From positions 47,138 to 111,137 of the IMG/VR virus record IMGVR_UViG_3300031857_000046: a stretch of DNA of 64,000 bases. One strand, given 5' to 3'. This DNA comes from a virus. Positions within the stretch are counted from its first letter, which is position 1. Every line of letters begins with the position of its first letter. Positions 1-64,000 of the stretch are shown piece after piece. The notes under the pieces were generated by a model that made no database searches, was not told the DNA's origin, and was given only the letters and a program-made list of their open reading frames with translations. The position numbers and the translations under genes are program-made.

Positions 1-1210
1 TACTTTTAGCCATCAACATCATTGGGTCGCTAAAATAAAAAGCAAATTTACCGCCAAGTAATCTGGCTGTTGCAGCCGCCTCAATTGCTGTTTCTGGATC
101 AGTAAAAGCGTCTTTAAACGCCCCTACACTTTTTTTAACATCAATTCTAGCTTTTTGGGTTTTGATAATTAGTTTGGTCATACCTTCTAAACCCTTCTCA
201 ATACCAAAACCAGTTAATTCAACAACCAATTCACCAGCTTTCTTAAGAATCGTTGTTTGGTTTTGAGAAACCGACATTGATTTGTTTCTAACAAAATCGG
301 TGAATTTTAATGTTCTGTCTAAAGAATATCCAAGGTTTTCAAAATTACCTATAAGTTCACCAGCAGCATCAACACCAAGCCCTGTACCTAAACCTAGCTC
401 AATTATTGATTTAAATTCAGTACCACTAAAAACTCTATTCCTGTTTGTTAATCTATTATAGGCATCGTAAGCCTCACCAACTTGCTCAATGGTACCACCA
501 ACATCTAAAACTTCGTTCATTATTGTTGGCATCTGATCTAAAAAATTTTTAGATTCACTTGCAATTAAGCCAGAGTCAGCCGCAACACGACCAACCAATC
601 TTTGCATTTCTAAAAATTTTTCATAAACCGCAGCAACCCCAAATTCAAAATCAAGTAAATTTTTTGCAAAAGAAAAAGCAACTTTTACGATACTTAAAGC
701 TACTCTAAATAAAGCTTTTAAAGCACTCCACGCTAATTTAGCAACAAGCATTATTATTACCACATATGGGTTACCACCTTTGGCGCTTGATTGAACAGAA
801 TCAGCAACGTCATCCATTGCATCTTTAATATTTTTTTCAATTTCAAGTTGTACCCTTTTTTTAAATAGCTCTTGGCTTAATTGCGTTTTATTATCTTTTA
901 TCGCCTCGTTTTCTTTTTCTTTAAAAAGGTTTATTTGATCTTGAAGAAATATTAAATTTTCCTTTCTTTTTTGTCTTTCTTTATATAGTTTATGTTTTTC
1001 AGCTTGGATTCTTTTAAAATAAGCGTATAAACCCTCATTCTTAGAATCCCATCTATACATTTCTTTTTTCTGGGCAATAGCATCGTTATACGCATCAATT
1101 ACATCTTGTACGTACCCCTCAATCATTTGTTGTGAATCGGTTGAAGCTGCTGTGTTAACTTGCAACTTTTTAACCATTTCATCTATCGCTGATGCTATAT
1201 CCCCTTGCAT
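1..1210 (-). CDS. Probable tail tape-measure protein, N-terminal part only
   Basis: An open frame of 403 codons starts at ATG 1210 (minus) and runs off the left edge of the window without a stop, so the C-terminus is missing. The first ~130 residues are rich in Lys, Glu and Gln and look helical or coiled-coil. A strongly hydrophobic stretch follows at about residues 147-183 (VVIIMLVAKLAWSALKAL and on), then Gly/Ala-rich helices. Order is the main argument: sheath, tube, overlapping chaperone pair, one small gene, then this long gene, which is where contractile-tail phages usually keep the tape measure. It begins 2 bases after the upstream gene's stop. Known for the family: it sets tail length inside the tube. 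The assignment is by context and composition, not by a recognised motif. Confidence 0.55.
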   Translation of the reverse strand, partial: MQGDIASAIDEMVKKLQVNTAASTDSQQMIEGYVQDVIDAYNDAIAQKKEMYRWDSKNEGLYAYFKRIQAEKHKLYKERQKRKENLIFLQDQINLFKEKENEAIKDNKTQLSQELFKKRVQLEIEKNIKDAMDDVADSVQSSAKGGNPYVVIIMLVAKLAWSALKALFRVALSIVKVAFSFAKNLLDFEFGVAAVYEKFLEMQRLVGRVAADSGLIASESKNFLDQMPTIMNEVLDVGGTIEQVGEAYDAYNRLTNRNRVFSGTEFKSIIELGLGTGLGVDAAGELIGNFENLGYSLDRTLKFTDFVRNKSMSVSQNQTTILKKAGELVVELTGFGIEKGLEGMTKLIIKTQKARIDVKKSVGAFKDAFTDPETAIEAAATARLLGGKFAFYFSDPMMLMAKS

Positions 1211-1212
1211 TA

Positions 1213-1971
1213 TTAATAAGTAACAATTATCTGGCCACCACTTTTTCTAATATTTCTTATTTTTTTTGGTAGCGCTTTATTAACAAAATCCAAATTACTT
1301 CTATCATTAAAATAGGCTATAATTTTGTCTATTGTTGACGGTAATATATTATTGATCTCTACTTTCCTCGTAACTTTTTGTTTATTTGTGTGTATAACAA
1401 TCGTGTTATTTAAAGTATGTACTCTAATATCATCTGGGTTATTTGGGTCCACATTTATTTTTACTTGTGTTTTTGTAAAATCATCCGATAAAAGCGCTCT
1501 TAAATTTTTATTATTTAAGTGTATTAAATTTTTATCATACTTAAGTTTAACGTCCTGATATTTCTTTTTATCAACAAAATATGCTATTGTAATAATAATT
1601 GCCGCTAAATCCTCACCATCACCCAAAACACTTTTATCATACATTAATGTGTACGAGCTAATATTTCTATAGTGTTTACCAGCAATTTTTAATAAGTGGT
1701 CTTCGGCTTTATCTAAATAAGCATCAGCCCTATTAGCGCTAACTTGCGCTTGAACATTTGCTTTTATGTCAGGTCCACCAACATTTGGGTCATTTTGTGA
1801 ATCTTCTTCAGATTTTGCTATAAACTCTTGGAAGCTTAAAGGTTTTACATTAGTCATATCTTCGTTTGGTAAATCCTTAAACTTAACTTTACTACTCCAA
1901 GGCCAACTTATCTCACTAAGATTCTCAACTATCTTTTCTAATTGAGCTTCTGTTATAACATATTTTTTCAT
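1213..1971 (-). CDS. Hypothetical protein of the tail module, 252 aa
   Basis: I do not recognise this family. The N-terminus reads MKKYVITEAQLEKIVENL, a short amphipathic lead-in, followed by a polar, disordered-looking segment (about residues 40-80) and a mixed alpha/beta C-terminal half rich in Asn, Lys and Ile. No signal peptide or membrane segment is visible. It lies between the tail-chaperone pair and the probable tape-measure gene, and its stop is 2 bases from the next start, so the two are probably co-transcribed. A late-promoter-like motif (1985-1994, minus) is 13 bases upstream of the start and supports this ATG. A role in tail or baseplate assembly is inferred from position only. 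Confidence 0.75.
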   Translation of the reverse strand: MKKYVITEAQLEKIVENLSEISWPWSSKVKFKDLPNEDMTNVKPLSFQEFIAKSEEDSQNDPNVGGPDIKANVQAQVSANRADAYLDKAEDHLLKIAGKHYRNISSYTLMYDKSVLGDGEDLAAIIITIAYFVDKKKYQDVKLKYDKNLIHLNNKNLRALLSDDFTKTQVKINVDPNNPDDIRVHTLNNTIVIHTNKQKVTRKVEINNILPSTIDKIIAYFNDRSNLDFVNKALPKKIRNIRKSGGQIIVTY

Positions 1972-1984
1972 AAACGTATTTTAA

Positions 1985-1994
1985 TATAAATATC
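1985..1994 (-). promoter_or_regulatory. Putative phage late promoter motif
   Basis: Read on the minus strand the bases are GATATTTATA, ending 13 bases before the ATG at 1971. The same motif recurs in coding orientation before many structural genes of this window, on both strands. Inferred to be the recognition site of the gp55-like sigma factor encoded at 31313. Confidence 0.55.
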
Positions 1995-2003
1995 GAATAA
2001 AAC

Positions 2004-2032
2004 AAAAAACCCACCTTGATAGTGGGTTTTAT
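2004..2032 (-). terminator. Intrinsic terminator after the tail chaperone genes
   Basis: On the minus strand an AAAACCCAC / GTGGGTTTT stem with a 7-base loop is followed by T-rich sequence, one base after the stop of the gene ending at 2033. It separates the chaperone transcript from the downstream promoter at 1985-1994. Confidence 0.7.
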
Positions 2033-2281
2033 TTATCTTCTTCCAGCTTTCGCTTTATTCATCTCTCTTTCTCTTGCTTCTTTTATTTTTTCGTTTTCTT
2101 CCATCAAGATATCAATAAATTTCCTTCTCTCAAAAACTGGCATAACCATTACGTCTGAATAAGTAAAATTAGCATGCTTAACCAATATGTACGATTCGTA
2201 CATCATTTGGTTTCTATACTCATACGTAAGGCCAAAGAAATTTGGCTGTAATAGGAAGTTCACCAAAAAAAAACTCTCCAC
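2033..2281 (-). CDS. Second tail assembly chaperone frame, probably expressed as a frameshift extension
   Basis: This 82-codon frame overlaps the end of the gp26-like gene by 62 bases and is open only from a GTG at 2281; its first ATG codons are at residues 26-27 (2206 and 2203). The overlap contains nine consecutive U in the message (UUU UUU UUU in the upstream frame). A -2 or +1 slip there would enter this frame and give a fused protein of about 315 residues. That geometry matches the lambda G/GT type tail chaperones of many phages, which lie between tube and tape measure, as here. Alternatively the frame is translated on its own from ATG 2206 (57 aa). The C-terminal half is helical and charged (MPVFERRKFIDILMEE). 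The existence of the frame is clear; its mode of expression is inferred. Confidence 0.6.
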   Translation of the reverse strand: MESFFLVNFLLQPNFFGLTYEYRNQMMYESYILVKHANFTYSDVMVMPVFERRKFIDILMEENEKIKEAREREMNKAKAGRR

Positions 2282-2978
2282 TTGGAGCTTCTACATTAAT
2301 GGTCAAATCAAGACCTGGTTCGTTATCTGATAAGTGCTTCCTAAATTCAGCAGAATCCATTGGTGACATAGTGTCAATGAACTGGGCAATTGCAGCCTTT
2401 TCTCTAATACCATCAACTTCAGTGATTTGACTTTGTAATCTAAGTGTCATCAATTGGCTAATAGCGTTTGAACCCATCTTTTTGGTTCTTGCCTGATCCT
2501 CTTTAACCAATTTATCATCCTCATCAGATGTCAAATATCTAAACTTAACTGTTTTCTTACACTTTGGTAGTGTAAATGAACATTCACCGTTTTCATCTGG
2601 TTGTAAACTATTTTCTTTTGTTGGTAATTGACTAATATCAATATCCTCGATAAATTTTTCCCCTGTTTTAGGGTCTGTTAATTCCACTGGGTAAATTTCA
2701 CCATAACCTGTGGCTCTCAAAAAGAAGATAATAGCGTTTCTATCACCTGGTAATAATTGTCCAGCTTTGATATCTTTATCTAAAATCTTTTTTTCCAATA
2801 AAATATCTAACACCTTACCACTTTGCAATAAGTTTGGTGATGTCAAAATGTTTTCATCAGCAGCGGTCATATACGCAACCTTAATGGTGTCTTTTTTATT
2901 TTTGTAAAATTTACCACCTGAAGGTAAACCAATTACGTCATGTGCTGGTTCAAAGTAAACTTGTTGTCCGTTATCCAT
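2220..2978 (-). CDS. 26: T4 gp26-like baseplate/tail assembly protein (tail chaperone candidate)
   Basis: The 252-residue product carries the pattern I associate with the T4 gp26 family near the N-terminus: a GLPSGGKFY segment (about residues 17-25), then MTAADENILTSPNLL (about 38-52), then LLPGDRNAIIFFLRATGYGE (about 74-95) and a domain with two Cys (ECSFTLPKC). T4 gp26 itself is about 208 aa and acts in baseplate hub assembly. Here the gene sits between tube and tape measure, where myophages usually have a tail assembly chaperone, and its end overlaps a second frame through a U9 run. Both readings may be true. The ATG at 2978 gives the conserved block a normal N-terminal position. A weak CACTATTTAA motif lies upstream near 3013-3022. 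Confidence 0.7.
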   Translation of the reverse strand: MDNGQQVYFEPAHDVIGLPSGGKFYKNKKDTIKVAYMTAADENILTSPNLLQSGKVLDILLEKKILDKDIKAGQLLPGDRNAIIFFLRATGYGEIYPVELTDPKTGEKFIEDIDISQLPTKENSLQPDENGECSFTLPKCKKTVKFRYLTSDEDDKLVKEDQARTKKMGSNAISQLMTLRLQSQITEVDGIREKAAIAQFIDTMSPMDSAEFRKHLSDNEPGLDLTINVEAPSGEFFFGELPITAKFLWPYV

Positions 2979-3094
2979 ATTTCTTATTTATTTAAATTAA
3001 TTATAGTACATTATTAAATAGTGTAAACGGTATTTTTTTCAAAATTTACCCTTTACTCGTTTTTTGACGGTACTTATTATAATAATACGCACAT

Positions 3095-3496
3095 ATGACC
3101 AAAAAGAAAAGAAAAATTGGAAAATTATTTAAAAAAATGGGTGGTACCTCAAATCTTGAAGTATCTTTTGCTGAAATACTTACAAGTTTAGGTGTTAAAT
3201 TTGAACAACATTTTGTCTTTAAGAAGAGAGAATTTGATTTTTTATTAACCGAACACAACATTTTAGTTGAAACTCATGGTTGTTTTTTTCATTGTTGTAA
3301 AAAACACAATCCAGAGCCAAAATACGCCTTTCAAAGAAGAAACTTAAAGAATGATCAGTATAAGGTTAAAATCGTCAAATTTGACCTAACATACACCTTG
3401 TTGGTCATTTGGGAACATGAGTTGGATAAAGAGAAGGTGCTAACCGAAAGAATTAACACTTTTATTGAAAAGCACAGCAAATTGCTTAATGGATAA
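3095..3496 (+). CDS. Vsr-like free-standing endonuclease, possible homing endonuclease
   Basis: The 133-residue protein has the full order of very-short-patch-repair (Vsr) type nucleases: a Lys-rich start ending KMGGTSNLE, an SFAEILTSLGVKF helix, EFDFLL (about residues 47-52, probable catalytic Asp), VETHGCFFHCCKKH (about 59-72, matching the Vsr V-HGCFWH block), then a NLKNDQYK helix and LLVIWEHEL near residue 108. Known Vsr enzymes nick T:G mismatches; relatives serve as free-standing or intein-linked homing endonucleases. It is a single plus-strand gene wedged between two minus-strand tail genes, with no methylase partner, which favours a mobile homing role. A terminator shared with the convergent tube gene follows the stop. 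Function in mobility is inferred. Confidence 0.75.
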   Translation: MTKKKRKIGKLFKKMGGTSNLEVSFAEILTSLGVKFEQHFVFKKREFDFLLTEHNILVETHGCFFHCCKKHNPEPKYAFQRRNLKNDQYKVKIVKFDLTYTLLVIWEHELDKEKVLTERINTFIEKHSKLLNG

Positions 3497-3526
3497 AAAA
3501 AAAGGGGTCGCATAGCGTCCCCTCTT
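3495..3526. terminator. Bidirectional terminator between convergent genes
   Basis: GGGGTCGC / GCGTCCCC inverted repeat (3504-3522) lies between the stop of the endonuclease gene and the stop of the tail tube gene. On the minus strand it is followed by nine T, so it best terminates the tube transcript; on the plus strand the T tract is weak (CTCTTTG). Confidence 0.7.
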
Positions 3527-3547
3527 TGTAAAATGTAATTGCAAATC

Positions 3548-4036
3548 TTAGTAAACCAATATACAACGGTCCATTCTTAATGTTGCGGTGATATCTGCGA
3601 TTTCGTCATCGCTGTATTCTAACGATCCAAAGTCAACGTTGGTCATAAATGTACCTTGAAGGATCCATTTTTCCACAACAACACCTGTTGGATCAAGCAT
3701 TTCTAATTCAATATCTTTTTTATAACCAGCAGCGTAACCCATTCTACCTGTTACAGATTCAGCGTGTAGACGAACCCATTCCATTAATGCTTGAGCAGCT
3801 GAAGGACCAATAGGGTCTTTAAACGTAACGTCAATAGCATCCCAAGTAAATCTACCAGCAACCCAAGTAGATGTATTTAAGAAAGGAATCTCAACTTCGT
3901 TTATTGCAATTTTTGGTCTTGACGTAGAGATTACAAACCACTCGTTAATTCCAAGTGAGCTTGGGAATCTTAAAATAAACCTGTTCTTTCTTTTTGGTTC
4001 GTAAGGAACAGGCATTTTCATTAATAAGTTAGCCAT
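3548..4036 (-). CDS. 19: Tail tube protein, T4 gp19-like
   Basis: At 162 residues it is practically the length of T4 gp19 (163). It has the family layout: N-terminal PYEPKRKNRFILRFP strand (about residues 11-25), a central TSTWVAGRFTWDAIDVTFKD region, an ALMEWVRLHAES helix (about 83-94), and a C-terminal beta segment ending in ATLRMDRCILVY. The protein stacks as hexameric rings that form the inner tail tube and conduct DNA. It lies downstream of the sheath gene in the same orientation, separated by 302 bases that hold the sheath terminator and a late-promoter motif (4072-4082), so it can be transcribed on its own. Confidence 0.9.
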   Translation of the reverse strand: MANLLMKMPVPYEPKRKNRFILRFPSSLGINEWFVISTSRPKIAINEVEIPFLNTSTWVAGRFTWDAIDVTFKDPIGPSAAQALMEWVRLHAESVTGRMGYAAGYKKDIELEMLDPTGVVVEKWILQGTFMTNVDFGSLEYSDDEIADITATLRMDRCILVY

Positions 4037-4071
4037 ATTTTTTCTTTATTTAATTTTGTTTTATTGTTTAT

Positions 4072-4082
4072 TAATAAATATC
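4072..4082 (-). promoter_or_regulatory. Putative phage late promoter motif before tail tube
   Basis: Minus-strand reading is GATATTTATTA, 35 bases upstream of the tail tube ATG at 4036. It matches the recurrent GATATTTAT motif of this window, with a longer leader than most copies. Confidence 0.5.
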
Positions 4083-4298
4083 TTTGTTTTTGCTTTTGTA
4101 CACCTTTTTAAAAAAATATTTCAAAATACTTGACTTTTGCCTGTTTTTATCTTATTTTTGTTAAGGGTCTTAACCAAAGTACTCTATTCTTATAGTACTA
4201 TAATATAATACTTATTATATTCTATTCTATATATGTACTATATATTATTTTTTCTTTGTTACTTTCTTTTTTACCGTTAGCGGAAAACCACCTGTGGT

Positions 4299-4331
4299 AA
4301 AAAAATATGGGGGTACTATTAAGGCACCCCC
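4299..4331 (-). terminator. Intrinsic terminator of the tail sheath gene
   Basis: On the minus strand GGGGGT and ACCCCC flank an 11-base loop and are followed by ATA and seven T. It begins 8 bases after the sheath stop codon. Confidence 0.75.
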
Positions 4332-4338
4332 AGTTTTA

Positions 4339-7300
4339 TTATATGTTATCGAATGATACGTTTTGTGGAGTTACTGTAAATTCAAGTTCAATGAATTCCA
4401 AAGTAGGTGTTGGTTTGATAAAGATTTTACCTTTTAAAGTATTTCTATCGTTATCTTCAACGTCCATTGCAACGCTAACTCTAAAGTCTGTTAAACCTCT
4501 TTCTTTTCTGATGTTATCCAAGATTGGGTTAACCAAAGACAAGAATTGATTTCTAACTGTGGTATCATTTGGATCGAATAATAATCTCTTAGATACACTC
4601 ATGATCAATCTTCTCGCTTGTAACAACAATCTTCTGATGTTCAATCTATCAAGAGCACTTGATTTAACCTGCAAGTTTCTGTTACCCCAGATAACAACCC
4701 CAACGTCTGAATAAGTCGCTAATGGGTTAATTCTACCTGGATATAAAATATCTCTTGCTTCTTGGTCAAGAACTATACGAGCTCTATTACATTTAACTAA
4801 ACCTCTATTGTAACCAGCAGTTGCAAACCAAGGGAACGCTACGTTATCTGTATAAGCCATATTTCTTACTACCTCAGCAGTAGGTGGGATATACAAGTTT
4901 GCGTTATTGTCTGTATCTGTGATTTGTATCCAAGGATAGTAAACCGCAGTGTAGTTAGAATCGATGTCAGTGTTTTCTAATTCATCAACGATATCTTCAG
5001 CAAAATACCAGTTTTCAGTATCTGATGGGTTGTTGTTGTTTAACAACTTGATATCAGGTAATGTTGGTAAATAAATCGCATCCAATCTCTTTTCTTCAAC
5101 AACTTCAATAGCGTCTCTAACCAAATCAGTGTTGTTTAACACGTCAATACCAGGAGTTGCCAAGATGTTGATAGCGGTTTCTTCTGGGTTTTGGAATGTT
5201 CTGATACCGTACATTGTTGCATAGTAGTCAGAAGTACCGAATAACTCAGCGTACTCAACATTTGTAAATGTATCGAATGTACCAGCTACGAAACCAGTTC
5301 TACCGATTTTGTACTCATCTGTGTTTGTTCTGTTAACTCTATAAGCATCCCAACCATCAAAACCACCAGCAAATAAAGCTGTGAATTTTCTTGTTCTCAT
5401 GTTATTATAAGGGTGAGTTGTTGTTCCGTCAACCACAATTGGGTCAACAAATGAAGCAACACCAACCGCAAAAACTTGTTCTCCAGTAACAGAGTCAACA
5501 ATGGTACTAGCATTGATATCCATGTGGAAACCTTTTGTTTTTGTTGTATAATCATCACCAGTATTGTAGGCGTTGTCACCTAAGATACTAATTTTACCTT
5601 TAAACAATAATAGGTCTTTATCAAATCCAAATTGGCTTGAGAAACCTAAATAGTTTTTAGTTACTCTATCACCACTAGAAACTGTAGCATTAGCAAATGG
5701 TGGGTTGTAAATTGTGTCACCAGGTGCATAATATTTCAATTTGTAAGGCATTTCAGGAACAGCTGTTGCTGTGTAACCACTAGCACTATTTGTTCTAAAT
5801 TCGTAACCTTCAAAACCAGCTGGTACACCATCAGTTGGTGCGTTTACAGCCATTTCAAGAACAACATAAGCGCTCTTTAATGGGTATTTGTTATCAATTG
5901 TACCTATTTTTCTACCAACGAAATTGTCTAATGACTCATCCATCGTACAATCAACAAATTTTTCAATTATTGATACAGCTCTATCTGTGTCGCTAAATGA
6001 TCTGATGTAGATATCAAAAGTTTTCTTAGATAAATCAACATTAGCGATTGAAGCTTTGATTTCAGTGTTAGCACTTGTACCGTCAGAAATTGAAATTAAT
6101 CTGAATAATCTTTGTGGTAAACCACCTCTTAACTCAGATACAAAGAAAGGTGTTACTGGTGATTGATATTGGAATCTATAGTGATCCCAGTTATTAACAG
6201 ATGTTAATTCACTGTATAAACCTTTAATTTTACCACTTAACCAACCAAATTTCAGAGAGTTATCATAAACTTCCTCAACATAGATTTGAGAATCTTTGTC
6301 AGATGGTGTAGTACCGATTACTTTTTTGATATAGTTAGATTTTGTGCTATCTAAAGAAACTGTATAAGAGAATGTACCGCCAGTTGGGTTTGCTGTTGTA
6401 CCAGTTAAATCAAAAGCTAAATATGGGTCGTTAACAACACCTGTTGGAGCGACCATATCTAATGAATTAACTTTATAACCTAACACATCTGAAGTGTAAG
6501 TACCTCTACTTCTAACGGTTGCAACGTTTTTGTTGTGACCTTCAGCGAAAGGATCAGCTGTTAACGTAACAGTGAACAATTCTAATTTACCGTTAAGTGT
6601 GTGAGCACCAGCACCTGTAAATGTATGGCAATATAAAGCAAATGATGGTCCACTGTATGTCTCGGTAGCGGTATTGTACGCTAACTCATTATTTAAAATA
6701 TAAGCGTCTCTATCACTTGTTGGAACTGTGAACGGTAATTCATATGCGTCAATATAAACTGGGGTTATACCATGTGTAGCCGCATCAACCGTTAAATCAG
6801 TATCCATATCGTCAGTCAAAAGACCCCAATATAAAGCGTTTCCGTTATAGAAATCAGCATTAATGTAACTACCAACAGTTGTAAAGAATTGGTTAAACAC
6901 GGTGTCAAAGTCAGTTGTAGCAACACCAGTTAAGTTAGCGATATAATCAATAAGATCGGTGTTACCAGAGTTACCAGTAACATAAAAACTATTGTTATTC
7001 GTGTCAACTTTAAAATTAATGGTTGTTTGTGTAATACCAGTGTGTGATAATGTTGATTCATCACATGCACCTAATGTTTTAATAACCCAAGCCATACCAG
7101 CATCATAGCCAGATAATCCTAAAAGTCTTGTAACATACAATTGGTTTGATTGTGTTAAATACTGTTTTGCTATGTATGGTAATTCATACTTAACAATTTG
7201 TGTATTTTTAAATTTTTCTGGATTAGTACCACCAAAAGTAGTCTTAAATTCATCAAAATTTCTGATGAATATTGGTTGGAACGCTGGACCCTTTAAGGTT

Positions 7301-7404
7301 TCACCCACTACACCTAATGTTGTAACACCAACTGTCTCAGTTGTGAATGTTAAATCTTTTTCGGTTGTGTAGACACCTGGAGATGCATAAACTTTGTTTG
7401 CCAT
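4339..7404 (-). CDS. 18: Tail sheath protein, T4 gp18-like, unusually long
   Basis: Typical sheath ends are visible: the N-terminus MANKVYASPGVYTTEKDLT, and a C-terminal domain with RLNIRRLLLQARRLI, KRLLFDPNDTTVRNQFLSLV and DFRVSVAMD (about residues 905-985). The protein wraps the tube and contracts at infection. At 1021 residues it is roughly 360 longer than T4 gp18 (659). The extra length lies in the middle (roughly residues 90-700), which is Thr, Asp, Asn and Tyr rich and looks like added surface beta domains. It starts with ATG at 7404, 37 bases downstream of a late-promoter motif, and is followed by a strong terminator, so it looks like a single-gene transcript. Confidence 0.92.
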   Translation of the reverse strand: MANKVYASPGVYTTEKDLTFTTETVGVTTLGVVGETLKGPAFQPIFIRNFDEFKTTFGGTNPEKFKNTQIVKYELPYIAKQYLTQSNQLYVTRLLGLSGYDAGMAWVIKTLGACDESTLSHTGITQTTINFKVDTNNNSFYVTGNSGNTDLIDYIANLTGVATTDFDTVFNQFFTTVGSYINADFYNGNALYWGLLTDDMDTDLTVDAATHGITPVYIDAYELPFTVPTSDRDAYILNNELAYNTATETYSGPSFALYCHTFTGAGAHTLNGKLELFTVTLTADPFAEGHNKNVATVRSRGTYTSDVLGYKVNSLDMVAPTGVVNDPYLAFDLTGTTANPTGGTFSYTVSLDSTKSNYIKKVIGTTPSDKDSQIYVEEVYDNSLKFGWLSGKIKGLYSELTSVNNWDHYRFQYQSPVTPFFVSELRGGLPQRLFRLISISDGTSANTEIKASIANVDLSKKTFDIYIRSFSDTDRAVSIIEKFVDCTMDESLDNFVGRKIGTIDNKYPLKSAYVVLEMAVNAPTDGVPAGFEGYEFRTNSASGYTATAVPEMPYKLKYYAPGDTIYNPPFANATVSSGDRVTKNYLGFSSQFGFDKDLLLFKGKISILGDNAYNTGDDYTTKTKGFHMDINASTIVDSVTGEQVFAVGVASFVDPIVVDGTTTHPYNNMRTRKFTALFAGGFDGWDAYRVNRTNTDEYKIGRTGFVAGTFDTFTNVEYAELFGTSDYYATMYGIRTFQNPEETAINILATPGIDVLNNTDLVRDAIEVVEEKRLDAIYLPTLPDIKLLNNNNPSDTENWYFAEDIVDELENTDIDSNYTAVYYPWIQITDTDNNANLYIPPTAEVVRNMAYTDNVAFPWFATAGYNRGLVKCNRARIVLDQEARDILYPGRINPLATYSDVGVVIWGNRNLQVKSSALDRLNIRRLLLQARRLIMSVSKRLLFDPNDTTVRNQFLSLVNPILDNIRKERGLTDFRVSVAMDVEDNDRNTLKGKIFIKPTPTLEFIELEFTVTPQNVSFDNI

Positions 7405-7440
7405 ATTTAGTTAATTTTATTTATTTAATTTTATCTTATT

Positions 7441-7450
7441 CATAAATATC
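7441..7450 (-). promoter_or_regulatory. Putative phage late promoter motif before tail sheath
   Basis: Minus-strand reading is GATATTTATG, 36 bases upstream of the sheath ATG, in the same sense as the other copies of the motif. Confidence 0.5.
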
Positions 7451-7507
7451 AGATTTTTTACCAAAAAACCAGAATACCTCTTCATTTTTAAAATTCTTTA
7501 TTTATTT

Positions 7508-8275
7508 TTAAGTATTTTCCGTTATTGTAAAAGTTCTACTAATCGCTGGTGTTACAATATAATCATCGGGATCTGATATAAACCCTTGTAGGTTAAAATT
7601 GTATAACTGTACGTAAAACCTTTTATTATTAAGGTCAGTAACTTGACTTTCATCTGAAGAGTCTTCTAACACAATTGGTATATAGTGTCCGTTAACTACA
7701 GTATATGCCTGCCTGCTTTGAAAATTTTTTAAAACAGTGGCGTTAAATTTGTTTAGTTCTTGCTGTCTATAAGCAAAAATTCTAACATCATAGGTAATAT
7801 CAACTGGAATTGGTTGAGGTATTTTATAAACATCAACCCCCATTTTATTACCATCCCAAGTAGGTACTTCCGCATATGTATAATGTCTACCAGTTGGTAT
7901 ATTATAAATCAAAGAAGGGTTTGTGCCGTATTTCGTATCTGGGTTTCTAACAATATTAACAAAAGGTATTTTTAAATTTTTATACTCATCTGAAAATTTC
8001 CATGTTTGTGAAAATTCGTTCCATTTTTGAATACCCATCATAAACACAGGGACTTTTTCACCATCAATTGAAATTGCCAATTGATTAGTTACAAAATCTT
8101 TAAAACCCCTATCCAAATCAATATGCATAACACCTTTTGGTAGGTAGGTATCGTTGTTGATGATCATATCTTTCATATTTTCAGCAGCACCGCTTTGCAT
8201 TGAGTAAGGATACTCGATGTTAGCACGTTGTTGTGTTAGATTGATCTTCTTTTTAAATGAACCTGGTAAAGCCAT
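7508..8275 (-). CDS. 15: Tail completion/sheath stabiliser protein, probable T4 gp15-like
   Basis: A 255-residue soluble protein. The segment PIPVDITYDVRIFAYRQQEL (about residues 154-173), then FNATVLKNFQSRQ and VNGHYIPIVLED, resembles the gp15 tail terminator pattern, in which a P-------Y---IF-RY strand precedes a helix and a PF-R strand. T4 gp15 is 272 aa and caps the tail tube to join it to the neck. Position supports this: it lies directly upstream of sheath and 2 bases downstream of the probable gp14-like gene. The end of the protein (ISRTFTITENT) is a plain beta tail. The family call is from remembered pattern and gene order. Confidence 0.6.
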   Translation of the reverse strand: MALPGSFKKKINLTQQRANIEYPYSMQSGAAENMKDMIINNDTYLPKGVMHIDLDRGFKDFVTNQLAISIDGEKVPVFMMGIQKWNEFSQTWKFSDEYKNLKIPFVNIVRNPDTKYGTNPSLIYNIPTGRHYTYAEVPTWDGNKMGVDVYKIPQPIPVDITYDVRIFAYRQQELNKFNATVLKNFQSRQAYTVVNGHYIPIVLEDSSDESQVTDLNNKRFYVQLYNFNLQGFISDPDDYIVTPAISRTFTITENT

Positions 8276-8277
8276 AA

Positions 8278-8799
8278 TTATACCCCTTTAAATACGTTAG
8301 GATCAACGTTTGTACATTTTATTCTTCTAAAATAACCAGAATAACCAAATTGAGTACTTGGGTTATCCGTATTTACAGTATCGTCATCAAACACAGTAAA
8401 ATATTTAAAATTATTTTGTCTGTCAGAATAACCGATAATATCACCGTAACTTATCTCAGCATTTTTTTCGTCAAGTTGTTTTTGTAAAACAGTAAACTCA
8501 AGATTACCATAGTCTTGGTACCTTAAATTTCCGTTTGGTGAGTATGATTTATTTTCACCGTTTTCAAGGCTAAGTATAACTTTTAATTCAACTGGTGATA
8601 AAAATCTAATATCGTTTACATTACTTTCACCGTAAACGTCATCCATTTGGGTGTTAACTCTGTCAACTCTAAATAAAACAACAGTAAAGTTCATGTCCCC
8701 CTCGATTAGTTCTGTTGCCATATCAAGCTCAAGTTGAAAATCCTCTTCATCGTAAAACCTATTCAACCTTGTATTTGGTATTCTAGTTTTTCTTTCCAT
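8278..8799 (-). CDS. 14: Neck/head completion protein, probable T4 gp14-like
   Basis: Product of about 173 residues if started at the ATG at 8799 (MERKTRIPN); an ATG four codons earlier at 8811 lies inside the late-promoter motif and is less likely. Visible features are an acidic N-terminal helix, a VNDIRFLSPVELKVILSLE segment and EISYGDIIGYSDRQNNFKYFTVFDDD, a 'describe the strand, then Phe-rich strand' arrangement reminiscent of T4 gp14. It is the first gene of the minus-strand tail block and is followed 2 bases later by the gp15-like gene. Known role of gp14: neck protein that closes the filled head for tail joining. Identity is tentative, mostly from order. Confidence 0.5.
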   Translation of the reverse strand: MERKTRIPNTRLNRFYDEEDFQLELDMATELIEGDMNFTVVLFRVDRVNTQMDDVYGESNVNDIRFLSPVELKVILSLENGENKSYSPNGNLRYQDYGNLEFTVLQKQLDEKNAEISYGDIIGYSDRQNNFKYFTVFDDDTVNTDNPSTQFGYSGYFRRIKCTNVDPNVFKGV

Positions 8800-8810
8800 T
8801 GTTCTTTTCA

Positions 8811-8820
8811 TATAAATACT
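8811..8820 (-). promoter_or_regulatory. Putative phage late promoter motif at the head of the tail block
   Basis: Minus-strand reading is AGTATTTATA, one base different from the consensus. It overlaps the upstream in-frame ATG of the neck gene and lies 11 bases before the second ATG at 8799. Other copies lie 13-17 bases before their starts, so the motif argues for 8799 as the true start. Confidence 0.45.
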
Positions 8821-8852
8821 TTGATTTATTAATGAATTGACTTTGTCAGAAA

Positions 8853-8881
8853 AATTTATTATTATTAGATAATAATAAATT
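8853..8881 (+). promoter_or_regulatory. Perfect inverted repeat before the helicase gene
   Basis: AATTTATTATTA (8853-8864) and TAATAATAAATT (8870-8881) are exact complements around a 5-base loop. The repeat is followed by purine-rich AAAGGAAAAGGA and the ATG at 8900. It has no T tract, so it is more likely an operator or a leader hairpin than a terminator. The purine run is one of the few Shine-Dalgarno-like sequences in the window. Confidence 0.5.
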
Positions 8882-8899
8882 AAAGGAAAAGGAACGTAA

Positions 8900-10678
8900 A
8901 TGCAGTTACCGATAGAAAAGAGAGCGCTGGATATATTAAAAACATATAAAGGGTCAAATGACTACATATTGGGTATACAAAAGACCTACTTTACGAGTAA
9001 AAGTTTTATACCAACAAAAAACCAAAGTGATTACATTATTAAAAACGGTAATGTTGATCCAGTTGTTGTTAACAAATTATTCGACATTAGTAAATCTTGT
9101 AGACCTTTTATTGCTGAGCAATTAAAACTAGATTTTATACCAGACAAAATATTCATAAACAAATTACTTAGCAGAAAGGAGAACTTTTTACACATTTATG
9201 GTTGTTTTGAAGAGGGTTGTGATCAATACTACACCTTCTATATTTCAAAGGAATGTGTTAAAGTTAGCAGACCTGAACCAGAAATTGACCCAACAAAATA
9301 TGAAAGGGACCCAAAACCGCACCAAATAACAGCGATTAAAAAATTATTGACAAACGATAAATTTATCTTGGCCGATGAAATGGGCCTTGGTAAAACCACG
9401 TCAGCTATTATTGCGGCTATGGAAGGTCAATTCAAAAAAATATTGGTTGTTTGTCCAGCATCACTTAAACTTAACTGGAAAATTGAGATTTCAAACTATG
9501 ATTCTCCAGATAATATCAGTGTTGTTGACGGAAGTAATCTTACTGTAAAAAAATGGACAATTGTAAACTACGACATTCTTAAGAATTTTCACCATTTACC
9601 TAGACGTGGTGTTAAAACAGCTGATCTACCTATTTCACCGATTGACTATCATAAATTTGATTTAGTTATTGCTGATGAAGCTCATTATCTTAAAAACGCT
9701 GCATCAAATAGAACCAAAATATTTAATGATTTTGCCATGAAAATACCAGTAAGATGGTTATTGACAGGTACTCCGATCACAAATAAACCAATCGATTTCT
9801 ATAATCTTTTATATTTGTGTGAATCACCTGTTGCCTCTAACTGGGTTGGTTATGTTAAAAGATATTGTGCTGGTAGACAATTTAACCGAAAAGGTACCAA
9901 ACAAAAGTATTGGGTTTGTTCAGGATCATCAAACCTAGAAGAGTTGAAAGATTTTTCAGCCGATGTAATTTTAAGAAGAACTAAGAACGATTCTATTGAT
10001 TTACCACAAAAGACGATCAAACCTGTTTATTTACCACTAGAATTCTCAACTAGCTATAACGCCTATATTGATGAGTATGAAGCTTGGATTGAGGAAATGG
10101 AAGCTGCTGGTGAAAAACCAACAATTACCGATCACTTAACAAAATTGATCAAAGTTAGGCAGTTATTATCTTACGATAAGATTGCACACACAATTGAAAT
10201 GGCGGAAGAAATGTTGGAGAATGGTCAGAAAGTAATTATATTTAGTTGTTTTACAAACACAATCAAAGAGTTACAAGCTCATTTTGGTAAAAAAGCTGTG
10301 ACAATTGATGGGTCGGTTTCAAAAGAAAAAAGACAACAAGCTGTTGATGCATTTCAAAATGATGATAAAATAACTGTTTTCTTGGGTAATATTGTAGCCG
10401 CTGGGGTTGGTTTAACTTTAACTGAAAGTAGCGTTGTAATATTCAATGATTTGGATTGGACACCAGCTAATCACATGCAAGCTGAGGATAGAGCACATAG
10501 AATTGGCCAACAAAACCAGGTTCATATTATTTACCCATTATTTGCCGACACCTTAGATATGATTATGTATAAGGCGCTCCAAAGTAAAATGAAGATTATT
10601 AGTACGATTATGGGTGATAACCCATCTGAAGAGGAAATATCAGTTGGTAAAGAGGTTATTATGCACCTTAGACGTTAA
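8900..10678 (+). CDS. SNF2-family DNA helicase/translocase
   Basis: 592 residues with all the superfamily 2 motifs of the SNF2 class: LADEMGLGKTT (motif I, about residues 155-165), VVCPASLKLNW (Ia), DEAHYLKN (motif II, about 255-262), LLTGTPITN (III), VIIFSCFTNT (IV, about 445), AAGVGLTLTESS (V) and AEDRAHRIGQ (VI, about 533-542). The layout resembles the small SMARCAL1/HARP-like helicases found in many phages. It probably remodels DNA or protein-DNA complexes in replication, recombination or transcription; T4 uses UvsW for related work, but this protein is SNF2-like rather than a UvsW orthologue by motif. It stands alone, plus strand, between two minus-strand genes, with an inverted repeat and purine-rich leader just upstream. 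Confidence 0.92.
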   Translation: MQLPIEKRALDILKTYKGSNDYILGIQKTYFTSKSFIPTKNQSDYIIKNGNVDPVVVNKLFDISKSCRPFIAEQLKLDFIPDKIFINKLLSRKENFLHIYGCFEEGCDQYYTFYISKECVKVSRPEPEIDPTKYERDPKPHQITAIKKLLTNDKFILADEMGLGKTTSAIIAAMEGQFKKILVVCPASLKLNWKIEISNYDSPDNISVVDGSNLTVKKWTIVNYDILKNFHHLPRRGVKTADLPISPIDYHKFDLVIADEAHYLKNAASNRTKIFNDFAMKIPVRWLLTGTPITNKPIDFYNLLYLCESPVASNWVGYVKRYCAGRQFNRKGTKQKYWVCSGSSNLEELKDFSADVILRRTKNDSIDLPQKTIKPVYLPLEFSTSYNAYIDEYEAWIEEMEAAGEKPTITDHLTKLIKVRQLLSYDKIAHTIEMAEEMLENGQKVIIFSCFTNTIKELQAHFGKKAVTIDGSVSKEKRQQAVDAFQNDDKITVFLGNIVAAGVGLTLTESSVVIFNDLDWTPANHMQAEDRAHRIGQQNQVHIIYPLFADTLDMIMYKALQSKMKIISTIMGDNPSEEEISVGKEVIMHLRR

Positions 10679-11850
10679 TGTTGTAGCAAATAGCTCCCTT
10701 TAACATCTTTTCTCTGAGCACCAACATCACTATCACCAGTTGGTAATACAATCACATTGTATTTAAGTGGTTCTCCTTGCGTTGTTGGTAGTTCATCTGT
10801 GTATACGATTGATTCGTAAGGTACGTTGTATTTAACACTTATACGGTTCTTTAAACTTTCTTTAGCCGCATCATCAATAAATGTCGCTTTACCTTTTTCA
10901 TCTTTAACATAATGAGGACCCTCTTTTTTGAAAATATCTTTAAATAATTCTTTTGGTACTATTTTAGAAATTTTAGCTGTTTCTGTATCGACTTTAGCTG
11001 TTTCTTTCTTATTTGCATCATCCGAAAAATTCATAACAAAGTTTGGATCAGCAATATTAGCGATATCCCCCATTTTTGTATACGCATAAGACTCAACGTT
11101 GTAACCAGCTTCAAGTAATTGATTTGTTACACTAATTGCTATATCATAGTATCTTTTAGCAAAAAAATCACCCGCATCGTTCCATCTCAAGATTAATTTA
11201 ATATCAACCTTATCTTTTTTTGATTGTCTTTTAAGACTATAAGCTAAAGGGTCTAATTCATCCATTATTATGTTTTCATAAGTTTCTGGATCGTTTAATA
11301 GTAAATTAAGTCTTTGTGTATATTTTAGGTTTTTACCATCGTTCATAATGTAGAAACCTTTTCTAGCGTAGCAATCAATCGCACAAGATCCAGCCCCAGG
11401 ACAAGTATTTATTGTGTAGAATTTACCTTGGTCCTTATCGTAAAGAATACTTCTTAACGCTGGTATACCAGTATTAACAGTATATTGTAAACCACCCCTA
11501 TCACTTTTTTCCATTTTAGGGTTTCTATCAAATATTTGTTTTGGTAATGCCGTAATTTGTTTAATAAAATGGTCGATATCTATTTCACCCTCGTTATCAG
11601 TTGGTATATTACCACCACTAATAATAGGTTCATTTGCACTTATCTTACCCCTATCTTTTGACGGTTTACCTAATCTATCTAGTTGCGAATTTAACATACT
11701 AACAACAGATTCTGGGGATAAACAACTCTTTTTAACATCACTAAAATCCTTTTCCCAGTCAACCTCAGATATATTTGTAGACTCATTTAAACGAAAACTA
11801 AATAATTCTTTTGTTCTGAGTATTGCGTTATTAAATTTGTTATTGGTCAT
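10675..11850 (-). CDS. GP88-family phage protein with Cys-rich motif
   Basis: The ATG at 11850 (MTNNKFNNAIL) gives 391 residues; an upstream extension would be a hydrophobic artefact crossing the promoter. The core has NTCPGAGSCAIDCYARKG (about residues 150-167), followed by RLNLLL, RWNDAGDFF and AYTKM segments. I associate this pattern with the 'gene product 88' family first named in mycobacteriophages; its function is unknown. The clustered Cys residues suggest a metal or iron-sulphur site. The C-terminal ~120 residues are Lys-rich and end in a KYNVIVLPTGDSDVG block. The stop overlaps that of the helicase gene by 4 bases (convergent). It diverges from the gp13-like gene and shares a palindromic late-promoter region with it. 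Confidence 0.75.
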   Translation of the reverse strand: MTNNKFNNAILRTKELFSFRLNESTNISEVDWEKDFSDVKKSCLSPESVVSMLNSQLDRLGKPSKDRGKISANEPIISGGNIPTDNEGEIDIDHFIKQITALPKQIFDRNPKMEKSDRGGLQYTVNTGIPALRSILYDKDQGKFYTINTCPGAGSCAIDCYARKGFYIMNDGKNLKYTQRLNLLLNDPETYENIIMDELDPLAYSLKRQSKKDKVDIKLILRWNDAGDFFAKRYYDIAISVTNQLLEAGYNVESYAYTKMGDIANIADPNFVMNFSDDANKKETAKVDTETAKISKIVPKELFKDIFKKEGPHYVKDEKGKATFIDDAAKESLKNRISVKYNVPYESIVYTDELPTTQGEPLKYNVIVLPTGDSDVGAQRKDVKGSYLLQH

Positions 11851-11868
11851 AATATTCCCGTATTTAAA

Positions 11869-11887
11869 AGTATTTATTATAAATATT
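11869..11887. promoter_or_regulatory. Putative bidirectional late promoter between GP88 and neck gene
   Basis: AGTATTTATTATAAATATT reads as a GATATTTAT-like motif in both directions. On the plus strand AGTATTTATT lies 15 bases before the ATG at 11894; on the minus strand AATATTTATA lies 27 bases before the ATG at 11850. One near-palindrome may thus serve two divergent genes. Confidence 0.5.
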
Positions 11888-11893
11888 AGGAAC

Positions 11894-12985
11894 ATGAGAA
11901 TAAATCCAACCGAAAAGCAAAAAATATACAAACAAGCCAAACATAGGCTTGGGGCTCCTATTAGGAAGATTCAATTAGAAGATGAACAAATGGACTCACT
12001 TCTTGAAATCGCTACAGAAGATTATGTTGAGTTTATTAATAATTGGTTGATTGAACACCAATGGCCGAGTTTGATTGGTTTAAGCGTTAGCGAAGCTGAT
12101 TTAACCAGGGCTTTTATTTATAGAACTTTTGATTTAGTCACACAATACACATACTCCTACTCAAAAATTGTTGGTTTGGGTGCTGGTGAGGGTGGTTATG
12201 TTCTTAAAAAAGATTACGTTGAGTTAGTTAAGGGTCAACAAATATATGAGATTCCAGCAAATAGAGAGATAAATGAAGTGTTATGGTTTACACCAGCTTC
12301 ATTGGATCAATCTGTAATCGACCCATTCTTAGGTGTTTGGAACAATCAATTCGGTGCCGAATATATGGGTTTGGGTAGTTATTACATTTTACCAGCTTTT
12401 GACATTTTAATGAGAACAACGGATAGAAACCTTAAAAATAGGATGATTCGTTCTGAGTTAATATATAAGATCACAAATGCGCCTGATGGCAAAAAATATC
12501 TTCATTTAATGAATACGCCAGGTGGTAAATTTGACTTTAGGGGTTCAATGCTAGATCAAGGTAAATGTTGGTATTGGTATTATGATATTAACCCATTAAT
12601 TAAAGATGATTGTTTGGCAAAAAACAAAGATATCATTAAATCACCAGCTGATGTTCCTCTGGATGATATATCATTTGATGACCTAAATGATCCAGCTAAA
12701 GTTTGGATTAGAAGATATTTTATTGCTTTGTGTAAAGAAACTTTGGGTAGAGTAAGAGGTACTTTTGGTGGTAAAATACCAGTTCCAGACGCAAATATGG
12801 AAATTGAATACCAGTCACTTTTATCAGAAGGTAAGGATGAAATGGTTACACTTAAAAAAGAATTAGAGGACAGAATGTTCAAATTAAACCCATTGGAAAT
12901 TCTTAAAAGAATGTCTACTGAGGCTGAAGAAATTAACAAAGCTCTTAAATACAGAGCGTTCCAAAAACCAATTAAGATTATATAA
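11894..12985 (+). CDS. 13: Neck protein, T4 gp13-like
   Basis: Started at ATG 11894 (MRINPTEKQKIYKQAKHRLG) it has 363 residues; T4 gp13 has 309. The N-terminal helix ends in LGAPIRKIQLEDEQMDSLLEIA, very like the gp13 opening in which a 'LGAP--KI-L-DEQ-' phrase leads into a helical bundle. A QQIYEIPANREINEVLWF segment (about residues 117-134) and, near the C-terminus, YFIALCKETLGRVRG..FGGKIP and MEIEYQSLLSEGKDEM are typical of marine gp13-like proteins. It plugs the portal side of the head before tail joining. It is followed without a gap by the Gly-Ser fibre gene (stop and start overlap by one base), so the two are translationally linked. Confidence 0.75.
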   Translation: MRINPTEKQKIYKQAKHRLGAPIRKIQLEDEQMDSLLEIATEDYVEFINNWLIEHQWPSLIGLSVSEADLTRAFIYRTFDLVTQYTYSYSKIVGLGAGEGGYVLKKDYVELVKGQQIYEIPANREINEVLWFTPASLDQSVIDPFLGVWNNQFGAEYMGLGSYYILPAFDILMRTTDRNLKNRMIRSELIYKITNAPDGKKYLHLMNTPGGKFDFRGSMLDQGKCWYWYYDINPLIKDDCLAKNKDIIKSPADVPLDDISFDDLNDPAKVWIRRYFIALCKETLGRVRGTFGGKIPVPDANMEIEYQSLLSEGKDEMVTLKKELEDRMFKLNPLEILKRMSTEAEEINKALKYRAFQKPIKII

Positions 12986-14640
12986 TGTTTTATACAGCCC
13001 TAGATAATAGTGATTATTTTGATTTAATTGTCACAAAAGATTGTCGTGATTTTTATCGTGATTATAACGAATGTAATTTAATAAATATTAATATTACTGA
13101 AAATCTATGCTCAATACCTGGGAGTATTCAAACAGAAGAAGTTGAATTAAAAAACATAACGTTAACAGGTTATGATAATTTTTTTATACCCAACGGAGAG
13201 ATATCAAATATCAATAATTTCACGGGTGACACAATAGGATACACTGTGAATGAAAATATTGTTGTTGACGTTAATAAAGATTTAACATATGTTATTGAAA
13301 CTGGTGATACTTTTTGTTTTCATGAAATATCTGGTTATAGCGGAAATTACTGTTATGAGATTGATCACCTAAATGTTGACAATGGTATATACTATAATAA
13401 ATTAAATGGCGGTTTTTACCAGGGATTCTACAAAATTTTTGGTGAAAATGTTGAGTGGTTCCCAGCTAGAGCAAAAATGGGTTGGACCGTTGATATGGTT
13501 GTCCATTTCCCAATGGATGTACCAGGTAGTTCAGGGTCATCTGGTAGTTCAGGGTCTTCTGGATCATCTGGCAGTTCTGGTTCTTTTGGGTCTTCTGGAT
13601 CATCAGGTAGTTCTGGGTCATCTGGTAGTTCAGGGTCTTCTGGATCATCTGGTAATTGCGTAACTCTAAATAAAGTATATCCAAATAATAGCGGTTTTAT
13701 TTTTTATCTGGGGACAAGAGCTGAAAATAAATTTGCTGATAAAACTGATATTGAAATTCAAAGATTTGAGGATAATTACGACATAGTACCTCTAAACACA
13801 ACAAATTTATTTACCTATAATAACCTAATAACATTAAATGGTTTAACGAATTATATTGGTTATTTTAATTATTATAATGGTTTAATGTATACTGGTAGAA
13901 ATTATACAGTAGACTCACAACCTTTACAATACCACCAAGAATATAGTGATCTCACGTATAATGCGTTTGGTATAAGAGTCACCAATGATGGTAGAATCGG
14001 TTACAGAACAATATACCCAACTGATATATGTTATACAGGCGTAACCCAAGAAGTTAGTGGTATAACAAACAACTCGTTTATTATGGACCCAATTGATGAC
14101 TGTGTTAATTATACAAGATCACTAATTGTTACAAAATATTTTACAATAGAGGAGTGTTATACAAAAAACCCTGTTATTGATGTAACGGAAAATAAATTCT
14201 TGAATATAACTGGTGTATTTGAAAGAGATTTTTCTTATGGGAATAACTGTCAGTTAAAATATGGTGATTATAAAAAAGGTACCTTCTCAATATACCTTAA
14301 TGGGTTCTTAGTTTTTAGGAATAGGAATTTTGTTGAGGTGATACCACATGAATTAGATATTGATTCGAAATACCAGGAAGGTGTCCCCTTTAATATTTCA
14401 TTTGGTGGTGGGACCCAAAGCTTAATCGACCCTGTGGTATTTGATGAAAACAAAGTACTTGGTACTGTTTTAGAAAGATTTTTTGCTGGAACATTCCTAG
14501 GTGGTGTTAAATCAATTAAAATGTATTGTGTACCATTGTACACTGTTGAGGTTAAAAAAGAATTTAGAAATATTGCGGGTATATATAATTTGCCGATAAT
14601 AAAGGGTGGTAGACAGATATTTATAAAAAATTTATTCTAA
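12985..14640 (+). CDS. Virion fibre-like protein with a Gly-Ser-Ser repeat linker
   Basis: 551 residues in three parts: an N-terminal beta-rich domain with many Tyr, Asn and Cys (about 1-180), a GSS tripeptide tract (about residues 181-222, 14 units with one Phe variant), and a C-terminal beta-rich part (about 225-551) with LamG-like strands (GTFSIYLNGFLVF, KSIKMYCVPLYT). The Gly-Ser tract is a flexible or collagen-like stalk between two globular domains. The same vocabulary dominates the large fibre at 59697. Position next to the neck gene suggests a neck whisker, fibre or adhesin. I do not recognise the terminal domains. Start at 12985 overlaps the gp13 stop. Confidence 0.7.
   Translation: MFYTALDNSDYFDLIVTKDCRDFYRDYNECNLININITENLCSIPGSIQTEEVELKNITLTGYDNFFIPNGEISNINNFTGDTIGYTVNENIVVDVNKDLTYVIETGDTFCFHEISGYSGNYCYEIDHLNVDNGIYYNKLNGGFYQGFYKIFGENVEWFPARAKMGWTVDMVVHFPMDVPGSSGSSGSSGSSGSSGSSGSFGSSGSSGSSGSSGSSGSSGSSGNCVTLNKVYPNNSGFIFYLGTRAENKFADKTDIEIQRFEDNYDIVPLNTTNLFTYNNLITLNGLTNYIGYFNYYNGLMYTGRNYTVDSQPLQYHQEYSDLTYNAFGIRVTNDGRIGYRTIYPTDICYTGVTQEVSGITNNSFIMDPIDDCVNYTRSLIVTKYFTIEECYTKNPVIDVTENKFLNITGVFERDFSYGNNCQLKYGDYKKGTFSIYLNGFLVFRNRNFVEVIPHELDIDSKYQEGVPFNISFGGGTQSLIDPVVFDENKVLGTVLERFFAGTFLGGVKSIKMYCVPLYTVEVKKEFRNIAGIYNLPIIKGGRQIFIKNLF
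13525..13653 (+). repeat. Gly-Ser-Ser coding tandem repeat
   Basis: A 9-base unit (GGT/GGG/GGA + TCA/TCT/AGT pairs) is repeated about 14 times. Codon choice alternates so that neighbouring copies are not identical in DNA. Any slippage by whole units keeps the frame. Confidence 0.85.
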
Positions 14641-15041
14641 TGATATTCAGTATAAGACAAAATGCAACATTACCTATCTTAAAAATGAAAGTTTTTAGAG
14701 ATGGACGCAACGATTTTAGACGCTTTGAGGAGTTGATTGAAAATTGTGTGGCCACATTTGCCATGAAAGATGAAAAAACTGGTATATATAAAGTTGCTAA
14801 TAAAGCTGCAAATGTTGTACTTGAAAATCCTTGTGATGAAAATGGTTACAAACATTATATCATAACATACCAGTTTACAAAAGATGACACGGACAAACCT
14901 GGGGTTTTTCTTGGTGAGTTTAAATTAACGTTATTCGATCTTGCCAACCCAACAGAAGTCTATGGCGAACTAATAGCCCCTATTCAAGAGGAACTATACA
15001 TACACATCTTAGATTCATTCGTAAAAACAGATATTATTTAA
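14640..15041 (+). CDS. Small virion protein with a BppU-N-like Ig domain (tentative)
   Basis: 133 residues. The order 'NATLPILKMKVFRDGRNDF', then 'CVATFAMKDEKTGIYKV', then 'YQFTKDDTDKPGVFLGEFKLTLFD' resembles the N-terminal Ig-like domain of baseplate upper proteins (BppU/DUF2479), in which a first strand describes load direction, and a DT--PG-Y--EF phrase precedes the last strands. It overlaps the fibre gene's stop by one base and is the last gene before the polymerase promoter. A fibre-attachment or baseplate role fits the neighbour. The match is by eye and could be a generic beta sandwich. Confidence 0.6.
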   Translation: MIFSIRQNATLPILKMKVFRDGRNDFRRFEELIENCVATFAMKDEKTGIYKVANKAANVVLENPCDENGYKHYIITYQFTKDDTDKPGVFLGEFKLTLFDLANPTEVYGELIAPIQEELYIHILDSFVKTDII

Positions 15042-15046
15042 GTTTT

Positions 15047-15077
15047 TTTGTTTTTTTAGATTTTATACTTATATTTG
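15047..15077 (+). promoter_or_regulatory. Bacteroidetes-type promoter for DNA polymerase
   Basis: TTTG (15047-15050) and TATATTTG (15070-15077) are 19 bases apart, matching the TTTG / TAnnTTTG host promoter of Bacteroidetes. The ATG lies 10 bases downstream of the second element, so the leader would be very short. An imperfect palindrome GCCA...TGGC (15079-15098) spans the start. Confidence 0.65.
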
Positions 15078-15087
15078 TGCCAAAATA

Positions 15088-18000
15088 ATGATTATGGCCG
15101 AATACAAGATTTCCCTTGAAGAGATAGAAAAGTTTTTAAATGGGCACGATGATGAGAAATACATCGTGAATGTTGAGTACGATGCCGAAACTAATCTGAT
15201 CCATAAAGTTAAACAAGATCCAGAAAGGGGTAATTATATTGAAACCGAACCATTACTCGCTTTCATGTGGATTAAAAACCTTAATAAAATTAAGGAACTA
15301 ACCAATTTTTACGGTAATAGTGATGCCAAAATTAAGTCCGCTAGACAAAGATTTGGTATTGAAATCAAAGCTTTAGGTGGTGACCACCCAAAGTTAATTG
15401 ACGGTTATAGGTATTTGGTTACATGTAATCAGGGTCACAAAAGAATGTTAGATTTTTTTAGAGAGGGTGGTATTTTTGTTTACGACAAAAGACATGATAT
15501 TAACACTCATTTCTTAATGATATCACCTGTCGAGCAGTATTTTATACATACTGGTAAGCGTTTGTTTAAGGGATTTGAAGAATACGATGAGATTCACAAA
15601 TTTATATTTGACTTAGAGACAACAGGGTTAGACCCAGCCATCAATCGTATTTTCTTGATTGGTATCTACACCAATTTAGGCGTTAGAGAAATCATACCCG
15701 TTGAAGATGATGATGAATCTGAAAGACAAGCCATTACAAAATTCTTTGAGAAAATTAATGAGATTAAACCAACCATCATTGCTGGTTATAATAGTGCAAA
15801 CTTTGACTGGCCATTCTTCTTTAAAAGATGTGAAATTCTTGGTTTAAATATTCAGGATATCGCAATTACCTTAAAAGTTGGTGAATTAATCAACAACAAA
15901 GATAGTATTTTAAAGCTGGGTAACGAGGTTGAGGACTACACCCAAACTAATATGTTTGGTTATAGCGTTATCGATATCATACACTCAGCTAGACGTGCAC
16001 AAGCAATTGATTCAAGCATGAAATCGGTTGGTTTGAAATATGTTTGTAAGTATAACAAGATTGCAAAAAAGAATCGTGTTTATATTGTTGGTGATAAAAT
16101 TGGTAACACATGGTACTCAAAAGATAAATTTTATTTTGATGATAGAACAGGTGCCTACTCTAAAACAAAACCAGCTTTGGAGTTCATGGATTACATTCGT
16201 AGAGAAGATGTTCAGGCTAACCCAGATAAAGTGTTTGTTTTTGGTGATAATATTTTAAGACAAGGACTTGGCGGTCAGGCAAAAGAAATGCGTGGAGAAC
16301 CGAATGTCATTGGTATCGTAACCAAGCACACCCCAGAATCAACACCAGAATCTTATTTCAATGATAAGGATTTTGAAATACTTAAAAAACACATAGATTC
16401 CGATATTAATCAAATAATCGAAAAGATTAAAGAAGGTAAGACAATCGTTTTCCCTAAAATGGGTATCGGTACAGGTTTGGCTCAGTTAGATATGAGAGCC
16501 CCAAAAACATTCAAGTATCTAAAGGGTTTATTAAGTGCGTTACGTGATTACATTAATACTTTTCAAGAAGTTGATGGTAGATATATCGTTGAGCGTTACT
16601 TGATTGATGACTTATGGGAAACTATGGAAGTGGACGATGTTTATAACCAGTCATCGTTCTTGTTAGCTAAATTAGTACCAACAACATATCAAAGGGTTTC
16701 TACCATGGGTACAGCTGGTCTATGGAAATTATTGATGATGACGTATTCATTTGAAAATGATTTGGCAATACCAGTATCGGATGTTAAAAGAGATTACACA
16801 GGTGGTTTATCAAGATTATTTAAAGTTGGTTATTCAACCACTTTAAGAAAGATGGACTACAACTCACTTTACCCAGCTATTCAGTTGGCCCATGATGTAT
16901 TCCCAAGTGTTGATGTTAACGGTGCGATGAAATCGATGTTAAAGTATTTCCACACCGAACGTTTTAAAGCTAAAAACTTAGCCAGCAAATACAAAAAAGA
17001 AGGTAATTACCAATTGGCTGACAAATATAAACGTAAACAATTACCACTTAAGATCTTTATTAACTCGATGTTCGGTGCCCTTGGTGCACCTATGGCTTTC
17101 CAATGGGCTGAAATTGATGTCAGTGAACGTATTACTTGTACGGCAAGACAATACTTAAGATTAATGGTTACATTCTTCCTTAAACGTGGGTACACGCCTT
17201 TAGTACTTGATACGGATGGTGTTAACTTCATGGCACCAAAGAACGGTGAGCCATTTACCTATATCGGTAAGGGTTTAAATGATGAGGTTGAAGCTGGTAA
17301 AGAATATACTGGTGTTAAAGCTGTGGTAGCTGAATTTAATGACACCTATATGCGTGGTGAGATGGGTCTTGGTTTAGATGGTATTTGGCCAGCGACAATT
17401 AACTTATCTAGGAAAAATTACGCTTTACTAGAAGATGACGGGTCAATTAGTTTAACTGGTAACAGTATCAAATCAAAAGCTATGCCCGTTTACATTGAAG
17501 AGTTTTTGGGTAAGGGTATGAAAATGTTATTGAATGGTCATGGCTATGAGTTTGTACAATATTACTACGAATACGCTGAGAAAGTGTGTAATAGAGAAAT
17601 ACCTTTAGCTAAGATTGCCACAAAAGCTAGGGTTAAGAAGTCGATAAATGCTTATATAAATCGTGGTGGTGATAAAAATGGTAAGCAGTTGGCAAAACAA
17701 GCTCACATGGAGTTGGCAATAAAACATAATCTTGATGTTAATCTTGGTGATACAATTTATTATGTTAATAATGGTAAAACAAAATCACATGGTGATGCCC
17801 AAGAAAATAAGGATGGGGAAATGTATGCAACATTGGTACCAAATGAAATTATTGAAAACCAACCAGATTATATTGGTGAATACAATGTACCTAAATATTT
17901 AGAAGCCTTAAATAAAAAGGTTGAACCTTTATTAGTTGCGTTTCCACTTGAAGTTAGAGATAAAATTTTAATTAAAAAATCTGGCGAAAGAACAATGTTC

Positions 18001-18192
18001 TTAAGATCTGAGTTAGATTTGGTAAACGACCAACCTACAGATATTGAAGACCAAGACACTTTAGAAGAATTTTTTACCCCATCTCAAATGGAAAAAGAAT
18101 TCTGGGCTAAAATGAATTATGAATCAGATTATTGGTTTTCAGATAAAATAACTTTCAAAATACCTGGTTTAGACGAAGAATTTACGGTATAG
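15088..18192 (+). CDS. 43: Family B DNA polymerase (T4 gp43-like) with an inserted domain
   Basis: 1034 residues, the replicative polymerase with 3'-5' exonuclease. Visible motifs: Exo I FDLETTG (D175, E177), Exo II YNSANFD (N235 to D240), Exo III Y504-x3-D508, motif A MDYNSLYP (D590), motif B KIFINSMFGALG (about 653), motif C LDTDGVN (D708, D710). Between Exo II and Exo III lies an in-frame segment of 119 codons (about residues 368-486) with VFVFGDN, RQGLGGQAKEMRGEPN, GIVTKHTPES and FPKMGIGTGLAQL. This belongs to a separate small-domain family (DUF7831-type as I recall it) and is not part of other polymerases. Without it the length, about 915, is close to T4 gp43 (898). A second ATG two codons in (15094, MAEYK) is an equally likely start. 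All catalytic residues are present. Confidence 0.95.
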   Translation: MIMAEYKISLEEIEKFLNGHDDEKYIVNVEYDAETNLIHKVKQDPERGNYIETEPLLAFMWIKNLNKIKELTNFYGNSDAKIKSARQRFGIEIKALGGDHPKLIDGYRYLVTCNQGHKRMLDFFREGGIFVYDKRHDINTHFLMISPVEQYFIHTGKRLFKGFEEYDEIHKFIFDLETTGLDPAINRIFLIGIYTNLGVREIIPVEDDDESERQAITKFFEKINEIKPTIIAGYNSANFDWPFFFKRCEILGLNIQDIAITLKVGELINNKDSILKLGNEVEDYTQTNMFGYSVIDIIHSARRAQAIDSSMKSVGLKYVCKYNKIAKKNRVYIVGDKIGNTWYSKDKFYFDDRTGAYSKTKPALEFMDYIRREDVQANPDKVFVFGDNILRQGLGGQAKEMRGEPNVIGIVTKHTPESTPESYFNDKDFEILKKHIDSDINQIIEKIKEGKTIVFPKMGIGTGLAQLDMRAPKTFKYLKGLLSALRDYINTFQEVDGRYIVERYLIDDLWETMEVDDVYNQSSFLLAKLVPTTYQRVSTMGTAGLWKLLMMTYSFENDLAIPVSDVKRDYTGGLSRLFKVGYSTTLRKMDYNSLYPAIQLAHDVFPSVDVNGAMKSMLKYFHTERFKAKNLASKYKKEGNYQLADKYKRKQLPLKIFINSMFGALGAPMAFQWAEIDVSERITCTARQYLRLMVTFFLKRGYTPLVLDTDGVNFMAPKNGEPFTYIGKGLNDEVEAGKEYTGVKAVVAEFNDTYMRGEMGLGLDGIWPATINLSRKNYALLEDDGSISLTGNSIKSKAMPVYIEEFLGKGMKMLLNGHGYEFVQYYYEYAEKVCNREIPLAKIATKARVKKSINAYINRGGDKNGKQLAKQAHMELAIKHNLDVNLGDTIYYVNNGKTKSHGDAQENKDGEMYATLVPNEIIENQPDYIGEYNVPKYLEALNKKVEPLLVAFPLEVRDKILIKKSGERTMFLRSELDLVNDQPTDIEDQDTLEEFFTPSQMEKEFWAKMNYESDYWFSDKITFKIPGLDEEFTV
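16189..16554 (+). repeat. Nine-base direct repeats bounding the polymerase insertion
   Basis: GATTACATT occurs at 16189-16197 and again at 16546-16554, exactly 357 bases (119 codons) apart. The pair marks the borders of the extra domain: the protein reads MDYIRRED before and RDYINTF after. This is what an insertion by short-homology recombination or a target duplication would leave. Confidence 0.7.
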
Positions 18193-18214
18193 TTGAAATA
18201 TTACTTAAATTACC

Positions 18215-18224
18215 GATATTTATA
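18215..18224 (+). promoter_or_regulatory. Putative phage late promoter motif
   Basis: GATATTTATA, exact consensus, 13 bases before the ATG at 18238. It separates the polymerase gene from the following run of small genes. Confidence 0.6.
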
Positions 18225-18237
18225 GATAAAATATCGA

Positions 18238-18810
18238 ATGTCACAAAGTAATAATATAAAAGAATTTATTGATCAGGATGGTGATATAATCAGTGGTGAC
18301 AAAAAATACATTGATTACACTAGCACAACCCATGATACAACCGATGCTACTATTTTGAAAACAAGACAACCGTTTGTTTTTCAAAACTATAGAAGATATT
18401 ACGGTGAATCTGTACTACCTTTTAATAACGAAGCTGACTATTGTAAAGGTAACCCTAAAAAGTTTTATGAGTTTTTAGAAAAAAAGGGTATGGAGCATAC
18501 TTTTGAGGACTACTTCACTGAGGTAAAACCCAAAAAAGATGTTAAACCAGTAATTGACCCAAAAGATAAGCTAAAAGAAATCGCTAAAGAAAAAGCGTTT
18601 AAAATGCTTGAAGACCTTCTTTCAAAAAGAACTGATAGTGATTACCTTATCTCGAAAGAGATGCCAACGAGCATTGAAGAGGTTAAAGATAAAGAAAAAT
18701 TACTTTTTGATAAATTTGACAAGATAGTTGAATTTTTCAGAGACAACCTAAATGAAGGGGAGAAAAAATTATTACTTTCTTATTTTGAAAACTCATTAAA
18801 AAATGGATAA
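18238..18810 (+). CDS. Hypothetical protein, 190 aa
   Basis: Not recognised. Polar, with an N-terminal segment of Thr/Asp/Tyr-rich sequence, a KFYEFLEKKG helix, and a Lys/Glu-rich C-terminal half that should be helical (DKFDKIVEFFRDNLNEGEKKLLLSYF). No signal or membrane segment. It is the first gene after a consensus late-promoter motif and overlaps the next gene by 8 bases, so it heads an operon of small genes running to about 21.1 kb. Late timing suggests a virion or assembly role, but this is only inferred from the promoter. Confidence 0.75.
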   Translation: MSQSNNIKEFIDQDGDIISGDKKYIDYTSTTHDTTDATILKTRQPFVFQNYRRYYGESVLPFNNEADYCKGNPKKFYEFLEKKGMEHTFEDYFTEVKPKKDVKPVIDPKDKLKEIAKEKAFKMLEDLLSKRTDSDYLISKEMPTSIEEVKDKEKLLFDKFDKIVEFFRDNLNEGEKKLLLSYFENSLKNG

Positions 18811-19291
18811 TATACATGAAGAAAACTCAAAACTTTTAGGTAATTTCTATGAAGTACCTGAGGAAGTGTTGGTTTACGTAAAGTACGCTTTAAATAAACA
18901 TGGTGAGGATAATAAAACGGCTAAGGGTTATAAAAGAGCTAATCATATTGTTAATAACCCAAATCAACCGTTTGTTAATTTAGTTAACATTAAAAACTAT
19001 TTTGACACCCTTGATCCAAATAACATTAATAACGTTGAGTTTGATTTGCATGGTGGTAAAGTAATGAATACTTGGGTCCAGGATTTAATAAAAAGGGAGA
19101 GAGAGCGAGTTGAGGGTAATAAAGTTGCTAGAACAAACGCTGGTATGGATGGTCAATTTAGAAAAGACTCTGAGGGTGATGAATTTAACACCGATTTACC
19201 AAAAAACGTAATGGATACACCAGACATAATGTTTAATAGTGCATTACTTGAGGATATCAATAAAATAAAAAATTTAATAAATAAAATCTAA
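18803..19291 (+). CDS. Hypothetical protein, 162 aa
   Basis: Not recognised. A charged, soluble protein. The first half has a VPEEVLVYVKYALNKHGEDNKTAKGYKRA helix-turn pattern and a NIKNYFDTLDPNN segment. The second half holds an EFDLHGGKVMNTWVQDLIKRERERVEG helix and a disordered tail. The start overlaps the previous gene by 8 bases and the next gene begins 2 bases after the stop, a tight cotranscribed cassette. The small size and helix content would fit an assembly or accessory protein. Confidence 0.72.
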   Translation: MDNIHEENSKLLGNFYEVPEEVLVYVKYALNKHGEDNKTAKGYKRANHIVNNPNQPFVNLVNIKNYFDTLDPNNINNVEFDLHGGKVMNTWVQDLIKRERERVEGNKVARTNAGMDGQFRKDSEGDEFNTDLPKNVMDTPDIMFNSALLEDINKIKNLINKI

Positions 19292-19293
19292 TC

Positions 19294-19557
19294 ATGGCTG
19301 ACAATATTTTAAAAGTACCAGCGTCAGAGCAATTAAGACAAGTTGCTTTTGAGGAAAGAGAGGGTAAATTAGTCCCAATCAACGAATATAAACCGAACTC
19401 TTTTGAATATAGCGCAACAAACCCTAACGCACTTAGTGGTGACGCTAAAGGAAAAGGTGACATTGGTAATACTACTGATGTTGAAGAAAGATCAAAATTA
19501 GTTGCTGTTAACAATTATAAAGATACCAACACATATCCAGATTCATCTGTAGTTTAA
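19294..19557 (+). CDS. Small hypothetical protein, 87 aa
   Basis: Not recognised. Hydrophilic with no predicted membrane segment; Gly/Asn/Ser-rich in the middle (NPNALSGDAKGKGD) and likely disordered. It starts 2 bases after the preceding stop and is followed by a 12-base T-rich gap and the WYL-like gene. Its reality rests on the close gene packing and sensible codon use. Confidence 0.6.
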   Translation: MADNILKVPASEQLRQVAFEEREGKLVPINEYKPNSFEYSATNPNALSGDAKGKGDIGNTTDVEERSKLVAVNNYKDTNTYPDSSVV

Positions 19558-19569
19558 TTTTTTTTATTT

Positions 19570-20136
19570 ATGCTTATTATTGAACAAAACGAGAATGAAA
19601 AATTGTCCTTATTACGTCAAGCAATTGAAGATAAGGTAGAAATTTCATTTTGGTATAGAGGTGTCAAAGTTAGCGACCCTAAGAATAAGAAATACACCAA
19701 ACAAAACTGGAGATTTGCTCAACCAACCGATTTAGGTAAGAGTAAAGGTGAAGGTAATAGATGGATGTTAAGGGCTTATCAAAAAAGTGGAGTTAGCAAC
19801 ACCAATAATAGAGCGTGGAAAACATTTTTAGTGGATGAAATGAATAACATAACCCTGTTAAACGCAGATAATAAGGCATACGTTTTACAAAAATATGGCT
19901 ATTTTGAAAAACCAGACGGATCTGGTTTTAGTTTGAGTGGGGATAAAAAAATGGTTAATGATAAACCAGAAATTAAAATAGATATAAATAAAAAAAGACC
20001 AGAAAATAAACCAGAAGAAAAACCAGCTGAACCTCAAGCTCAAGTACAAAATGTGCCTGGGACCACAGATGATAAGGAAACAATAGCTGAACACAGTTCT
20101 GGATTCTTAAAATGGATATATAATATATATGGATAA
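19570..20136 (+). CDS. WYL-like domain protein, 188 aa
   Basis: Residues about 10-105 carry the WYL-type beta fold signature: AIEDKVEISFWYRGVK, then WRFAQPTDLGKSKGEGNRWMLRAYQ, then WKTFLVDEMNNITLL. In bacteria WYL domains sense ligands or nucleic acids, usually behind a helix-turn-helix, which is absent here. The C-terminal third is Pro/Glu/Lys-rich and disordered (KKRPENKPEEKPAEPQ) and ends in a hydrophobic tail GFLKWIYNIYG. It overlaps the next gene by 8 bases. A stand-alone WYL-like domain in a phage late operon is of uncertain function; ligand binding or binding to single-stranded DNA is possible. Confidence 0.6.
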   Translation: MLIIEQNENEKLSLLRQAIEDKVEISFWYRGVKVSDPKNKKYTKQNWRFAQPTDLGKSKGEGNRWMLRAYQKSGVSNTNNRAWKTFLVDEMNNITLLNADNKAYVLQKYGYFEKPDGSGFSLSGDKKMVNDKPEIKIDINKKRPENKPEEKPAEPQAQVQNVPGTTDDKETIAEHSSGFLKWIYNIYG

Positions 20137-20737
20137 TCAAGATAAAGCTGCACTATTAGCGCAAGGAATCGCTAAAGCAAGAATGGTGATGGAAAAAGTT
20201 GAGGCCAACACAGGCGGTAAAATGGCTCAAGATAGAGGTATGTCTGGAATCAACAGAGAAATCTATTCAGACAATTACCAAGAACGTGAACCAGAATACT
20301 TAACCGAAGAGGAAGTTGCTGCAAGAACAAGAAATGCCGCTGGTAATGTACCAAAAAACACAATGAGAAATTTAGCAACATCAAAAATGCCAAAAGAAAT
20401 ACTACAATCATTCATCGACAACCCGATTGTTGATCCAACAATCCCAGTTGGGATGGATAGTTTAATGGAGCAAGTTGCTAAAACGCAACCTAAAATGAAA
20501 CAAATTGAGGAAATGGCTCAACCAAGGCCTGCTGCACCAGCTCAATCGGCACCAGCTATAACAATGGATAAGGAATTAATTGAATATATCATTAAAAAGA
20601 CTGTTGAGACTGTTCTTGAAGAACAAGCTAAAAAAACAAGTATTGATGAAAATTTTCAAATTAAAATAGGTGACAAAGTATTTGGTGGTAAACTAAATGT
20701 TTTGAAAGAAAATAATAATAAAACAAATAAAAAGTAA
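20129..20737 (+). CDS. Hypothetical protein with helical C-terminus, 202 aa
   Basis: Not recognised. An N-terminal helix (KAALLAQGIAKARMVMEKVEANTGGKMAQD) is followed by an Arg/Glu/Asn-rich middle, a Pro/Ala-rich linker (PRPAAPAQSAPA, about residues 138-149) and a C-terminal helix (MDKELIEYIIKKTVETVLEE) with a short beta tail. The shape, with two helical segments joined by a flexible linker, suits an assembly or scaffolding role. It overlaps the WYL-like gene by 8 bases and is 4 bases upstream of the holin candidate. Confidence 0.65.
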   Translation: MDNQDKAALLAQGIAKARMVMEKVEANTGGKMAQDRGMSGINREIYSDNYQEREPEYLTEEEVAARTRNAAGNVPKNTMRNLATSKMPKEILQSFIDNPIVDPTIPVGMDSLMEQVAKTQPKMKQIEEMAQPRPAAPAQSAPAITMDKELIEYIIKKTVETVLEEQAKKTSIDENFQIKIGDKVFGGKLNVLKENNNKTNKK

Positions 20738-20741
20738 AACT

Positions 20742-20906
20742 ATGACAAAAGAACAAGTATTAGGAATCGTAAGACACTTATTAACATTTGTTGGTGGTGT
20801 TTTGGTCGCAAAAGGTTTAGCGACTGATGTTTTGTCTAACGAATTAATCGGTGCCGCTATGACATTAGTTGGTGGTATATGGTCAATCGTAGCAAAAAAT
20901 AAATAA
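20742..20906 (+). CDS. Small holin candidate (Pam3 gp28-like), 54 aa
   Basis: Reading ATG at 20742 gives 54 residues: MTKEQVLGIVRHLLTFVGG, a hydrophobic segment ending in LVAKGLA, then a turn with VLSNELIG and a second hydrophobic segment AAMTLVGGIWSIVAKNK. The pattern of 'R-LLT-VGG-LV-KGL ... LIGA--TLVGGIWS' is that of the small Pam3 gp28-type phage holins. It would form pores in the inner membrane at the end of infection so that endolysin can act. It lies 4 bases after the preceding gene and 17 before the next, in the same operon. The probable endolysin is about 37 kb away. Confidence 0.65.
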   Translation: MTKEQVLGIVRHLLTFVGGVLVAKGLATDVLSNELIGAAMTLVGGIWSIVAKNK

Positions 20907-20923
20907 CTAAAAAAGGTAAAAAC

Positions 20924-21112
20924 ATGCATGTAATTAAATTTTGTAAGAATAAGTGTTGCCCAGTTATCGAGGTTCAAGAAAACGCCATAGTATTAGGCGA
21001 CAAAGATGGACCAGAAGGTATAACAACATGGACCAAAAACCAATTTGCTGACTTTGTTGAAGCAGCTAAAGAAGGTAAATTTGACGAGATTGTTAACGAA
21101 TCTGAAAACTAA
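20924..21112 (+). CDS. Small hypothetical protein with a Cys pair, 62 aa
   Basis: Not recognised. MHVIKFCKNKCCPVIEV gives three Cys within the first 12 residues, followed by a beta-rich region with VLGDKDGPEGITTW and an acidic helical tail (KNQFADFVEAAKEGKFDEIV). The clustered Cys may bind metal. It is the last gene of the operon before a clear terminator at 21137-21166. The short length and plausible packing argue for a real gene, but no function can be given. Confidence 0.6.
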   Translation: MHVIKFCKNKCCPVIEVQENAIVLGDKDGPEGITTWTKNQFADFVEAAKEGKFDEIVNESEN

Positions 21113-21136
21113 GATTCTAACTAGAAAAAATAAATG

Positions 21137-21166
21137 ATGGGGGATTTGATATTCCCCATTTTTTTT
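21137..21166 (+). terminator. Intrinsic terminator of the small-gene operon
   Basis: ATGGGG (from 21137) pairs with CCCCAT (21154-21159) around a loop of about ten bases, followed by seven more T. It ends the 18.2-21.1 kb transcript. Confidence 0.8.
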
Positions 21167-21225
21167 GTACTTTTGTTTTGATTTTTCCTTAATTTTTACT
21201 ATTATTATGGAAACATAGTCAACTT

Positions 21226-22446
21226 ATGAGTAAAATTAACATATTGGTACAACCAAATGACCGAGCTGGTTCGGGTAAATATAGATGCGTAGATCCTCAC
21301 GTGACTTTACAAAATAATAATCCAGATGATTTTTTTGTTGAAATTAATGAAAACGTTAATTTTAATGATGATAGCTATTTAAAAAAGTTCCAATTATTCT
21401 TTTTCCATAGGGCTCCAGGCGGTAACTATCTACAGGGTGTTGAGATTATTAAGAAGATTAAGTCATTTGGTGGTAAAGTAATCATTGACTTGGATGACCA
21501 TTGGAATTTAGACCCATCACACGGTTTATATCAAACTTCAAAAAAGAATGATATTCCGCTACACACAATTAATATTGTAAGAGAGGCTGATTTAGTAACA
21601 GTTTCAACCCACTTTTTACAGAAAGAGGTTTTAAAATATAACAAAAAATGCGTTGTATTGGCAAACGCTATAAACCCTAACGAAACACAGTTTAAACCAC
21701 AACCCAGTCAGTCTGATAAATTAAGATTTGGTTGGTTAGGTGGTTCTTCACACGTTAAGGATATCGAATTGTTAAAAGGCGTACCACAAAGATCAAATGA
21801 GTACGGTGATAAAATGCAAATTGTTTTATGTGGGTATGACACCAGGGGTAAAGTTAAAGCAATACACCCAGAAACTGGTCAGGTTATGGAAAGAGATATG
21901 CAACCTGTTGAAACAACTTGGTTTATGTACGAAATATTTTTAACAGACCACTTTAAAACCATCAAAGATCAAGAGTACATCAAACATTTATTAAAATTTG
22001 ATCAAACCCTTAATTATGATGATAAGAACATGCCGTATAGAAGAATATGGACTAAATCTATTGATACTTACGCAAAGGGTTATAATGAATTTGATGTGGC
22101 TTTAGCGCCATTAAACGATAGTTCTTTTAACATGTATAAATCACAATTAAAAGTTATTGAGGCTGGTTTCCATAAAAAGGCTATTATTGCACAAAATTAT
22201 GGCCCTTACACTATTGATCTAATTTCTTCAATTGAAAAAGGTGGTGGATTTAACCCAAAAGGTAACGCTTTGTTAGTTGAGCCGAGTAAAAATCACAAAC
22301 AATGGAGTCAACATATCAAAAGATTAATTGATAATCCTAATCTTGTTGAGGATCTTGGTGAAAAATTATACGAAACTGTTAAAGACAGATATGATATAAA
22401 TTACGTAACAAAATTGAGAGTTGAAATTTATAAAACATTAATATAA
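21226..22446 (+). CDS. Glycosyltransferase, GT4-like
   Basis: 406 residues with a two-Rossmann GT-B shape: N-terminal domain with GSGKYRCVDPHVTLQ and VIIDLDDHWN, a linker with READLVTVSTHFLQKEV and VVLANAINP, then a C-terminal domain with LRFGWLGGSSHVKDIELL, IVLCGYDT, YNEFDVALAPLNDSSFN and KVIEAGFHKKAIIA (the E of the GT4 E-x7-E region lies in this last block). A sugar from a nucleotide donor would be transferred to a glycan or protein acceptor. It starts a block of glycan genes (21-31 kb), preceded by an untypical ACTATTATTAT promoter-like stretch at about 21198. The stop is 1 base before the dUTPase start. Confidence 0.8.
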   Translation: MSKINILVQPNDRAGSGKYRCVDPHVTLQNNNPDDFFVEINENVNFNDDSYLKKFQLFFFHRAPGGNYLQGVEIIKKIKSFGGKVIIDLDDHWNLDPSHGLYQTSKKNDIPLHTINIVREADLVTVSTHFLQKEVLKYNKKCVVLANAINPNETQFKPQPSQSDKLRFGWLGGSSHVKDIELLKGVPQRSNEYGDKMQIVLCGYDTRGKVKAIHPETGQVMERDMQPVETTWFMYEIFLTDHFKTIKDQEYIKHLLKFDQTLNYDDKNMPYRRIWTKSIDTYAKGYNEFDVALAPLNDSSFNMYKSQLKVIEAGFHKKAIIAQNYGPYTIDLISSIEKGGGFNPKGNALLVEPSKNHKQWSQHIKRLIDNPNLVEDLGEKLYETVKDRYDINYVTKLRVEIYKTLI

Positions 22447-22447
22447 C

Positions 22448-23032
22448 ATGAACGATAGATTAGAAAATTTAAACATGGACGATCTTTTTGATGATGAAAC
22501 CAAAAATGAACTGGATAATATCCTAAAACAAACCCAACATATGATGGGTGATTGGGATTATGATCCAAATGACATGACAATTAAATTAAAGGTTTCTTTT
22601 ATTAATAAATCAAATAACCCCGATCCAACTTATGAAAAAGAGGGTGATAGTGGTTTTGATATCAGAGCGAATAATGATAAAACGATTGAAATTGAGCCTG
22701 GACACAGAGCTTTAATACCAACAGGCTTGTATTTTGAAATACCCATGGGTTATGAATTACAAGTTAGGTCCAGAAGTGGACTTGCATTAAAAAATGGTAT
22801 TATGGTTTTAAATAGCCCTGGCACCGTTGATTCTGGTTATAGGGGTGAGGTTGGTGTTATTTTACATAACTCAGATAAATCAGCACCTTTTTATGTTCAC
22901 AAAGGTGATAGAATAGCACAAGGTGTTATCGCTGCTGTACAAACAATGGGTAAAACTAAATTTATAAAAACAAACGAACTATCAAGTAGCGACAGAGGTA
23001 CTGGTGGTTTCGGATCAACTGGTATTAATTAA
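22448..23032 (+). CDS. dut: dUTPase
   Basis: The five motifs of trimeric dUTPase are present: GDSGFDIRAN (motif 1, about residues 66-75), RSRSGLALKNGI (2), VDSGYRGEVGVILHN (3), GDRIAQGVIA (4) and SSDRGTGGFGSTG (5, C-terminal). The enzyme converts dUTP to dUMP and pyrophosphate, keeping uracil out of phage DNA and providing dTMP precursor. The ~50 N-terminal residues before the core are an acidic extension (MNDRLENLNMDDLFDDE) not needed for catalysis. It is placed within the glycan island and fits the tight spacing of a phage operon (1 base after one gene, overlapping the next by one base). Confidence 0.95.
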   Translation: MNDRLENLNMDDLFDDETKNELDNILKQTQHMMGDWDYDPNDMTIKLKVSFINKSNNPDPTYEKEGDSGFDIRANNDKTIEIEPGHRALIPTGLYFEIPMGYELQVRSRSGLALKNGIMVLNSPGTVDSGYRGEVGVILHNSDKSAPFYVHKGDRIAQGVIAAVQTMGKTKFIKTNELSSSDRGTGGFGSTGIN

Positions 23033-23337
23033 TGGTAGTATTTAAAGATCAAATAAAAGCTTATAAAGCGATCACACAAGATATCTTAAACCAGATAGAA
23101 TATAAAACTGTTTGGTCTGGTAAAAGAATTGAGGTGGGTGATAAAGTTTTGTACGCATTTGTATACCCTTTAAATTCAGAGGACTATAAATTAGCAACGT
23201 TCCTTGAACGTGAATTAGATGAAGTTAACCAAATCTTCACCTATGTACAAACAATAAAAGGTATTATACCTGTATTAAAATATAAAAATGATAATCTTGT
23301 GAGAGATTTAATCATAGAGGAAGAGGATGAGTCATAA
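23032..23337 (+). CDS. Small hypothetical protein, 101 aa
   Basis: Not recognised. VVFKDQIKAYKAITQDILNQIEYK forms a helix, followed by a strand-rich region with a VWSGKRIEVGDKVLYAF phrase and a C-terminal acidic tail (LIIEEEDES). Overlaps dUTPase by one base and the next glycosyltransferase by 11 bases, so it is co-translated with them. Confidence 0.65.
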   Translation: MVVFKDQIKAYKAITQDILNQIEYKTVWSGKRIEVGDKVLYAFVYPLNSEDYKLATFLERELDEVNQIFTYVQTIKGIIPVLKYKNDNLVRDLIIEEEDES

Positions 23338-24763
23338 AATTAGTATCGTTTTCTCAACGAGAAAAATAGAAAATAGTTTCATTGAACATGTTAAAAAAAC
23401 ATGTATGTATAAGGGTGTTGAAGTTTTGCCTTATGAAAATAAGGGTGAATATTCTTTAACCGAAATATATAATAAGGGTTTAAACGAGGCATCAAGCGAT
23501 ATTGTTATTTTTTGTCATGACGATATCTTGTTTGAAACAAAAAATTGGGGTGAAAAAGTTTTAAAAGCTTTTGAAAAAAACCCTGAATATGGTATTCTTG
23601 GTGTTGCTGGTACTAACCACATGATTAGTGGTATGTGGTGGGAAGTGCGTAATGCGATGCATGGAACTGTTAAACATACCGATGGTGTAAAAACATGGAC
23701 AAACAAATACTCCGCAAATTACGGCAACCAATTAAAAGAAATGGTTGCTGTTGACGGTTTATTTATTGCTGTTAATAAGGCCAAAATAGAAAATGTTTTT
23801 GATGATAGATTTAAAGGTTTTCATTTTTATGATATATCATTTTGTTTATCAAACCATATTAACGGTGTCAATATTGGGTTAATATCAAATATAACAATAT
23901 TACATAAATCTGTTGGCCAAGTTAATGAACAATGGATGGAAAATAAAACTTTGTTTGAAGAAATATATGGCGATAAATTACCTATTTGTTTAAACGAAGA
24001 AACAAAACATATTATCTTCGATAAAGAATTACCAAAGATTGATATGCATGTTCTTTGTTGGAATGAGGAAAAGATTATACCATACTTCTTAAATCACTAT
24101 GAAAATTTTGTTACAAACATTATTGTTTACGATAATAAATCAAATGATAACACCAATAAACTTTTAAAAGCGCACCCAAAGGTTACTATTATACCTTATG
24201 ACACAAATGGGGAAATAAGAGATGACGCTTATCTTCAAATAAAAAACAACGCCTGGAAAAATTCAATCGGTAAAGCTGATATTGTTATAGTTTGCGATAT
24301 GGATGAATTTTTGTATGCGGAAGATTTTAAATCAGCGATTATTGAGTTTAATAACAGCGATGCCACGATAGTTAAACCAACTGGGTATGATATGATTGTT
24401 TCTGATTTTAATTTTGATTATACAAATAAATTAACAGACCTTGTTAAAACTGGTTATAAAAACAACCTCTTTGATAAGATGGTTATGTTTAAGACAAAAA
24501 ACATAACTGATATGAATTATAACGGTGGTTGTCACGTAGCGGCACCTAGAGGTAACAAAGTTAGTCTATTTGAAAATAAATTCTTATTACTACATTATAA
24601 AAGACTTGGGTTAAAATATTTTTTAAATAAAATGTCTGCTTACAGAAAAAGGTTAAGTGATTTTAATAAAAAATATAAGCTTGGTTATGAATATGAATTT
24701 GATAACAATAAACATACCGAAGATTTTAATGAGTCTTTAAATAAAATAGTTGAGGTTATTTAA
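23327..24763 (+). CDS. Two-domain glycosyltransferase (GT2-like plus GT92-like)
   Basis: 478 residues. The first half (about 1-220) is a GT-A-like domain: SHKISIVFSTRKIENSF, NKGLNEASSDIVIFCHDDILF (acidic HDD in the DxD position), and VAVDGLFIAVNKAK. The second half (about 230-478) starts a new domain: IDMHVLCWNEEKIIPYFLNHY, NIIVYDNKSNDNT, and DIVIVCDMDEFLYAED, the pattern of GT92/DUF23-like transferases. A bifunctional enzyme adding two sugars in turn is the likely reading. It overlaps the gene before it by 11 bases. The acceptor is unknown. Confidence 0.75.
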   Translation: MSHKISIVFSTRKIENSFIEHVKKTCMYKGVEVLPYENKGEYSLTEIYNKGLNEASSDIVIFCHDDILFETKNWGEKVLKAFEKNPEYGILGVAGTNHMISGMWWEVRNAMHGTVKHTDGVKTWTNKYSANYGNQLKEMVAVDGLFIAVNKAKIENVFDDRFKGFHFYDISFCLSNHINGVNIGLISNITILHKSVGQVNEQWMENKTLFEEIYGDKLPICLNEETKHIIFDKELPKIDMHVLCWNEEKIIPYFLNHYENFVTNIIVYDNKSNDNTNKLLKAHPKVTIIPYDTNGEIRDDAYLQIKNNAWKNSIGKADIVIVCDMDEFLYAEDFKSAIIEFNNSDATIVKPTGYDMIVSDFNFDYTNKLTDLVKTGYKNNLFDKMVMFKTKNITDMNYNGGCHVAAPRGNKVSLFENKFLLLHYKRLGLKYFLNKMSAYRKRLSDFNKKYKLGYEYEFDNNKHTEDFNESLNKIVEVI

Positions 24764-24796
24764 GTTTAGCAACTATTTAATTTAAAAAAATATTGT

Positions 24797-25804
24797 ATGG
24801 GATTTTTTAGGATAAAAAAAAGAGTAAAGACTGATAATAATTCTGAGGTCAATACCGTTGATTTTAATAATGAAAGTGATGACATTGTGGAAGAAAGATT
24901 ACCTGAAACGCAAAAATCTTCAATCAGAAAAAAATATACAGGTGATAACACTGGTGAACCATACATGAGTAAGCAACCAAAAATTATTAAAGTAGAAACC
25001 GAAAAACCTATAAATAAGTTTTTTAAGAAGAATGATCGTATTATAGATTATTCAATGCCAGATATAACTGAAACGTTTGGTGTTATCGATAACATTAATA
25101 AAGTAAAACCTTACCCTTTTAGACAAAGAAGATTAGCGGTCTTTATACATATGTATTACCCAGATTTATGGGATACACTAGATTCATACTTAAATAATAT
25201 CAGGTGTGATTTTGATTTATATGTTAATATTGTTATAGATAACTATGATCAAGAAACTGTGTATAAAATAATTGACAAATACCCAAATGCTAAAATAATA
25301 AAAAATATTAATAAAGGTAGGGATATCGGTGGGTTAATAACGATGTCAAAATATATTATTAAAAATCAGTATGACTCCATATATTTTATACACACAAAGA
25401 AAAGCCCGCATTTAAAAAGTGGTCATGTTTGGAGAACTGATATGTTAAACACTTTAATGGGTAGTGAAACAAAAATAACTAATTTTATAAAAGATATAAG
25501 ATATAACGATGTTGGTTTAATAGCACCTGGATTATATCTGACAAAATCAATGGGTAGTAACTACAATAACCTAAAAAGACTTTTAAATTTATATGAAATC
25601 GAATATGATTTAAATAATTTAGAGTTTTCGGCTGGAACTTTTTTCTTATGTAGTGCGGAATTAATTGAAGAAATAGGTTCATTAATGGATTTATCTTATT
25701 TTGAAGACGGTTCTGATTTAGATGGGCAGATGGCTCATGCTTTTGAAAGATTTTTACCTATACTAATAACAAAGAAAATTAATAAAACAACAAAATATGT
25801 CTAA
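24797..25804 (+). CDS. RgpF-like rhamnan synthesis family protein
   Basis: 335 residues. Residues about 115-300 hold the RgpF (rhamnan synthesis F) pattern: LAVFIHMYYPDLWDTLDSYL, FDLYVNIVID, NINKGRDIGGLI, YDSIYFIHTKKSPHL and RTDMLNTLMGS, then VGLIAPG. These proteins process rhamnose-containing polysaccharides and are often fused to or neighbour glycosyltransferases. The first ~100 residues are a charged, disordered extension. It overlaps the WbsX-like gene by 8 bases, so the two probably act in the same pathway. Function beyond the family name is not established. Confidence 0.8.
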   Translation: MGFFRIKKRVKTDNNSEVNTVDFNNESDDIVEERLPETQKSSIRKKYTGDNTGEPYMSKQPKIIKVETEKPINKFFKKNDRIIDYSMPDITETFGVIDNINKVKPYPFRQRRLAVFIHMYYPDLWDTLDSYLNNIRCDFDLYVNIVIDNYDQETVYKIIDKYPNAKIIKNINKGRDIGGLITMSKYIIKNQYDSIYFIHTKKSPHLKSGHVWRTDMLNTLMGSETKITNFIKDIRYNDVGLIAPGLYLTKSMGSNYNNLKRLLNLYEIEYDLNNLEFSAGTFFLCSAELIEEIGSLMDLSYFEDGSDLDGQMAHAFERFLPILITKKINKTTKYV

Positions 25805-26879
25805 GCCAAAAATTATTTGTTTTTATTTACCACAATTCCATCCTTTTGACGAAAACGATACTTTTTGGGGGCGTGGTTTTACCGAGTGGAATAATTTATA
25901 TGATGTAAAAACATTTCACAAAGACCAAAAATTTATGAGAACATCATATGAATTTGGGGATTATGATTTAAGAAGTTATAAAGTTAGAAAAAGACATGCT
26001 GAATTAGCTAAAGAGCATGGTATTGACGGTTTTTGTCTTTACCATTATTGGTTTTATGGGCACCCAGGTAATAAAGTTATGTACGAAGTTGCGGAAAGGA
26101 TGTTAGAAGACGGTGAACCAAACATAAATTTTTGTTTTGAATGGGCAAATGAACCGTGGACAAAAACATGGGATGGGATGGAGAAAAACTATCTGATTAA
26201 ACAAGAGTATGGTTCTGAAAAAGACTGGACCGAACATTTTAATTATTTACTTAAGTTTTTTAAACATAAAAATTACATAAAAGTGGATAATAAACCAATG
26301 TTTCTTGTTTATAGAATGGAGCATTTTAAAGAGTTTGATAAATTTAAAGATTTTTTTAATCAACTGGCTATAAAAGAAGGTTTTGACGGAATTATTTTTT
26401 CACAAACATTAAACCATTTTAACCAGGATGGTAGTAATTATGGTGTTAATAAAAACGCTGATGCTTATATTGAATACCACCCAATGTTCATAAATAGGTT
26501 TTCTAAACCAGAACCAGAAAGCAATGAAAAAGCGACAATTTTTTATGCGCCAAAAAAATGGGAAAAAATTGTTAAATTTAAAAAACCAGAAGAAATTGGT
26601 GACAAGCCGTACATACGTGGTTTTTATAGCGGTTGGGATTCTTCGCCAAGAGCTAAGAATAGATCGGCTACTATTGATCTTTACAATGACCCAAAAACCT
26701 TTGAATTTTATTTAAAACAACAAATAGAAAATGTTGTTGAAGATAACAACGAACCGTATAATTATTTATTTATTTTTGCCTGGAATGAGTGGGGTGAAGG
26801 TGCGGTAATTGAACCAAGTGATTTATACGGAAATCAATATTTACTTGCTATAAAAAATTCATTGAATGGCGTTAAATAA
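25797..26879 (+). CDS. WbsX-like glycan-processing protein (GH99-like)
   Basis: 360 residues that open with the hallmark KIICFYLPQFHPFDENDTFWGRGFTEWNNL and continue with GIDGFCLYHYWFYG, NFCFEWANEPW and, near the C-terminus, IFAWNEWGEGAVIEP. This is the WbsX/DUF5010-like family, common in O-antigen and exopolysaccharide clusters, related in fold to GH99 and often called a glycosyltransferase. The conserved acidic residues in NEPW and WNEWGEG are intact. It overlaps both flanking genes (8 and 14 bases). It probably acts on the same sugar chain as the RgpF-like protein. Confidence 0.88.
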   Translation: MSKPKIICFYLPQFHPFDENDTFWGRGFTEWNNLYDVKTFHKDQKFMRTSYEFGDYDLRSYKVRKRHAELAKEHGIDGFCLYHYWFYGHPGNKVMYEVAERMLEDGEPNINFCFEWANEPWTKTWDGMEKNYLIKQEYGSEKDWTEHFNYLLKFFKHKNYIKVDNKPMFLVYRMEHFKEFDKFKDFFNQLAIKEGFDGIIFSQTLNHFNQDGSNYGVNKNADAYIEYHPMFINRFSKPEPESNEKATIFYAPKKWEKIVKFKKPEEIGDKPYIRGFYSGWDSSPRAKNRSATIDLYNDPKTFEFYLKQQIENVVEDNNEPYNYLFIFAWNEWGEGAVIEPSDLYGNQYLLAIKNSLNGVK

Positions 26880-27507
26880 AGTCTGCATAATATCATTAAA
26901 ATATTTAGAACCGTATTGGGAGTCAACGCAAAAAAATATAGTTGACTCGAAATTGCCAGTAATATACGTTGACAGGGGTGGTGTTGGCTCAATGACAACA
27001 GCTTTTAATAGTTGCATACCAAAATTACACGAATTGTTTAATGATAATTTACCAGAATATTTGTTTTTTGTAACAAATAATAATTTTACATTAGATACTA
27101 TTAATAGATTAGTTGAATCAATGGATAGTACAGGTTTTGCTGCAATACACCCAACACATGATAGTGATCACCCATCTCATGTGAATAATAAATCTGGACA
27201 AGTTATTGAAACAAAATACATTGAGTGGACATCACCAATTGTTAGAACTGATTTGTTTTTAAAATATCCTTTAAATGAAAATTATCATTATTGGTTTTTT
27301 GATTTGGTTTGGAGTTTTGAAATCAAAAAGCTTGGTTATAAAATTGGTGTCGATCATGGCGCTTTTGTTGATCACAGGTATCTTGTGAAAGATTTATCAA
27401 ACCCAATATCCAAAAAAAGAAAAGAATTAAGAGACGCTAGAAATGCTATTGAATATCAAATACTAAATAAGGATTATGGTAATAATTGGCAATTAATTCT
27501 TATGTAA
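26866..27507 (+). CDS. Glycosyltransferase-like protein, GT2-type fold
   Basis: 213 residues. N-terminal NKVCIISLKYLEPYWES, then VIYVDRGGVGSMTTAFNSCIPKL and LPEYLFFVTNNNFTLDTINRLVE, resemble a small GT-A glycosyltransferase core with a poor DxD. VRTDLFLKYPLNENYHYWFFDLVWSFEIKKLGYKIGVDHGAFVDHRY near the C-terminus matches the end of GT2 proteins, where an acceptor-side Asp-Trp motif and a buried HR occur. It overlaps WbsX by 14 bases. A glycosyltransferase is the most likely role, but the donor-binding aspartates are not clear. Confidence 0.6.
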   Translation: MALNKVCIISLKYLEPYWESTQKNIVDSKLPVIYVDRGGVGSMTTAFNSCIPKLHELFNDNLPEYLFFVTNNNFTLDTINRLVESMDSTGFAAIHPTHDSDHPSHVNNKSGQVIETKYIEWTSPIVRTDLFLKYPLNENYHYWFFDLVWSFEIKKLGYKIGVDHGAFVDHRYLVKDLSNPISKKRKELRDARNAIEYQILNKDYGNNWQLILM

Positions 27508-27517
27508 ATAAATTTAG

Positions 27518-27955
27518 ATGGAAGTAACAAAAATATTAATTGATTTTGATGGTGTCTTAACGGATGGTAAGATATATTATACACACAATGGTGAACAGTT
27601 TAAAGGTACCAACACACGTGATGTTAGGGCTATTAGGGAATTAATATCATATGGATATGATGTTATTATATTAACTGCAAGTAGTTGGCCAGGTTCAGAA
27701 ACTTTCGCCAAAAAAACGGGATCGGAGATTGTTATATCAAAGGATAAAAAACTTTTTGCCGACCAGTTAAACGAAAAATTTATTGCTGTTGGTGATGATG
27801 TCTGGGATCTTGGTTTAATAGAAAAATCAGAAAGATTCTTCGCACCAAAAGATTGCGATAGGGCAATTCGTTATAGTAGTAATAAAATTGAAATACTTAA
27901 CTGTAAAGGCGGTGAAGGCGTTATAGCCGAACTGGTATGGTTATTATGTAAATAA
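27518..27955 (+). CDS. KdsC-like HAD phosphatase
   Basis: 145 residues. It carries the HAD motifs: ILIDFDGVLTDGKIYY (motif I, two Asp), VIILTASSWPG (motif II Thr), the Lys of KDKKLFADQL, and VGDDVWDLGLIEKS (motif IV DD). FDGVLTDG with a following basic turn is typical of KdsC/NeuA-type sugar-phosphate phosphatases, which work as tetramers without a cap domain. It is shorter than KdsC (about 170-190) but keeps all catalytic residues. It probably supplies an unphosphorylated nonulosonate or similar sugar for the surrounding glycan genes. 10 bases separate it from the previous gene. Confidence 0.8.
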   Translation: MEVTKILIDFDGVLTDGKIYYTHNGEQFKGTNTRDVRAIRELISYGYDVIILTASSWPGSETFAKKTGSEIVISKDKKLFADQLNEKFIAVGDDVWDLGLIEKSERFFAPKDCDRAIRYSSNKIEILNCKGGEGVIAELVWLLCK

Positions 27956-27974
27956 ATAAAAACAAAAAAAATCT

Positions 27975-28739
27975 ATGAACACAAACAAAACAAAAACATC
28001 TTCTAGAAGAACAAGAAAAAAATTAACACCTGAAGAGGAGTATGAAGCTTTTGAGGCTATTAACAGAGCGCATAGCGGCAACGTTCTTGATAAGATGAAA
28101 ATTGACATCAAGTGTAAAACACAAAATCAAAAAAAATTAGTAACTGAAATAAAAAACAAAGAGATTGTTATTTGTTCTGGGTTACCAGGTACTGGTAAAA
28201 CCTTCTTATCTTGCGCTGTAGCGCTAGAACTCCTTAAGACTGACCCTAAATACCGAAAAATTGTTATCGTTAAATCTGTAACAACTTTGAAAGATGAGGA
28301 GATTGGGTTTTTAAAAGGTACTATGAAAGAAAAGATGGAACCATTTATGTACTCATTTATGCATAATTTTGAAAAAGTGGTTGGTAGACATAATGTCGAG
28401 CTTTTAAGGGCTAATAATATGATTGAGGAAATGCCTATTGCTTATATGAGAGGTATTAATATTGATAACTCAATCACAATTATTGACGAGGCCCAAAACA
28501 TCTCAATTGATAATATTAGAACTATTATGACCAGACTTGGTGAGAATTCTAAAATGATATTCTTGGGTGACGAGAATCAAATTGATATGAAAAAGAAGGG
28601 TGAAAGTTCTTTAAATTTCATTATCCAAAAATTTAGCGATTTTGACGAAGTTGGTACAATTACTTTGGGTGAGGATGATGTTGTTAGAAACCCGCTAATT
28701 AAAAAAATCGAAAAAATATTTAACGAAAGTAAAATGTAG
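27975..28739 (+). CDS. phoH: PhoH-like ATPase
   Basis: 254 residues with a Walker A GLPGTGKTFLS (about residues 73-83), Walker B ITIIDEAQNI (about 171-180) and PhoH-specific phrases KLVTEIKNKEIVICSGLPGTG, PIAYMRGINIDNSITIIDEAQ and TRLGENSKMIFLGDENQID (sensor region). Phage PhoH proteins are very common in marine and T4-like phages; an RNA-helicase or phosphate-stress role has been proposed but is not settled. It is in the middle of the glycan island with a 19-base gap before it. The N-terminus is Lys/Arg/Thr-rich. Confidence 0.93.
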   Translation: MNTNKTKTSSRRTRKKLTPEEEYEAFEAINRAHSGNVLDKMKIDIKCKTQNQKKLVTEIKNKEIVICSGLPGTGKTFLSCAVALELLKTDPKYRKIVIVKSVTTLKDEEIGFLKGTMKEKMEPFMYSFMHNFEKVVGRHNVELLRANNMIEEMPIAYMRGINIDNSITIIDEAQNISIDNIRTIMTRLGENSKMIFLGDENQIDMKKKGESSLNFIIQKFSDFDEVGTITLGEDDVVRNPLIKKIEKIFNESKM

Positions 28740-28791
28740 ACTTTATTTTAGGCTGAAACCATGTTATTTTTATACAAAAATAATCCATAAT

Positions 28792-29427
28792 ATGGTAATA
28801 GGTATTACGATAAATAACATTTTAAGAGAACACGTTAGTAAGTTAAAGGATTTATATGAATTTGAGTTTGAAAAAGAACCTATTTTACCTATAAATCCTT
28901 TTGACTTATCTAAATCATTCCCAGATATTGAGGGTGAAACTGTTGACACAAATTTTGAAGTTGACAAAGAATTGGAGCTGTCCGAAAATAAAAAAGACAC
29001 TTCTTTTAATTTAAGTAGATTCATGTATGAAGATGCGTGTTTTGAAGTATTTGGCCGTGTTGAGGAGAGCCAACCTGGGATTATTAAACAGATATCCGAT
29101 TTTTCAAATAAAAACAAAATAAAAATCGTTTTATTGAATAACGAGAGTCAAAGATCCAAATCAGCCACACTATTTTTTCTAAGTAAAAATTATTACAATC
29201 TTGAGCAAATAATCTTCCCAAGTAAGTGGAAAGATTTTTGGTCGCATTGCGATGTTTTGGTTACAGATAACCCTAAACTGTTAAAAACCAAACCAAAGGA
29301 TAAAATATCGATAAAATACAAAAATGATTTTAATGTTGACATTAAATCAGATTATACTATAATTAACATTGAAGAATTATTTAAAATCCTAAAAAAATTA
29401 AAGAAAGAACAAAATGGAAAAAACTAA
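28792..29427 (+). CDS. HAD-like protein lacking the catalytic aspartates
   Basis: 211 residues. The N-terminus IGITINNILREHVSKL looks like the opening of a 5'(3')-nucleotidase (IGIDIDNVLRD) in which both Asp are replaced (ITIN). Later KIVLLNNESQRSKSATLFFLSK, IFPSKWKDFW (the conserved Lys) and DVLVTDNPKLL match HAD motifs II-IV in order. It therefore seems to be a HAD-fold protein that has lost its nucleophile, perhaps a regulatory or binding protein. It overlaps the following glycosyltransferase by 14 bases and lies 52 bases after phoH. The reading is from motif order only. Confidence 0.55.
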   Translation: MVIGITINNILREHVSKLKDLYEFEFEKEPILPINPFDLSKSFPDIEGETVDTNFEVDKELELSENKKDTSFNLSRFMYEDACFEVFGRVEESQPGIIKQISDFSNKNKIKIVLLNNESQRSKSATLFFLSKNYYNLEQIIFPSKWKDFWSHCDVLVTDNPKLLKTKPKDKISIKYKNDFNVDIKSDYTIINIEELFKILKKLKKEQNGKN

Positions 29428-30496
29428 CGAAATAGTTAAAAACATTGAATCAGCTATAAGTAAGATTCAAAACAAAGAACAAAAAATTGTTTTTTTGGTC
29501 CCAGACACTAAGGGTAATGCTAAATCAAGCGTTATTCACTTATATAAGCAAGCGTTAACACTTAAAAACTTAGGTTATAACGTTAGTATGCTACACGAAA
29601 AAAATGACTACATTAAAGTTGGGTCATGGTTAACGCCAGAATGCGATGAACTAGAGCATCTATCAATCGAAGATAACAATTTGGTTGTTGGTGCGTCAGA
29701 TTTTATTATTGTACCAGAGGTGTACGGTAGTGTTTTTGAACAAATAAATAAAATGCCTTTAGAGAAAGTTATTTACGTACAATCATTTGATTACATGCTT
29801 GAAGCTTTTGCTCCTGGTAAATCTTGGGTTGATTTAGGTGCTGAGGAATGTATCACAACATCAAACACACTTAAAACAATGATTGAAGATACGGTTCCAG
29901 TTGAAGATGTTCAATTTATTGAACCAGCTATTTCAAACGAAACTTTCAATTTAAACGACAAACCGCAAAAACCTATTATTGCAATATATTGTCGTGAAGC
30001 TAGAAAAGCGGCTAAAATGATTAAGTCGTTTTACTTAAAATATCCAATCTACAGGTTTGTTTCTTTTAAAGATATGCACACAATGCCACAGGATACTTTT
30101 GCTAAGAACTTAAAGGAATGTTGTGTTTCTATATGGATTGATGATGACTCATCATTTGGTAGATACCCAGTTGAATCAATTAAATGTAATGTACCTGTTA
30201 TCGGTAAAGTACCTAATATTATCCCAGAGTGGATGACAGATGAAAATGGGGTTTGGGTTTATGACGAAAATCAAATACCTGAAATTTTATCTAGTTACAT
30301 TAAAAATTGGTTAGAAGATACTTTACCAGAAAATTTATTAAATGTGGCAAAAACTGTCGATGGTAGATATACTGAAGAGACTTTTGAAAAAAGTACTAAA
30401 GAGGTTTATGAATATCTTTTTAACAAGAAAATTTCAAAACTAGAAACAATAAAAGAAAATTTTAAAAAAGACCTAGAACAAAATGAACAAAACTAA
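29414..30496 (+). CDS. Glycosyltransferase, GT4-like
   Basis: 360 residues. The opening QKIVFLVPDTKGNAKSSVIHLYKQALTLKNLGYNVSML is a GT-B N-terminal domain with the usual 'nucleotide-free' acceptor fold. EKVIYVQSFDYMLEAF, ECITTSNTLKTMI and FIEPAISNETFNL form the linker. The C-terminal part has PIIAIYCREARKAAKMIKSFY, RFVSFKDM and CCVSIWIDDDSSFGRYPVESIKCNVPVIGK, where the ESI glutamate is in the position of the GT4 catalytic E-x7-E. It overlaps both neighbours (14 bases). Part of the first glycan island. Confidence 0.75.
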   Translation: MEKTNEIVKNIESAISKIQNKEQKIVFLVPDTKGNAKSSVIHLYKQALTLKNLGYNVSMLHEKNDYIKVGSWLTPECDELEHLSIEDNNLVVGASDFIIVPEVYGSVFEQINKMPLEKVIYVQSFDYMLEAFAPGKSWVDLGAEECITTSNTLKTMIEDTVPVEDVQFIEPAISNETFNLNDKPQKPIIAIYCREARKAAKMIKSFYLKYPIYRFVSFKDMHTMPQDTFAKNLKECCVSIWIDDDSSFGRYPVESIKCNVPVIGKVPNIIPEWMTDENGVWVYDENQIPEILSSYIKNWLEDTLPENLLNVAKTVDGRYTEETFEKSTKEVYEYLFNKKISKLETIKENFKKDLEQNEQN

Positions 30497-31313
30497 TTTA
30501 ACCGTTATAATTCCCGTACACTCAGTTGCTGATATTGGGAAACAAAAATTTGATGATTTATTCGATATAGCTTTATCATCAATCAGTAGAAATGAAACCA
30601 AACCAGAAAAGGTATTAATTGTAAGATGTAATTGCGTTGAAGTTGACGCTAAGTTAGAATCAATGGATTTTTCAAAATACGATTTGAACGTTGAAGTCAT
30701 AGCAAATGATGGGGATACCGACTATCAAAGTCAAATAAATTACGCAGCAAAGCATGTTGACACAGAATACATGTCGATCTTAGAGTTTGATGATGAGGTA
30801 TCAAAAACATGGTATGGTAACGTTAAAACACATATTGAAGCTTATCCAGAAGTTGATATGTTTTTACCTATTGTTAATGATGTTTCTGAAGATAACAGTT
30901 TTATAGGTTTATCAAATGAAGCTGTCTGGGCCTACAACTTTACCGAATCACTTGGTAATGTTGATTTAGAATGTTTATTGGAATACCCAAACATCAGTCT
31001 TTGTGGTATGGTTATTAAAACAGCTGTTTTTAACGAAATTAACGGGTTTAAACAAATTAAGTTAACATTTAATTATGAATTTTTGTTACGTTTTCATAAA
31101 AACGGACATAAATCAATGGTTATTCCAAAAATTGGTTACAAACATGTTAACATGAGACAAGAATCATTGTTCTGGTTATATAAAAACAGTGAAGCTGTTG
31201 AATATAAAATGGACCCTAAACAAGCTTTATTTTGGATGGAAACCGCTAAAAAAGAATATTTGTTTAACGATGATAGGTATATAATATATGAGGAAAATGA
31301 AGTTAGTGAATAA
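30483..31313 (+). CDS. Glycosyltransferase family 2
   Basis: 276 residues with a GT-A opening, NLTVIIPVHSVADIGKQKFDDLFDIALSSI, then KVLIVRCNCVEVDAK, INYAAKHVDTEYMSILEFDDEVSKTWYGN (a FDDE in the DxD site) and, C-terminally, CGMVIKTAVFNEINGFKQIKLTFNYEFLLRFHKNGHK. It probably uses a nucleotide-sugar donor with inversion. It overlaps the preceding GT by 14 bases and the late sigma gene by one base. The close linking with the sigma gene means it may be expressed just before late transcription. Confidence 0.82.
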   Translation: MNKTNLTVIIPVHSVADIGKQKFDDLFDIALSSISRNETKPEKVLIVRCNCVEVDAKLESMDFSKYDLNVEVIANDGDTDYQSQINYAAKHVDTEYMSILEFDDEVSKTWYGNVKTHIEAYPEVDMFLPIVNDVSEDNSFIGLSNEAVWAYNFTESLGNVDLECLLEYPNISLCGMVIKTAVFNEINGFKQIKLTFNYEFLLRFHKNGHKSMVIPKIGYKHVNMRQESLFWLYKNSEAVEYKMDPKQALFWMETAKKEYLFNDDRYIIYEENEVSE

Positions 31314-32026
31314 TGGCAAGACAGAAAAAAGATCGCAACTACTATGGTGTAGACCAGGAAAAAGCGGTGATCATGTTTCTGGAAGCTAAAACGGTTGGTG
31401 AAAGAGAAAAAATTTATAGAGAATACTTACAAGAACCTATCAATACCATGATAGAAAGTATTATCAGAACTTATAAATTATATAGACAATCATACGAATT
31501 CCACGATTTACATGCTGACACGCTGTCATTCTTGATGACAAAATTTGATAAATTTAAACCTGAAAAGGGTAAAAGATCATTTTCGTACTTCGGTACAATA
31601 TGTAAAAATTACCTTTTTGGTGAAATGGTCAAAGAATATAAGAAAAATACATCTATCGTTGACATTGATCAATCAGAGGGTGATATTTTAAAAAGAGATG
31701 AATTATTATATCGTATTGATAATGAAGATCTTGACCTAACACTTTTTATTGAAACTTTAGCCAGCAATATAAAAGATGAATTGAAATCGGATGATTTAAG
31801 TGAGAACGAATTTAAAGTCGGCCATTCACTGGTTAAAATACTTGAGGAGTGGCGTGAGCTATTTTCACAAGTTAATGACGGTAAAAACTCACCAAAATTC
31901 AATAAAAACCTAATATTATTATACATTCGTAATATGACTGGCCTAAATACTAAGGAAATTAGGAACAGTATGAAAAGATTTAAGTCATTATACCGTATTT
32001 TTAAGGATAATTATTTAGATGGTTGA
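31313..32026 (+). CDS. 55: Late-transcription sigma factor, T4 gp55-like
   Basis: 237 residues. The core (about 20-120) is a sigma region 2-like helical domain: ERE..REYLQEPINTMIESIIRTYKLYRQSYEFHDLHADTLSFLMTKFDKFKPEKGKRSFSYFGTICKNYLFGEMVKEYKK, where the KGKRSFSYFGTICKN phrase marks the DNA-melting and core-binding helix. T4 gp55 is 185 aa; this one has a longer C-terminal domain (about 130-237) which is charged. It directs host RNA polymerase to phage late promoters, plausibly the GATATTTATA motif seen before the structural genes. It ends the first glycan island and is followed by a late motif and structural genes. Confidence 0.85.
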   Translation: MARQKKDRNYYGVDQEKAVIMFLEAKTVGEREKIYREYLQEPINTMIESIIRTYKLYRQSYEFHDLHADTLSFLMTKFDKFKPEKGKRSFSYFGTICKNYLFGEMVKEYKKNTSIVDIDQSEGDILKRDELLYRIDNEDLDLTLFIETLASNIKDELKSDDLSENEFKVGHSLVKILEEWRELFSQVNDGKNSPKFNKNLILLYIRNMTGLNTKEIRNSMKRFKSLYRIFKDNYLDG

Positions 32027-32034
32027 TATTTATA
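32025..32034 (+). promoter_or_regulatory. Putative phage late promoter motif
   Basis: GATATTTATA, exact consensus, overlapping the last codon of the late sigma gene and 16 bases before the ATG at 32051. Confidence 0.6.
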
Positions 32035-32050
32035 TGAAATAACATTTATT

Positions 32051-32437
32051 ATGGTACCAAAAAAGAAAAAAGTTGACGTTTCAGAGGATAGCATGAAAGA
32101 GCTCATGCAAGAGACTTATAATGAAATTGTTGACGAAAGAAATAGAGCCTTAACAGCTTACAAAAAGTTTACAAAGGATATCAATGAAAATTCTGATATT
32201 GCTTTAGTTGGTAAAATTACGAATGATTTATTAAAAATAATCGATTCATCAATTGAAAAAAAACTAAGGTTAATCAAAATCCAAGGTGACATACTTTATA
32301 AATCTGGTAAACCATCCGATGCCGCTGGTGTTGGAAATATGACAATTACCGATGAGGATAGGAAATGGGCTGAGGATTTTATCAAAAAACAAGCAACTAC
32401 AAGTGAATCGGATACGAACGAAAAAGAGTATGAATAA
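32051..32437 (+). CDS. Hypothetical helical protein, 128 aa
   Basis: Not recognised with confidence. It is nearly all helical: a Lys-rich start (VPKKKKVDVSEDSMKELMQETYNEIVDERNRAL), then TNDLLKIIDSSIEKKLRLIKIQGDIL, then a TITDEDRKWAEDFIKK helix and an acidic tail. The size and helix pattern could fit a small terminase subunit (T4 gp16 type) or a late co-activator (gp33 type), but no diagnostic motif (such as the gp33 clamp-binding tail) is visible. The gene is directly downstream of the late sigma gene behind a consensus late motif and 2 bases before the next gene. Confidence 0.65.
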   Translation: MVPKKKKVDVSEDSMKELMQETYNEIVDERNRALTAYKKFTKDINENSDIALVGKITNDLLKIIDSSIEKKLRLIKIQGDILYKSGKPSDAAGVGNMTITDEDRKWAEDFIKKQATTSESDTNEKEYE

Positions 32438-32439
32438 TA

Positions 32440-34344
32440 ATGGGTTCACAAAGCGAAATATTCTCAAGATATAGATCATTAGTGGTTTCTAATAAACAGA
32501 AACCATACGCTACCGATGCGCAAAAAAAATTAGATAAATTAGAATTTGTTGATTTTTTAATTGAACTAATCAAATCAACCAGGGGTCAAAAAGAATTTAA
32601 AAGTTTAATTCTAAAAGGTAGTTTATCCCAATTAAAAAAATTTGATGAAATCAACAAGGTTATTGTTGATAGTTTTATAGCAGCATTTGGTTGTGACAGT
32701 AATTTAATTATACCGCAAAAATATACAACATTAGCGGTTGGTGGTATAGAAATAACCAAACAAGAAATTGACTCTTTTGGTTTATTGAATATTGATCCTG
32801 ACACAAAAACAGGTAAATTAATGTATGAGGGTAATGATATTACCAAACATGCAAATTACTTTTTCAGTAAAGCACAAAATGCTATAAGTGACGCACCTTT
32901 AGTTTTAAAAAAGGGTAGTAGGGTTTTATTCACACTATACGCAAAAGATTCATCAACGTTTGTTTTTAAATTTGGTGAATTTTACTCTAAAAAACAATTT
33001 TCAATTTTTTTAGAAGATTATTTATCCGTTGCAACACCAGTTTTTAATTTCCCTAATTTTATGGCCATATTAATGGACATATTAACTGGTTCATTATCAG
33101 TTAAAGCTAAACTAAATAAAAAAATAATAGTTAAACAAAGTGCTTTAATTAAAGGTTTAAAAAAAATGTTTGGGTTCTGTAATGAGGATGATAATGAAAA
33201 TCCTGATTCCTCAAACAAATCTTTTTTAGATAAAGAGTTTAATCCAGCTGACGCACAAAAAAATGGCGAAGATGGCGGTGTTTTAAATAATGACGCTGAT
33301 TTTGATAACGTATTTAACTTTAATAAAAAGGAGTTAGACGATATAGAGAATACTGGTAATCTTAGAGCCAATGGGTTTTTAAGATTTTCATCTTGTGGTA
33401 ATCTTGATATTGCTATAAACCCAGATGACATTATAAACTCATTAGAGGAGTTATTTAATAATAGTCAGGGTAATAAACTATTATTTCCTGATGAAAACCC
33501 ACAAAATGTTGTACCGCAAGAAAATAATCCTTTAATTGATAACTCAAAAAAAATACCAAATTTAGATCAAGCATCCGATGTTTTGGACAAAGCTTTAAAA
33601 AATGGTATCAATGATGTTGTTAATTCTGGTGAAATAGGTGTGTCACTTAATTTACCTAATATAAATGCCGAGATTCAATTAAATATATTAAAAGCAATAC
33701 CATATGCGTTAATGCAAATGATTGCAACACCTAAATTACTGCTGGTGCCTAAACTATTTTTAGTTTTAAAAGGTGATAACACGAAAAAAACACCAGAAGA
33801 AATGATTTCTTTTATAAAACCATTAATTAAAAAAATTGGTAGCTTTATAACAGATTTATTAATTAAGAATATATTTAATTTAATAAAAAAGGATTTAATT
33901 GGTTTAGCTAAAAAAATCAGCGCTGATTTCTTAAAACAAAGAGGTCTTGATTATATATCATCACTAAAAAGTTTATTATCATTATTAAAAGCTTTAAAAG
34001 GTTTTAAAGTTGGTGGTTGCCAATCAATAATAGAACAAATACTTCGTTTGTTAAAATTATTAAATGTGGCACCAATGCCACCAATGCCACCACCATTGGT
34101 ATTATTGGGTGGTGCACTAAAACCTGGTTTAAATCAAATTGCTATGATTAATGATCTTAAATCTAATTTAAGTGAAAAAGGTATTGAAACAGCCGCAACT
34201 TTTCCAGACGGAACACCAAACCATCTTATGATTGCTTTGGAAGAAAGTATGAAAGTTATGATTGGACATATAAAAACAAACGCAAAAATTGAAGTAACTA
34301 CAGTTGGTGCTGGTTTTACAACAGGATTCGGACAAATACAGTAA
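32440..34344 (+). CDS. Large hypothetical protein, probable virion structural protein, 634 aa
   Basis: Not recognised. It is Lys/Asn/Leu-rich with a helical N-terminal domain, a beta-rich part around residues 100-220, an Asp/Asn-rich low-complexity linker (about 245-345) and a C-terminal region of long hydrophobic helices (PYALMQMIATPKLLLVPKLFLVL; LISLLKALKGF; about 410-560) followed by PMPPMPPPLVLL (about 546-557). Strong hydrophobic helices in a late gene suggest a membrane-interacting or tape-measure-like component. It is in a tight run with the neighbours (2 and 3 bases) from a late motif at 32025. Function not known. Confidence 0.65.
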   Translation: MGSQSEIFSRYRSLVVSNKQKPYATDAQKKLDKLEFVDFLIELIKSTRGQKEFKSLILKGSLSQLKKFDEINKVIVDSFIAAFGCDSNLIIPQKYTTLAVGGIEITKQEIDSFGLLNIDPDTKTGKLMYEGNDITKHANYFFSKAQNAISDAPLVLKKGSRVLFTLYAKDSSTFVFKFGEFYSKKQFSIFLEDYLSVATPVFNFPNFMAILMDILTGSLSVKAKLNKKIIVKQSALIKGLKKMFGFCNEDDNENPDSSNKSFLDKEFNPADAQKNGEDGGVLNNDADFDNVFNFNKKELDDIENTGNLRANGFLRFSSCGNLDIAINPDDIINSLEELFNNSQGNKLLFPDENPQNVVPQENNPLIDNSKKIPNLDQASDVLDKALKNGINDVVNSGEIGVSLNLPNINAEIQLNILKAIPYALMQMIATPKLLLVPKLFLVLKGDNTKKTPEEMISFIKPLIKKIGSFITDLLIKNIFNLIKKDLIGLAKKISADFLKQRGLDYISSLKSLLSLLKALKGFKVGGCQSIIEQILRLLKLLNVAPMPPMPPPLVLLGGALKPGLNQIAMINDLKSNLSEKGIETAATFPDGTPNHLMIALEESMKVMIGHIKTNAKIEVTTVGAGFTTGFGQIQ

Positions 34345-34347
34345 TAT

Positions 34348-34566
34348 ATGAATAACCCAAAACTAAAAGAAATTTTTGAAAACGTTGATAAAAAATCAAA
34401 TAAAGATTTAGCAACATTATTAGTTGCCTTAAAAAATGATTTTGAGGACGTTAAAGAAACTGTTTTAAAATTAACAGCAACCATGGAAGAACTTGAGATT
34501 ACATATGACAAAGTTTACAATGAATTAAAACAAAGATTAAAATTCGAAGATAAAAATGAAGGGTGA
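34348..34566 (+). CDS. Small coiled-coil protein, 72 aa
   Basis: Not recognised. Almost entirely alpha-helical with a heptad-like pattern (LKEIFENVDKKSNKDLATLLVALKNDFEDVKETVLKLTATMEELEITYDKV). It overlaps the following OB-fold gene by 11 bases and follows the 634-aa gene after 3 bases. The arrangement suggests a small accessory in the same complex as the large neighbours. Confidence 0.65.
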   Translation: MNNPKLKEIFENVDKKSNKDLATLLVALKNDFEDVKETVLKLTATMEELEITYDKVYNELKQRLKFEDKNEG

Positions 34567-36229
34567 ATTTAGTTTAGGTATTTGTTTTAACAACAACGAT
34601 CCATTGAATCATGGTAGAATTCTTGTGGCTCCGTATGAAGAATACAAGGGGCAAGTCTCGTACACGTCTATTGAGAATGCTATTGATCGTTTAAACATAG
34701 GGTCAACCAAATATACAAAATGGTCCGATAGGGGTTCAGCTAACAATAAAACAGCCGATCCTTATATCGCCACCCCATTTTTACCTAACCAAATATCAGT
34801 AATACCAAAACCTGGTCAAGTTGTTAGATTAATTAAATACGATGACGGTACTTTAAATTATATTGGGCCAGTAACGCAAAACCCAGTAACATTAAACACA
34901 ACTTATTTCGAAGAAAATAGTAGACGAAAATTCCCAGTATCGGATGACATATCAAATAGTGTCAATGACGCTGTTTTTTCTGGTTACAATAATGAACAAC
35001 TTTCTTTAGGTAACAATAGAATTTTATTAAGGTTAGACCATTTATCAAATCGTTCTAGAAAAAAAACTTACCCAATATTTCAAATATCAAAATTTACAAA
35101 AACCATAAACTATTCTGTTAAAGATGTTACTGAAACTGTTAAACCAGACGTTTTTTTGGATTATATAGTAGAAATAACCTTTGATTATAAAAGAAAAGAT
35201 GATTTTAATAGTAAAAACATTGTTTGTAGTATTAATTTATACAATACTTTAGAAATTGTAACTAGTAAGCAAAGTAATCAATCGACAGTTGTTAGAGGTT
35301 TAATGAAAAAAGATTATAACAGATTCCAAGATTACACATCAGGTTTAAATTATAACCAATATACTGTTAGTCATACATTAGAATTCAATGATATCGAATC
35401 AATGGATAAAGCTATCGAAGATATAATATCTTCGTACAAGACAAAAAAAATTAAATATTACAACCCACAATTAGTTGGTACTCAAAAAATTGAAACCGCA
35501 GCTAATACAATTGTTTTAAGTAATAGAATACCATCTAAAGCCAATAATTCTGGTGCTAATCACGACACACCAGATGAGGTTGCTGATTTAAAAAACTTTG
35601 TTATTAGAATAAACCCAACGAGCAGGGATTTATACACTAATCCAAGCGCTGACTTACAGAATAAACTTAACATACCAGCAACTCAGCCAGTTGATACAAC
35701 ATCATTGAATTATATTAGGTTTAATGAATTTAACAATTTTATACGTAAAATTAAAAAATATAACAATGAAAGATTTTTGGGTGATCAGGAACTACAAACA
35801 CCTATTACAACAACAAGCAAAAAAACTCAACAAAATTTAAATGATAAAGAAGTTACTGTAAATGTTAACTATTCCGATAAATTTTTGTTTTTAAGCAGTA
35901 TTAACTCAGTAGATTATCTTGAAAATGCCAGGGAAGGGATGAGTAATGAAACCGTTTCAAAATTTTTATCAAATTTAACTGTAGATGATTCAGGTAGAAG
36001 TTACCAAACATATGGCTTCATTAGGGGAGAAAAAGTTCTCGAGCTTTTAGACCAGATACTGTCTATTTTCTTGTCTCACGGACATTCTATTGGGCAATCT
36101 GAGGGTTCTTTAAGTAAAAACGCTGTTGAATTAATCAAAAATTTGAGGGGTGATATTGCTCAAGAAATAAACGGAAATACAACAAATTCAACAACAAAGA
36201 TAATTAATCATAACTTACGTCTTAATTAA
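34556..36229 (+). CDS. Probable baseplate/hub structural protein with N-terminal OB-like domain
   Basis: 557 residues. The first ~110 residues (FSLGICFNNNDPLNHGRILVAPYEEYKG ... VIPKPGQVVRLIKYDDGTLNYIGPVT) have the 'N-DP---GRI-V ... P-PGQ-V-L' pattern of the gp5-type OB fold found in the spike and hub proteins of contractile tails. The remainder is a long Asn/Lys/Ser-rich beta region with a helical segment near the end (VLELLDQILSIFLSHGHSIG, about 490-510). No lysozyme motif is seen, unlike T4 gp5. It overlaps the coiled-coil gene before it. A tail hub or spike role is inferred from the OB pattern. Confidence 0.5.
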   Translation: MKGEFSLGICFNNNDPLNHGRILVAPYEEYKGQVSYTSIENAIDRLNIGSTKYTKWSDRGSANNKTADPYIATPFLPNQISVIPKPGQVVRLIKYDDGTLNYIGPVTQNPVTLNTTYFEENSRRKFPVSDDISNSVNDAVFSGYNNEQLSLGNNRILLRLDHLSNRSRKKTYPIFQISKFTKTINYSVKDVTETVKPDVFLDYIVEITFDYKRKDDFNSKNIVCSINLYNTLEIVTSKQSNQSTVVRGLMKKDYNRFQDYTSGLNYNQYTVSHTLEFNDIESMDKAIEDIISSYKTKKIKYYNPQLVGTQKIETAANTIVLSNRIPSKANNSGANHDTPDEVADLKNFVIRINPTSRDLYTNPSADLQNKLNIPATQPVDTTSLNYIRFNEFNNFIRKIKKYNNERFLGDQELQTPITTTSKKTQQNLNDKEVTVNVNYSDKFLFLSSINSVDYLENAREGMSNETVSKFLSNLTVDDSGRSYQTYGFIRGEKVLELLDQILSIFLSHGHSIGQSEGSLSKNAVELIKNLRGDIAQEINGNTTNSTTKIINHNLRLN

Positions 36230-36242
36230 AATATTTATTACT

Positions 36243-37616
36243 ATGGGCATATACAGAACATATTTTGATAAAAACAACACTATTGTTAGAGATAGTGATG
36301 TTAATACTGGCAGAAACCAAGTGTCAGAGCTATATTTTGGTAATCTCATCAGTAGATTTTTGTTCTATTGCTCATTTGATGAGATTAGAAACCTTGTAAA
36401 TTCTGGTGTTATAAATCCAAGCGGTAATATAAAACATATCTTAACGATTAAAAATACAAGTAATTTTAATATTAAGGATATATTGAGTATCGATAATAAT
36501 TTAATGTTTGGTGATTATTTCAGACCAACCTCATTTGACCTTGAATTACACGGAGTCAACCAATTTTGGGATGAGGGTAATGGGTATGATTTTGCCACTG
36601 GAATTCAATCATTTCCACAAAATATTGAATATGTTTTAGGGCCATCAAACTGGACTAAAGCAACAAATACGACAAATTTTTCAACACCTGGTGTTGTCCC
36701 TAATAATTCAATACCAATTGCAACCCAACATTTGGATCTAGGTAATGAAGATATTAAAATGGACATAACCAATTTTGTTAATGCTATTATAACTGGAACC
36801 ACAAATGGTACGCACAATGGATTTTGTTTAAAATATTCAAACGCCATTGAATCTTTGACATTTCCAGATAGTAGAGTTTGTGCACTTGGTTTGTTCACAA
36901 GACACACACAAACCTTTTTTGAACCGTATATTGAAACAGTATATGATGATCATATTGATGATGAGAGAGTTACTTTTTATTTAGGTAAAGACAATAAAAT
37001 TTTCTTTTACTCAGTAATTAATGGTAAGCTAGAAAATTTAGATCAATTACCAACATGCACAATTAATGGTACTGGATATACTGTCAACCAAAAAACAAAG
37101 GGTGTTTATTATGTAACGGTTAATGGTGACGAATCAAATTTTGTGAGTTATACAGAGTATAATGACATTTGGAGTGATATTGTTTATAATGGTAATACTA
37201 GACCAGACGTAAAATTAAGATTTGTTCCAATTGATGCTGATAAGTATTATAATTTTAACATAGATGCTTTGGATGATACGAGATATGGTTTATCTTTGAG
37301 CGGTATTAAAGTTGGTGAGGGTTTGCAACAAGGTGAACAAAGAAAGGTTAACATTCTTTTAAGAAAGCCTTACACCGTATCAGAATACTATGTAAGTAAT
37401 AGTGTTTATTATAAACTTTACGTTAAACAAGGGCCAGCTATTATTGATATTTTTGATTGGCAGCCAGCTAATAAAGCCTTAAATAATAACTATTTTACAA
37501 TAGATACAACTTGGATGGTACCACAAAGATATTTTGTTGACATCAAGATCGAAACCAACGGTGAAACAACATTACATAGTAATGAATTGCATTTTGACGT
37601 TGTAAATAAAGCTTAA
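36243..37616 (+). CDS. Tail or fibre protein with a DNRLRE-like domain (tentative)
   Basis: 457 residues, beta-rich, with no membrane segment. Residues about 85-240 look like a DNRLRE/disaggregatase-related carbohydrate-binding type domain: ELHGVNQFWDEGNGYDF, LDLGNEDIKMDITNFVNAIITG, NGFCLKYSNA and FFEPYIETVYDD, the 'W-E--GYD ... DIT--V ... NGF-LK ... PY-E--Y' order of that fold. The C-terminal third is another beta module. A late motif variant (AATATTTATT at 36230-36239) lies only 3 bases before the ATG. Position in the baseplate-like cluster supports a receptor-binding or baseplate role. The match is by eye. Confidence 0.55.
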   Translation: MGIYRTYFDKNNTIVRDSDVNTGRNQVSELYFGNLISRFLFYCSFDEIRNLVNSGVINPSGNIKHILTIKNTSNFNIKDILSIDNNLMFGDYFRPTSFDLELHGVNQFWDEGNGYDFATGIQSFPQNIEYVLGPSNWTKATNTTNFSTPGVVPNNSIPIATQHLDLGNEDIKMDITNFVNAIITGTTNGTHNGFCLKYSNAIESLTFPDSRVCALGLFTRHTQTFFEPYIETVYDDHIDDERVTFYLGKDNKIFFYSVINGKLENLDQLPTCTINGTGYTVNQKTKGVYYVTVNGDESNFVSYTEYNDIWSDIVYNGNTRPDVKLRFVPIDADKYYNFNIDALDDTRYGLSLSGIKVGEGLQQGEQRKVNILLRKPYTVSEYYVSNSVYYKLYVKQGPAIIDIFDWQPANKALNNNYFTIDTTWMVPQRYFVDIKIETNGETTLHSNELHFDVVNKA

Positions 37617-37620
37617 CAAC

Positions 37621-38025
37621 ATGTATTTAATTTATATAAACCCACTTAATAAGAATTTTAAAGGTCAATACACCTACGAGTTTATCTTTACAAAGCGTTT
37701 AGATAATGTCGAGTATGGTGATGATTGGGATGTTCAACCAGCTTCAAGCGGAACACCAACACCACCAAGTGTTAGACAGATCGAATCAATTGGTATGTTA
37801 AAATCAGATGATATTGAATTGGATCTCGCAATGAATTCGGACACATTTTCAATGTATGACTGTGTTGAAGGTATTATCGCACTTGGTTGGGAATCAGAAT
37901 CACCTGAAATCGAAGATAGACTAGTGTTCAGATATGGGGAAACCATTGAATCGATAAAAGAAAAAATATATAGTAGAGATAAGCTACTAACAATAATAAA
38001 TAAAGAAGAAATAGATAAATTCTAA
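37621..38025 (+). CDS. Hypothetical protein, 134 aa
   Basis: Not recognised. N-terminal beta strands (MYLIYINPLNKNFKGQYTYEFIFTKRLDNVEYGDDWDVQP), a Pro/Ser/Thr linker (ASSGTPTPPS, about residues 41-50) and a C-terminal acidic and hydrophobic region (FRYGETIESIKEKIYSRDKLL). It begins 4 bases after the DNRLRE-like gene and ends 8 before the next, in the same cluster. Probably a small virion or assembly protein. Confidence 0.65.
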   Translation: MYLIYINPLNKNFKGQYTYEFIFTKRLDNVEYGDDWDVQPASSGTPTPPSVRQIESIGMLKSDDIELDLAMNSDTFSMYDCVEGIIALGWESESPEIEDRLVFRYGETIESIKEKIYSRDKLLTIINKEEIDKF

Positions 38026-38033
38026 CGGAAAAT

Positions 38034-38870
38034 ATGGAAACAAATAACAATGATGATGTAATGGGTAAAGCAGCTGCCTCAGCAATTGAAAACCCAGAGG
38101 GTATGGCGCAAAGTTTGGATAATTTAAAAAATACATTACAACAACTTGCGGATAAAGCTAAAGAAGTAAAAGCTACTGCTGGTGTACAAGATACAAACAC
38201 TGGGGTACAAACAGAAGGTGAATCGGGAAGTCCTTGGACTGAAGAGGATACTATAGATGAGTTAATGTCTAAAGTTTTAGGTTATACCTATTACGACTCA
38301 CCATGGAACCAAAGAAATAGATTAAAATCTAGCAGTGAAAGGTATAATATTAATGATGAATCTGGTAAGACAGTTAAAGCAAACGCTTCCGAAGAAGACG
38401 TTATTGAATACGCTAACACCGTTTATCATTACGATATGGTTGATAACGATGGCGAGGAAATTAAAAGCTTTGAGGACGCTAAAAACGCTTTAGAGAATGA
38501 AGGTAGTTTTAAACTTGTTAATGTTAAAGACACTAAACAAATGAGTTTGTTCCCAGCAGAGAAAAAACAAGAAGTGGAAAAACCAAATACCGTTATTAGT
38601 AAAATGGACGATGCTTCATACCAACGCTTTCTTGATGGTATTAGTAATGCTTTTGTACGTAACAGAGTTAGTGAAGTGATTGAAATGTTAAAAGCTGGGG
38701 ATAAAAAAGGTGCCTACGTTAAATTAAGAAGTTTGGTTGATTCATTAAAAGAATCAAAAGAAAATTTGGTTAATTCAGAAACATTTCGTATTATTGCAGA
38801 GTCAGAAAGACCAAAATTGACAAAATCAGATATTTTGGAATTTGTTAAACAACGTAAAAATACACTATAA
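38034..38870 (+). CDS. Hypothetical protein, 278 aa
   Basis: Not recognised. A helical N-terminus (MAQSLDNLKNTLQQLADKAKEVKATAG), an acidic linker, and a middle with YYDSPWNQRNRLKSSSERYNI followed by a helical C-terminal half (SYQRFLDGISNAFVRNRVSEVIEMLKAGDKKGAYVKLRSLVDSLKESKENL). The charged helices suggest an assembly scaffold or chaperone. It is the last large gene before a host-type promoter and the terminase operon. Confidence 0.65.
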   Translation: METNNNDDVMGKAAASAIENPEGMAQSLDNLKNTLQQLADKAKEVKATAGVQDTNTGVQTEGESGSPWTEEDTIDELMSKVLGYTYYDSPWNQRNRLKSSSERYNINDESGKTVKANASEEDVIEYANTVYHYDMVDNDGEEIKSFEDAKNALENEGSFKLVNVKDTKQMSLFPAEKKQEVEKPNTVISKMDDASYQRFLDGISNAFVRNRVSEVIEMLKAGDKKGAYVKLRSLVDSLKESKENLVNSETFRIIAESERPKLTKSDILEFVKQRKNTL

Positions 38871-38871
38871 A

Positions 38872-39003
38872 ATGAAAAATAATCAAATGCCACTACCGAC
38901 AGAAACGCCTGTTGAAACACCAGTAAAAACACCTAACCCAGTTAAGGACCCGTCAAAAATTGACATACCAAAACCAAAAGCTGATCCGAAACCAAAAGCA
39001 TAA
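38872..39003 (+). CDS. Small proline-rich protein, 43 aa
   Basis: ATG at 38872, one base after the previous stop, gives 43 residues: MKNNQMPLPTETPVETPVKT and a tail of repeated KP and DP pairs ending in KPKADPKPKA. It is very Pro/Thr/Lys-rich, and so most likely extended and disordered. Close packing and normal start make it a probable real gene; no function is known. Confidence 0.45.
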   Translation: MKNNQMPLPTETPVETPVKTPNPVKDPSKIDIPKPKADPKPKA

Positions 39004-39006
39004 AAA

Positions 39007-39038
39007 TTTGGTTATTTAAAAAGTTTTACTTATATTTG
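39007..39038 (+). promoter_or_regulatory. Bacteroidetes-type promoter for the terminase operon
   Basis: TTTG at 39007-39010 and TATATTTG at 39031-39038 are 20 bases apart, a good match to the host TTTG / TAnnTTTG promoter. The second element runs directly into an inverted repeat. Confidence 0.65.
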
Positions 39039-39069
39039 CCTTGTTAATAATAAACAAGGCATTTTTTTT
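39037..39069 (+). promoter_or_regulatory. Terminator-like hairpin directly before the terminase operon
   Basis: TGCCTTGTT (39037-39045) and AACAAGGCA (39053-39061) form a 9-base-pair stem with a 7-base loop, followed by eight T and the ATG at 39070. It has the full shape of an intrinsic terminator but overlaps a promoter and abuts a start codon. It may terminate upstream read-through, or be an operator at the transcription start. Confidence 0.6.
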
Positions 39070-40206
39070 ATGAGAAAATCAGGACTACAATTGGGTGATT
39101 ACCCAAACTACATCGCTAAATCAACGGTTGATAAACTATCTAAGCGAACTCACCCATTGGCTAAAATGCCATACTATGACCAATCTACTCATCCAGAAAC
39201 GTGGAGAGAAGAAGTTATTGCATCAGATCGTTATAAAGAATTGGTTGATTCTTATTGTAACACATTTGGTATGGACAAATCCCAGTTAAACCCAATGGAT
39301 GTTATGATGTCCGCTGGCTCAGCTAATTATATTGCTGTTAGTAAAGAAAATGGTAAGAGACCAGCGCTTTGCAATTTAGCCGAAAAAATCATTAGAGATG
39401 AATGGTTTATTGGTAAAGATGAGGTTATTTTTGACCTTGAGATACTAGAACCAGGTAAAATTAAACTACCTGAAAACATGAGTATGGAATCACCTTTAAA
39501 CGAAGAAGAGAAAGAGGAGATTGAAAATGAGATGGGTGATGAGGTTGTGAAAAGAAGAACAATTAATGCGCTTGCACAAGGTGCTTCATTAAGGGGTCAT
39601 TACTTATTCCATTTATATCGTACTGAAATTGAAGAAATTGTACCCGATATTACAAGCTATTACCAAAAAGCTTTAATTGCAAATGATTTATTTTATTACT
39701 TGATTAGTGACGAAATGTTCCAAAAGCAAATTGAGGCTGACGATTCAAATAACGCTGGTTACGTTAAGCTTGACTTTAGCGGAGAAATACCTAAAATTAT
39801 AGCAAAAGCGATTAATTTGCCGATATTAATCCATGAAATGATAAAAGGTATTATCTCTTTGTTATCTGTAGCTGGTTTACCAGAAGAAGATGCGGATAAA
39901 GTGATTGAATATACTGATACTATCATTGCTGAATTGTGGGATATTCGTTTATTTCCTGTTGTATGGGCTAATTTTCACGCTTTAATTGATGACGAAGATT
40001 ATGACATTAAAAAATTAATCTTAATTGATCTCTTTAAACGAGATGCTGAAGATTTTATTGATTTTATGTCATTGTTGGAACATCGACCTGATTATGCAAG
40101 AAAAGAGATAAAAGATATTGTTAAGGAAAAAAGAATGGAAATTATGGAATATAATTTTATTAAAGATGACCTTGATAATCTTGATTTAAGCGATTTAGGA
40201 CTATAA
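39070..40206 (+). CDS. Hypothetical protein upstream of terminase, 378 aa
   Basis: Not recognised. It is largely helical and acidic, with a central segment EEEKEEIENEMGDEVVKRRTINALAQGASLRGHYLFHLYRTEIEEIV (about residues 145-195) and a C-terminal half of helices (DADKVIEYTDTIIAELWDIRLFPVVWANFHALIDDEDYDIKK). A small-terminase or packaging accessory role is conceivable because it heads the terminase-portal operon, but the length is well above T4 gp16 (164). It is preceded by a host-type promoter and a terminator-like hairpin. Confidence 0.6.
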   Translation: MRKSGLQLGDYPNYIAKSTVDKLSKRTHPLAKMPYYDQSTHPETWREEVIASDRYKELVDSYCNTFGMDKSQLNPMDVMMSAGSANYIAVSKENGKRPALCNLAEKIIRDEWFIGKDEVIFDLEILEPGKIKLPENMSMESPLNEEEKEEIENEMGDEVVKRRTINALAQGASLRGHYLFHLYRTEIEEIVPDITSYYQKALIANDLFYYLISDEMFQKQIEADDSNNAGYVKLDFSGEIPKIIAKAINLPILIHEMIKGIISLLSVAGLPEEDADKVIEYTDTIIAELWDIRLFPVVWANFHALIDDEDYDIKKLILIDLFKRDAEDFIDFMSLLEHRPDYARKEIKDIVKEKRMEIMEYNFIKDDLDNLDLSDLGL

Positions 40207-40209
40207 TAA

Positions 40210-40219
40210 ACTATTTATA
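40210..40219 (+). promoter_or_regulatory. Putative phage late promoter motif before terminase
   Basis: ACTATTTATA, two mismatches from the consensus, lies 15 bases before the TTG start at 40235. The spacing matches the other copies and supports that start. Confidence 0.45.
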
Positions 40220-40234
40220 TGGAAACAATAGGCC

Positions 40235-42043
40235 TTGGCAAAACAAATTACCGATAAAAAAGAATTACTTTTAGAGTTCGCAAAATGTTCTCAAGACCCT
40301 TGCTATGTCATAGAAAGTTATTTTGAAACTTTTGATAAGACTAGAGAGGGTTATGTACCTTTCGAACTTTTTGATGGTCAAAAAAAGCTTGTTTCCAATT
40401 ATAGAAAACATAGGTTTAACCTAGTTCTAAAATATCGCCAGGCTGGTATCTCAACAGTAACAGCGGCATATTCTGCTGTACTTACAGCTTTTGCTAGCCC
40501 AGATCGACCTGAAAAAGTTTTGATCTTAGCAAACAAGCAGGAAACAGCAATTGAATTCCAAAACAAAATCATTAACTTTATTAAACAATTACCTGACTGG
40601 GTAAATGTTTCGTTTGATAAATCATCACAAAAACACGTTAGATTATCTAACGGTTCAGAAATTAAAGCCGTTGCAACATCACAAGATGCTTTGCGTGGTT
40701 ATACACCTACTGTCCTATTAATTGATGAGGCTGCCTTCGTTGAAGGTGGACAAGAACTATGGACAGCGTGTTTGGCTTCAATTGGTACTGGTGGTAAAGC
40801 TGTATTAATTTCAACACCTAACGGTTTAGATCCTATCTACTACGCCTCATATGAAGGTGCTATTAAAGGTGATAATAGTTTCTGTGTAACACACTTAAAA
40901 TGGTGGCAAGATCCACGATTCAACAAAGATTTACGTTTAATTAAAACTAAAGATATTGTAGACTGGATTCAAAAACCAAATACAGAAAAACACGAAGAGG
41001 TTGTTGAATCTGTAATCGATCTACACCCTGATGTTATAGCTAAATTTATTAGCGATGGCTATAAACCACACTCTACATGGTATGAAAACATGTGTAGAGA
41101 CATGAACTTTAACAAACGTATGATCAACCAGGAGTTGGAATGTGCGTTTATTGGTTCTGGTGATAACGTTATTGAGGGTGAGGTAATTAGAAAACAAGAA
41201 CAAGAGAATGTTATTGACCCAATTGTTAAAGACAAAGCTTGGGATAGTAATTTATGGATATGGAAACTACCTGAAAAGGGTCATAGGTATATCTTAGCAC
41301 TTGACGTATCTCGTGGTGACTCTGAGGATGCCACTGGTATGTGTATTATTGATTATGATACATTCGAACAGGTTTTAGAGTATCATGGTAAAGTTCCACC
41401 AGACGTTGCAGCGCTAATAGTTGATCAGTATGGAAGAATGTACGATGCGTTATCAACTTTTGATATCACTGGTGGTATGGGCATAGCGTCAACACAAAAA
41501 CTTAAAGAACTAGGGTTCCCTAAAAAACTATTACACTATGATAATGATGGTGATAGTAACAGCATGTATTACATGCCAGATGAAAATGCTATACCAGGTA
41601 TAAATTTTGCGTCTAAAAATAGAAGAAGTCAAATTGTGGCGGCTTTAGAAGAAGCTGTTGCTAGAGGTGGCTTTAAAATACGTAGCGAAAGATTGACAGC
41701 TGAGCTAAAAAAATTCGTTTATAAAAACGGTAAACCAGACCACATGAAGGGCTCACATGATGACCTTATCATGGCTCTTGGTATGTGTTTGTTTGTTGCC
41801 AATACATCATTTAAAAGATTACAAGAATCTGATAATATGACTAGGGCTATGTTAGATAGTTGGAAAATAACAACTAGTAACACAAAAACAGATGCAGACT
41901 ATTTATTAAAAGACGTGACTAGTTCACCAAATCCAGATAAATCATATTATAATTCGGATGAATTTGCCACCAATAATAATATGATGAACACAAAAGAATT
42001 TGGTTGGCTATTTGGCGTAACTAAACCTAAACCTAATAATTAA
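40235..42043 (+). CDS. 17: Terminase large subunit, T4 gp17-like
   Basis: 602 residues (T4 gp17: 610). ATPase half: a Walker A-like KYRQAGISTVT (about residues 64-74) in which the usual late Lys is replaced by Ile and a Lys sits at the start; Walker B VLLIDEAAF (about 158-166); coupling motif STPNG. Nuclease half: ALDVSRGDSEDATG (about 353, first Asp), FDITGGMG and SHDDLIMALGM (about 507, last Asp). It packages DNA into the prohead. The frame opens with TTG at 40235 directly after a stop, and there is no nearby ATG, so TTG is the only sensible start. It begins the terminase-portal-capsid order. Confidence 0.93.
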   Translation: MAKQITDKKELLLEFAKCSQDPCYVIESYFETFDKTREGYVPFELFDGQKKLVSNYRKHRFNLVLKYRQAGISTVTAAYSAVLTAFASPDRPEKVLILANKQETAIEFQNKIINFIKQLPDWVNVSFDKSSQKHVRLSNGSEIKAVATSQDALRGYTPTVLLIDEAAFVEGGQELWTACLASIGTGGKAVLISTPNGLDPIYYASYEGAIKGDNSFCVTHLKWWQDPRFNKDLRLIKTKDIVDWIQKPNTEKHEEVVESVIDLHPDVIAKFISDGYKPHSTWYENMCRDMNFNKRMINQELECAFIGSGDNVIEGEVIRKQEQENVIDPIVKDKAWDSNLWIWKLPEKGHRYILALDVSRGDSEDATGMCIIDYDTFEQVLEYHGKVPPDVAALIVDQYGRMYDALSTFDITGGMGIASTQKLKELGFPKKLLHYDNDGDSNSMYYMPDENAIPGINFASKNRRSQIVAALEEAVARGGFKIRSERLTAELKKFVYKNGKPDHMKGSHDDLIMALGMCLFVANTSFKRLQESDNMTRAMLDSWKITTSNTKTDADYLLKDVTSSPNPDKSYYNSDEFATNNNMMNTKEFGWLFGVTKPKPNN

Positions 42044-42058
42044 AAACAATTAAACAAA

Positions 42059-42298
42059 ATGGCAAACATAATTAAACAAGGTAGAAGCACTGGTCCTGGA
42101 TCAACATCAATCGTTAGAGGTATTGACCCAAAAAATTTAGATAAAAGAGATGGTAGAGCGTTGCAAAGAAATGTTGACGCTATCAAATGTTCTATAGAAT
42201 CTGATGGTACAACAACTTATGTGCAAAAAAAAGAATGGGATGAAGCTGTAGAAAACTACAAGTTTCCACCATATGTAGAATGTGAATACGTAAATTAA
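42059..42298 (+). CDS. Small hypothetical protein, 79 aa
   Basis: Not recognised. A basic N-terminus rich in Gly/Ser/Arg (IIKQGRSTGPGSTSIVRGID) and a C-terminal beta/aromatic part (TTTYVQKKEWDEAVENYKFPPYVECEYV). Spaced 15 bases after terminase and 6 before the portal gene. Likely a small accessory of head assembly by position. Confidence 0.65.
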   Translation: MANIIKQGRSTGPGSTSIVRGIDPKNLDKRDGRALQRNVDAIKCSIESDGTTTYVQKKEWDEAVENYKFPPYVECEYVN

Positions 42299-42304
42299 AA
42301 ATAT

Positions 42305-44161
42305 ATGGCAGATAATAGATTAACAATATTCCAAAGGTTAAATAAGGTTCTTGGCAATGAAGTCGATGGGCCAAAATATGTCATTGACCCTAGTTCGTTT
42401 AATGGGTTAAGTGGTGACGATTTGGAACAAAAAAAGTTAGAGGCGCAACAAACGCTATATCTACAAAATCAATGGAAAAAAATTGATAATGAGCTTTATC
42501 AAAAAGCTGTTTATTACGAACCAACAAGAATTGCATCGTATTATGATTACGAAGCTATGGAATATACGCCAGAAATTTCTGTTGCATTGGATATTTTTGC
42601 TGAAGAGGCTACAACAGCAAATGAAAACGGTAAAGTTTTAACAATTTATTCTGATAGTACCAGAATAAAAAAAGAATTAACAGATTTATTTGAAAATGTG
42701 TTAGATATTAACGCTAACCTAACATCTTGGGCTAGAAACGTATGTAAATATGGTGATAACTTTGTTTACAACAAGATTGTACCTAACCAAGGTATCGTGG
42801 GTGTTACCCAATTACCAAATATTGAAATGACAAGATCTGAACCTGGTTTTTCAAAGATTACCAGTTTAGATGATCAACAAAAAGAAAAGAACATTAAGTT
42901 TTTCTGGAAAGATAAAAACGTTGAATTTAATTCATTTGAAATTTCTCACTTTAGATTACTTGGTGATGATAGAAGATTACCTTACGGTACATCAATGCTT
43001 GAAAAAGTAAGAAGAATTTGGAAACAATTGTTGTTATCTGAAGATGCGATGTTAGTTTATCGTGTTACCAGAGCACCAGAAAGACGTGTTTACAAAGTAT
43101 TCGTTGGTAACATGGATGATAAAGATGTTGATGCTTATGTTGACAAAATCGCAAATAACTTTAAAAGAGTTAATATGGTTGATAAGAGCAACGGACAACA
43201 AGACACACGTTATAACGCACTAGCTGTTGACCAAGACTACTTTATACCTGTTAGAGACCCAAGCCTTGCAATGCCAATTGAAACGCTTCCTGGGGCTCAA
43301 AACCTATCAGAAATAGCCGATATCGAATATATCCAAAAGAAAATGCTTGCCGCACTTAGAGTACCTAAAGCTTTTATTGGTTTTGAAGAAACTACTGGTG
43401 ACGGTAAAAACTTGGCCATTCTTGATGTTCGTTTTGCAAGAGCGGTACATAGGATACAAAAAGCTCTTATCCAAGAGTTAAATAAAATGGCTATTATCCA
43501 TTTATACACCAAAGGATTTACTGATGATTTGGAAAACTTTACATTAACGTTAACAAGCCCATCAACACAGGCTGAAATGCTTAAGATCCAAAACTGGAAA
43601 GAGAAAGTTACTTTATATCGTGATGCGGTTTCTGACGCTGGTAACGGATTCTCAGCTATGTCAATGACTTATGCTAAGAAAGAAATCTTAAATATGAGCG
43701 ATGATGAGATTAAACTTGATATCCAAAGACAAGCTGTTGAAAAAGCTGGTGGTGAGGAAATTAAAGCTCTTGGTGAAACGATTAAACAAACTGGTATATT
43801 CAGAGACATTTATAAGATTTATAAAATTGACCCTAACAACATGACGCTTGGTGCTTCTGGAACTGGTAGTGATATGGGTGCTGCTGGTGGTGGCGGTGGT
43901 GGTAGTATGTCTGACATGGGTGGTGGTGATACCGCTGGTGGAACCGATTTTACAGCACCATTGGAAGTTCCTGGGGCTGAAGCTGGAGCTGAAATACCTG
44001 GTCCTGAAACAGGTGGTGAAACACCCGAAGCTGGAGCTGAAATACCTGGTACTGAGGAACCTTTGGCTGAAATAACCAAAAGAAAATTAGAGGCTAAAAA
44101 TAGATTAATCAACGAAGCTCTTAAAAAAACAATTGACGAAATTGATGATTTATTAGTATAA
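42305..44161 (+). CDS. 20: Portal vertex protein, T4 gp20-like
   Basis: 618 residues (T4 gp20: 524). Recognisable portal text: YYDYEAMEYTPEISVALDIFAEEATTANENGKVL (about residues 79-112), FKRVNMVDKSNGQQDTRYNALAVDQDYFIPV (about 293-323), IADIEYIQKKMLAALRVPKAFIGFEE (about 339-364) and AILDVRFARAVHRIQKALIQEL (about 373-394). It forms the 12-subunit ring by which DNA enters and the tail joins. The last ~100 residues are Gly/Ala/Pro/Glu-rich and low-complexity, a tail not found in T4. It starts 6 bases after the small gene before it. Spacing and order match a T4 head cluster. Confidence 0.93.
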   Translation: MADNRLTIFQRLNKVLGNEVDGPKYVIDPSSFNGLSGDDLEQKKLEAQQTLYLQNQWKKIDNELYQKAVYYEPTRIASYYDYEAMEYTPEISVALDIFAEEATTANENGKVLTIYSDSTRIKKELTDLFENVLDINANLTSWARNVCKYGDNFVYNKIVPNQGIVGVTQLPNIEMTRSEPGFSKITSLDDQQKEKNIKFFWKDKNVEFNSFEISHFRLLGDDRRLPYGTSMLEKVRRIWKQLLLSEDAMLVYRVTRAPERRVYKVFVGNMDDKDVDAYVDKIANNFKRVNMVDKSNGQQDTRYNALAVDQDYFIPVRDPSLAMPIETLPGAQNLSEIADIEYIQKKMLAALRVPKAFIGFEETTGDGKNLAILDVRFARAVHRIQKALIQELNKMAIIHLYTKGFTDDLENFTLTLTSPSTQAEMLKIQNWKEKVTLYRDAVSDAGNGFSAMSMTYAKKEILNMSDDEIKLDIQRQAVEKAGGEEIKALGETIKQTGIFRDIYKIYKIDPNNMTLGASGTGSDMGAAGGGGGGSMSDMGGGDTAGGTDFTAPLEVPGAEAGAEIPGPETGGETPEAGAEIPGTEEPLAEITKRKLEAKNRLINEALKKTIDEIDDLLV

Positions 44162-44174
44162 TAAAAAAATAACG

Positions 44175-44184
44175 GATATTTATA
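44175..44184 (+). promoter_or_regulatory. Putative phage late promoter motif
   Basis: GATATTTATA, exact consensus, 16 bases before the ATG at 44201. Confidence 0.6.
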
Positions 44185-44200
44185 TAAAAATATTAAACAA

Positions 44201-44914
44201 ATGTTTGGACAATTAAAAGAAAGTATTCTTTCAGATTTAGAAAAAACTTACCAAGAAAAGGGTGAAAAAGATTTTAAAAAATCTTTTGCTAAGTATGTTA
44301 AAGTATTAAAAGAAAATAATGTGTTGAGAGAATTTAATGAGGTTTACAACTTATTAAATACAATGAGATTTGAAAACGAAGATATAGCAAAAGAGTTTGT
44401 TGAAGAATCAATTGCACACTTAAAATCTTTTGATTTAACAAAAGTTGATGCGTTAAAAACTTTAACCGAAAATATTACCATTGTTAATAATGTTGTTAAT
44501 GAGAGCATCGACCAATTAATCTTTAATAAAAAATTATCGCTTATTGATAAGGTTAAATATAAAACAAACTTAATTAAGCATTTAACTAGAGTTGATGAGA
44601 ATATTGTTTCAATAAAAGAATCAATTGACAAGATCAATGAAAGTTTATCTGATAAAATTTCAAAATTAAATGAGGAGCAAGTTAAAGTTTTAAATTTATT
44701 CGCTGAAAACGATGAATCGGCTATTAATAGCTATTACGCAACATTGATCGAAAGCACACAAAACGTGGTTGAGGAAACAATAAATAAATCTGATGATATT
44801 ATTGTTGTTAAAAAACTGTTAGAAGTCAGATCAAAGTTAAATGAGATGAAAAATCAAAAACCATCTTTAGATGTTATTGATAATGTTCTTGATTTAAAGA
44901 AAAGTTTCGAATAA
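44201..44914 (+). CDS. Helical head-assembly protein, possible prohead core component, 237 aa
   Basis: Not recognised. It is almost all alpha-helical and rich in Lys, Glu, Asn and Leu, with coiled-coil character (KYVKVLKENNVLREFNEVYNLLNTM; KESIDKINESLSDKISKLNEEQVKVLNLF). In T4 the genes after the portal are small prohead core proteins (gp67, gp68), and this gene lies in that position, so a core or scaffold role is a reasonable inference. It follows a consensus late motif and ends before a strong terminator. Confidence 0.55.
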   Translation: MFGQLKESILSDLEKTYQEKGEKDFKKSFAKYVKVLKENNVLREFNEVYNLLNTMRFENEDIAKEFVEESIAHLKSFDLTKVDALKTLTENITIVNNVVNESIDQLIFNKKLSLIDKVKYKTNLIKHLTRVDENIVSIKESIDKINESLSDKISKLNEEQVKVLNLFAENDESAINSYYATLIESTQNVVEETINKSDDIIVVKKLLEVRSKLNEMKNQKPSLDVIDNVLDLKKSFE

Positions 44915-44940
44915 AAAACACATTTTACCATAAAAAGTAA

Positions 44941-44969
44941 AGCCAGGGTAGCGAATCCTGGCTTTTTTT
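44941..44969 (+). terminator. Intrinsic terminator after the portal segment
   Basis: AGCCAGG (44941-44947) pairs with CCTGGCT (44957-44963), followed by seven T. It lies between convergent genes. Confidence 0.82.
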
Positions 44970-45016
44970 GTTCCATAACTGGAACGGTCCTAAAACACCG
45001 CTTATAGCGGAATATC

Positions 45017-45328
45017 TTATTTGGTTTCCTCAACCGTAGTATCAACCTCATTAGCCGAAGCTTCAGCATTTGATTTTGCTATTGATACTTTGTGACCCGT
45101 ATAGTTTTTATAACCGATTAAAGCAGCGCCAATCATGGTAAAAGCCACCGCTTGGTTAATTACGTCCATACTTTTGTCAATGAACATTTTATCAATCACC
45201 CCCAATAAGAATGATAAGCAGCCAATCATAACGATGATAAAGCCTGATGTTGATGTTACAGATGTTTTTCCGTCTGGGTTCGATGTCATTTCACCGAAAG
45301 ACCATTTTTTGATGTCTCCTATTTTCAT
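45017..45328 (-). CDS. Small membrane protein with two TM segments, 103 aa
   Basis: 103 residues: a short N-terminal cytoplasmic part, TM1 FIIVMIGCLSFLLGVI (about residues 30-45), a short polar loop, TM2 QAVAFTMIGAALIGY (about 59-73), and a polar tail rich in Glu, Thr and Ala. It is the only minus-strand gene within the head cluster and has its own late motif 16 bases upstream (45345-45354). A holin, antiholin or superinfection-exclusion membrane protein are all possible; the two-TM hairpin shape is the reason to mention holin. The gene is convergent with the portal operon. Confidence 0.65.
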   Translation of the reverse strand: MKIGDIKKWSFGEMTSNPDGKTSVTSTSGFIIVMIGCLSFLLGVIDKMFIDKSMDVINQAVAFTMIGAALIGYKNYTGHKVSIAKSNAEASANEVDTTVEETK

Positions 45329-45344
45329 AATATGTGTGTTTAAT

Positions 45345-45354
45345 TATAAATATC
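45345..45354 (-). promoter_or_regulatory. Putative phage late promoter motif
   Basis: Minus-strand reading is GATATTTATA, exact consensus, 16 bases before the ATG at 45328. It is one of the copies showing that orientation follows the gene, not the strand. Confidence 0.6.
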
Positions 45355-45434
45355 TGAAATTTGCTTTAATGAACATTTTTTCTTATTATTATAATAAGAA
45401 AAAAATAAAATATACTAAAACATGAAGAAACAAA

Positions 45435-45884
45435 ATGCAATGCAAATTTGGGAAAGAAAAGAAACTCTTTACAGACGAGAGATTTCGAGTTAAATACGGT
45501 ACAATTGATGCTGTTAAATTAAACGCTGTGTATCTAAATGTTGAATCATGGGTCCAACCCAAAGAGATAGACAACTACGATTCATACATTAGAATAATGA
45601 GAAGACAGATTATTGTCAAAATAAAGGATAATATTGACGTAACAACGTTTAACGAAAATTTTATTGTTGATCTAGACTTAAGAGCATCTGGTATGTCATC
45701 AGATAAAAAAAGTTTTATGTTCATTGAATTAACAGTATACCCTAAAGAAAAATTAAAATTTAATTCTACTTTAATGTTTAAAAAAATGCAAGAACTATCT
45801 AATCTTATAGTGGAATCTTTAGAACAGAATAAACTAAATTACTTTTCAAAAAAATCAAATGCTAGATCAAGAAGAATTATATGA
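45435..45884 (+). CDS. Hypothetical protein, 149 aa
   Basis: Not recognised. Alternating strands and a Lys/Asn/Phe-rich composition (GTIDAVKLNAVYLNVESWVQPKEIDNYDSYIRIMRRQIIVKIKDN) suggest a small beta fold with a helical C-terminus (MFKKMQELSNLIVESLEQNKLNYFSKKSN). It overlaps the AAA ATPase gene by 26 bases. Upstream there is an AT-rich TTCTTATTATTATAATAAGAA near-palindrome at 45380-45400, so it may have its own non-late promoter. Confidence 0.7.
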   Translation: MQCKFGKEKKLFTDERFRVKYGTIDAVKLNAVYLNVESWVQPKEIDNYDSYIRIMRRQIIVKIKDNIDVTTFNENFIVDLDLRASGMSSDKKSFMFIELTVYPKEKLKFNSTLMFKKMQELSNLIVESLEQNKLNYFSKKSNARSRRII

Positions 45885-46782
45885 GATGTCACCAGAAGAG
45901 GGACAAGAAATGCTTAAAGACCACTTAGAGAAGATATACCCATCAATCGAATCGTGGTACACAATAAACAATACTGATTTCTTTTTTAATTTTAAGACAG
46001 TCGCTACTGTTGAATCTGGGTTATATAGCATGATATATAACGATGGTAATGGTTTTGGTGTTTCTAAACTAAGTTATAAGAGTGATGAATTCTTTCACCT
46101 ACCTTCTTTACCACACAATGAGATCATTAATGATTTAATTAATTTTTGGGACAATGTTGATAGGTTTAAAAAATATAACTTAACACCAAAGAGAGGTATT
46201 ATCTTACACGGTGATCCAGGTTGTGGTAAAACATCATTAATTTACCTTTTGGTCGATAAATTAAAAGAATATAATGGTTTATCGATTTATTTTGATAACC
46301 CTTTTAATTGGGTTGAATTGGCTAAATTGGTTAGGAAAGTTGAAAAAACCAGACCGTTACTTTGTATTATTGAAGATATTGATCTTGTGATCGAAAAGTT
46401 TGGTGAAGAAGTTTTCTTAAACTTTCTTGACGGTTTAAACTCAATTGATAATGTTGTTTATGTGGCAACCACAAACAATCTGGAAAAAATACCAGCTAGG
46501 ATTAAAGATAGACCATCTAGATTTGATAAGAAATATAAAATAGAAAAACCAACAACTGAGGATAGAAAGATTTACTTTACTGGGATATTAGATAAAGAGG
46601 ATCAAAAGCTTTATGATATTGATAAATTAGTTAAAGACACCAATGGTTATACTATGGCCCATCTTAAAGAAACTTTTATTTCGTTGTATATCCTTAAAAA
46701 TCCATATGATGAAACCATTAAGCGATTAAAAAACAAAAAAATTGCTGATGAAAGAATGGGATTTAATCTTTCTGAGGATTAA
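45859..46782 (+). CDS. AAA+ ATPase, BCS1-like
   Basis: 307 residues. AAA core: RGIILHGDPGCGKTSLIYLL (Walker A GDPGCGKT, about residues 116-123), RPLLCIIEDIDLVIE (Walker B, about 171-180), VVYVATTNNLEKIPARI (sensor 1, about 205-215) and RPSRFDKKYKIEKP (arginine finger region). The arrangement with a small helical lid following (DTNGYTMAHLKETFISLYILK) is that of the BCS1/AAA clade. The ~90 residues before the core form a beta-rich N-domain. It lies between the portal segment and the prohead protease, which is not a T4 location for an AAA protein. It may remodel a virion or assembly protein. It overlaps the previous gene by 26 bases. Confidence 0.9.
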   Translation: MLDQEELYEMSPEEGQEMLKDHLEKIYPSIESWYTINNTDFFFNFKTVATVESGLYSMIYNDGNGFGVSKLSYKSDEFFHLPSLPHNEIINDLINFWDNVDRFKKYNLTPKRGIILHGDPGCGKTSLIYLLVDKLKEYNGLSIYFDNPFNWVELAKLVRKVEKTRPLLCIIEDIDLVIEKFGEEVFLNFLDGLNSIDNVVYVATTNNLEKIPARIKDRPSRFDKKYKIEKPTTEDRKIYFTGILDKEDQKLYDIDKLVKDTNGYTMAHLKETFISLYILKNPYDETIKRLKNKKIADERMGFNLSED

Positions 46783-46805
46783 GTCGACACTTAACTTGTT
46801 TTCAT

Positions 46806-46815
46806 TATATTTATG
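46806..46815 (+). promoter_or_regulatory. Putative phage late promoter motif before prohead protease
   Basis: TATATTTATG, two mismatches, 17 bases before the ATG at 46833. Confidence 0.45.
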
Positions 46816-46832
46816 TAATATAATCTATTAAA

Positions 46833-47546
46833 ATGGGTATAAAAATATTAAAAGAAAACGAAGAAGGTTTTGGTATCTTAATTGAAGGTGATGCTGGTTC
46901 AGTATCTGAGGTATTACAAGGACAAATTATAAATGAAGAAATTAGTAGGGGTCCAATAGATTTATCTGGACCCATATACTATTACGCTACATTACAAAAA
47001 TATGGTGTTGAGAATAGAAATGGCCGAGTGTATCCAGAAGACATTTTGAGAAGAGAAGTTGAAAGATATAGAGAAGTTATTGCTCGCAATTCTAGTTTTC
47101 ATGAATTGGATCACCCACAAGAATCTGTTATTTCGTTAAAAGGTGGTTCGCCACACAGAATAGTTGATATGTTCTGGAAAGATAATGTTCTTATTGGTAA
47201 ACTAGAGATATTAGTATCTGAAGGCTTTAGGAGAGGTGGTATTATATCTTGTAATGGTGATTTAGTCGCACATTACCTAAGTTATGGTATGACATTAGGC
47301 ATCTCTTCAAGAGGTGTTGGTAGTCTTAAAAAAGTTGGTGGTAAAAATGTTGTACAAAGTGACTTCGAATTAATCTGTTGGGATATCGTTTCATCCCCAT
47401 CTACACCAGGCTCCTATCTTTATAAAGATCCACAAGACTTTAAAAAATATGATGAGGTTTTAAATGAGCCAAAGGAAATTGAGGAGAGTACCGCACCAGA
47501 AGAGAACGATTTTTTGGCAAATCTTAATAAATTTTTGAAATTTTAA
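46833..47546 (+). CDS. 21: Prohead core protease, T4 gp21-like
   Basis: 237 residues (T4 gp21: 212). The serine-protease motifs are visible: the His of SSFHELDHPQESVI (about residues 87-100), and a C-terminal serine region YGMTLGISSRGVGSLK (about 151-166), followed by a FELICWDIVSSPSTPGS strand (about 178-194). The YYATLQKYGVENRNGRVYPEDILRREVERY start is typical of phage prohead proteases. It cleaves scaffold and capsid during head maturation at L/I-x-E sites. It is the first gene of the protease, scaffold, capsid group, in the T4 order. Confidence 0.9.
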   Translation: MGIKILKENEEGFGILIEGDAGSVSEVLQGQIINEEISRGPIDLSGPIYYYATLQKYGVENRNGRVYPEDILRREVERYREVIARNSSFHELDHPQESVISLKGGSPHRIVDMFWKDNVLIGKLEILVSEGFRRGGIISCNGDLVAHYLSYGMTLGISSRGVGSLKKVGGKNVVQSDFELICWDIVSSPSTPGSYLYKDPQDFKKYDEVLNEPKEIEESTAPEENDFLANLNKFLKF

Positions 47547-47600
47547 GTTGCTTTTATAAAAAATTTTTACTACTATTATAACAGTTAAAAAATATTTTTT

Positions 47601-47840
47601 ATGAAAACTTACTATTGGTACACAGTTACAATTCAATTCGTTGTTGAAGACGAGCAAACGGGTAAAATCAAAAAGATTAAAGAAAATTATCTTACCAAAG
47701 CAATCTCAGTTACTGATGCAGAAGCCTCTGTAATCAAGGATCTTGAGGGAACAATGGGTGATTTTAGAATCTTAAAAATCGATGAATCTAAAATTGTTAG
47801 AGTTATCCTTCCACAAGGAGTTGACATCAACGCTGAATAA
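47601..47840 (+). CDS. DUF4494-like small protein, 79 aa
   Basis: 79 residues with a beta-rich N-terminus YYWYTVTIQFVVEDEQTGKIKKIKENYLTKAISVTDAEASVIKDL followed by GDFRILKIDESKIVRVI. The 'YW----V--E---G--KK-KE-YLV-A-S-TEAEA-VI' pattern is that of DUF4494, a family of Bacteroidetes proteins of unknown function. It is set between the protease and scaffold genes with its own terminator. Its presence supports a Bacteroidetes host, and it may have been acquired from it. Confidence 0.65.
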   Translation: MKTYYWYTVTIQFVVEDEQTGKIKKIKENYLTKAISVTDAEASVIKDLEGTMGDFRILKIDESKIVRVILPQGVDINAE

Positions 47841-47864
47841 AAACTAAGAAAAAAAGACGTTAAA

Positions 47865-47892
47865 AACCATCCATATCGGGTGGTTTTTTTTG
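47865..47892 (+). terminator. Intrinsic terminator after the DUF4494-like gene
   Basis: AACCATCC (47865-47872) pairs with GGGTGGTT (47878-47885) around a 5-base loop, and eight T follow. It isolates the small gene from the scaffold-capsid unit. Confidence 0.82.
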
Positions 47893-47962
47893 TTTAGGCC
47901 CAGTACAATATAGCGTATTGGGAATATTTTTTTAAATTTTTTTGCTCTTTCGATATTTTCAT

Positions 47963-47972
47963 AGTATTTATT
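47963..47972 (+). promoter_or_regulatory. Putative phage late promoter motif before scaffold
   Basis: AGTATTTATT, two mismatches, 42 bases before the scaffold ATG at 48015. Greater distance than most copies. Confidence 0.4.
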
Positions 47973-48014
47973 ACTAAGATAATATATCATAATAATTTTT
48001 TAATAAATTAAAAC

Positions 48015-49337
48015 ATGAGCAAAACAAATATTTTAGCAGAAACTCTAGCTGAAATTCAAGAACTAAGAGAAGCCGTTTCTAAAAACGCTAATCATGCGTT
48101 GAAAAGCACTCTTAAAGAAGAATTAGAAGAAATTGTCAAAAACAACCTAGAGGAAGTTAATGACGAAGAGTTAACAGATGACATGCCTGGTGATAATCTA
48201 CCAGGTGATCAAACAGCAAATAATGATGCAGACGGTATGGGTGATATGCCTACTGAGCCACAAGATGGTGAAGAGGTTATCGACTTAACCGACAAGTCAG
48301 ATGAGGACGTTATTAAACATTTCGACCTTATGGAACCTGCTGACGAGATCGAAATCGTACAAACCCCAGAAGGCGGAGTACAAATCAACATTCAACCAGC
48401 TAAAGGTGAAGAAGGTTCTGAGGAAAATCCAGAAGAAACACCAGCAGCTACTGAAATTGATGAGTATAAAGACGAGCAGCCTATTACAACTAGTGCTGCA
48501 CTTGACAAACAATTTGGGAAAGTTGTCGATGAAATGGTTGACTTAGAAGAAGAGCCAGTGTATGAGGTTGAAATCTCAGAAGAGGATCTTAACGAAGTTG
48601 CTAAGGAAGCTACAGCTCACATCGTAAACAAAGGTGGATCAGTTCCAACAGGTGAAAGTAAACTCGAAGAACCCGCTAAAGAAAATGGTGTGATTAAAAA
48701 TGCGGCTACCAAACACATGTCTACTAAAGGTGGATCAGTTCCAACAGGTGAGAAAAAACTTGAGGAACCAGCTAAAGAAAACGGTGTTATTAAAAATGCG
48801 GCTACGAAAGATATCCACGAAAGTACACAAGATACGGCTGGAAACAAAAACAAAGAAAAAGAGTTACATGAAAGCTTGGTGGTAATGAGAAAAAAATACC
48901 AAGAAGCAGTGGCTGAAAATAATAAAAAGACAAAAGAGTTGGATAGCTTCAAAACTTTAGCAGAAGAATTTAAAGGTTCTGAAACTGAATATAAATCAGC
49001 TATTAAAAATCTTAAGTCGCAATTACAAGAAGTTGCTTTGTTCTCATCAAACTTAACTTATGCAATCAAATTGATTACTGAAAACTCTACAACTAAGGAC
49101 GAGAAATTAAACATCCTTAAAAGATTCGATTCAGCTAAAAACTTAAACGAATCAAGAGAAATCTTTAACAGTTTGCAAGATCAGTTAGTTTCTGGCAAAA
49201 CAGCAACAAAACAGGTGATTGAAGACAAAATTATGGAAACACCAAAAGCGAGTGGTTCTTCAAAATTAAATGAATCAACCGCTTATCAGAATCCACAATT
49301 ATCAAGAATGTTGGATATCATCGGAAAAATTAAATAA
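48015..49337 (+). CDS. 22: Prohead scaffolding core protein, T4 gp22-like
   Basis: 440 residues (T4 gp22: 269). The N-terminus (ILAETLAEIQELREAVSKNANHALKSTLKEELEEIVKNNLEE) is a coiled coil. A long acidic, disordered region follows (about residues 55-190), then a tandem repeat of 32 residues (about 206-269), then a C-terminal coiled coil (HESLVVMRKKYQEAVAENNKKTKELDSFKTLAEEFKG) and a LNILKRFDSAKNLNES helix. Position immediately before the major capsid gene and this composition are diagnostic of a scaffold, though no single conserved motif is seen. It is probably degraded by the gp21-like protease, and several L-x-E sites are present. Extra length comes from the acidic and repeat segments. Confidence 0.75.
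   Translation: MSKTNILAETLAEIQELREAVSKNANHALKSTLKEELEEIVKNNLEEVNDEELTDDMPGDNLPGDQTANNDADGMGDMPTEPQDGEEVIDLTDKSDEDVIKHFDLMEPADEIEIVQTPEGGVQINIQPAKGEEGSEENPEETPAATEIDEYKDEQPITTSAALDKQFGKVVDEMVDLEEEPVYEVEISEEDLNEVAKEATAHIVNKGGSVPTGESKLEEPAKENGVIKNAATKHMSTKGGSVPTGEKKLEEPAKENGVIKNAATKDIHESTQDTAGNKNKEKELHESLVVMRKKYQEAVAENNKKTKELDSFKTLAEEFKGSETEYKSAIKNLKSQLQEVALFSSNLTYAIKLITENSTTKDEKLNILKRFDSAKNLNESREIFNSLQDQLVSGKTATKQVIEDKIMETPKASGSSKLNESTAYQNPQLSRMLDIIGKIK
48630..48821 (+). repeat. Two tandem copies of a 96-base coding unit in the scaffold gene
   Basis: Copy 1 (48630-48725) and copy 2 (48726-48821) each encode 32 residues that begin KGGSVPTGE, continue KLEEPAKENGVIKNAATK and differ at a few positions (S/K, HMST/DIHE). 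A short partial third copy (the last part of the unit) may precede them. Third-base differences show the duplication is not recent. Confidence 0.8.
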
Positions 49338-49369
49338 TAAAATTAAAAACAAACTTAAAAAATACTAAA

Positions 49370-50953
49370 ATGGGAGCATTATTAGAATCAGGAAAAGTTG
49401 GTAACGTAAGCTTAAATCACTTAAAGGCTGTACGTACTGACGTAATTAACAGATGGGACAGCTTAGGACTATTAGAAGGTCTTGCTGGTCACAGAAAAGA
49501 GAATATCGCACAATTATTTGAAAACCAAGCATCACACATGCTTAACGAATCAGTTGCTTTAGGTAACGAAGGTTCTTTCGAAACTGTGGTATTCCCAATC
49601 GTGAGAAGAGTATTCTCAAAATTATTAGCTAACGAAATCGTTTCGGTTCAAGCATTAAACTTACCTATTGGTAAATTGTTCTATTTCATTCCGAAATTGG
49701 ATAATTCAGCGTTTGACGCTACTTATGCGGGTATTCCAAAAACCGCTCAAAGTAACGTAAGTGCTAACCTTTATGATTCTTTCTACGGAGAGAACGGTCT
49801 TTATGACAAATCTAAAGGTGCTGCTACTACTTTAACTGGAGCTACAACTACAGCTAACTTGTATCAATTTGACTCAGCTTCTGCTAGTGGTTACGCTACT
49901 TTGGCTGGTACATCTTGTGCAACTGGCGCAACTTCAATCATCAAGGTTGATTTCGCTGCATCAATCACTAACTGGGAAAATGCTGAAGAAGTTATGTCTA
50001 CATTGGCAATCGCTTCAGTTACTTCTGGTGCTGATTTCGATTTCTATTTACCAGCTCAAAAATATGGTAAATCAATCATGGATTCAAGTGGTGTTGTTTA
50101 CATTGCCGTTGTTAACAACAGTGCAACAGTAGCATTACCTTTGACTGGTTTAACCGTAACAGCTAAAGAATACGAATCTTTAGAGTACAATGATCAAATG
50201 GGTGAAGTAAGCTTCGAACTTCAATCTGTAACAGTTTCTGTTATTGAAAGAAAGTTAAGAGCTCAATGGTCTCCAGAATTAGCTCAAGACGTATCAGCGT
50301 TCCATAACATTGATGCAGAAGCTGAATTGACAGCTTTATTGTCTGAGCAAGTTGCTGCTGAGATTGACCGTGAAATTTTACGTGACTTACGTAGAGGTGC
50401 TGCATGGAGAATGACTTGGGATTACTCTGGTTCAAGAGTTAACACAGGTGGTTTATCTGCAACAAACGGTTTCTATACTCAAAAAGATTGGAACCAAACT
50501 TTGATCACTGCGATCAACCAAGTTTCTGCACAAATCCACAAAGCTACTTTAAGAGGTGGCGCTAACTGGATCGTAGTTTCTGCTGAGGTTTCAGCTATCT
50601 TGGACGACTTAGAATACTTCCACGTATCTAACGCTGCTCCAGAGCAAGACAAATATAACATGGGTATTGAAAGAATCGGTTCATTGGGTGGAAGATACCA
50701 AGTTTACCGTGATCCTTACTTCCCAGCTGATACAATCTTGATGGGTCACAAAGGTACATCTTTGTTGGATACAGGTTACATCTACGCACCATACGTGCCA
50801 ATGCAATTAACTCCTACAATGTACAACCCATTCACCTTTGCACCAGTTAAAGGTATCATGACTCGTTACGCTAAGAAAATGGTTAACAACCGTTTCTATG
50901 GTGTAATCAAGTGTCAGAATATCGTTAGCTTCGGTATCACAGGTTTAAGATAA
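49370..50953 (+). CDS. 23: Major capsid protein, T4 gp23-like
   Basis: 527 residues (T4 gp23: 521). Gp23 hallmarks: a helical lead-in, GSFETVVFPIVRRVFSKLLANEIVSVQALNLPIGKLFYFIPK (about residues 66-107), MGEVSFELQSVTVSVIERKLRAQWSPELAQDVSAFHNIDAEAELTALLSEQVAAEIDREILRDL (about 278-341) and the C-terminal GIMTRYAKKMVNNRFYGVI region. It builds the head shell. The segment about 118-245 is Ser/Thr/Ala-rich and is a probable insertion or surface domain. L-N-E at about 58-60 is a possible gp21-type cleavage site near the N-terminus. It is followed by a strong terminator. Confidence 0.95.
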   Translation: MGALLESGKVGNVSLNHLKAVRTDVINRWDSLGLLEGLAGHRKENIAQLFENQASHMLNESVALGNEGSFETVVFPIVRRVFSKLLANEIVSVQALNLPIGKLFYFIPKLDNSAFDATYAGIPKTAQSNVSANLYDSFYGENGLYDKSKGAATTLTGATTTANLYQFDSASASGYATLAGTSCATGATSIIKVDFAASITNWENAEEVMSTLAIASVTSGADFDFYLPAQKYGKSIMDSSGVVYIAVVNNSATVALPLTGLTVTAKEYESLEYNDQMGEVSFELQSVTVSVIERKLRAQWSPELAQDVSAFHNIDAEAELTALLSEQVAAEIDREILRDLRRGAAWRMTWDYSGSRVNTGGLSATNGFYTQKDWNQTLITAINQVSAQIHKATLRGGANWIVVSAEVSAILDDLEYFHVSNAAPEQDKYNMGIERIGSLGGRYQVYRDPYFPADTILMGHKGTSLLDTGYIYAPYVPMQLTPTMYNPFTFAPVKGIMTRYAKKMVNNRFYGVIKCQNIVSFGITGLR

Positions 50954-50977
50954 TCTTAGGGTTACATTAAAAATTAA

Positions 50978-51005
50978 AAGGGTGGATTTTTTCCACCCTT
51001 TTTTT
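50978..51005 (+). terminator. Intrinsic terminator of the major capsid gene
   Basis: AAGGGTGGA (50978-50986) pairs perfectly with TCCACCCTT (50992-51000) around a 5-base T loop, followed by more T. Confidence 0.88.
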
Positions 51006-51008
51006 GTT

Positions 51009-51037
51009 TATATTTGTTTGTTTTTTTACTATATTTG
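51009..51037 (+). promoter_or_regulatory. Two TATATTTG host-type -7 motifs before the second glycan island
   Basis: TATATTTG occurs at 51009-51016 and 51030-51037. Spacing to an upstream TTTG is not ideal for either (23 bases at best), so the -33 element is uncertain. The downstream copy is 21 bases before the ATG at 51059. Confidence 0.45.
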
Positions 51038-51058
51038 TATGGTTAATTAGAAACATTT

Positions 51059-53812
51059 ATGAAAAAATTATTATACATCGCCCCACACCTTTCCACAGGC
51101 GGTTTACCACAGTACTTAACTAAAAAAATTGAATTACTTAGAGATTCATTTGACATTTATGTTGTTGAATGGTCTAACCACACTGGTGGTGTGTTGGTTG
51201 TACAAAGAGATAAAATAACTTCAATGGTCGCCCCAGATAAATTTTTTACTCTGGAAGAAAATAAAATTCAACTAATTGATATTATTAATAGGGTATCACC
51301 AGATATTGTACACTTAGAAGAAATTCCTGAATATTTCATGGATTTTGAGGTTGCAAAAGAAATTTACAAAAAAGATCGTAACTATGTTATTGTAGAAACT
51401 TCTCACGATTCATCATACGATGCCACACAAAAGAAATTTTTCCCAGATAAATTTATGTTTGTATCTGATTGGCAAATTAAATTATTTGAATCAATCGATA
51501 TCCCAAAAGTTTTGGTTGAATACCCTATTGAATATAAACAAAGGCCAAATAGAGAAGATGCATTAAAAGACCTTGGTTTAGATCCTAGTAAAAAACACGT
51601 ATTACACGTTGGTTTATTTACACCAAGAAAAAATCAAAAAGAATTTTTTGATTACGCAAGATCTTTACCTGAATATGTTTTCCATTCTGTTGGTAATCAA
51701 GCTGGCAACTTTGCTCATTACTGGGAACCTTTGATGAAAGATAAACCAGAAAATGTTGTTTGGCATGGTGAAAGAAAAGATGTTGACAGGTTTTATCAGG
51801 CGATGGATTTATTCCTATTCACATCTAGAGGTACAGATAATGATAAGGAAACAATGCCTTTGGTTATCCGTGAAGCGATTTCCTGGAATTTACCAATTTT
51901 AATTTACAACCTTGGCGTTTATCTTAATTATTTCGATAAGTTTGATAATATCAAGTACTTAGATTTTTCTGATTTTAACAAAAATTGTTCTTTAATCAAA
52001 GAAGTTTTAGAAAATGGTATTGAATTTCAACCAAAAGTTAAAGAAATTAACAAAGAAAAAGAAGCTATCATTATTTCAACATATCCAACAACAAAAAGTG
52101 TTTTTGATACAACAGTTGAATGTATTTTAGCGGCTAAAAGAACGGGTAGAAAAGTTATTTTAACATCACATTTACCAGTTTCACCAGATTTACAAAATTT
52201 GGTAGATTATTATATCTACGATAAAAACAATATTTTAACAAAACATACATTCTACTCCCAAAGTAGATATAGTGAAGCTGATTTCTTTGCTTTTGTTAAC
52301 TTAAGAGGTGAAGGTAACGATGTTTATCACGGCCCAACTTGCTACACAAATTATTATAATGGCGCTGCGTTGGCAAACGAATTGGGTATGGAAAAAGTTT
52401 ATTTCCTTAACTACGATTATGTTCTAAAAAATGATGCGTATCTAGATAACATTTCAAATATATTAGATACAAAATCCGCTTATTTTGGTGATATGCCAAA
52501 CAATCCAGAAGGTCATTCAGTTACCACATTTTTTATGGGTATTAGACCGTCTTTTTATTTAAATTCCGTAGAGCCAATATCTTGCGCACAAGATTATGAA
52601 AATTTAAGAACAAAATGGGGTTCATTTAGTAATGGGTACGAAAATATGATGTTTTTTGCCTTCAAAGATAAAATGAACCAAATCGAATTGGTTGGTGAAG
52701 AACAGTTTAAAAATGAAGTGGCGACTAATTTCCACCATAGAGATTATTCTAGGGTTGAATATTTCACAGTTTTGCCAACAACAGTACCTAACTCGTTTGC
52801 TGTTTATTTCCAGGTATCAAATTCAATTGACAGTAGAATTGTTAATATTAAAATTAATAAGAATGGGTCTTTACTTAAAGAGGAACAAATTACTGTAACA
52901 GGTAGAGGTGCTTGGTATAACATGGTTGGTTATAATTTAGATGAAAACGCTGAATATACCGTTGATTATCAGTCCTTTGATAAGGATACCCAACAATTTA
53001 TTGAAAGTAAGTTTTTAAGAATTAACAATGATTATATCACAAATGTCTTACCGAATAACGGAATGTTTGAATATAAAGGTGATATTAACGGCATCAATTT
53101 ATTGAGTGATAATGATAGTTCAAAACCTAAAATTAGAATTGTACATTTAGTTACTGAACCATCAACCAACCCTAAAGAGTTACGTTCAGCTTTTTCTTTA
53201 AAAGATTTTGCTAGTAACTTCGACAATGTTGAATACTATGAAAAAATCAACGAGATCTACAAAGAGTTACCACCAGTTGATACGTGTAATAGACCACATG
53301 ATGTTGCACCTGAACCAGGGTACTTCAAACTATCCCCAGGGCATTACGGCTGTTTCTTGGCACATAAAAACGGTATAACTTTACCAGATAACAACAAATA
53401 TGATTTCATCTTAGTGTTTGAGGGTGATGTCATAATTGATGCACCTTACCAGGAATTGTATGATAATTTAATTAGATGGTCACAACTGGCTAAAGAAGAA
53501 AATGTTGATATGGTCGGTTTTGGTAACTACTGCGCTGAGAGATATAGTGGTGAGCGTGAGGATTTAATGCTTAATTTAAGTATTTTTGCACCAGCGCAAT
53601 CTTACTTGATTAATAGAGAAAAATTACCTACTTTTGTAGAAAGATTTGAAACGTGTAAATGGGATGCGTTTGACTTGTGGATGACCAAAGTTGCCAAACT
53701 ACACGGTGCAATGGCAAACAAGATTTATACTAAACATTTACCAGGATATTCTATTGTAGATAGAAAAGATAAAAATAAAGACAACGACTACGCAGCAATT
53801 TTCACTAATTAA
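51059..53812 (+). CDS. Multidomain glycosyltransferase, GT4-like plus GT25-like
   Basis: 917 residues, three parts. Residues 1-330 are GT4-like: KLLYIAPHLSTGGLPQYLTKKIELL, DIVHLEEIPEYFM, HVLHVGLFTPRKNQKEF and TMPLVIREAISWNLPILIYN (the E of the family region). Residues about 340-680 are a middle region with a short 'EAIIISTYPT' Rossmann-like strand and many Asn/Tyr; its domain is not recognised. Residues about 685-917 are GT25-like: KIRIVHLVTEPSTNPKELRSAF, FKLSPGHYGCFLAHKNGIT, FILVFEGDVII (the DxD-like EGD) and NYCAERYSGE. Two different transferase chemistries in one chain suggest stepwise addition of sugars. It begins the second island (51-58 kb) and overlaps the next gene by one base. Confidence 0.8.
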   Translation: MKKLLYIAPHLSTGGLPQYLTKKIELLRDSFDIYVVEWSNHTGGVLVVQRDKITSMVAPDKFFTLEENKIQLIDIINRVSPDIVHLEEIPEYFMDFEVAKEIYKKDRNYVIVETSHDSSYDATQKKFFPDKFMFVSDWQIKLFESIDIPKVLVEYPIEYKQRPNREDALKDLGLDPSKKHVLHVGLFTPRKNQKEFFDYARSLPEYVFHSVGNQAGNFAHYWEPLMKDKPENVVWHGERKDVDRFYQAMDLFLFTSRGTDNDKETMPLVIREAISWNLPILIYNLGVYLNYFDKFDNIKYLDFSDFNKNCSLIKEVLENGIEFQPKVKEINKEKEAIIISTYPTTKSVFDTTVECILAAKRTGRKVILTSHLPVSPDLQNLVDYYIYDKNNILTKHTFYSQSRYSEADFFAFVNLRGEGNDVYHGPTCYTNYYNGAALANELGMEKVYFLNYDYVLKNDAYLDNISNILDTKSAYFGDMPNNPEGHSVTTFFMGIRPSFYLNSVEPISCAQDYENLRTKWGSFSNGYENMMFFAFKDKMNQIELVGEEQFKNEVATNFHHRDYSRVEYFTVLPTTVPNSFAVYFQVSNSIDSRIVNIKINKNGSLLKEEQITVTGRGAWYNMVGYNLDENAEYTVDYQSFDKDTQQFIESKFLRINNDYITNVLPNNGMFEYKGDINGINLLSDNDSSKPKIRIVHLVTEPSTNPKELRSAFSLKDFASNFDNVEYYEKINEIYKELPPVDTCNRPHDVAPEPGYFKLSPGHYGCFLAHKNGITLPDNNKYDFILVFEGDVIIDAPYQELYDNLIRWSQLAKEENVDMVGFGNYCAERYSGEREDLMLNLSIFAPAQSYLINREKLPTFVERFETCKWDAFDLWMTKVAKLHGAMANKIYTKHLPGYSIVDRKDKNKDNDYAAIFTN

Positions 53813-54405
53813 TGTATTTACACGGGCATAAATTAAACACTAAACACCCAGATTTTAGTCTTGGGTGGTGTGAATCGGTATTTAAAGAAATTTGGTTAGA
53901 TCACGAATACTCAAGATATGGTGTTGAAGTTGAAAAAGGGGATATTGTTGTTGACTGTGGTGCTAATGTTGGTTTTTTTACTAACTACGCACTAAATTAT
54001 CGTAAAGCAAAACATGTTTACTCATTTGAGTGTGATGAAACTTATGTGGAATGTTTAAGACAAAATACAAATGAAAATGTTACCATAACACAAGCATTTG
54101 TTTCGGATAGAGATGAAATTGGTCACTATAACATAGAGAGAATGTTACATGATTTTGGTTTAACCCACATCGATTTTATTAAAGTTGACATTGAGTGGTG
54201 GGAATACCCATTATTAATTAACATGTCAAATGATACGATGAAAAGAGCGAACAAATGGGTAGTAGAACTACATAGTATATATGATAATTATGATAAAATA
54301 TTAGATATAATTGAAAAATTTACATTAAATGGGTTTGATGTAAATTATGAACAAGTACACAAAGAAACAAACCTAGCATTATTATACGCAAAAAAGAGAA
54401 TATGA
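53812..54405 (+). CDS. FkbM-like methyltransferase
   Basis: 197 residues. SAM-binding pattern IVVDCGANVGFFTNYAL (about residues 44-60), YSFECDETYVECLRQN (about 73-88), then THIDFIKVDIEWWEYPLLINM (about 118-138), as in the FkbM family of O-methyltransferases. These commonly methylate sugars in glycan clusters. It is tightly coupled to neighbours: the start overlaps the GT gene by one base, and the stop overlaps the next gene by 4 bases. It probably caps the glycan made by the island. The substrate is unknown. Confidence 0.85.
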   Translation: MYLHGHKLNTKHPDFSLGWCESVFKEIWLDHEYSRYGVEVEKGDIVVDCGANVGFFTNYALNYRKAKHVYSFECDETYVECLRQNTNENVTITQAFVSDRDEIGHYNIERMLHDFGLTHIDFIKVDIEWWEYPLLINMSNDTMKRANKWVVELHSIYDNYDKILDIIEKFTLNGFDVNYEQVHKETNLALLYAKKRI

Positions 54406-55352
54406 AAATTTGTCAAGTACATCCTGGATGTGGAATACCAGTGCCACCACCTAATTGGGGTGCTGTAGAAAAAATAGTATGGGAATTTACCCAGAATTTA
54501 AGATTATTAGGGCATGAGGTTGACATCAAATATGCAAATGAAATTCAACCAGGTGAATATGATGTTGTTCACGTGCACATGGCCAATTTATGCCATTTTT
54601 TACACGATAGAGGTATACCATACATTTATCAATTACATGATCACCACGCTTATTACTATGGTAAGGGGTCTTATGTGTTCAACCAAAATAATAGGGCTAT
54701 TCTCGAGTCACAGGTTTCATTAATGCCAGGTAGATTTTTAGTACCTTACTTTGAAACAGAAAAAGCTATTTATTTTTCACATGGTGTGAATACCGATTTT
54801 TATCACCCTTCAGACATCAGACCTAAAGAGCATAAACTATTATGTTTAGCTAATAACGGATTAGCTGGTATGGATGGGTACGATAGAAAAGGTTTTGGCT
54901 TTGCAATTCAAGCCGCAATGGCAAGAAATCTACCGATCACAATTGCTGGTCCAAGAAATAACCAAAATTTCTTTAATGAGAATCCGTGGGTTAATGGGTA
55001 CGCAAAATTATCAATTGAGTGGGAACCTAATCAAGATGAATTAGTTAATCTATACCATAGACATACAATTTTTATGCACCCTTCTGAATTAGAAGCTGGC
55101 CACCCTAATTTAACTATATTAGAGGCCGCTGCATGTGGCTTACCAATTAACGGTGCCATTGAGATGGAAACTGATTTTAACGGTATGTGGAGAGCACCTA
55201 GAAAGGTTACAGATATTGTACGTGGGTTAGATGATATTATAGCTAATTACGATTCATACCGTGAAAGAGCTATTCAACACGCTGAGTCTTTATCATGGTA
55301 CAATAGATCAAAAGAATTATTAGAAGTTTATAAACAATACGCACAACAATGA
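54402..55352 (+). CDS. Glycosyltransferase, GT4 family
   Basis: 316 residues. PPPNWGAVEKIVWEFTQNLRLLGHEVDIKYA and YDVVHVHMANLCHFLHDRGIPYIYQLHDHHAYYYG form the N-terminal GT-B domain. KLLCLANNGLAGMDGYDRKGFGFAIQAAMARNLPITIAGPRNN, then HPSELEAGHPNLTILEAAACGLPI (about residues 227-250, the E-x7-E region) form the C-terminal domain. It likely uses a nucleotide sugar with retention. It shares 4 bases with both the methyltransferase and the carbamoyltransferase gene, so these are co-translated. Confidence 0.88.
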   Translation: MKICQVHPGCGIPVPPPNWGAVEKIVWEFTQNLRLLGHEVDIKYANEIQPGEYDVVHVHMANLCHFLHDRGIPYIYQLHDHHAYYYGKGSYVFNQNNRAILESQVSLMPGRFLVPYFETEKAIYFSHGVNTDFYHPSDIRPKEHKLLCLANNGLAGMDGYDRKGFGFAIQAAMARNLPITIAGPRNNQNFFNENPWVNGYAKLSIEWEPNQDELVNLYHRHTIFMHPSELEAGHPNLTILEAAACGLPINGAIEMETDFNGMWRAPRKVTDIVRGLDDIIANYDSYRERAIQHAESLSWYNRSKELLEVYKQYAQQ

Positions 55353-56974
55353 GGATATTAGGGCTTTCAGCTGGATCACATTCTTGTGGTATAAGCTTAA
55401 TAGAGAACGGTAAGATAATCTTTTCTTTAGAAGAAGAAAGGCATACAAGAATAAAAGTTTACAAAGATTTTTATGGCGGTTATTTTAGATACCCACAGTT
55501 ATCAATGTATGAAGCGGTTAAAAGATTTAACCTAGATCCAAACTCAGTTGATTATATAACGAGTTATTACCCCAAACATGAGGTTAAAGTATTTTGGGAA
55601 AGCTTAGGGTTAGGTCTATTCCCTGAACAGAAATTCATATTCATTGATCATCATGATTCACATGCTGGGACCGCTTATTATATGAGCGGTTTTGATGATG
55701 ACACACTTGTTGTTACCATGGATGCCAGCGGTGGACAGTATAGTGCAAAATATTTCGTAGGTTCTAATGGTGATTTAGATTATATCGATGGTTTGGATTT
55801 AACAAGAAAATCTTTTGGTCATTATTATGCCATGTTAACAGAATTTTTAGGTTTTAGAAGACTTAAAGATGAAGGTAAAGTTGTTGGTATGGCCGCACAC
55901 GGTAGACATGATAGCCTATCATACCAAGCCTTTAATGAGTGTATTAAAATTGAGGGTATACACACCGATAAAGACCAATCAGACGTACTATTAGGTCAAA
56001 TTTATGTTGATTTTTATACCAGATATTATAAATCATTAGGTTCTAAAGTGTTTTTTGGGACAAAAGCTGACTTAGCATATACAGGGCAATTTGTTTTTGA
56101 GGAAAAAATATTACAAGTTTTTAATAACTTACATAACATGTACCCAAACATTAAAAAAGTTGCTGTAGCTGGTGGAGTTTTTGCTAATGTAAAATTAAAT
56201 AAACGCATCAATGAATTATATTGGGTTAATGAAATGTTTGTCGCACCCCCAATGGGTGATGAAGGTTGTCCGCTTGGTTGTGCTTTATTGGTACATAAAA
56301 TGTTTACACCAGGGTTCAAACCATTTAGATTAGAAAACATGTTTATGGGTACGGAGTATACTGATACTGAAGTTGGTGAACATTTTTGGGACCAAAATAA
56401 ATTTTCAAGGGAGATATTCACCCCAGAATTGGCAGCAAAATACTTGGCTGAAGGTAAAATTATCGGTATGTTCAACGGAAGGTATGAGCACGGCCCAAGG
56501 GCTTTAGGTAATCGTAGTATTATTGGTGAGGTAACTAACCCAGATACATATGATAAAATTAATAACAAACTACAAAGAAATGATTTCATGCCATTTGCGC
56601 CAGCTGTAATGGAAGAACATGCTGATACAATTTTTAATGTCACAAAATCAAGATATACAGCTGAGTTTATGACGATGTTATATGATACAAGACCTGAGTG
56701 GGCCAATAGAATACCAACAGTTGTTCATCCTAAGGATAAAACGGCTAGGATACAAATAGTAACTAAAACAAGCAATCCAACATTCTATAAAGTTTTGGAT
56801 GAATATAATAAAATAACTGGCGTACCTGTTCTTTTAAATACATCATTTAATGTACACGAAGAACCAATCGTATGTCACCCAAACGAAGCGTTTAATCATT
56901 TACAGAATGACGTTGTTGACTTATTAATAATAAATAATTTTATCTACAAAAAATATGAAGGACATCTTAATTAA
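55349..56974 (+). CDS. Carbamoyltransferase, NodU/TobZ-like
   Basis: 541 residues. N-terminal Kae1-like lobe: RILGLSAGSHSCGISLIENGKIIFSLEEERHTRIK, FIDHHDSHAGTAYYMSGF (the metal HHxSH site), VVTMDASGGQYSAKYF and KDEGKVVGMAAHG. C-terminal YrdC-like lobe: MFNGRYEHGPRALGNRSIIGE and MPFAPAVMEE, followed by VLLNTSFNVHEEPIV. All catalytic blocks look intact. It transfers a carbamoyl group from carbamoyl phosphate via carbamoyl-AMP to a hydroxyl of a sugar. Its place between GT4 and the heptosyltransferase-like gene (overlaps of 4 and 20 bases) points to decoration of the same glycan. Confidence 0.93.
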   Translation: MRILGLSAGSHSCGISLIENGKIIFSLEEERHTRIKVYKDFYGGYFRYPQLSMYEAVKRFNLDPNSVDYITSYYPKHEVKVFWESLGLGLFPEQKFIFIDHHDSHAGTAYYMSGFDDDTLVVTMDASGGQYSAKYFVGSNGDLDYIDGLDLTRKSFGHYYAMLTEFLGFRRLKDEGKVVGMAAHGRHDSLSYQAFNECIKIEGIHTDKDQSDVLLGQIYVDFYTRYYKSLGSKVFFGTKADLAYTGQFVFEEKILQVFNNLHNMYPNIKKVAVAGGVFANVKLNKRINELYWVNEMFVAPPMGDEGCPLGCALLVHKMFTPGFKPFRLENMFMGTEYTDTEVGEHFWDQNKFSREIFTPELAAKYLAEGKIIGMFNGRYEHGPRALGNRSIIGEVTNPDTYDKINNKLQRNDFMPFAPAVMEEHADTIFNVTKSRYTAEFMTMLYDTRPEWANRIPTVVHPKDKTARIQIVTKTSNPTFYKVLDEYNKITGVPVLLNTSFNVHEEPIVCHPNEAFNHLQNDVVDLLIINNFIYKKYEGHLN

Positions 56975-58226
56975 CGAATACAATAATACTGAAATCTTAG
57001 CAAAAGATTACAAACAACCAGCAAACTCATTTATAGTACATTTTGTAAATGGTGCTTTATGTGAAATTAAAGGACCGATATCAAAAAAATACAAGGTTGT
57101 TTTTTCTGATAATAAAACTGGGCACGTTCATCACGTATCTGAGATTACAAATAACATGTGGACTAAAAGTGCCATTGAATATTTTATCGAATGGAATATT
57201 AAAGTATATGAGTTAGAAACGGAAGAGTTAGTTTTTGAACACACATACGATTGTAAAGATAAAAGGGTTTACATCCATTTAGATAGCTCTGCTGTTGGTG
57301 ATACAATGGCTTGGTTTCCGTATGCGGATGAGTTCAGAAAAAAACACGGGTGTAAAGTTTTGTGCTCAACATTCCATAATGAATGGTTTGAGGGTATGTA
57401 TCCAGAAATTGAATTTGTTAAACCTGGTACACCTGTTATTGATTTATACGCAATGTATAAGATTGGTTGGTTTTACGATAATAAAGAAGTTGTTAAAACC
57501 AAAATCCCGATTGATTTTAAACAGCACCCTTTACAAGAAACTAGTTCATGTATTCTAGGGTTGGATTATGAAGAGGTTAAACCAAAGGTTTTTGTACCAG
57601 AAGAGCCTAGTAGAATTGAAGGTAAATATGTTATTATTGCACCTCACGCATCTGCACACGCTAAATATTGGAATCATCCAGGCGGATGGCAAGGTGTTAT
57701 TGATCACTTAAATGCTAGTGGTTATAAGGTTGTTATGATTACATCAGAAAAACTGGGTGATGCTTGGCATGATTCAAAACTTGGTGGTACATTAAGAAAT
57801 GTTATTGATAAAACTGGTGGTCATATTGATCTGGTTGACAGAATGATTGACATTAAACACGCATCGGCTTTTATTGGTTTAGGTAGTGGTTTAAGTTGGT
57901 TATCTTGGGCTATCGGAACACCTACAGTTCTTATCTCTGGATTTAGTTACCCTTTATCTGAGTTTGCTGACTGTGAAAGGATTTTTAACCCAAATGTTTG
58001 TAACGGATGTTTTAATAGACATTGGTTAAACCCAGGGGATTGGGAATGGTGCCCAGATCACAAAGATACACCAAGACACTTTGAATGTTCTAAAACTATT
58101 GAAACTCAAACTGTTATAGACGCTGTTAATAGACTTTTAACCAAAAAAGAAGAGCCAGTTCAAGAGGTCATTGAAGAAAATTTAGAAAAAAAAGATAAAA
58201 AAAGTTTTTTTGGTAAGTTTTTTTAG
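56955..58226 (+). CDS. Autotransporter-type O-heptosyltransferase-like protein (TibC/Aah family)
   Basis: 423 residues. The N-terminal ~95 residues are a beta-rich domain. The GT-B core starts at RVYIHLDSSAVGDTMAWFPYADEFRKKHGC and includes KYVIIAPHASAHAKYWNHPGGWQGVIDHL and AFIGLGSGLSWLSWAIGTPTVLISGF. The C-terminus has four Cys in the pattern C-N-G-C, then W-C-P, then F-E-C, the iron-finger arrangement described for TibC/BAHT heptosyltransferases. These transfer heptose from ADP-heptose to Ser residues of repetitive autotransporters. A Lys-rich tail (KKDKKSFFGKFF) follows. It overlaps the carbamoyltransferase by 20 bases and ends the island, with lysis genes and the giant Ser/Thr-rich fibre just beyond. 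Confidence 0.82.
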   Translation: MKDILINEYNNTEILAKDYKQPANSFIVHFVNGALCEIKGPISKKYKVVFSDNKTGHVHHVSEITNNMWTKSAIEYFIEWNIKVYELETEELVFEHTYDCKDKRVYIHLDSSAVGDTMAWFPYADEFRKKHGCKVLCSTFHNEWFEGMYPEIEFVKPGTPVIDLYAMYKIGWFYDNKEVVKTKIPIDFKQHPLQETSSCILGLDYEEVKPKVFVPEEPSRIEGKYVIIAPHASAHAKYWNHPGGWQGVIDHLNASGYKVVMITSEKLGDAWHDSKLGGTLRNVIDKTGGHIDLVDRMIDIKHASAFIGLGSGLSWLSWAIGTPTVLISGFSYPLSEFADCERIFNPNVCNGCFNRHWLNPGDWEWCPDHKDTPRHFECSKTIETQTVIDAVNRLLTKKEEPVQEVIEENLEKKDKKSFFGKFF

Positions 58227-58227
58227 G

Positions 58228-58258
58228 TATATTTGTTGCTATAACATATAATAGCAAC
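58228..58258 (+). promoter_or_regulatory. Host-type -7 motif abutting an inverted repeat before endolysin
   Basis: TATATTTG at 58228-58235 is directly joined to an inverted repeat, GTTGCTAT (58235-58242) and ATAGCAAC (58251-58258), with an 8-base loop; ATG follows at 58263. The same geometry is seen at 39031-39061. An upstream TTTG at 58209-58212 leaves only 15 bases of spacing, which is short. Confidence 0.55.
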
Positions 58259-58262
58259 AACT

Positions 58263-58838
58263 ATGTTTTATAAATATGACGAAAAACAACTCAAATTTGT
58301 TAAGAACAAATTGGGTATAAGGATAGCATTAGGAACCACCATTTTATTGATGGTTGGTTCCTTTTTTATTGGTAGGTATACCAGCGGTACACTCACTAAA
58401 TATGAAAAAGAGTATATTCATATTAATTGGGAAAAAGAACGTAACGCTATTAATAAAGAAAAACTAGCTAAAGAACTAAAAGAATCTGGTATTAAATTCC
58501 CACACATTATAATGGCCCAGGCTATTATTGAATCTGGTAATTTTAAGAGCGAACTTTATAAATCAAATAATAATCTATTTGGTATGACAATACCTGGTTC
58601 AAGAAATACCACCAATATTGCTGTTGATGGTAAATATGCTAAATATAACACATGGCAAAGGTGTGTGCTTGATATGGCTTATCTGCAACAATATAATTTA
58701 AAGGGTATTAGATTAGGTAATGATGAGGATTACTTTATATATTTGAAAAATAGTAATTACGCTGAAGCTCCGAATTATATAGCCGCTTTAAAAAACGTAA
58801 TAGATAAAGAAAATTTAAAATCTTATTTTAATGAGTAA
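58263..58838 (+). CDS. Membrane-anchored glucosaminidase-type endolysin
   Basis: 191 residues. A signal-anchor-like TM helix IALGTTILLMVGSFFIGRY (about residues 21-39) follows a Lys-rich cytoplasmic start. The catalytic domain has LAKELKESGIKFPHIIMAQAIIESGNFKSELYKSNNNLFGM (about 63-103, the glucosaminidase/GH73-like 'QA-LESG-G-S-LA----NLFGM' pattern with a catalytic Glu in IIESG), then YAKYNTWQRCVLDMA and YLQQYNLKG, NYAEAPNYIAALKNVI. It probably cleaves peptidoglycan from the periplasm while tethered to the inner membrane, in the way of SAR or anchored endolysins. It is preceded by the inverted-repeat promoter region and overlaps the peptidase gene by 8 bases. Confidence 0.85.
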   Translation: MFYKYDEKQLKFVKNKLGIRIALGTTILLMVGSFFIGRYTSGTLTKYEKEYIHINWEKERNAINKEKLAKELKESGIKFPHIIMAQAIIESGNFKSELYKSNNNLFGMTIPGSRNTTNIAVDGKYAKYNTWQRCVLDMAYLQQYNLKGIRLGNDEDYFIYLKNSNYAEAPNYIAALKNVIDKENLKSYFNE

Positions 58839-59664
58839 AGAAAAATTAAAAGATATTCTTTCAACACCAACTTATTGTGGGCAAGAACAATATCTTATAG
58901 CAAAAATAACCAAATATCTTAGTGAAAGTAATCTGGATTATGTTATTGATGAACACGGTAATATCTTCGTAACAAAGGGTATTGCCGAACATTATCCATG
59001 TGTTGTTGCACACACTGATTCTGTGCATAGAATTGTTGATATGGATATCTTACATCACCCAGATGAAGAAGACATTATATATGCGGTTGAAAAAGGCACA
59101 AATAAGCCCACTGGCTGCGGTGGGGATAATAAAGCGGGTGTTTATGTATGTTTGGAGTTACTTGAGCGTGTAGAGGTCTTAAAAGCGGCTTTTTTCGTAT
59201 CTGAGGAATATGGTTGTTTCGGGTCAACACTAGCAGATGAAGTTTTTTTTCAGGATGTTGGTTATGCTTTACAATTTGATGCACCTGAAAACGATTGGGT
59301 TACACACTATTGTAATGGTGTTAAGTTATTTGACGAAAATGGTGATTTTTATAAAACAATAAAGCCAATATTGGAAGATTACATGGGTGATTATTCTTTA
59401 GGTAGACACCCATATACTGATGTTAGTATTCTTGGTGCGTTTTATGATTTTTCATGCATCAACTATTCAGTAGGTTATTATAACATGCATTCAAAGATGG
59501 AGTATGTTAGTATTAGTTTTGCACAACAAGCCAGAAATATCGCTTTAGAGATCATTACATCCCTGGGTAATATAAAGTACACATTTGTTGATGAAAACGT
59601 CAGAATTGATAAGGAAAAGGCTAAAGAAAGGGCTTTAAAATCACTTAACGGTTTAAGGAAATAA
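58831..59664 (+). CDS. Zinc metallopeptidase, M20/M28/M42-like
   Basis: 277 residues. Metal ligands appear in order: VVAHTDSVH (His, about residue 58), TGCGGDNKAGVYV (Asp, about 95), FFVSEEYGCFGS (Glu-Glu, about 120-121), LQFDAPE (Asp, about 142) and NMHSKMEYVSI (His, about 223). This is the co-catalytic zinc arrangement of M20/M28/M42 aminopeptidases; the short length suggests no dimerisation domain. Possible roles are recycling peptides or cutting peptide stems in the wall. It is co-translated with the endolysin (8-base overlap), which favours a lysis-related role. The stop leads into a bidirectional terminator. Confidence 0.8.
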   Translation: MSKEKLKDILSTPTYCGQEQYLIAKITKYLSESNLDYVIDEHGNIFVTKGIAEHYPCVVAHTDSVHRIVDMDILHHPDEEDIIYAVEKGTNKPTGCGGDNKAGVYVCLELLERVEVLKAAFFVSEEYGCFGSTLADEVFFQDVGYALQFDAPENDWVTHYCNGVKLFDENGDFYKTIKPILEDYMGDYSLGRHPYTDVSILGAFYDFSCINYSVGYYNMHSKMEYVSISFAQQARNIALEIITSLGNIKYTFVDENVRIDKEKAKERALKSLNGLRK

Positions 59665-59666
59665 AA

Positions 59667-59690
59667 AAAGGGGCGCTAGGCCCCTTTCTT
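59667..59690. terminator. Bidirectional terminator between the lysis genes and the giant fibre gene
   Basis: AAAGGGGC (59667-59674) pairs with GCCCCTTT (59680-59687) around a 5-base loop, located between convergent stop codons at 59664 and 59697. The minus-strand side is followed by seven T in eight bases. Confidence 0.8.
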
Positions 59691-59696
59691 ATTTTA

Positions 59697-62600
59697 TTAT
59701 TTCTTTAAATCTTGGATCTCTTTATCAAGATCTTTTATCGCCTCGATAAGTAAACCAACCAAGTTTGAGTAAGCTACCGCTAAGTGTCCATCGGATTCCC
59801 TTGTCGAGATAACTTCTGGGACAACTTTTTGAACTTCCTGTGCAATAACACCCATTTTCAAAGATTTATCTTCAATATCATTTCTTGTATAGTTAACACC
59901 TCTCATATTTCTTACTTTATTTAAGGCATCACTAATTGTAACAACATTGTCCTTAACTCTTTGATCTGAGTATGCAATAACATCAGCAGATGCGTAGATA
60001 GTACCAGTAACATCTAATGTATATGCTGGAGTAGCGTTGTTAATACCTAATCTTGTATTAGCTATATCCGCTTTCAAGAAGCTAACGCTTTGTACTTGTG
60101 TTGTACTCACAGTTCTAACTAAGTAGTCAGGTTGGTTTGTGAATGAACCACCGCTGATACCTGATGTACCGCTAATTGATTGTCCACTTGTTCCAGCAAC
60201 ACCTGATGTACCGTTTGAACCATTAATACCTGAAGTACCACCAGCTCCATTTGCACCTGAGTTACCAGCAGCTCCAGCGGTACCATTTGTACCATTTGCA
60301 CCAGATGTACCATTTGTACCAGATGTACCTGAAGAAGCTGACAATCTACCAGTACCAGCCGTACCGCCAGCACCTGAAGTACCAGATGTACCTGAAGTAC
60401 CAGAAGATCCGTTAGCACCCGAAGTACCGTTAGCACCAACACCTGATGTACCAGCACCTGATGTACCTGAAGTACCAGCTGTTGCTGAAGTACCAGAAGA
60501 ACCAGCTGTACGAGAAAGACCCGATACACCACCAGTACCAGTTGTACCACCTGTTGCAGAAGAACCTGATAAACCACTAATACCTGAGTTACCGTTGTTA
60601 CCAGACGTACCGTTTGTACCAGTTGATCCTGAAGAACCAGAAGTACGAGATAAACCACTAGCCCCAGCGTTACCATTATTACCAACAGTACCGTTTGTAC
60701 CAGTTGATCCTGAACTACCTGATGTACCACTTGCCTGTGTTACGCCAAAACCTGCGCTTAATGCATTAGCACCCACAGTACCATTTGTACCGCTTGATCC
60801 TGAAGAACCAGAAGAGCCAGAGTTTGCAGAAGCACCAATGTTACCAGCATTACCTGAAGTACCATTTGTACCAGTTGATCCAGATGAGCCACTTAATGCT
60901 GACGCACCTATGTTACCCGCAGCACCGTTTGTACCATTAGACCCTGAAGAACCAGATGAACCAGAGGCTCCTGAGTTAGCAACTAAACCTATTGTACCGC
61001 TTGTACCTGAAGAACCACTTGATCCTGAAGCACCTGATATTCTATCATTACCACTTGTACCCTGAGTACCAGTTGATCCAGAAGATCCAGATGAACCAGA
61101 GTTTGCCGATAATCCGTTAGCACCAGCATTACCTGAGGTACCGTTTGTACCTGTAGATCCAGACGAACCACTCAATGCTGATGCACCAATGTTACCCGCA
61201 GCACCATTTGTACCATTTGTTCCCGAAGAACCAGATGTACCTGAAAGTGTACTTGTACCAGAAGGAACAACCAAACCATTTGTACCAGCCGTACCTGTAG
61301 ATCCAGATGAACCACTATTACCTGAGTTACCGTTAGCGCCATTGTTACCGTTAGTACCGTTTGTACCATTTGAACCCGATAAACCACTATTACCTGAGTT
61401 ACCGTTAGCGCCATTGTTACCGTTAGTACCAGTAGAACCATTTGTACCACTTAAGCCAGAGTTACCGCTGTTACCATTCACACCGATAGTACCATTTGTT
61501 CCTGAAGAACCACTTGATCCAGAAGAACCAGATAATCTTGATAAACCTGAAACACCATCTGTACCTGAAGTACCAGTTGATCCAGCTGAACCTGAAGAAC
61601 CTGAGCTTCTGCTTAAACCCGATTGACCATCTGTACCTGAGGTACCTGATGTTCCAGCTGTTGCAGAAGAACCAGCTAATCTACTTAAACCTGATGTACC
61701 AACCGTACCGTTTGTTCCTGAAGAACCACTTGATCCAGACGAACCTGAAGCACCTGAGTTAGCCATTAAACCGACTGTACCGTTTGTACCGTTTGAACCA
61801 CTTGAACCAGATGCACCACTTACAGCGTTGTTACCATTGTTACCTGAGGTACCGTTTGTACCTGTAGATCCAGACGAACCACTCAATGCTGATGCACCAT
61901 TACCACCGTTTATACCGTTTGTACCAGTTGACCCTGAAGAACCGCTAGAGCCAGAGTTAGCACTCAATCCGTTGTTACCCGCAGCACCATTTGTACCAAA
62001 CGTACCTGATGATCCTGAAGAACCTGAAAGTGTACTTGTGCCAGAAGGAACGGCTAAACCATTTGTACCAGCCGTACCTGTAGATCCAGATGAACCAGAA
62101 GATGCTGAAGAACCACTTAATTGTGATAAACCTGAGTTACCAGTTGTACCTGAAGTACCAGTTGAACCACTGGTACCTGAAGAACCAGAGTTTCTTGATA
62201 ACCCTGACGCACCATCAGTACCCGCAGTACCAGTTGTACCAGAAGAACCTGAAGTTGCAGAAGAACCAGCTAATCTACTTAAACCTGATGTACCATTTGT
62301 ACCATTTGTTCCTGAAGAACCAGATGACCCTGAGGAACCAGAAGCACCTGAGTTAGCCATTAAACCAACAGTACCGTTTGTACCATTAGATCCTGAAGAG
62401 CCTGAAGCGCCACTTACCGCATTGTTACCATTATTACCGTTAGTACCGTTTGTACCTGTAGATCCAGACGAACCTGAGTTTGCAGAGGCACCACTATTAC
62501 CAGCAGCTCCAGCAGTACCATTTGTACCAGTTGTTCCTGAAGAACCTGAAGAACCCGACAATTGTGATAAACCACTATTACCAGCAACACCCGCAGTACC

Positions 62601-64000
62601 AGTTGTACCAGAAGTTCCTGAAGAACCACTTATCGCAGAAAAAGTACTTTGACCTGAAGTTGCGTTAAGACCGTTTGTACCAGACGTACCTGATGAACCA
62701 GCTGTTGCTGAAGAACCAGACAACCTACTTAAACCAGAAACACCATCTGTACCTGAAGTACCTGTTGAACCAGCTGATCCAGAAGAACCTGATGTATCAC
62801 TTGCAGCGGATATACCATCTGTACCTGAAGTACCTGATGTACCAGCTGTTGCTGAAGAACCAGACAATCTTGATAAACCTGATGTACCAACTGTACCATT
62901 TGTTCCTGAAGAACCAGATGAAGCAGATGAGCCACTTAATGCGCTTAAACCGTTATTACCAGCATTACCTGAAGTACCATTTGTACCAGTTGATCCAGAT
63001 GAACCACTTAATGCTGACGCACCTATGTTACCTGCCACACCATTTGTACCATTTGAACCTGAGGTTGCAGATGAACCACTTAATTGTGATAAACCTGAAG
63101 CGCCAGCTGTACCTGAAGTACCAGTTGTACCTGATGTCGCTGATGAACCGCTATTTAAGCTTAATCCTGAAGCACCCGCAGTACCATTTGTTCCTGAAGA
63201 ACCTGAAGTTGCTGAAGAACCAGAACTACCACTTAAACCACTATTACCTGAATTACCCGCAGTACCATTTGTACCTGTTGATCCTGAAGAACCTGAGGTC
63301 CCTGAAGATCTACTCAATGCCGATGCACCGTCTGTACCAGCGGTACCAGTTGTTCCAGAAGTACCTGAAGTACCAGCAGAGCCAGATAATCTTGACAATC
63401 CTGATGTACCAACTGTACCGTTTGTTCCTGAAGAACCTGAAGAAGCGCTTGATCCGCTTAATTGAGACAATCCTGAATTACCAGCTGTTCCGTTTGATCC
63501 GCTCGTACCTGAAGTTGCGGATGAACCAGATGAACCTGCGCTACCACTTAATTGTGATAAACCGTTTGTACCCGCAGTACCTGTTGATCCAGAAGATGCT
63601 GAAGAACCAGCTGTTGCACTCAATCCTGAGTTACCAGCCGCACCTGAAGTACCGTTTGAACCTGTACTACCTGAGCTACCAGATGTACCAGAAGATCTAC
63701 TCAAACCAGATTGGCCATTAGTACCTGAAGTACCAGTTGAACCAGCTGAACCTGAGCTACCACTTAATTGTGATAGACCATTTGTACCTGCTGTACCTGA
63801 AGTAGCTGAAGTACCAGCTGATCCTGAAGAACCGCTATTTGCACTAGCACCATTTGTACCGTTTGTACCAGTTGATCCACTTGATCCAGATGTTCCACTT
63901 GATTTACTTAATGATGATTGACCATCTGTTCCATTTGTTCCAGAAGAACCACTTGTTCCTGAAGAACCTGAAGATCTACTTAAACCTGATGTACCATTTG
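59697..64000 (-). CDS. Giant collagen-like fibre protein with C-terminal peptidase S74 domain, N-terminus beyond the window
   Basis: The frame is open from the right edge of the window, so the N-terminus is missing; at least 1434 residues are present. The C-terminal ~150 residues hold a trimerising region (FTNQPDYLVRTVST, TRLGINNATPAYTLDVTGTI) and an S74 intramolecular chaperone: SDQRVKDNV (Ser and Lys of the auto-cleavage dyad), MGVIAQEVQKVVPEVI, and a terminal coiled coil (LVGLLIEAIKDLDKEIQDLKK). Upstream, over 1250 residues are Gly-X-Y style repeats with X and Y mostly Ser, Thr, Asn and Ala (for example SGTSGTNGTAGNSG), in blocks of about 25-33 residues separated by GLSRLSGSS-type phrases. 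Such stalks form trimeric fibres whose C-terminus is cleaved off. It is convergent with the lysis genes. Confidence 0.88.
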   Translation of the reverse strand, partial: NGTSGLSRSSGSSGTSGSSGTNGTDGQSSLSKSSGTSGSSGSTGTNGTNGASANSGSSGSAGTSATSGTAGTNGLSQLSGSSGSAGSTGTSGTNGQSGLSRSSGTSGSSGSTGSNGTSGAAGNSGLSATAGSSASSGSTGTAGTNGLSQLSGSAGSSGSSATSGTSGSNGTAGNSGLSQLSGSSASSGSSGTNGTVGTSGLSRLSGSAGTSGTSGTTGTAGTDGASALSRSSGTSGSSGSTGTNGTAGNSGNSGLSGSSGSSATSGSSGTNGTAGASGLSLNSGSSATSGTTGTSGTAGASGLSQLSGSSATSGSNGTNGVAGNIGASALSGSSGSTGTNGTSGNAGNNGLSALSGSSASSGSSGTNGTVGTSGLSRLSGSSATAGTSGTSGTDGISAASDTSGSSGSAGSTGTSGTDGVSGLSRLSGSSATAGSSGTSGTNGLNATSGQSTFSAISGSSGTSGTTGTAGVAGNSGLSQLSGSSGSSGTTGTNGTAGAAGNSGASANSGSSGSTGTNGTNGNNGNNAVSGASGSSGSNGTNGTVGLMANSGASGSSGSSGSSGTNGTNGTSGLSRLAGSSATSGSSGTTGTAGTDGASGLSRNSGSSGTSGSTGTSGTTGNSGLSQLSGSSASSGSSGSTGTAGTNGLAVPSGTSTLSGSSGSSGTFGTNGAAGNNGLSANSGSSGSSGSTGTNGINGGNGASALSGSSGSTGTNGTSGNNGNNAVSGASGSSGSNGTNGTVGLMANSGASGSSGSSGSSGTNGTVGTSGLSRLAGSSATAGTSGTSGTDGQSGLSRSSGSSGSAGSTGTSGTDGVSGLSRLSGSSGSSGSSGTNGTIGVNGNSGNSGLSGTNGSTGTNGNNGANGNSGNSGLSGSNGTNGTNGNNGANGNSGNSGSSGSTGTAGTNGLVVPSGTSTLSGTSGSSGTNGTNGAAGNIGASALSGSSGSTGTNGTSGNAGANGLSANSGSSGSSGSTGTQGTSGNDRISGASGSSGSSGTSGTIGLVANSGASGSSGSSGSNGTNGAAGNIGASALSGSSGSTGTNGTSGNAGNIGASANSGSSGSSGSSGTNGTVGANALSAGFGVTQASGTSGSSGSTGTNGTVGNNGNAGASGLSRTSGSSGSTGTNGTSGNNGNSGISGLSGSSATGGTTGTGGVSGLSRTAGSSGTSATAGTSGTSGAGTSGVGANGTSGANGSSGTSGTSGTSGAGGTAGTGRLSASSGTSGTNGTSGANGTNGTAGAAGNSGANGAGGTSGINGSNGTSGVAGTSGQSISGTSGISGGSFTNQPDYLVRTVSTTQVQSVSFLKADIANTRLGINNATPAYTLDVTGTIYASADVIAYSDQRVKDNVVTISDALNKVRNMRGVNYTRNDIEDKSLKMGVIAQEVQKVVPEVISTRESDGHLAVAYSNLVGLLIEAIKDLDKEIQDLKK
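60150..64000 (-). repeat. Long coding repeat array of collagen-like Gly-Ser/Thr-Asn units
   Basis: More than 3.8 kb of near-repetitive sequence, all in one minus-strand frame, made of 9-base Gly-X-Y units (GGT TCT TCA and similar) grouped into blocks of roughly 25-33 codons. Copies differ by silent changes, and a few blocks are close to identical (for example the NGNNGANGNSGNSGLSG phrase, twice near 61310-61400). It continues beyond the window. Confidence 0.85.

Follow-up and report, generated by a model that had tools for sequence, protein, structure and literature searches.

The window analysed here, a stretch of 64,000 nucleotides of viral DNA (positions 47,138 to 111,137 of IMG/VR record IMGVR_UViG_3300031857_000046), carries a DNA polymerase gene whose features are collected in Table 1. 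Pfam matches the encoded protein to the PolB exonuclease and polymerase domains, and the best PDB matches of an AlphaFold2 model of the full-length protein (pLDDT 86.6, pTM 0.78, 53 aligned rows) are B-family polymerases, the highest Z being 26.0. By its Exo and Pol motifs and by its fold, the enzyme is thus a member of family B, sharing these matches and this fold with phage and archaeal B-family DNA polymerases. In the naming of family B motifs, DLE is Exo I and DTD is motif C. An earlier note on this DNA had placed Exo II at D240 and Exo III at Y504-x3-D508, and translation and alignment agree with both positions. Elsewhere, the window holds a protein with a long mid-sequence GSS repeat tract (12985-14640), a glycan gene cluster encoding family 2 glycosyltransferase, RgpF-like and WbsX-like proteins (23327-26879), and, on the minus strand, a 1335-codon open frame that overlaps several plus-strand open frames (59697-63704).

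Table 1. Features of the polymerase gene and of its inserted domain, in window coordinates; residues are numbered in the polymerase.
Feature	Position	Strand	Basis or remark
B-family DNA polymerase ORF with inserted DUF7831	15088..18192	+	single open frame, 1034 aa
Exo I motif DLE (D175, E177)	15610..15618	+	translation; D175 and E177 invariant in 53-row alignment
Exo II aspartate D240	15805..15807	+	translation; invariant in 53 rows
Insertion relative to non-carrier polymerases, ~residues 360-492	16165..16563	+	homology
DUF7831 (PF25176) domain, residues 365-479	16180..16524	+	Pfam E=2.6e-44
GATTACATT copy 1, chance repeat within insert	16189..16197	+	starts at residue 368
N388 of FGDN; proposed equivalent of DarG N22	16249..16251	+	64/65 members; register via A1S_2505
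KEMRGEPN, residues 399-406	16282..16305	+	alignment of 65 members
T412-K413; proposed equivalents of DarG T79 and catalytic K80	16321..16326	+	T 61/65, K 60/65; profile register
G461-T-G463 of GIGTGLA; proposed equivalent of DarG G117-G121 loop	16468..16476	+	G461 64/65, G463 61/65
GATTACATT copy 2, chance repeat within insert	16546..16554	+	starts at residue 487
Exo III motif Y504-x3-D508, directly 3' of insert	16597..16611	+	translation, alignment
Polymerase motif C DTD (D708-D710)	17209..17217	+	translation, alignment

Within the exonuclease domain the earlier note had singled out the motifs VFVFGDN, LGGQAKEMRGEPN and GIGTGLAQL, all of which lie in the segment that Pfam assigns to DUF7831, with 150.3 bits against a curated cut-off of 27 and a match to model positions 2-116 of 118. 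Searched on its own, the segment again returns DUF7831 (E 8.4e-46); it belongs to a separate domain family, the one that the earlier note had named. PF25176 corresponds to phrog_2072; the window copy spans the whole domain and holds all of its conserved motifs (FGDN, GGQAKEMRGExN, TK and GIGTG). A confident model of the domain (pLDDT 93.3, pTM 0.87) contains four strands of three or more residues. We found no literature on DUF7831 under that name, no convincing solved structure related to it by sequence (best E 0.48) and no PADLOC match. An intein is rejected: Pfam gives no intein or homing-endonuclease row for the window protein. Elsewhere than the DUF7831 site, close to motif C, the polymerase of a distant relative carries an intein-like in-frame insert (L027:6801-7859) with a LAGLIDADG domain (PF14528, E=2.3e-10), and two further polymerases (L028 and L029) show interruptions of ~2.5 and ~2.7 kb with frame changes in the same place.

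The insertion of DUF7831 into a phage B-family polymerase is established computationally. We examined 111 polymerase loci and removed 4 that did not cover the site and 10 carrier loci that repeated counted contigs; L119, scored as spanning by BLAST yet without the domain, was counted as a non-carrier, and L104, which meets a contig end and holds the first 34 residues only, was left out. The final tally is 25 distinct viral contigs with the domain and 72 without it. Since 72 relatives of the polymerase do without the segment, we reject the reading that it belongs to the normal exonuclease fold, and it is the insertion before Exo III that sets the window polymerase apart from them. By best segment, identity to the window polymerase is 60-100% for carriers and ~56% for the non-carriers nearest to it. 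In the aligned set the distance from flank to flank is 137 residues in all 16 carriers, against 14-22 in the 37 of the 72 non-carriers in which loop length was measured. A profile of the 53-row alignment places the insertion site at about residue 293-295 of a Pfu-type polymerase.

The 119 extra codons reported by the earlier note are close to the net gain of 115-123 residues over relatives, but by homology the junctions lie near residues 360 and 492 and not at the 9-base repeats that it had taken for the borders. The pair of GATTACATT copies is real, 357 bases apart, with both copies inside the insert. The identical pair was present in one of the 14 carriers checked, and when 2000 pairs of 90-base windows 357 bases apart were drawn at random from the window polymerase gene, 162 shared a 9-mer. 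For these three reasons the pair is not evidence of the event; the repeats look like chance, and capture by short-homology recombination at GATTACATT is rejected.

The domain was gained once in this polymerase clade. A polymerase tree built without the insert columns separates the 16 carriers from the rest by a single branch (SH-aLRT 100), requiring one change, with the caveat that long branches meet at L022 and L024. In a tree of the domain itself, which rests on few columns, the 16 embedded copies stand together against 51 others (100/98). Two carriers, L008 and L020 (domain loci L041 and L057), group with the window's clade in the polymerase tree (SH-aLRT 91), while their domains group with those of L009 and L013/L014/L018 in the domain tree (99/96); an exchange of domains among lineages is one possible cause of this conflict, rate effects another. 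Among 28 records, which may be fragments, all seven from carriers hold exactly one DUF7831, the embedded copy, and none of the 21 from non-carriers holds any. The window's own record of 111,137 bases has one.

Since its acquisition the domain has stayed in frame in every one of the 25 carriers, and within the window's clade it is under purifying selection. Pairwise Nei-Gojobori dN/dS was computed for 14 pairs, in many of which synonymous sites are near saturation. In the six pairs of the window's clade the domain gives 0.037-0.070, similar to its flanks (0.024-0.104 in the exonuclease part and 0.022-0.058 in the polymerase part). In the other eight pairs the domain gives 0.067-0.233, and its ratio to the polymerase value is 1.0-3.0 in six. 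The domain value of L008-L020 is about ten times that of the polymerase, on few changes, and the ratio for L008-L009 was not computable.

In an alignment of 65 DUF7831 members, K399, E400, R402, G403, E404 and N406 do not vary. G386 and G396 are each changed in four members, all of them embedded copies (L009, L013, L014 and L018), so that both positions break only in polymerases from a single section of the clade. Changes at G463 occur in L013, L014 and L018 and in a copy within a giant protein (L073). K413 is replaced by R in the embedded copy of L014 and by L in four copies that stand alone (L081, L086, L091 and L101); T412 is changed in four members other than those without the lysine. Glycine motifs are thus broken in 4 of the 14 embedded copies sampled, and four stand-alone copies are without the lysine, so that some members cannot be catalytic by way of these residues. 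In the window's clade the glycine motifs, T412 and K413 are all intact.

What these residues may do is suggested by a chain of profile comparisons that leads from DUF7831 through the phage family A1S_2505 (NF049995) to DarG-type macrodomains. In hhalign, DUF7831 matches A1S_2505 at 93.75% probability (E 1.8e-7), with none of 100 column-shuffled decoys scoring as high, and other alignments give 90.2% (1.5e-6). A1S_2505 in turn matches DarG macrodomains at 93.4% (2.5e-7; 0/100 decoys as high), or 91.8% (7.3e-7) with other alignments. The sets comprised 24 of 26 DarG-like and 59 of 80 A1S-like sequences, among the matches listed, and two further sets used 39 of 42 non-redundant references in one case and 13 of 13 sequences in the other. 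Because sets chosen by motif favour motif columns, the links were tested again without a motif filter. In families clustered by BLAST, whose loci had nevertheless been fetched by the DNA patterns of earlier DarG and A1S_2505 scans, DUF7831 matches A1S_2505 at 86.5% (4.6e-6), or at 79.7% (1.5e-5) with the embedded copies left out, and A1S_2505 matches DarG at 90.4% (1.4e-6), with none of 60 decoys as high in any of the three; PTK is retained in 48 of 68 members of the unfiltered A1S family and the GCG motif in 46 of 68. In a control that rests on 14 phage ORF families, the two ranked highest against DUF7831 are A1S_2505 (39.4) and the DarG-type family (22.0), the 12 others reaching 16.6 at most.

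Three members of the bridging family were verified as NF049995 (E 7.5e-44 to 6.5e-41), and Pfam gives no match for these three; two DarG macrodomains were verified by NF048014 and PF01661, NF048014 scoring below its whole-protein cut-off since the macro part alone was given. The phage family A1S_2505 (A4, for example L332:5986-6321, minus strand) also resembles DarG-type macrodomains in its own right. Of 12 PDB rows for A1S_2505, the best eight belong to macrodomain proteins, each of them a weak match (E 0.063-0.63); among these rows we take C6orf130 to be TARG1 and 2afc to be BT1257. PMC9411070 and PMC5179494 identify 4j5s as TARG1 and BT1257 as a macrodomain. An NCBIfam search of the 65 DUF7831 members returned weak rows only, with A1S_2505 in one member at E 0.17. 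Across 142 genomes of one class, neither A1S_2505 nor any control gave a match.

The match between DUF7831 and A1S_2505 extends over 80-82 columns. Along the two-step bridge, FGDN stands opposite FGSN and then the second asparagine of VNxVN, TK opposite PTK and the TK of DarG, and GIGTGLA opposite GCGLAG and GCGLGG. We therefore propose, from this alignment, that T412-K413 and G461/G463 are counterparts of the TK motif and glycine loop of DarG; the matching of N388 with DarG N22 is likewise proposed, from published residue numbers. A1S_2505 differs from DUF7831 in being without the KEMRGExN segment, and its NCBI name states no activity. DarG/TARG1 (ALC1-like) macrodomains remove ADP-ribose from thymidine in DNA. 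Aligned through A1S_2505, DUF7831 would share with them the order of its motifs, the TK with its catalytic lysine and the glycine loop, and a DarG macrodomain heads the structural comparison: when the domain model was re-aligned to 996 chains, the Thermus aquaticus DarG macrodomain came first (Z 5.6, rmsd 3.9 over 108 residues) and that of M. tuberculosis sixth (Z 4.9). These Z values lie below 8 and are tied with those of unrelated folds, an agreement that is weak.

In other respects DUF7831 departs from the DarG/TARG1 class, to which it is likened by sequence and model. Direct profile comparison with DarG is not significant (probability 2.8-4.7%, with decoys as high in 8 of 150 in one test and 0 of 60 in another), Pfam gives no PF01661 (Macro) row for the window protein at E up to 1, Foldseek finds nothing in the PDB at E 0.001 with the domain model (best E 0.027), and the model has four strands against the six of the DarG sheet described in PMC5179494. 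In view of the failed direct comparison, the missing PF01661 match and the four strands, we term the domain macrodomain-like and stop short of classing it with the macrodomains. We consider it probable, all the same, that DUF7831 is related to DarG/TARG1-type macrodomains via A1S_2505, and the profile links lend support to the suggestion of the earlier note that the insert may bind an ADP-ribose-like ligand.

Outside the polymerase, the family is encountered in very different company. By tblastn (E 0.001) the domain occurs in 99 of 50,697 phage records and 9 of 72,556 plasmid records; of the loci fetched, 76 lie in viral contigs and 9 in genome contigs. Whereas the window copy sits inside a DNA polymerase, other members are encoded by short stand-alone genes for hypothetical proteins or form parts of giant phage proteins read from very large ORFs. 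In one such ORF DUF7831 is fused to a virion RNA polymerase (L047:1-6348; phrog_2206, E=1e-75; PF21867), another (L055) matches a virion structural protein, and a third (L061:1-6339) places a cpYpsA SLOG domain (PF12694, E=1.1e-26) ahead of DUF7831; a fourth (L063) shows, outside the domain, weak similarity to phages with cr and CrAssphage names. DUF7831-like models in BFVD come from Tupanvirus, Hyperionvirus and Yasminevirus, and from large proteins of the uncultured phages cr130_1, cr131_1 and cr272_1, which we take to be crAss-like.

For the stand-alone copies we scanned 10 genes from six annotated phage regions and 10 of 22 further listed neighbours. Eight of these 20 have a Pfam match above cut-off, and seven of the eight are nucleic-acid-related, the eight being two SNF2 helicases, a metallophosphoesterase, a ParB/DNA methylase, DndB, a polyA/CCA polymerase, an RNA ligase and a gp59-like protein; neighbours vary, and no fixed partner gene was found among the 20. 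In Microcystis phage Mwe-JY26 (L327:3989-6365) and Caulobacter phage C1 (L328:3989-6269) the DUF7831 gene is followed downstream by an SNF2-type helicase, immediately in C1 and after one intervening small gene in Mwe-JY26. Similarity to these two helicases was found at 2 of 76 loci, at one of them (L064) directly downstream. In eight of eight carrier records, the window's included and all possibly fragments, there was no match to Macro, NADAR or A1S_2505, so that no wider ADP-ribose toolkit is visible in them; A1S_2505 is present in 1 of the 21 non-carrier records (G164).

As described in PMC5179494, DarT ADP-ribosylates thymidines of single-stranded DNA and affects replication, and DarG takes the ADP-ribose off again, with the K80A variant inactive and N22A the next worst. 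Sites of active replication are reported as DarT targets in human cells (PMC8501950). The ALC1-like class is given in PMC9411070 as SCO6735, BT1257, TARG1 and DarG, of which SCO6735 is active without the catalytic lysine of its class. T-even phages can escape DarTG through PolB mutations according to PMC11348598, and polymerase mutations permitting escape also appear in PMC10684548 and PMC11481870. AdfB, AdfA and PolB escape are phage answers to DNA ADP-ribosylation, one of them via the DNA polymerase; according to PMC11348598 and PMC11481870, these are separate proteins or polymerase mutations, whereas the window polymerase carries an inserted domain.

Our best reading is that the insert is a polymerase-tethered module predicted to process ADP-ribose, perhaps a DNA de-ADP-ribosylase. 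A phage ancestor of the clade gained DUF7831 once, in the loop just before Exo III; the domain is taken to be a small and divergent macrodomain-like fold, putatively akin through A1S_2505 to the DarG/TARG1 ADP-ribosyl hydrolases. Tethered to the polymerase, the domain may bind and remove ADP-ribose in cis, with catalysis through K413; its likeliest substrate would be DarT-type defence adducts on single-stranded DNA thymidines at the fork. Removing the adduct would let the polymerase pass, and a tethered hydrolase would act where the lesion blocks the phage. Since the domain looks to be a distant relative of enzymes that strip ADP-ribose off DNA, the polymerase may be equipped with a countermeasure of its own to a known bacterial defence. 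The tandem of a SLOG domain and DUF7831 in L061, seen beside the SLOG-Macro-NADAR combinations that PMC9503650 reports for viruses, and the presence of DUF7831 in a virion RNA polymerase count in favour of this reading. The 72 non-carrier polymerases that do without the domain and the pocket decay in sister lineages count against a hydrolase. We give this explanation as a whole a probability of roughly 0.4, and rate the prediction that the window copy processes ADP-ribose about as high. It is tempting to go further and to speculate that this is a replicative polymerase with a built-in DarG-like de-ADP-ribosylase that clears thymidine-ADP-ribose ahead of the active site, with DUF7831 placed also on other nucleic-acid machines of phages, a virion RNA polymerase among them; in that event the pocket decay of the sister lineages would record the loss of an arms race. 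We regard this fuller version as rather doubtful.

Among the alternatives, the one that survives best is that the insert is a module for protein-protein contacts or for structure, in which any ancestral ligand pocket is being lost. Such a module might dock to the clamp, SSB or helicase, or steer DNA between the polymerase and exonuclease sites. Its site before Exo III, at about residue 293-295 in Pfu numbering, the invariance of K, E, R, G, E and N in KEMRGExN, a dN/dS below 0.25 in all 14 pairs and the retention of an open frame in every carrier despite broken glycine motifs would all fit such a role. It fits less well with the intact motifs of the window's clade, where constraint on the domain roughly equals that on the polymerase, or with the polymerase-free stand-alone copies, which mostly retain the same motifs, four being without the lysine. 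We consider a structural module unlikely, if still worth weighing.

A sensor is somewhat less likely again. Here binding of a signal such as NAD, ADP-ribose or cyclic ADP-ribose would shift the balance between exonuclease and polymerase, and a role of the insert in regulating proofreading, which the earlier note had raised, is possible. The position of the domain directly before Exo III and the tandem of SLOG and DUF7831 in L061 are consistent with it, and PMC9503650 describes certain Macro and SLOG domains as sensors. The TK motif, the proposed equivalent of that with the catalytic lysine, is kept in 60 of 65 members and speaks against a sensor.

That the domain degrades small soluble ADP-ribose derivatives of bacterial immunity, with the polymerase as carrier only, appears improbable: a diffusible substrate would offer no obvious benefit from a polymerase carrier, and the matched neighbours of stand-alone copies, varied as they are, are nucleic-acid-related in seven of eight cases. 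A neutral, decaying insertion without function, for which the faster evolution and motif loss of the L009, L013, L014 and L018 copies might be cited, is very improbable in view of the purifying selection seen (all 14 pairs give a dN/dS far below 1), the open frame in all 25 carriers and retention since the ancestor of polymerases that are now ~60% identical.

Returning to the polymerase-tethered ADP-ribose-processing module, the insertion gives, as far as the literature searched shows, a known polymerase family a new architecture and offers a first lead to the function of DUF7831; no macrodomain in a DNA polymerase is described in the titles and abstract openings listed, in a search that lay mostly outside the subscription literature. 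If this reading is true, a phage polymerase would bring with it its own repair enzyme for a DNA lesion made by a bacterial defence, a design undescribed in the literature searched, and for the uncharacterised DUF7831, seen here in giant viruses as well as in phages and plasmids, there would be a biochemical function open to testing.
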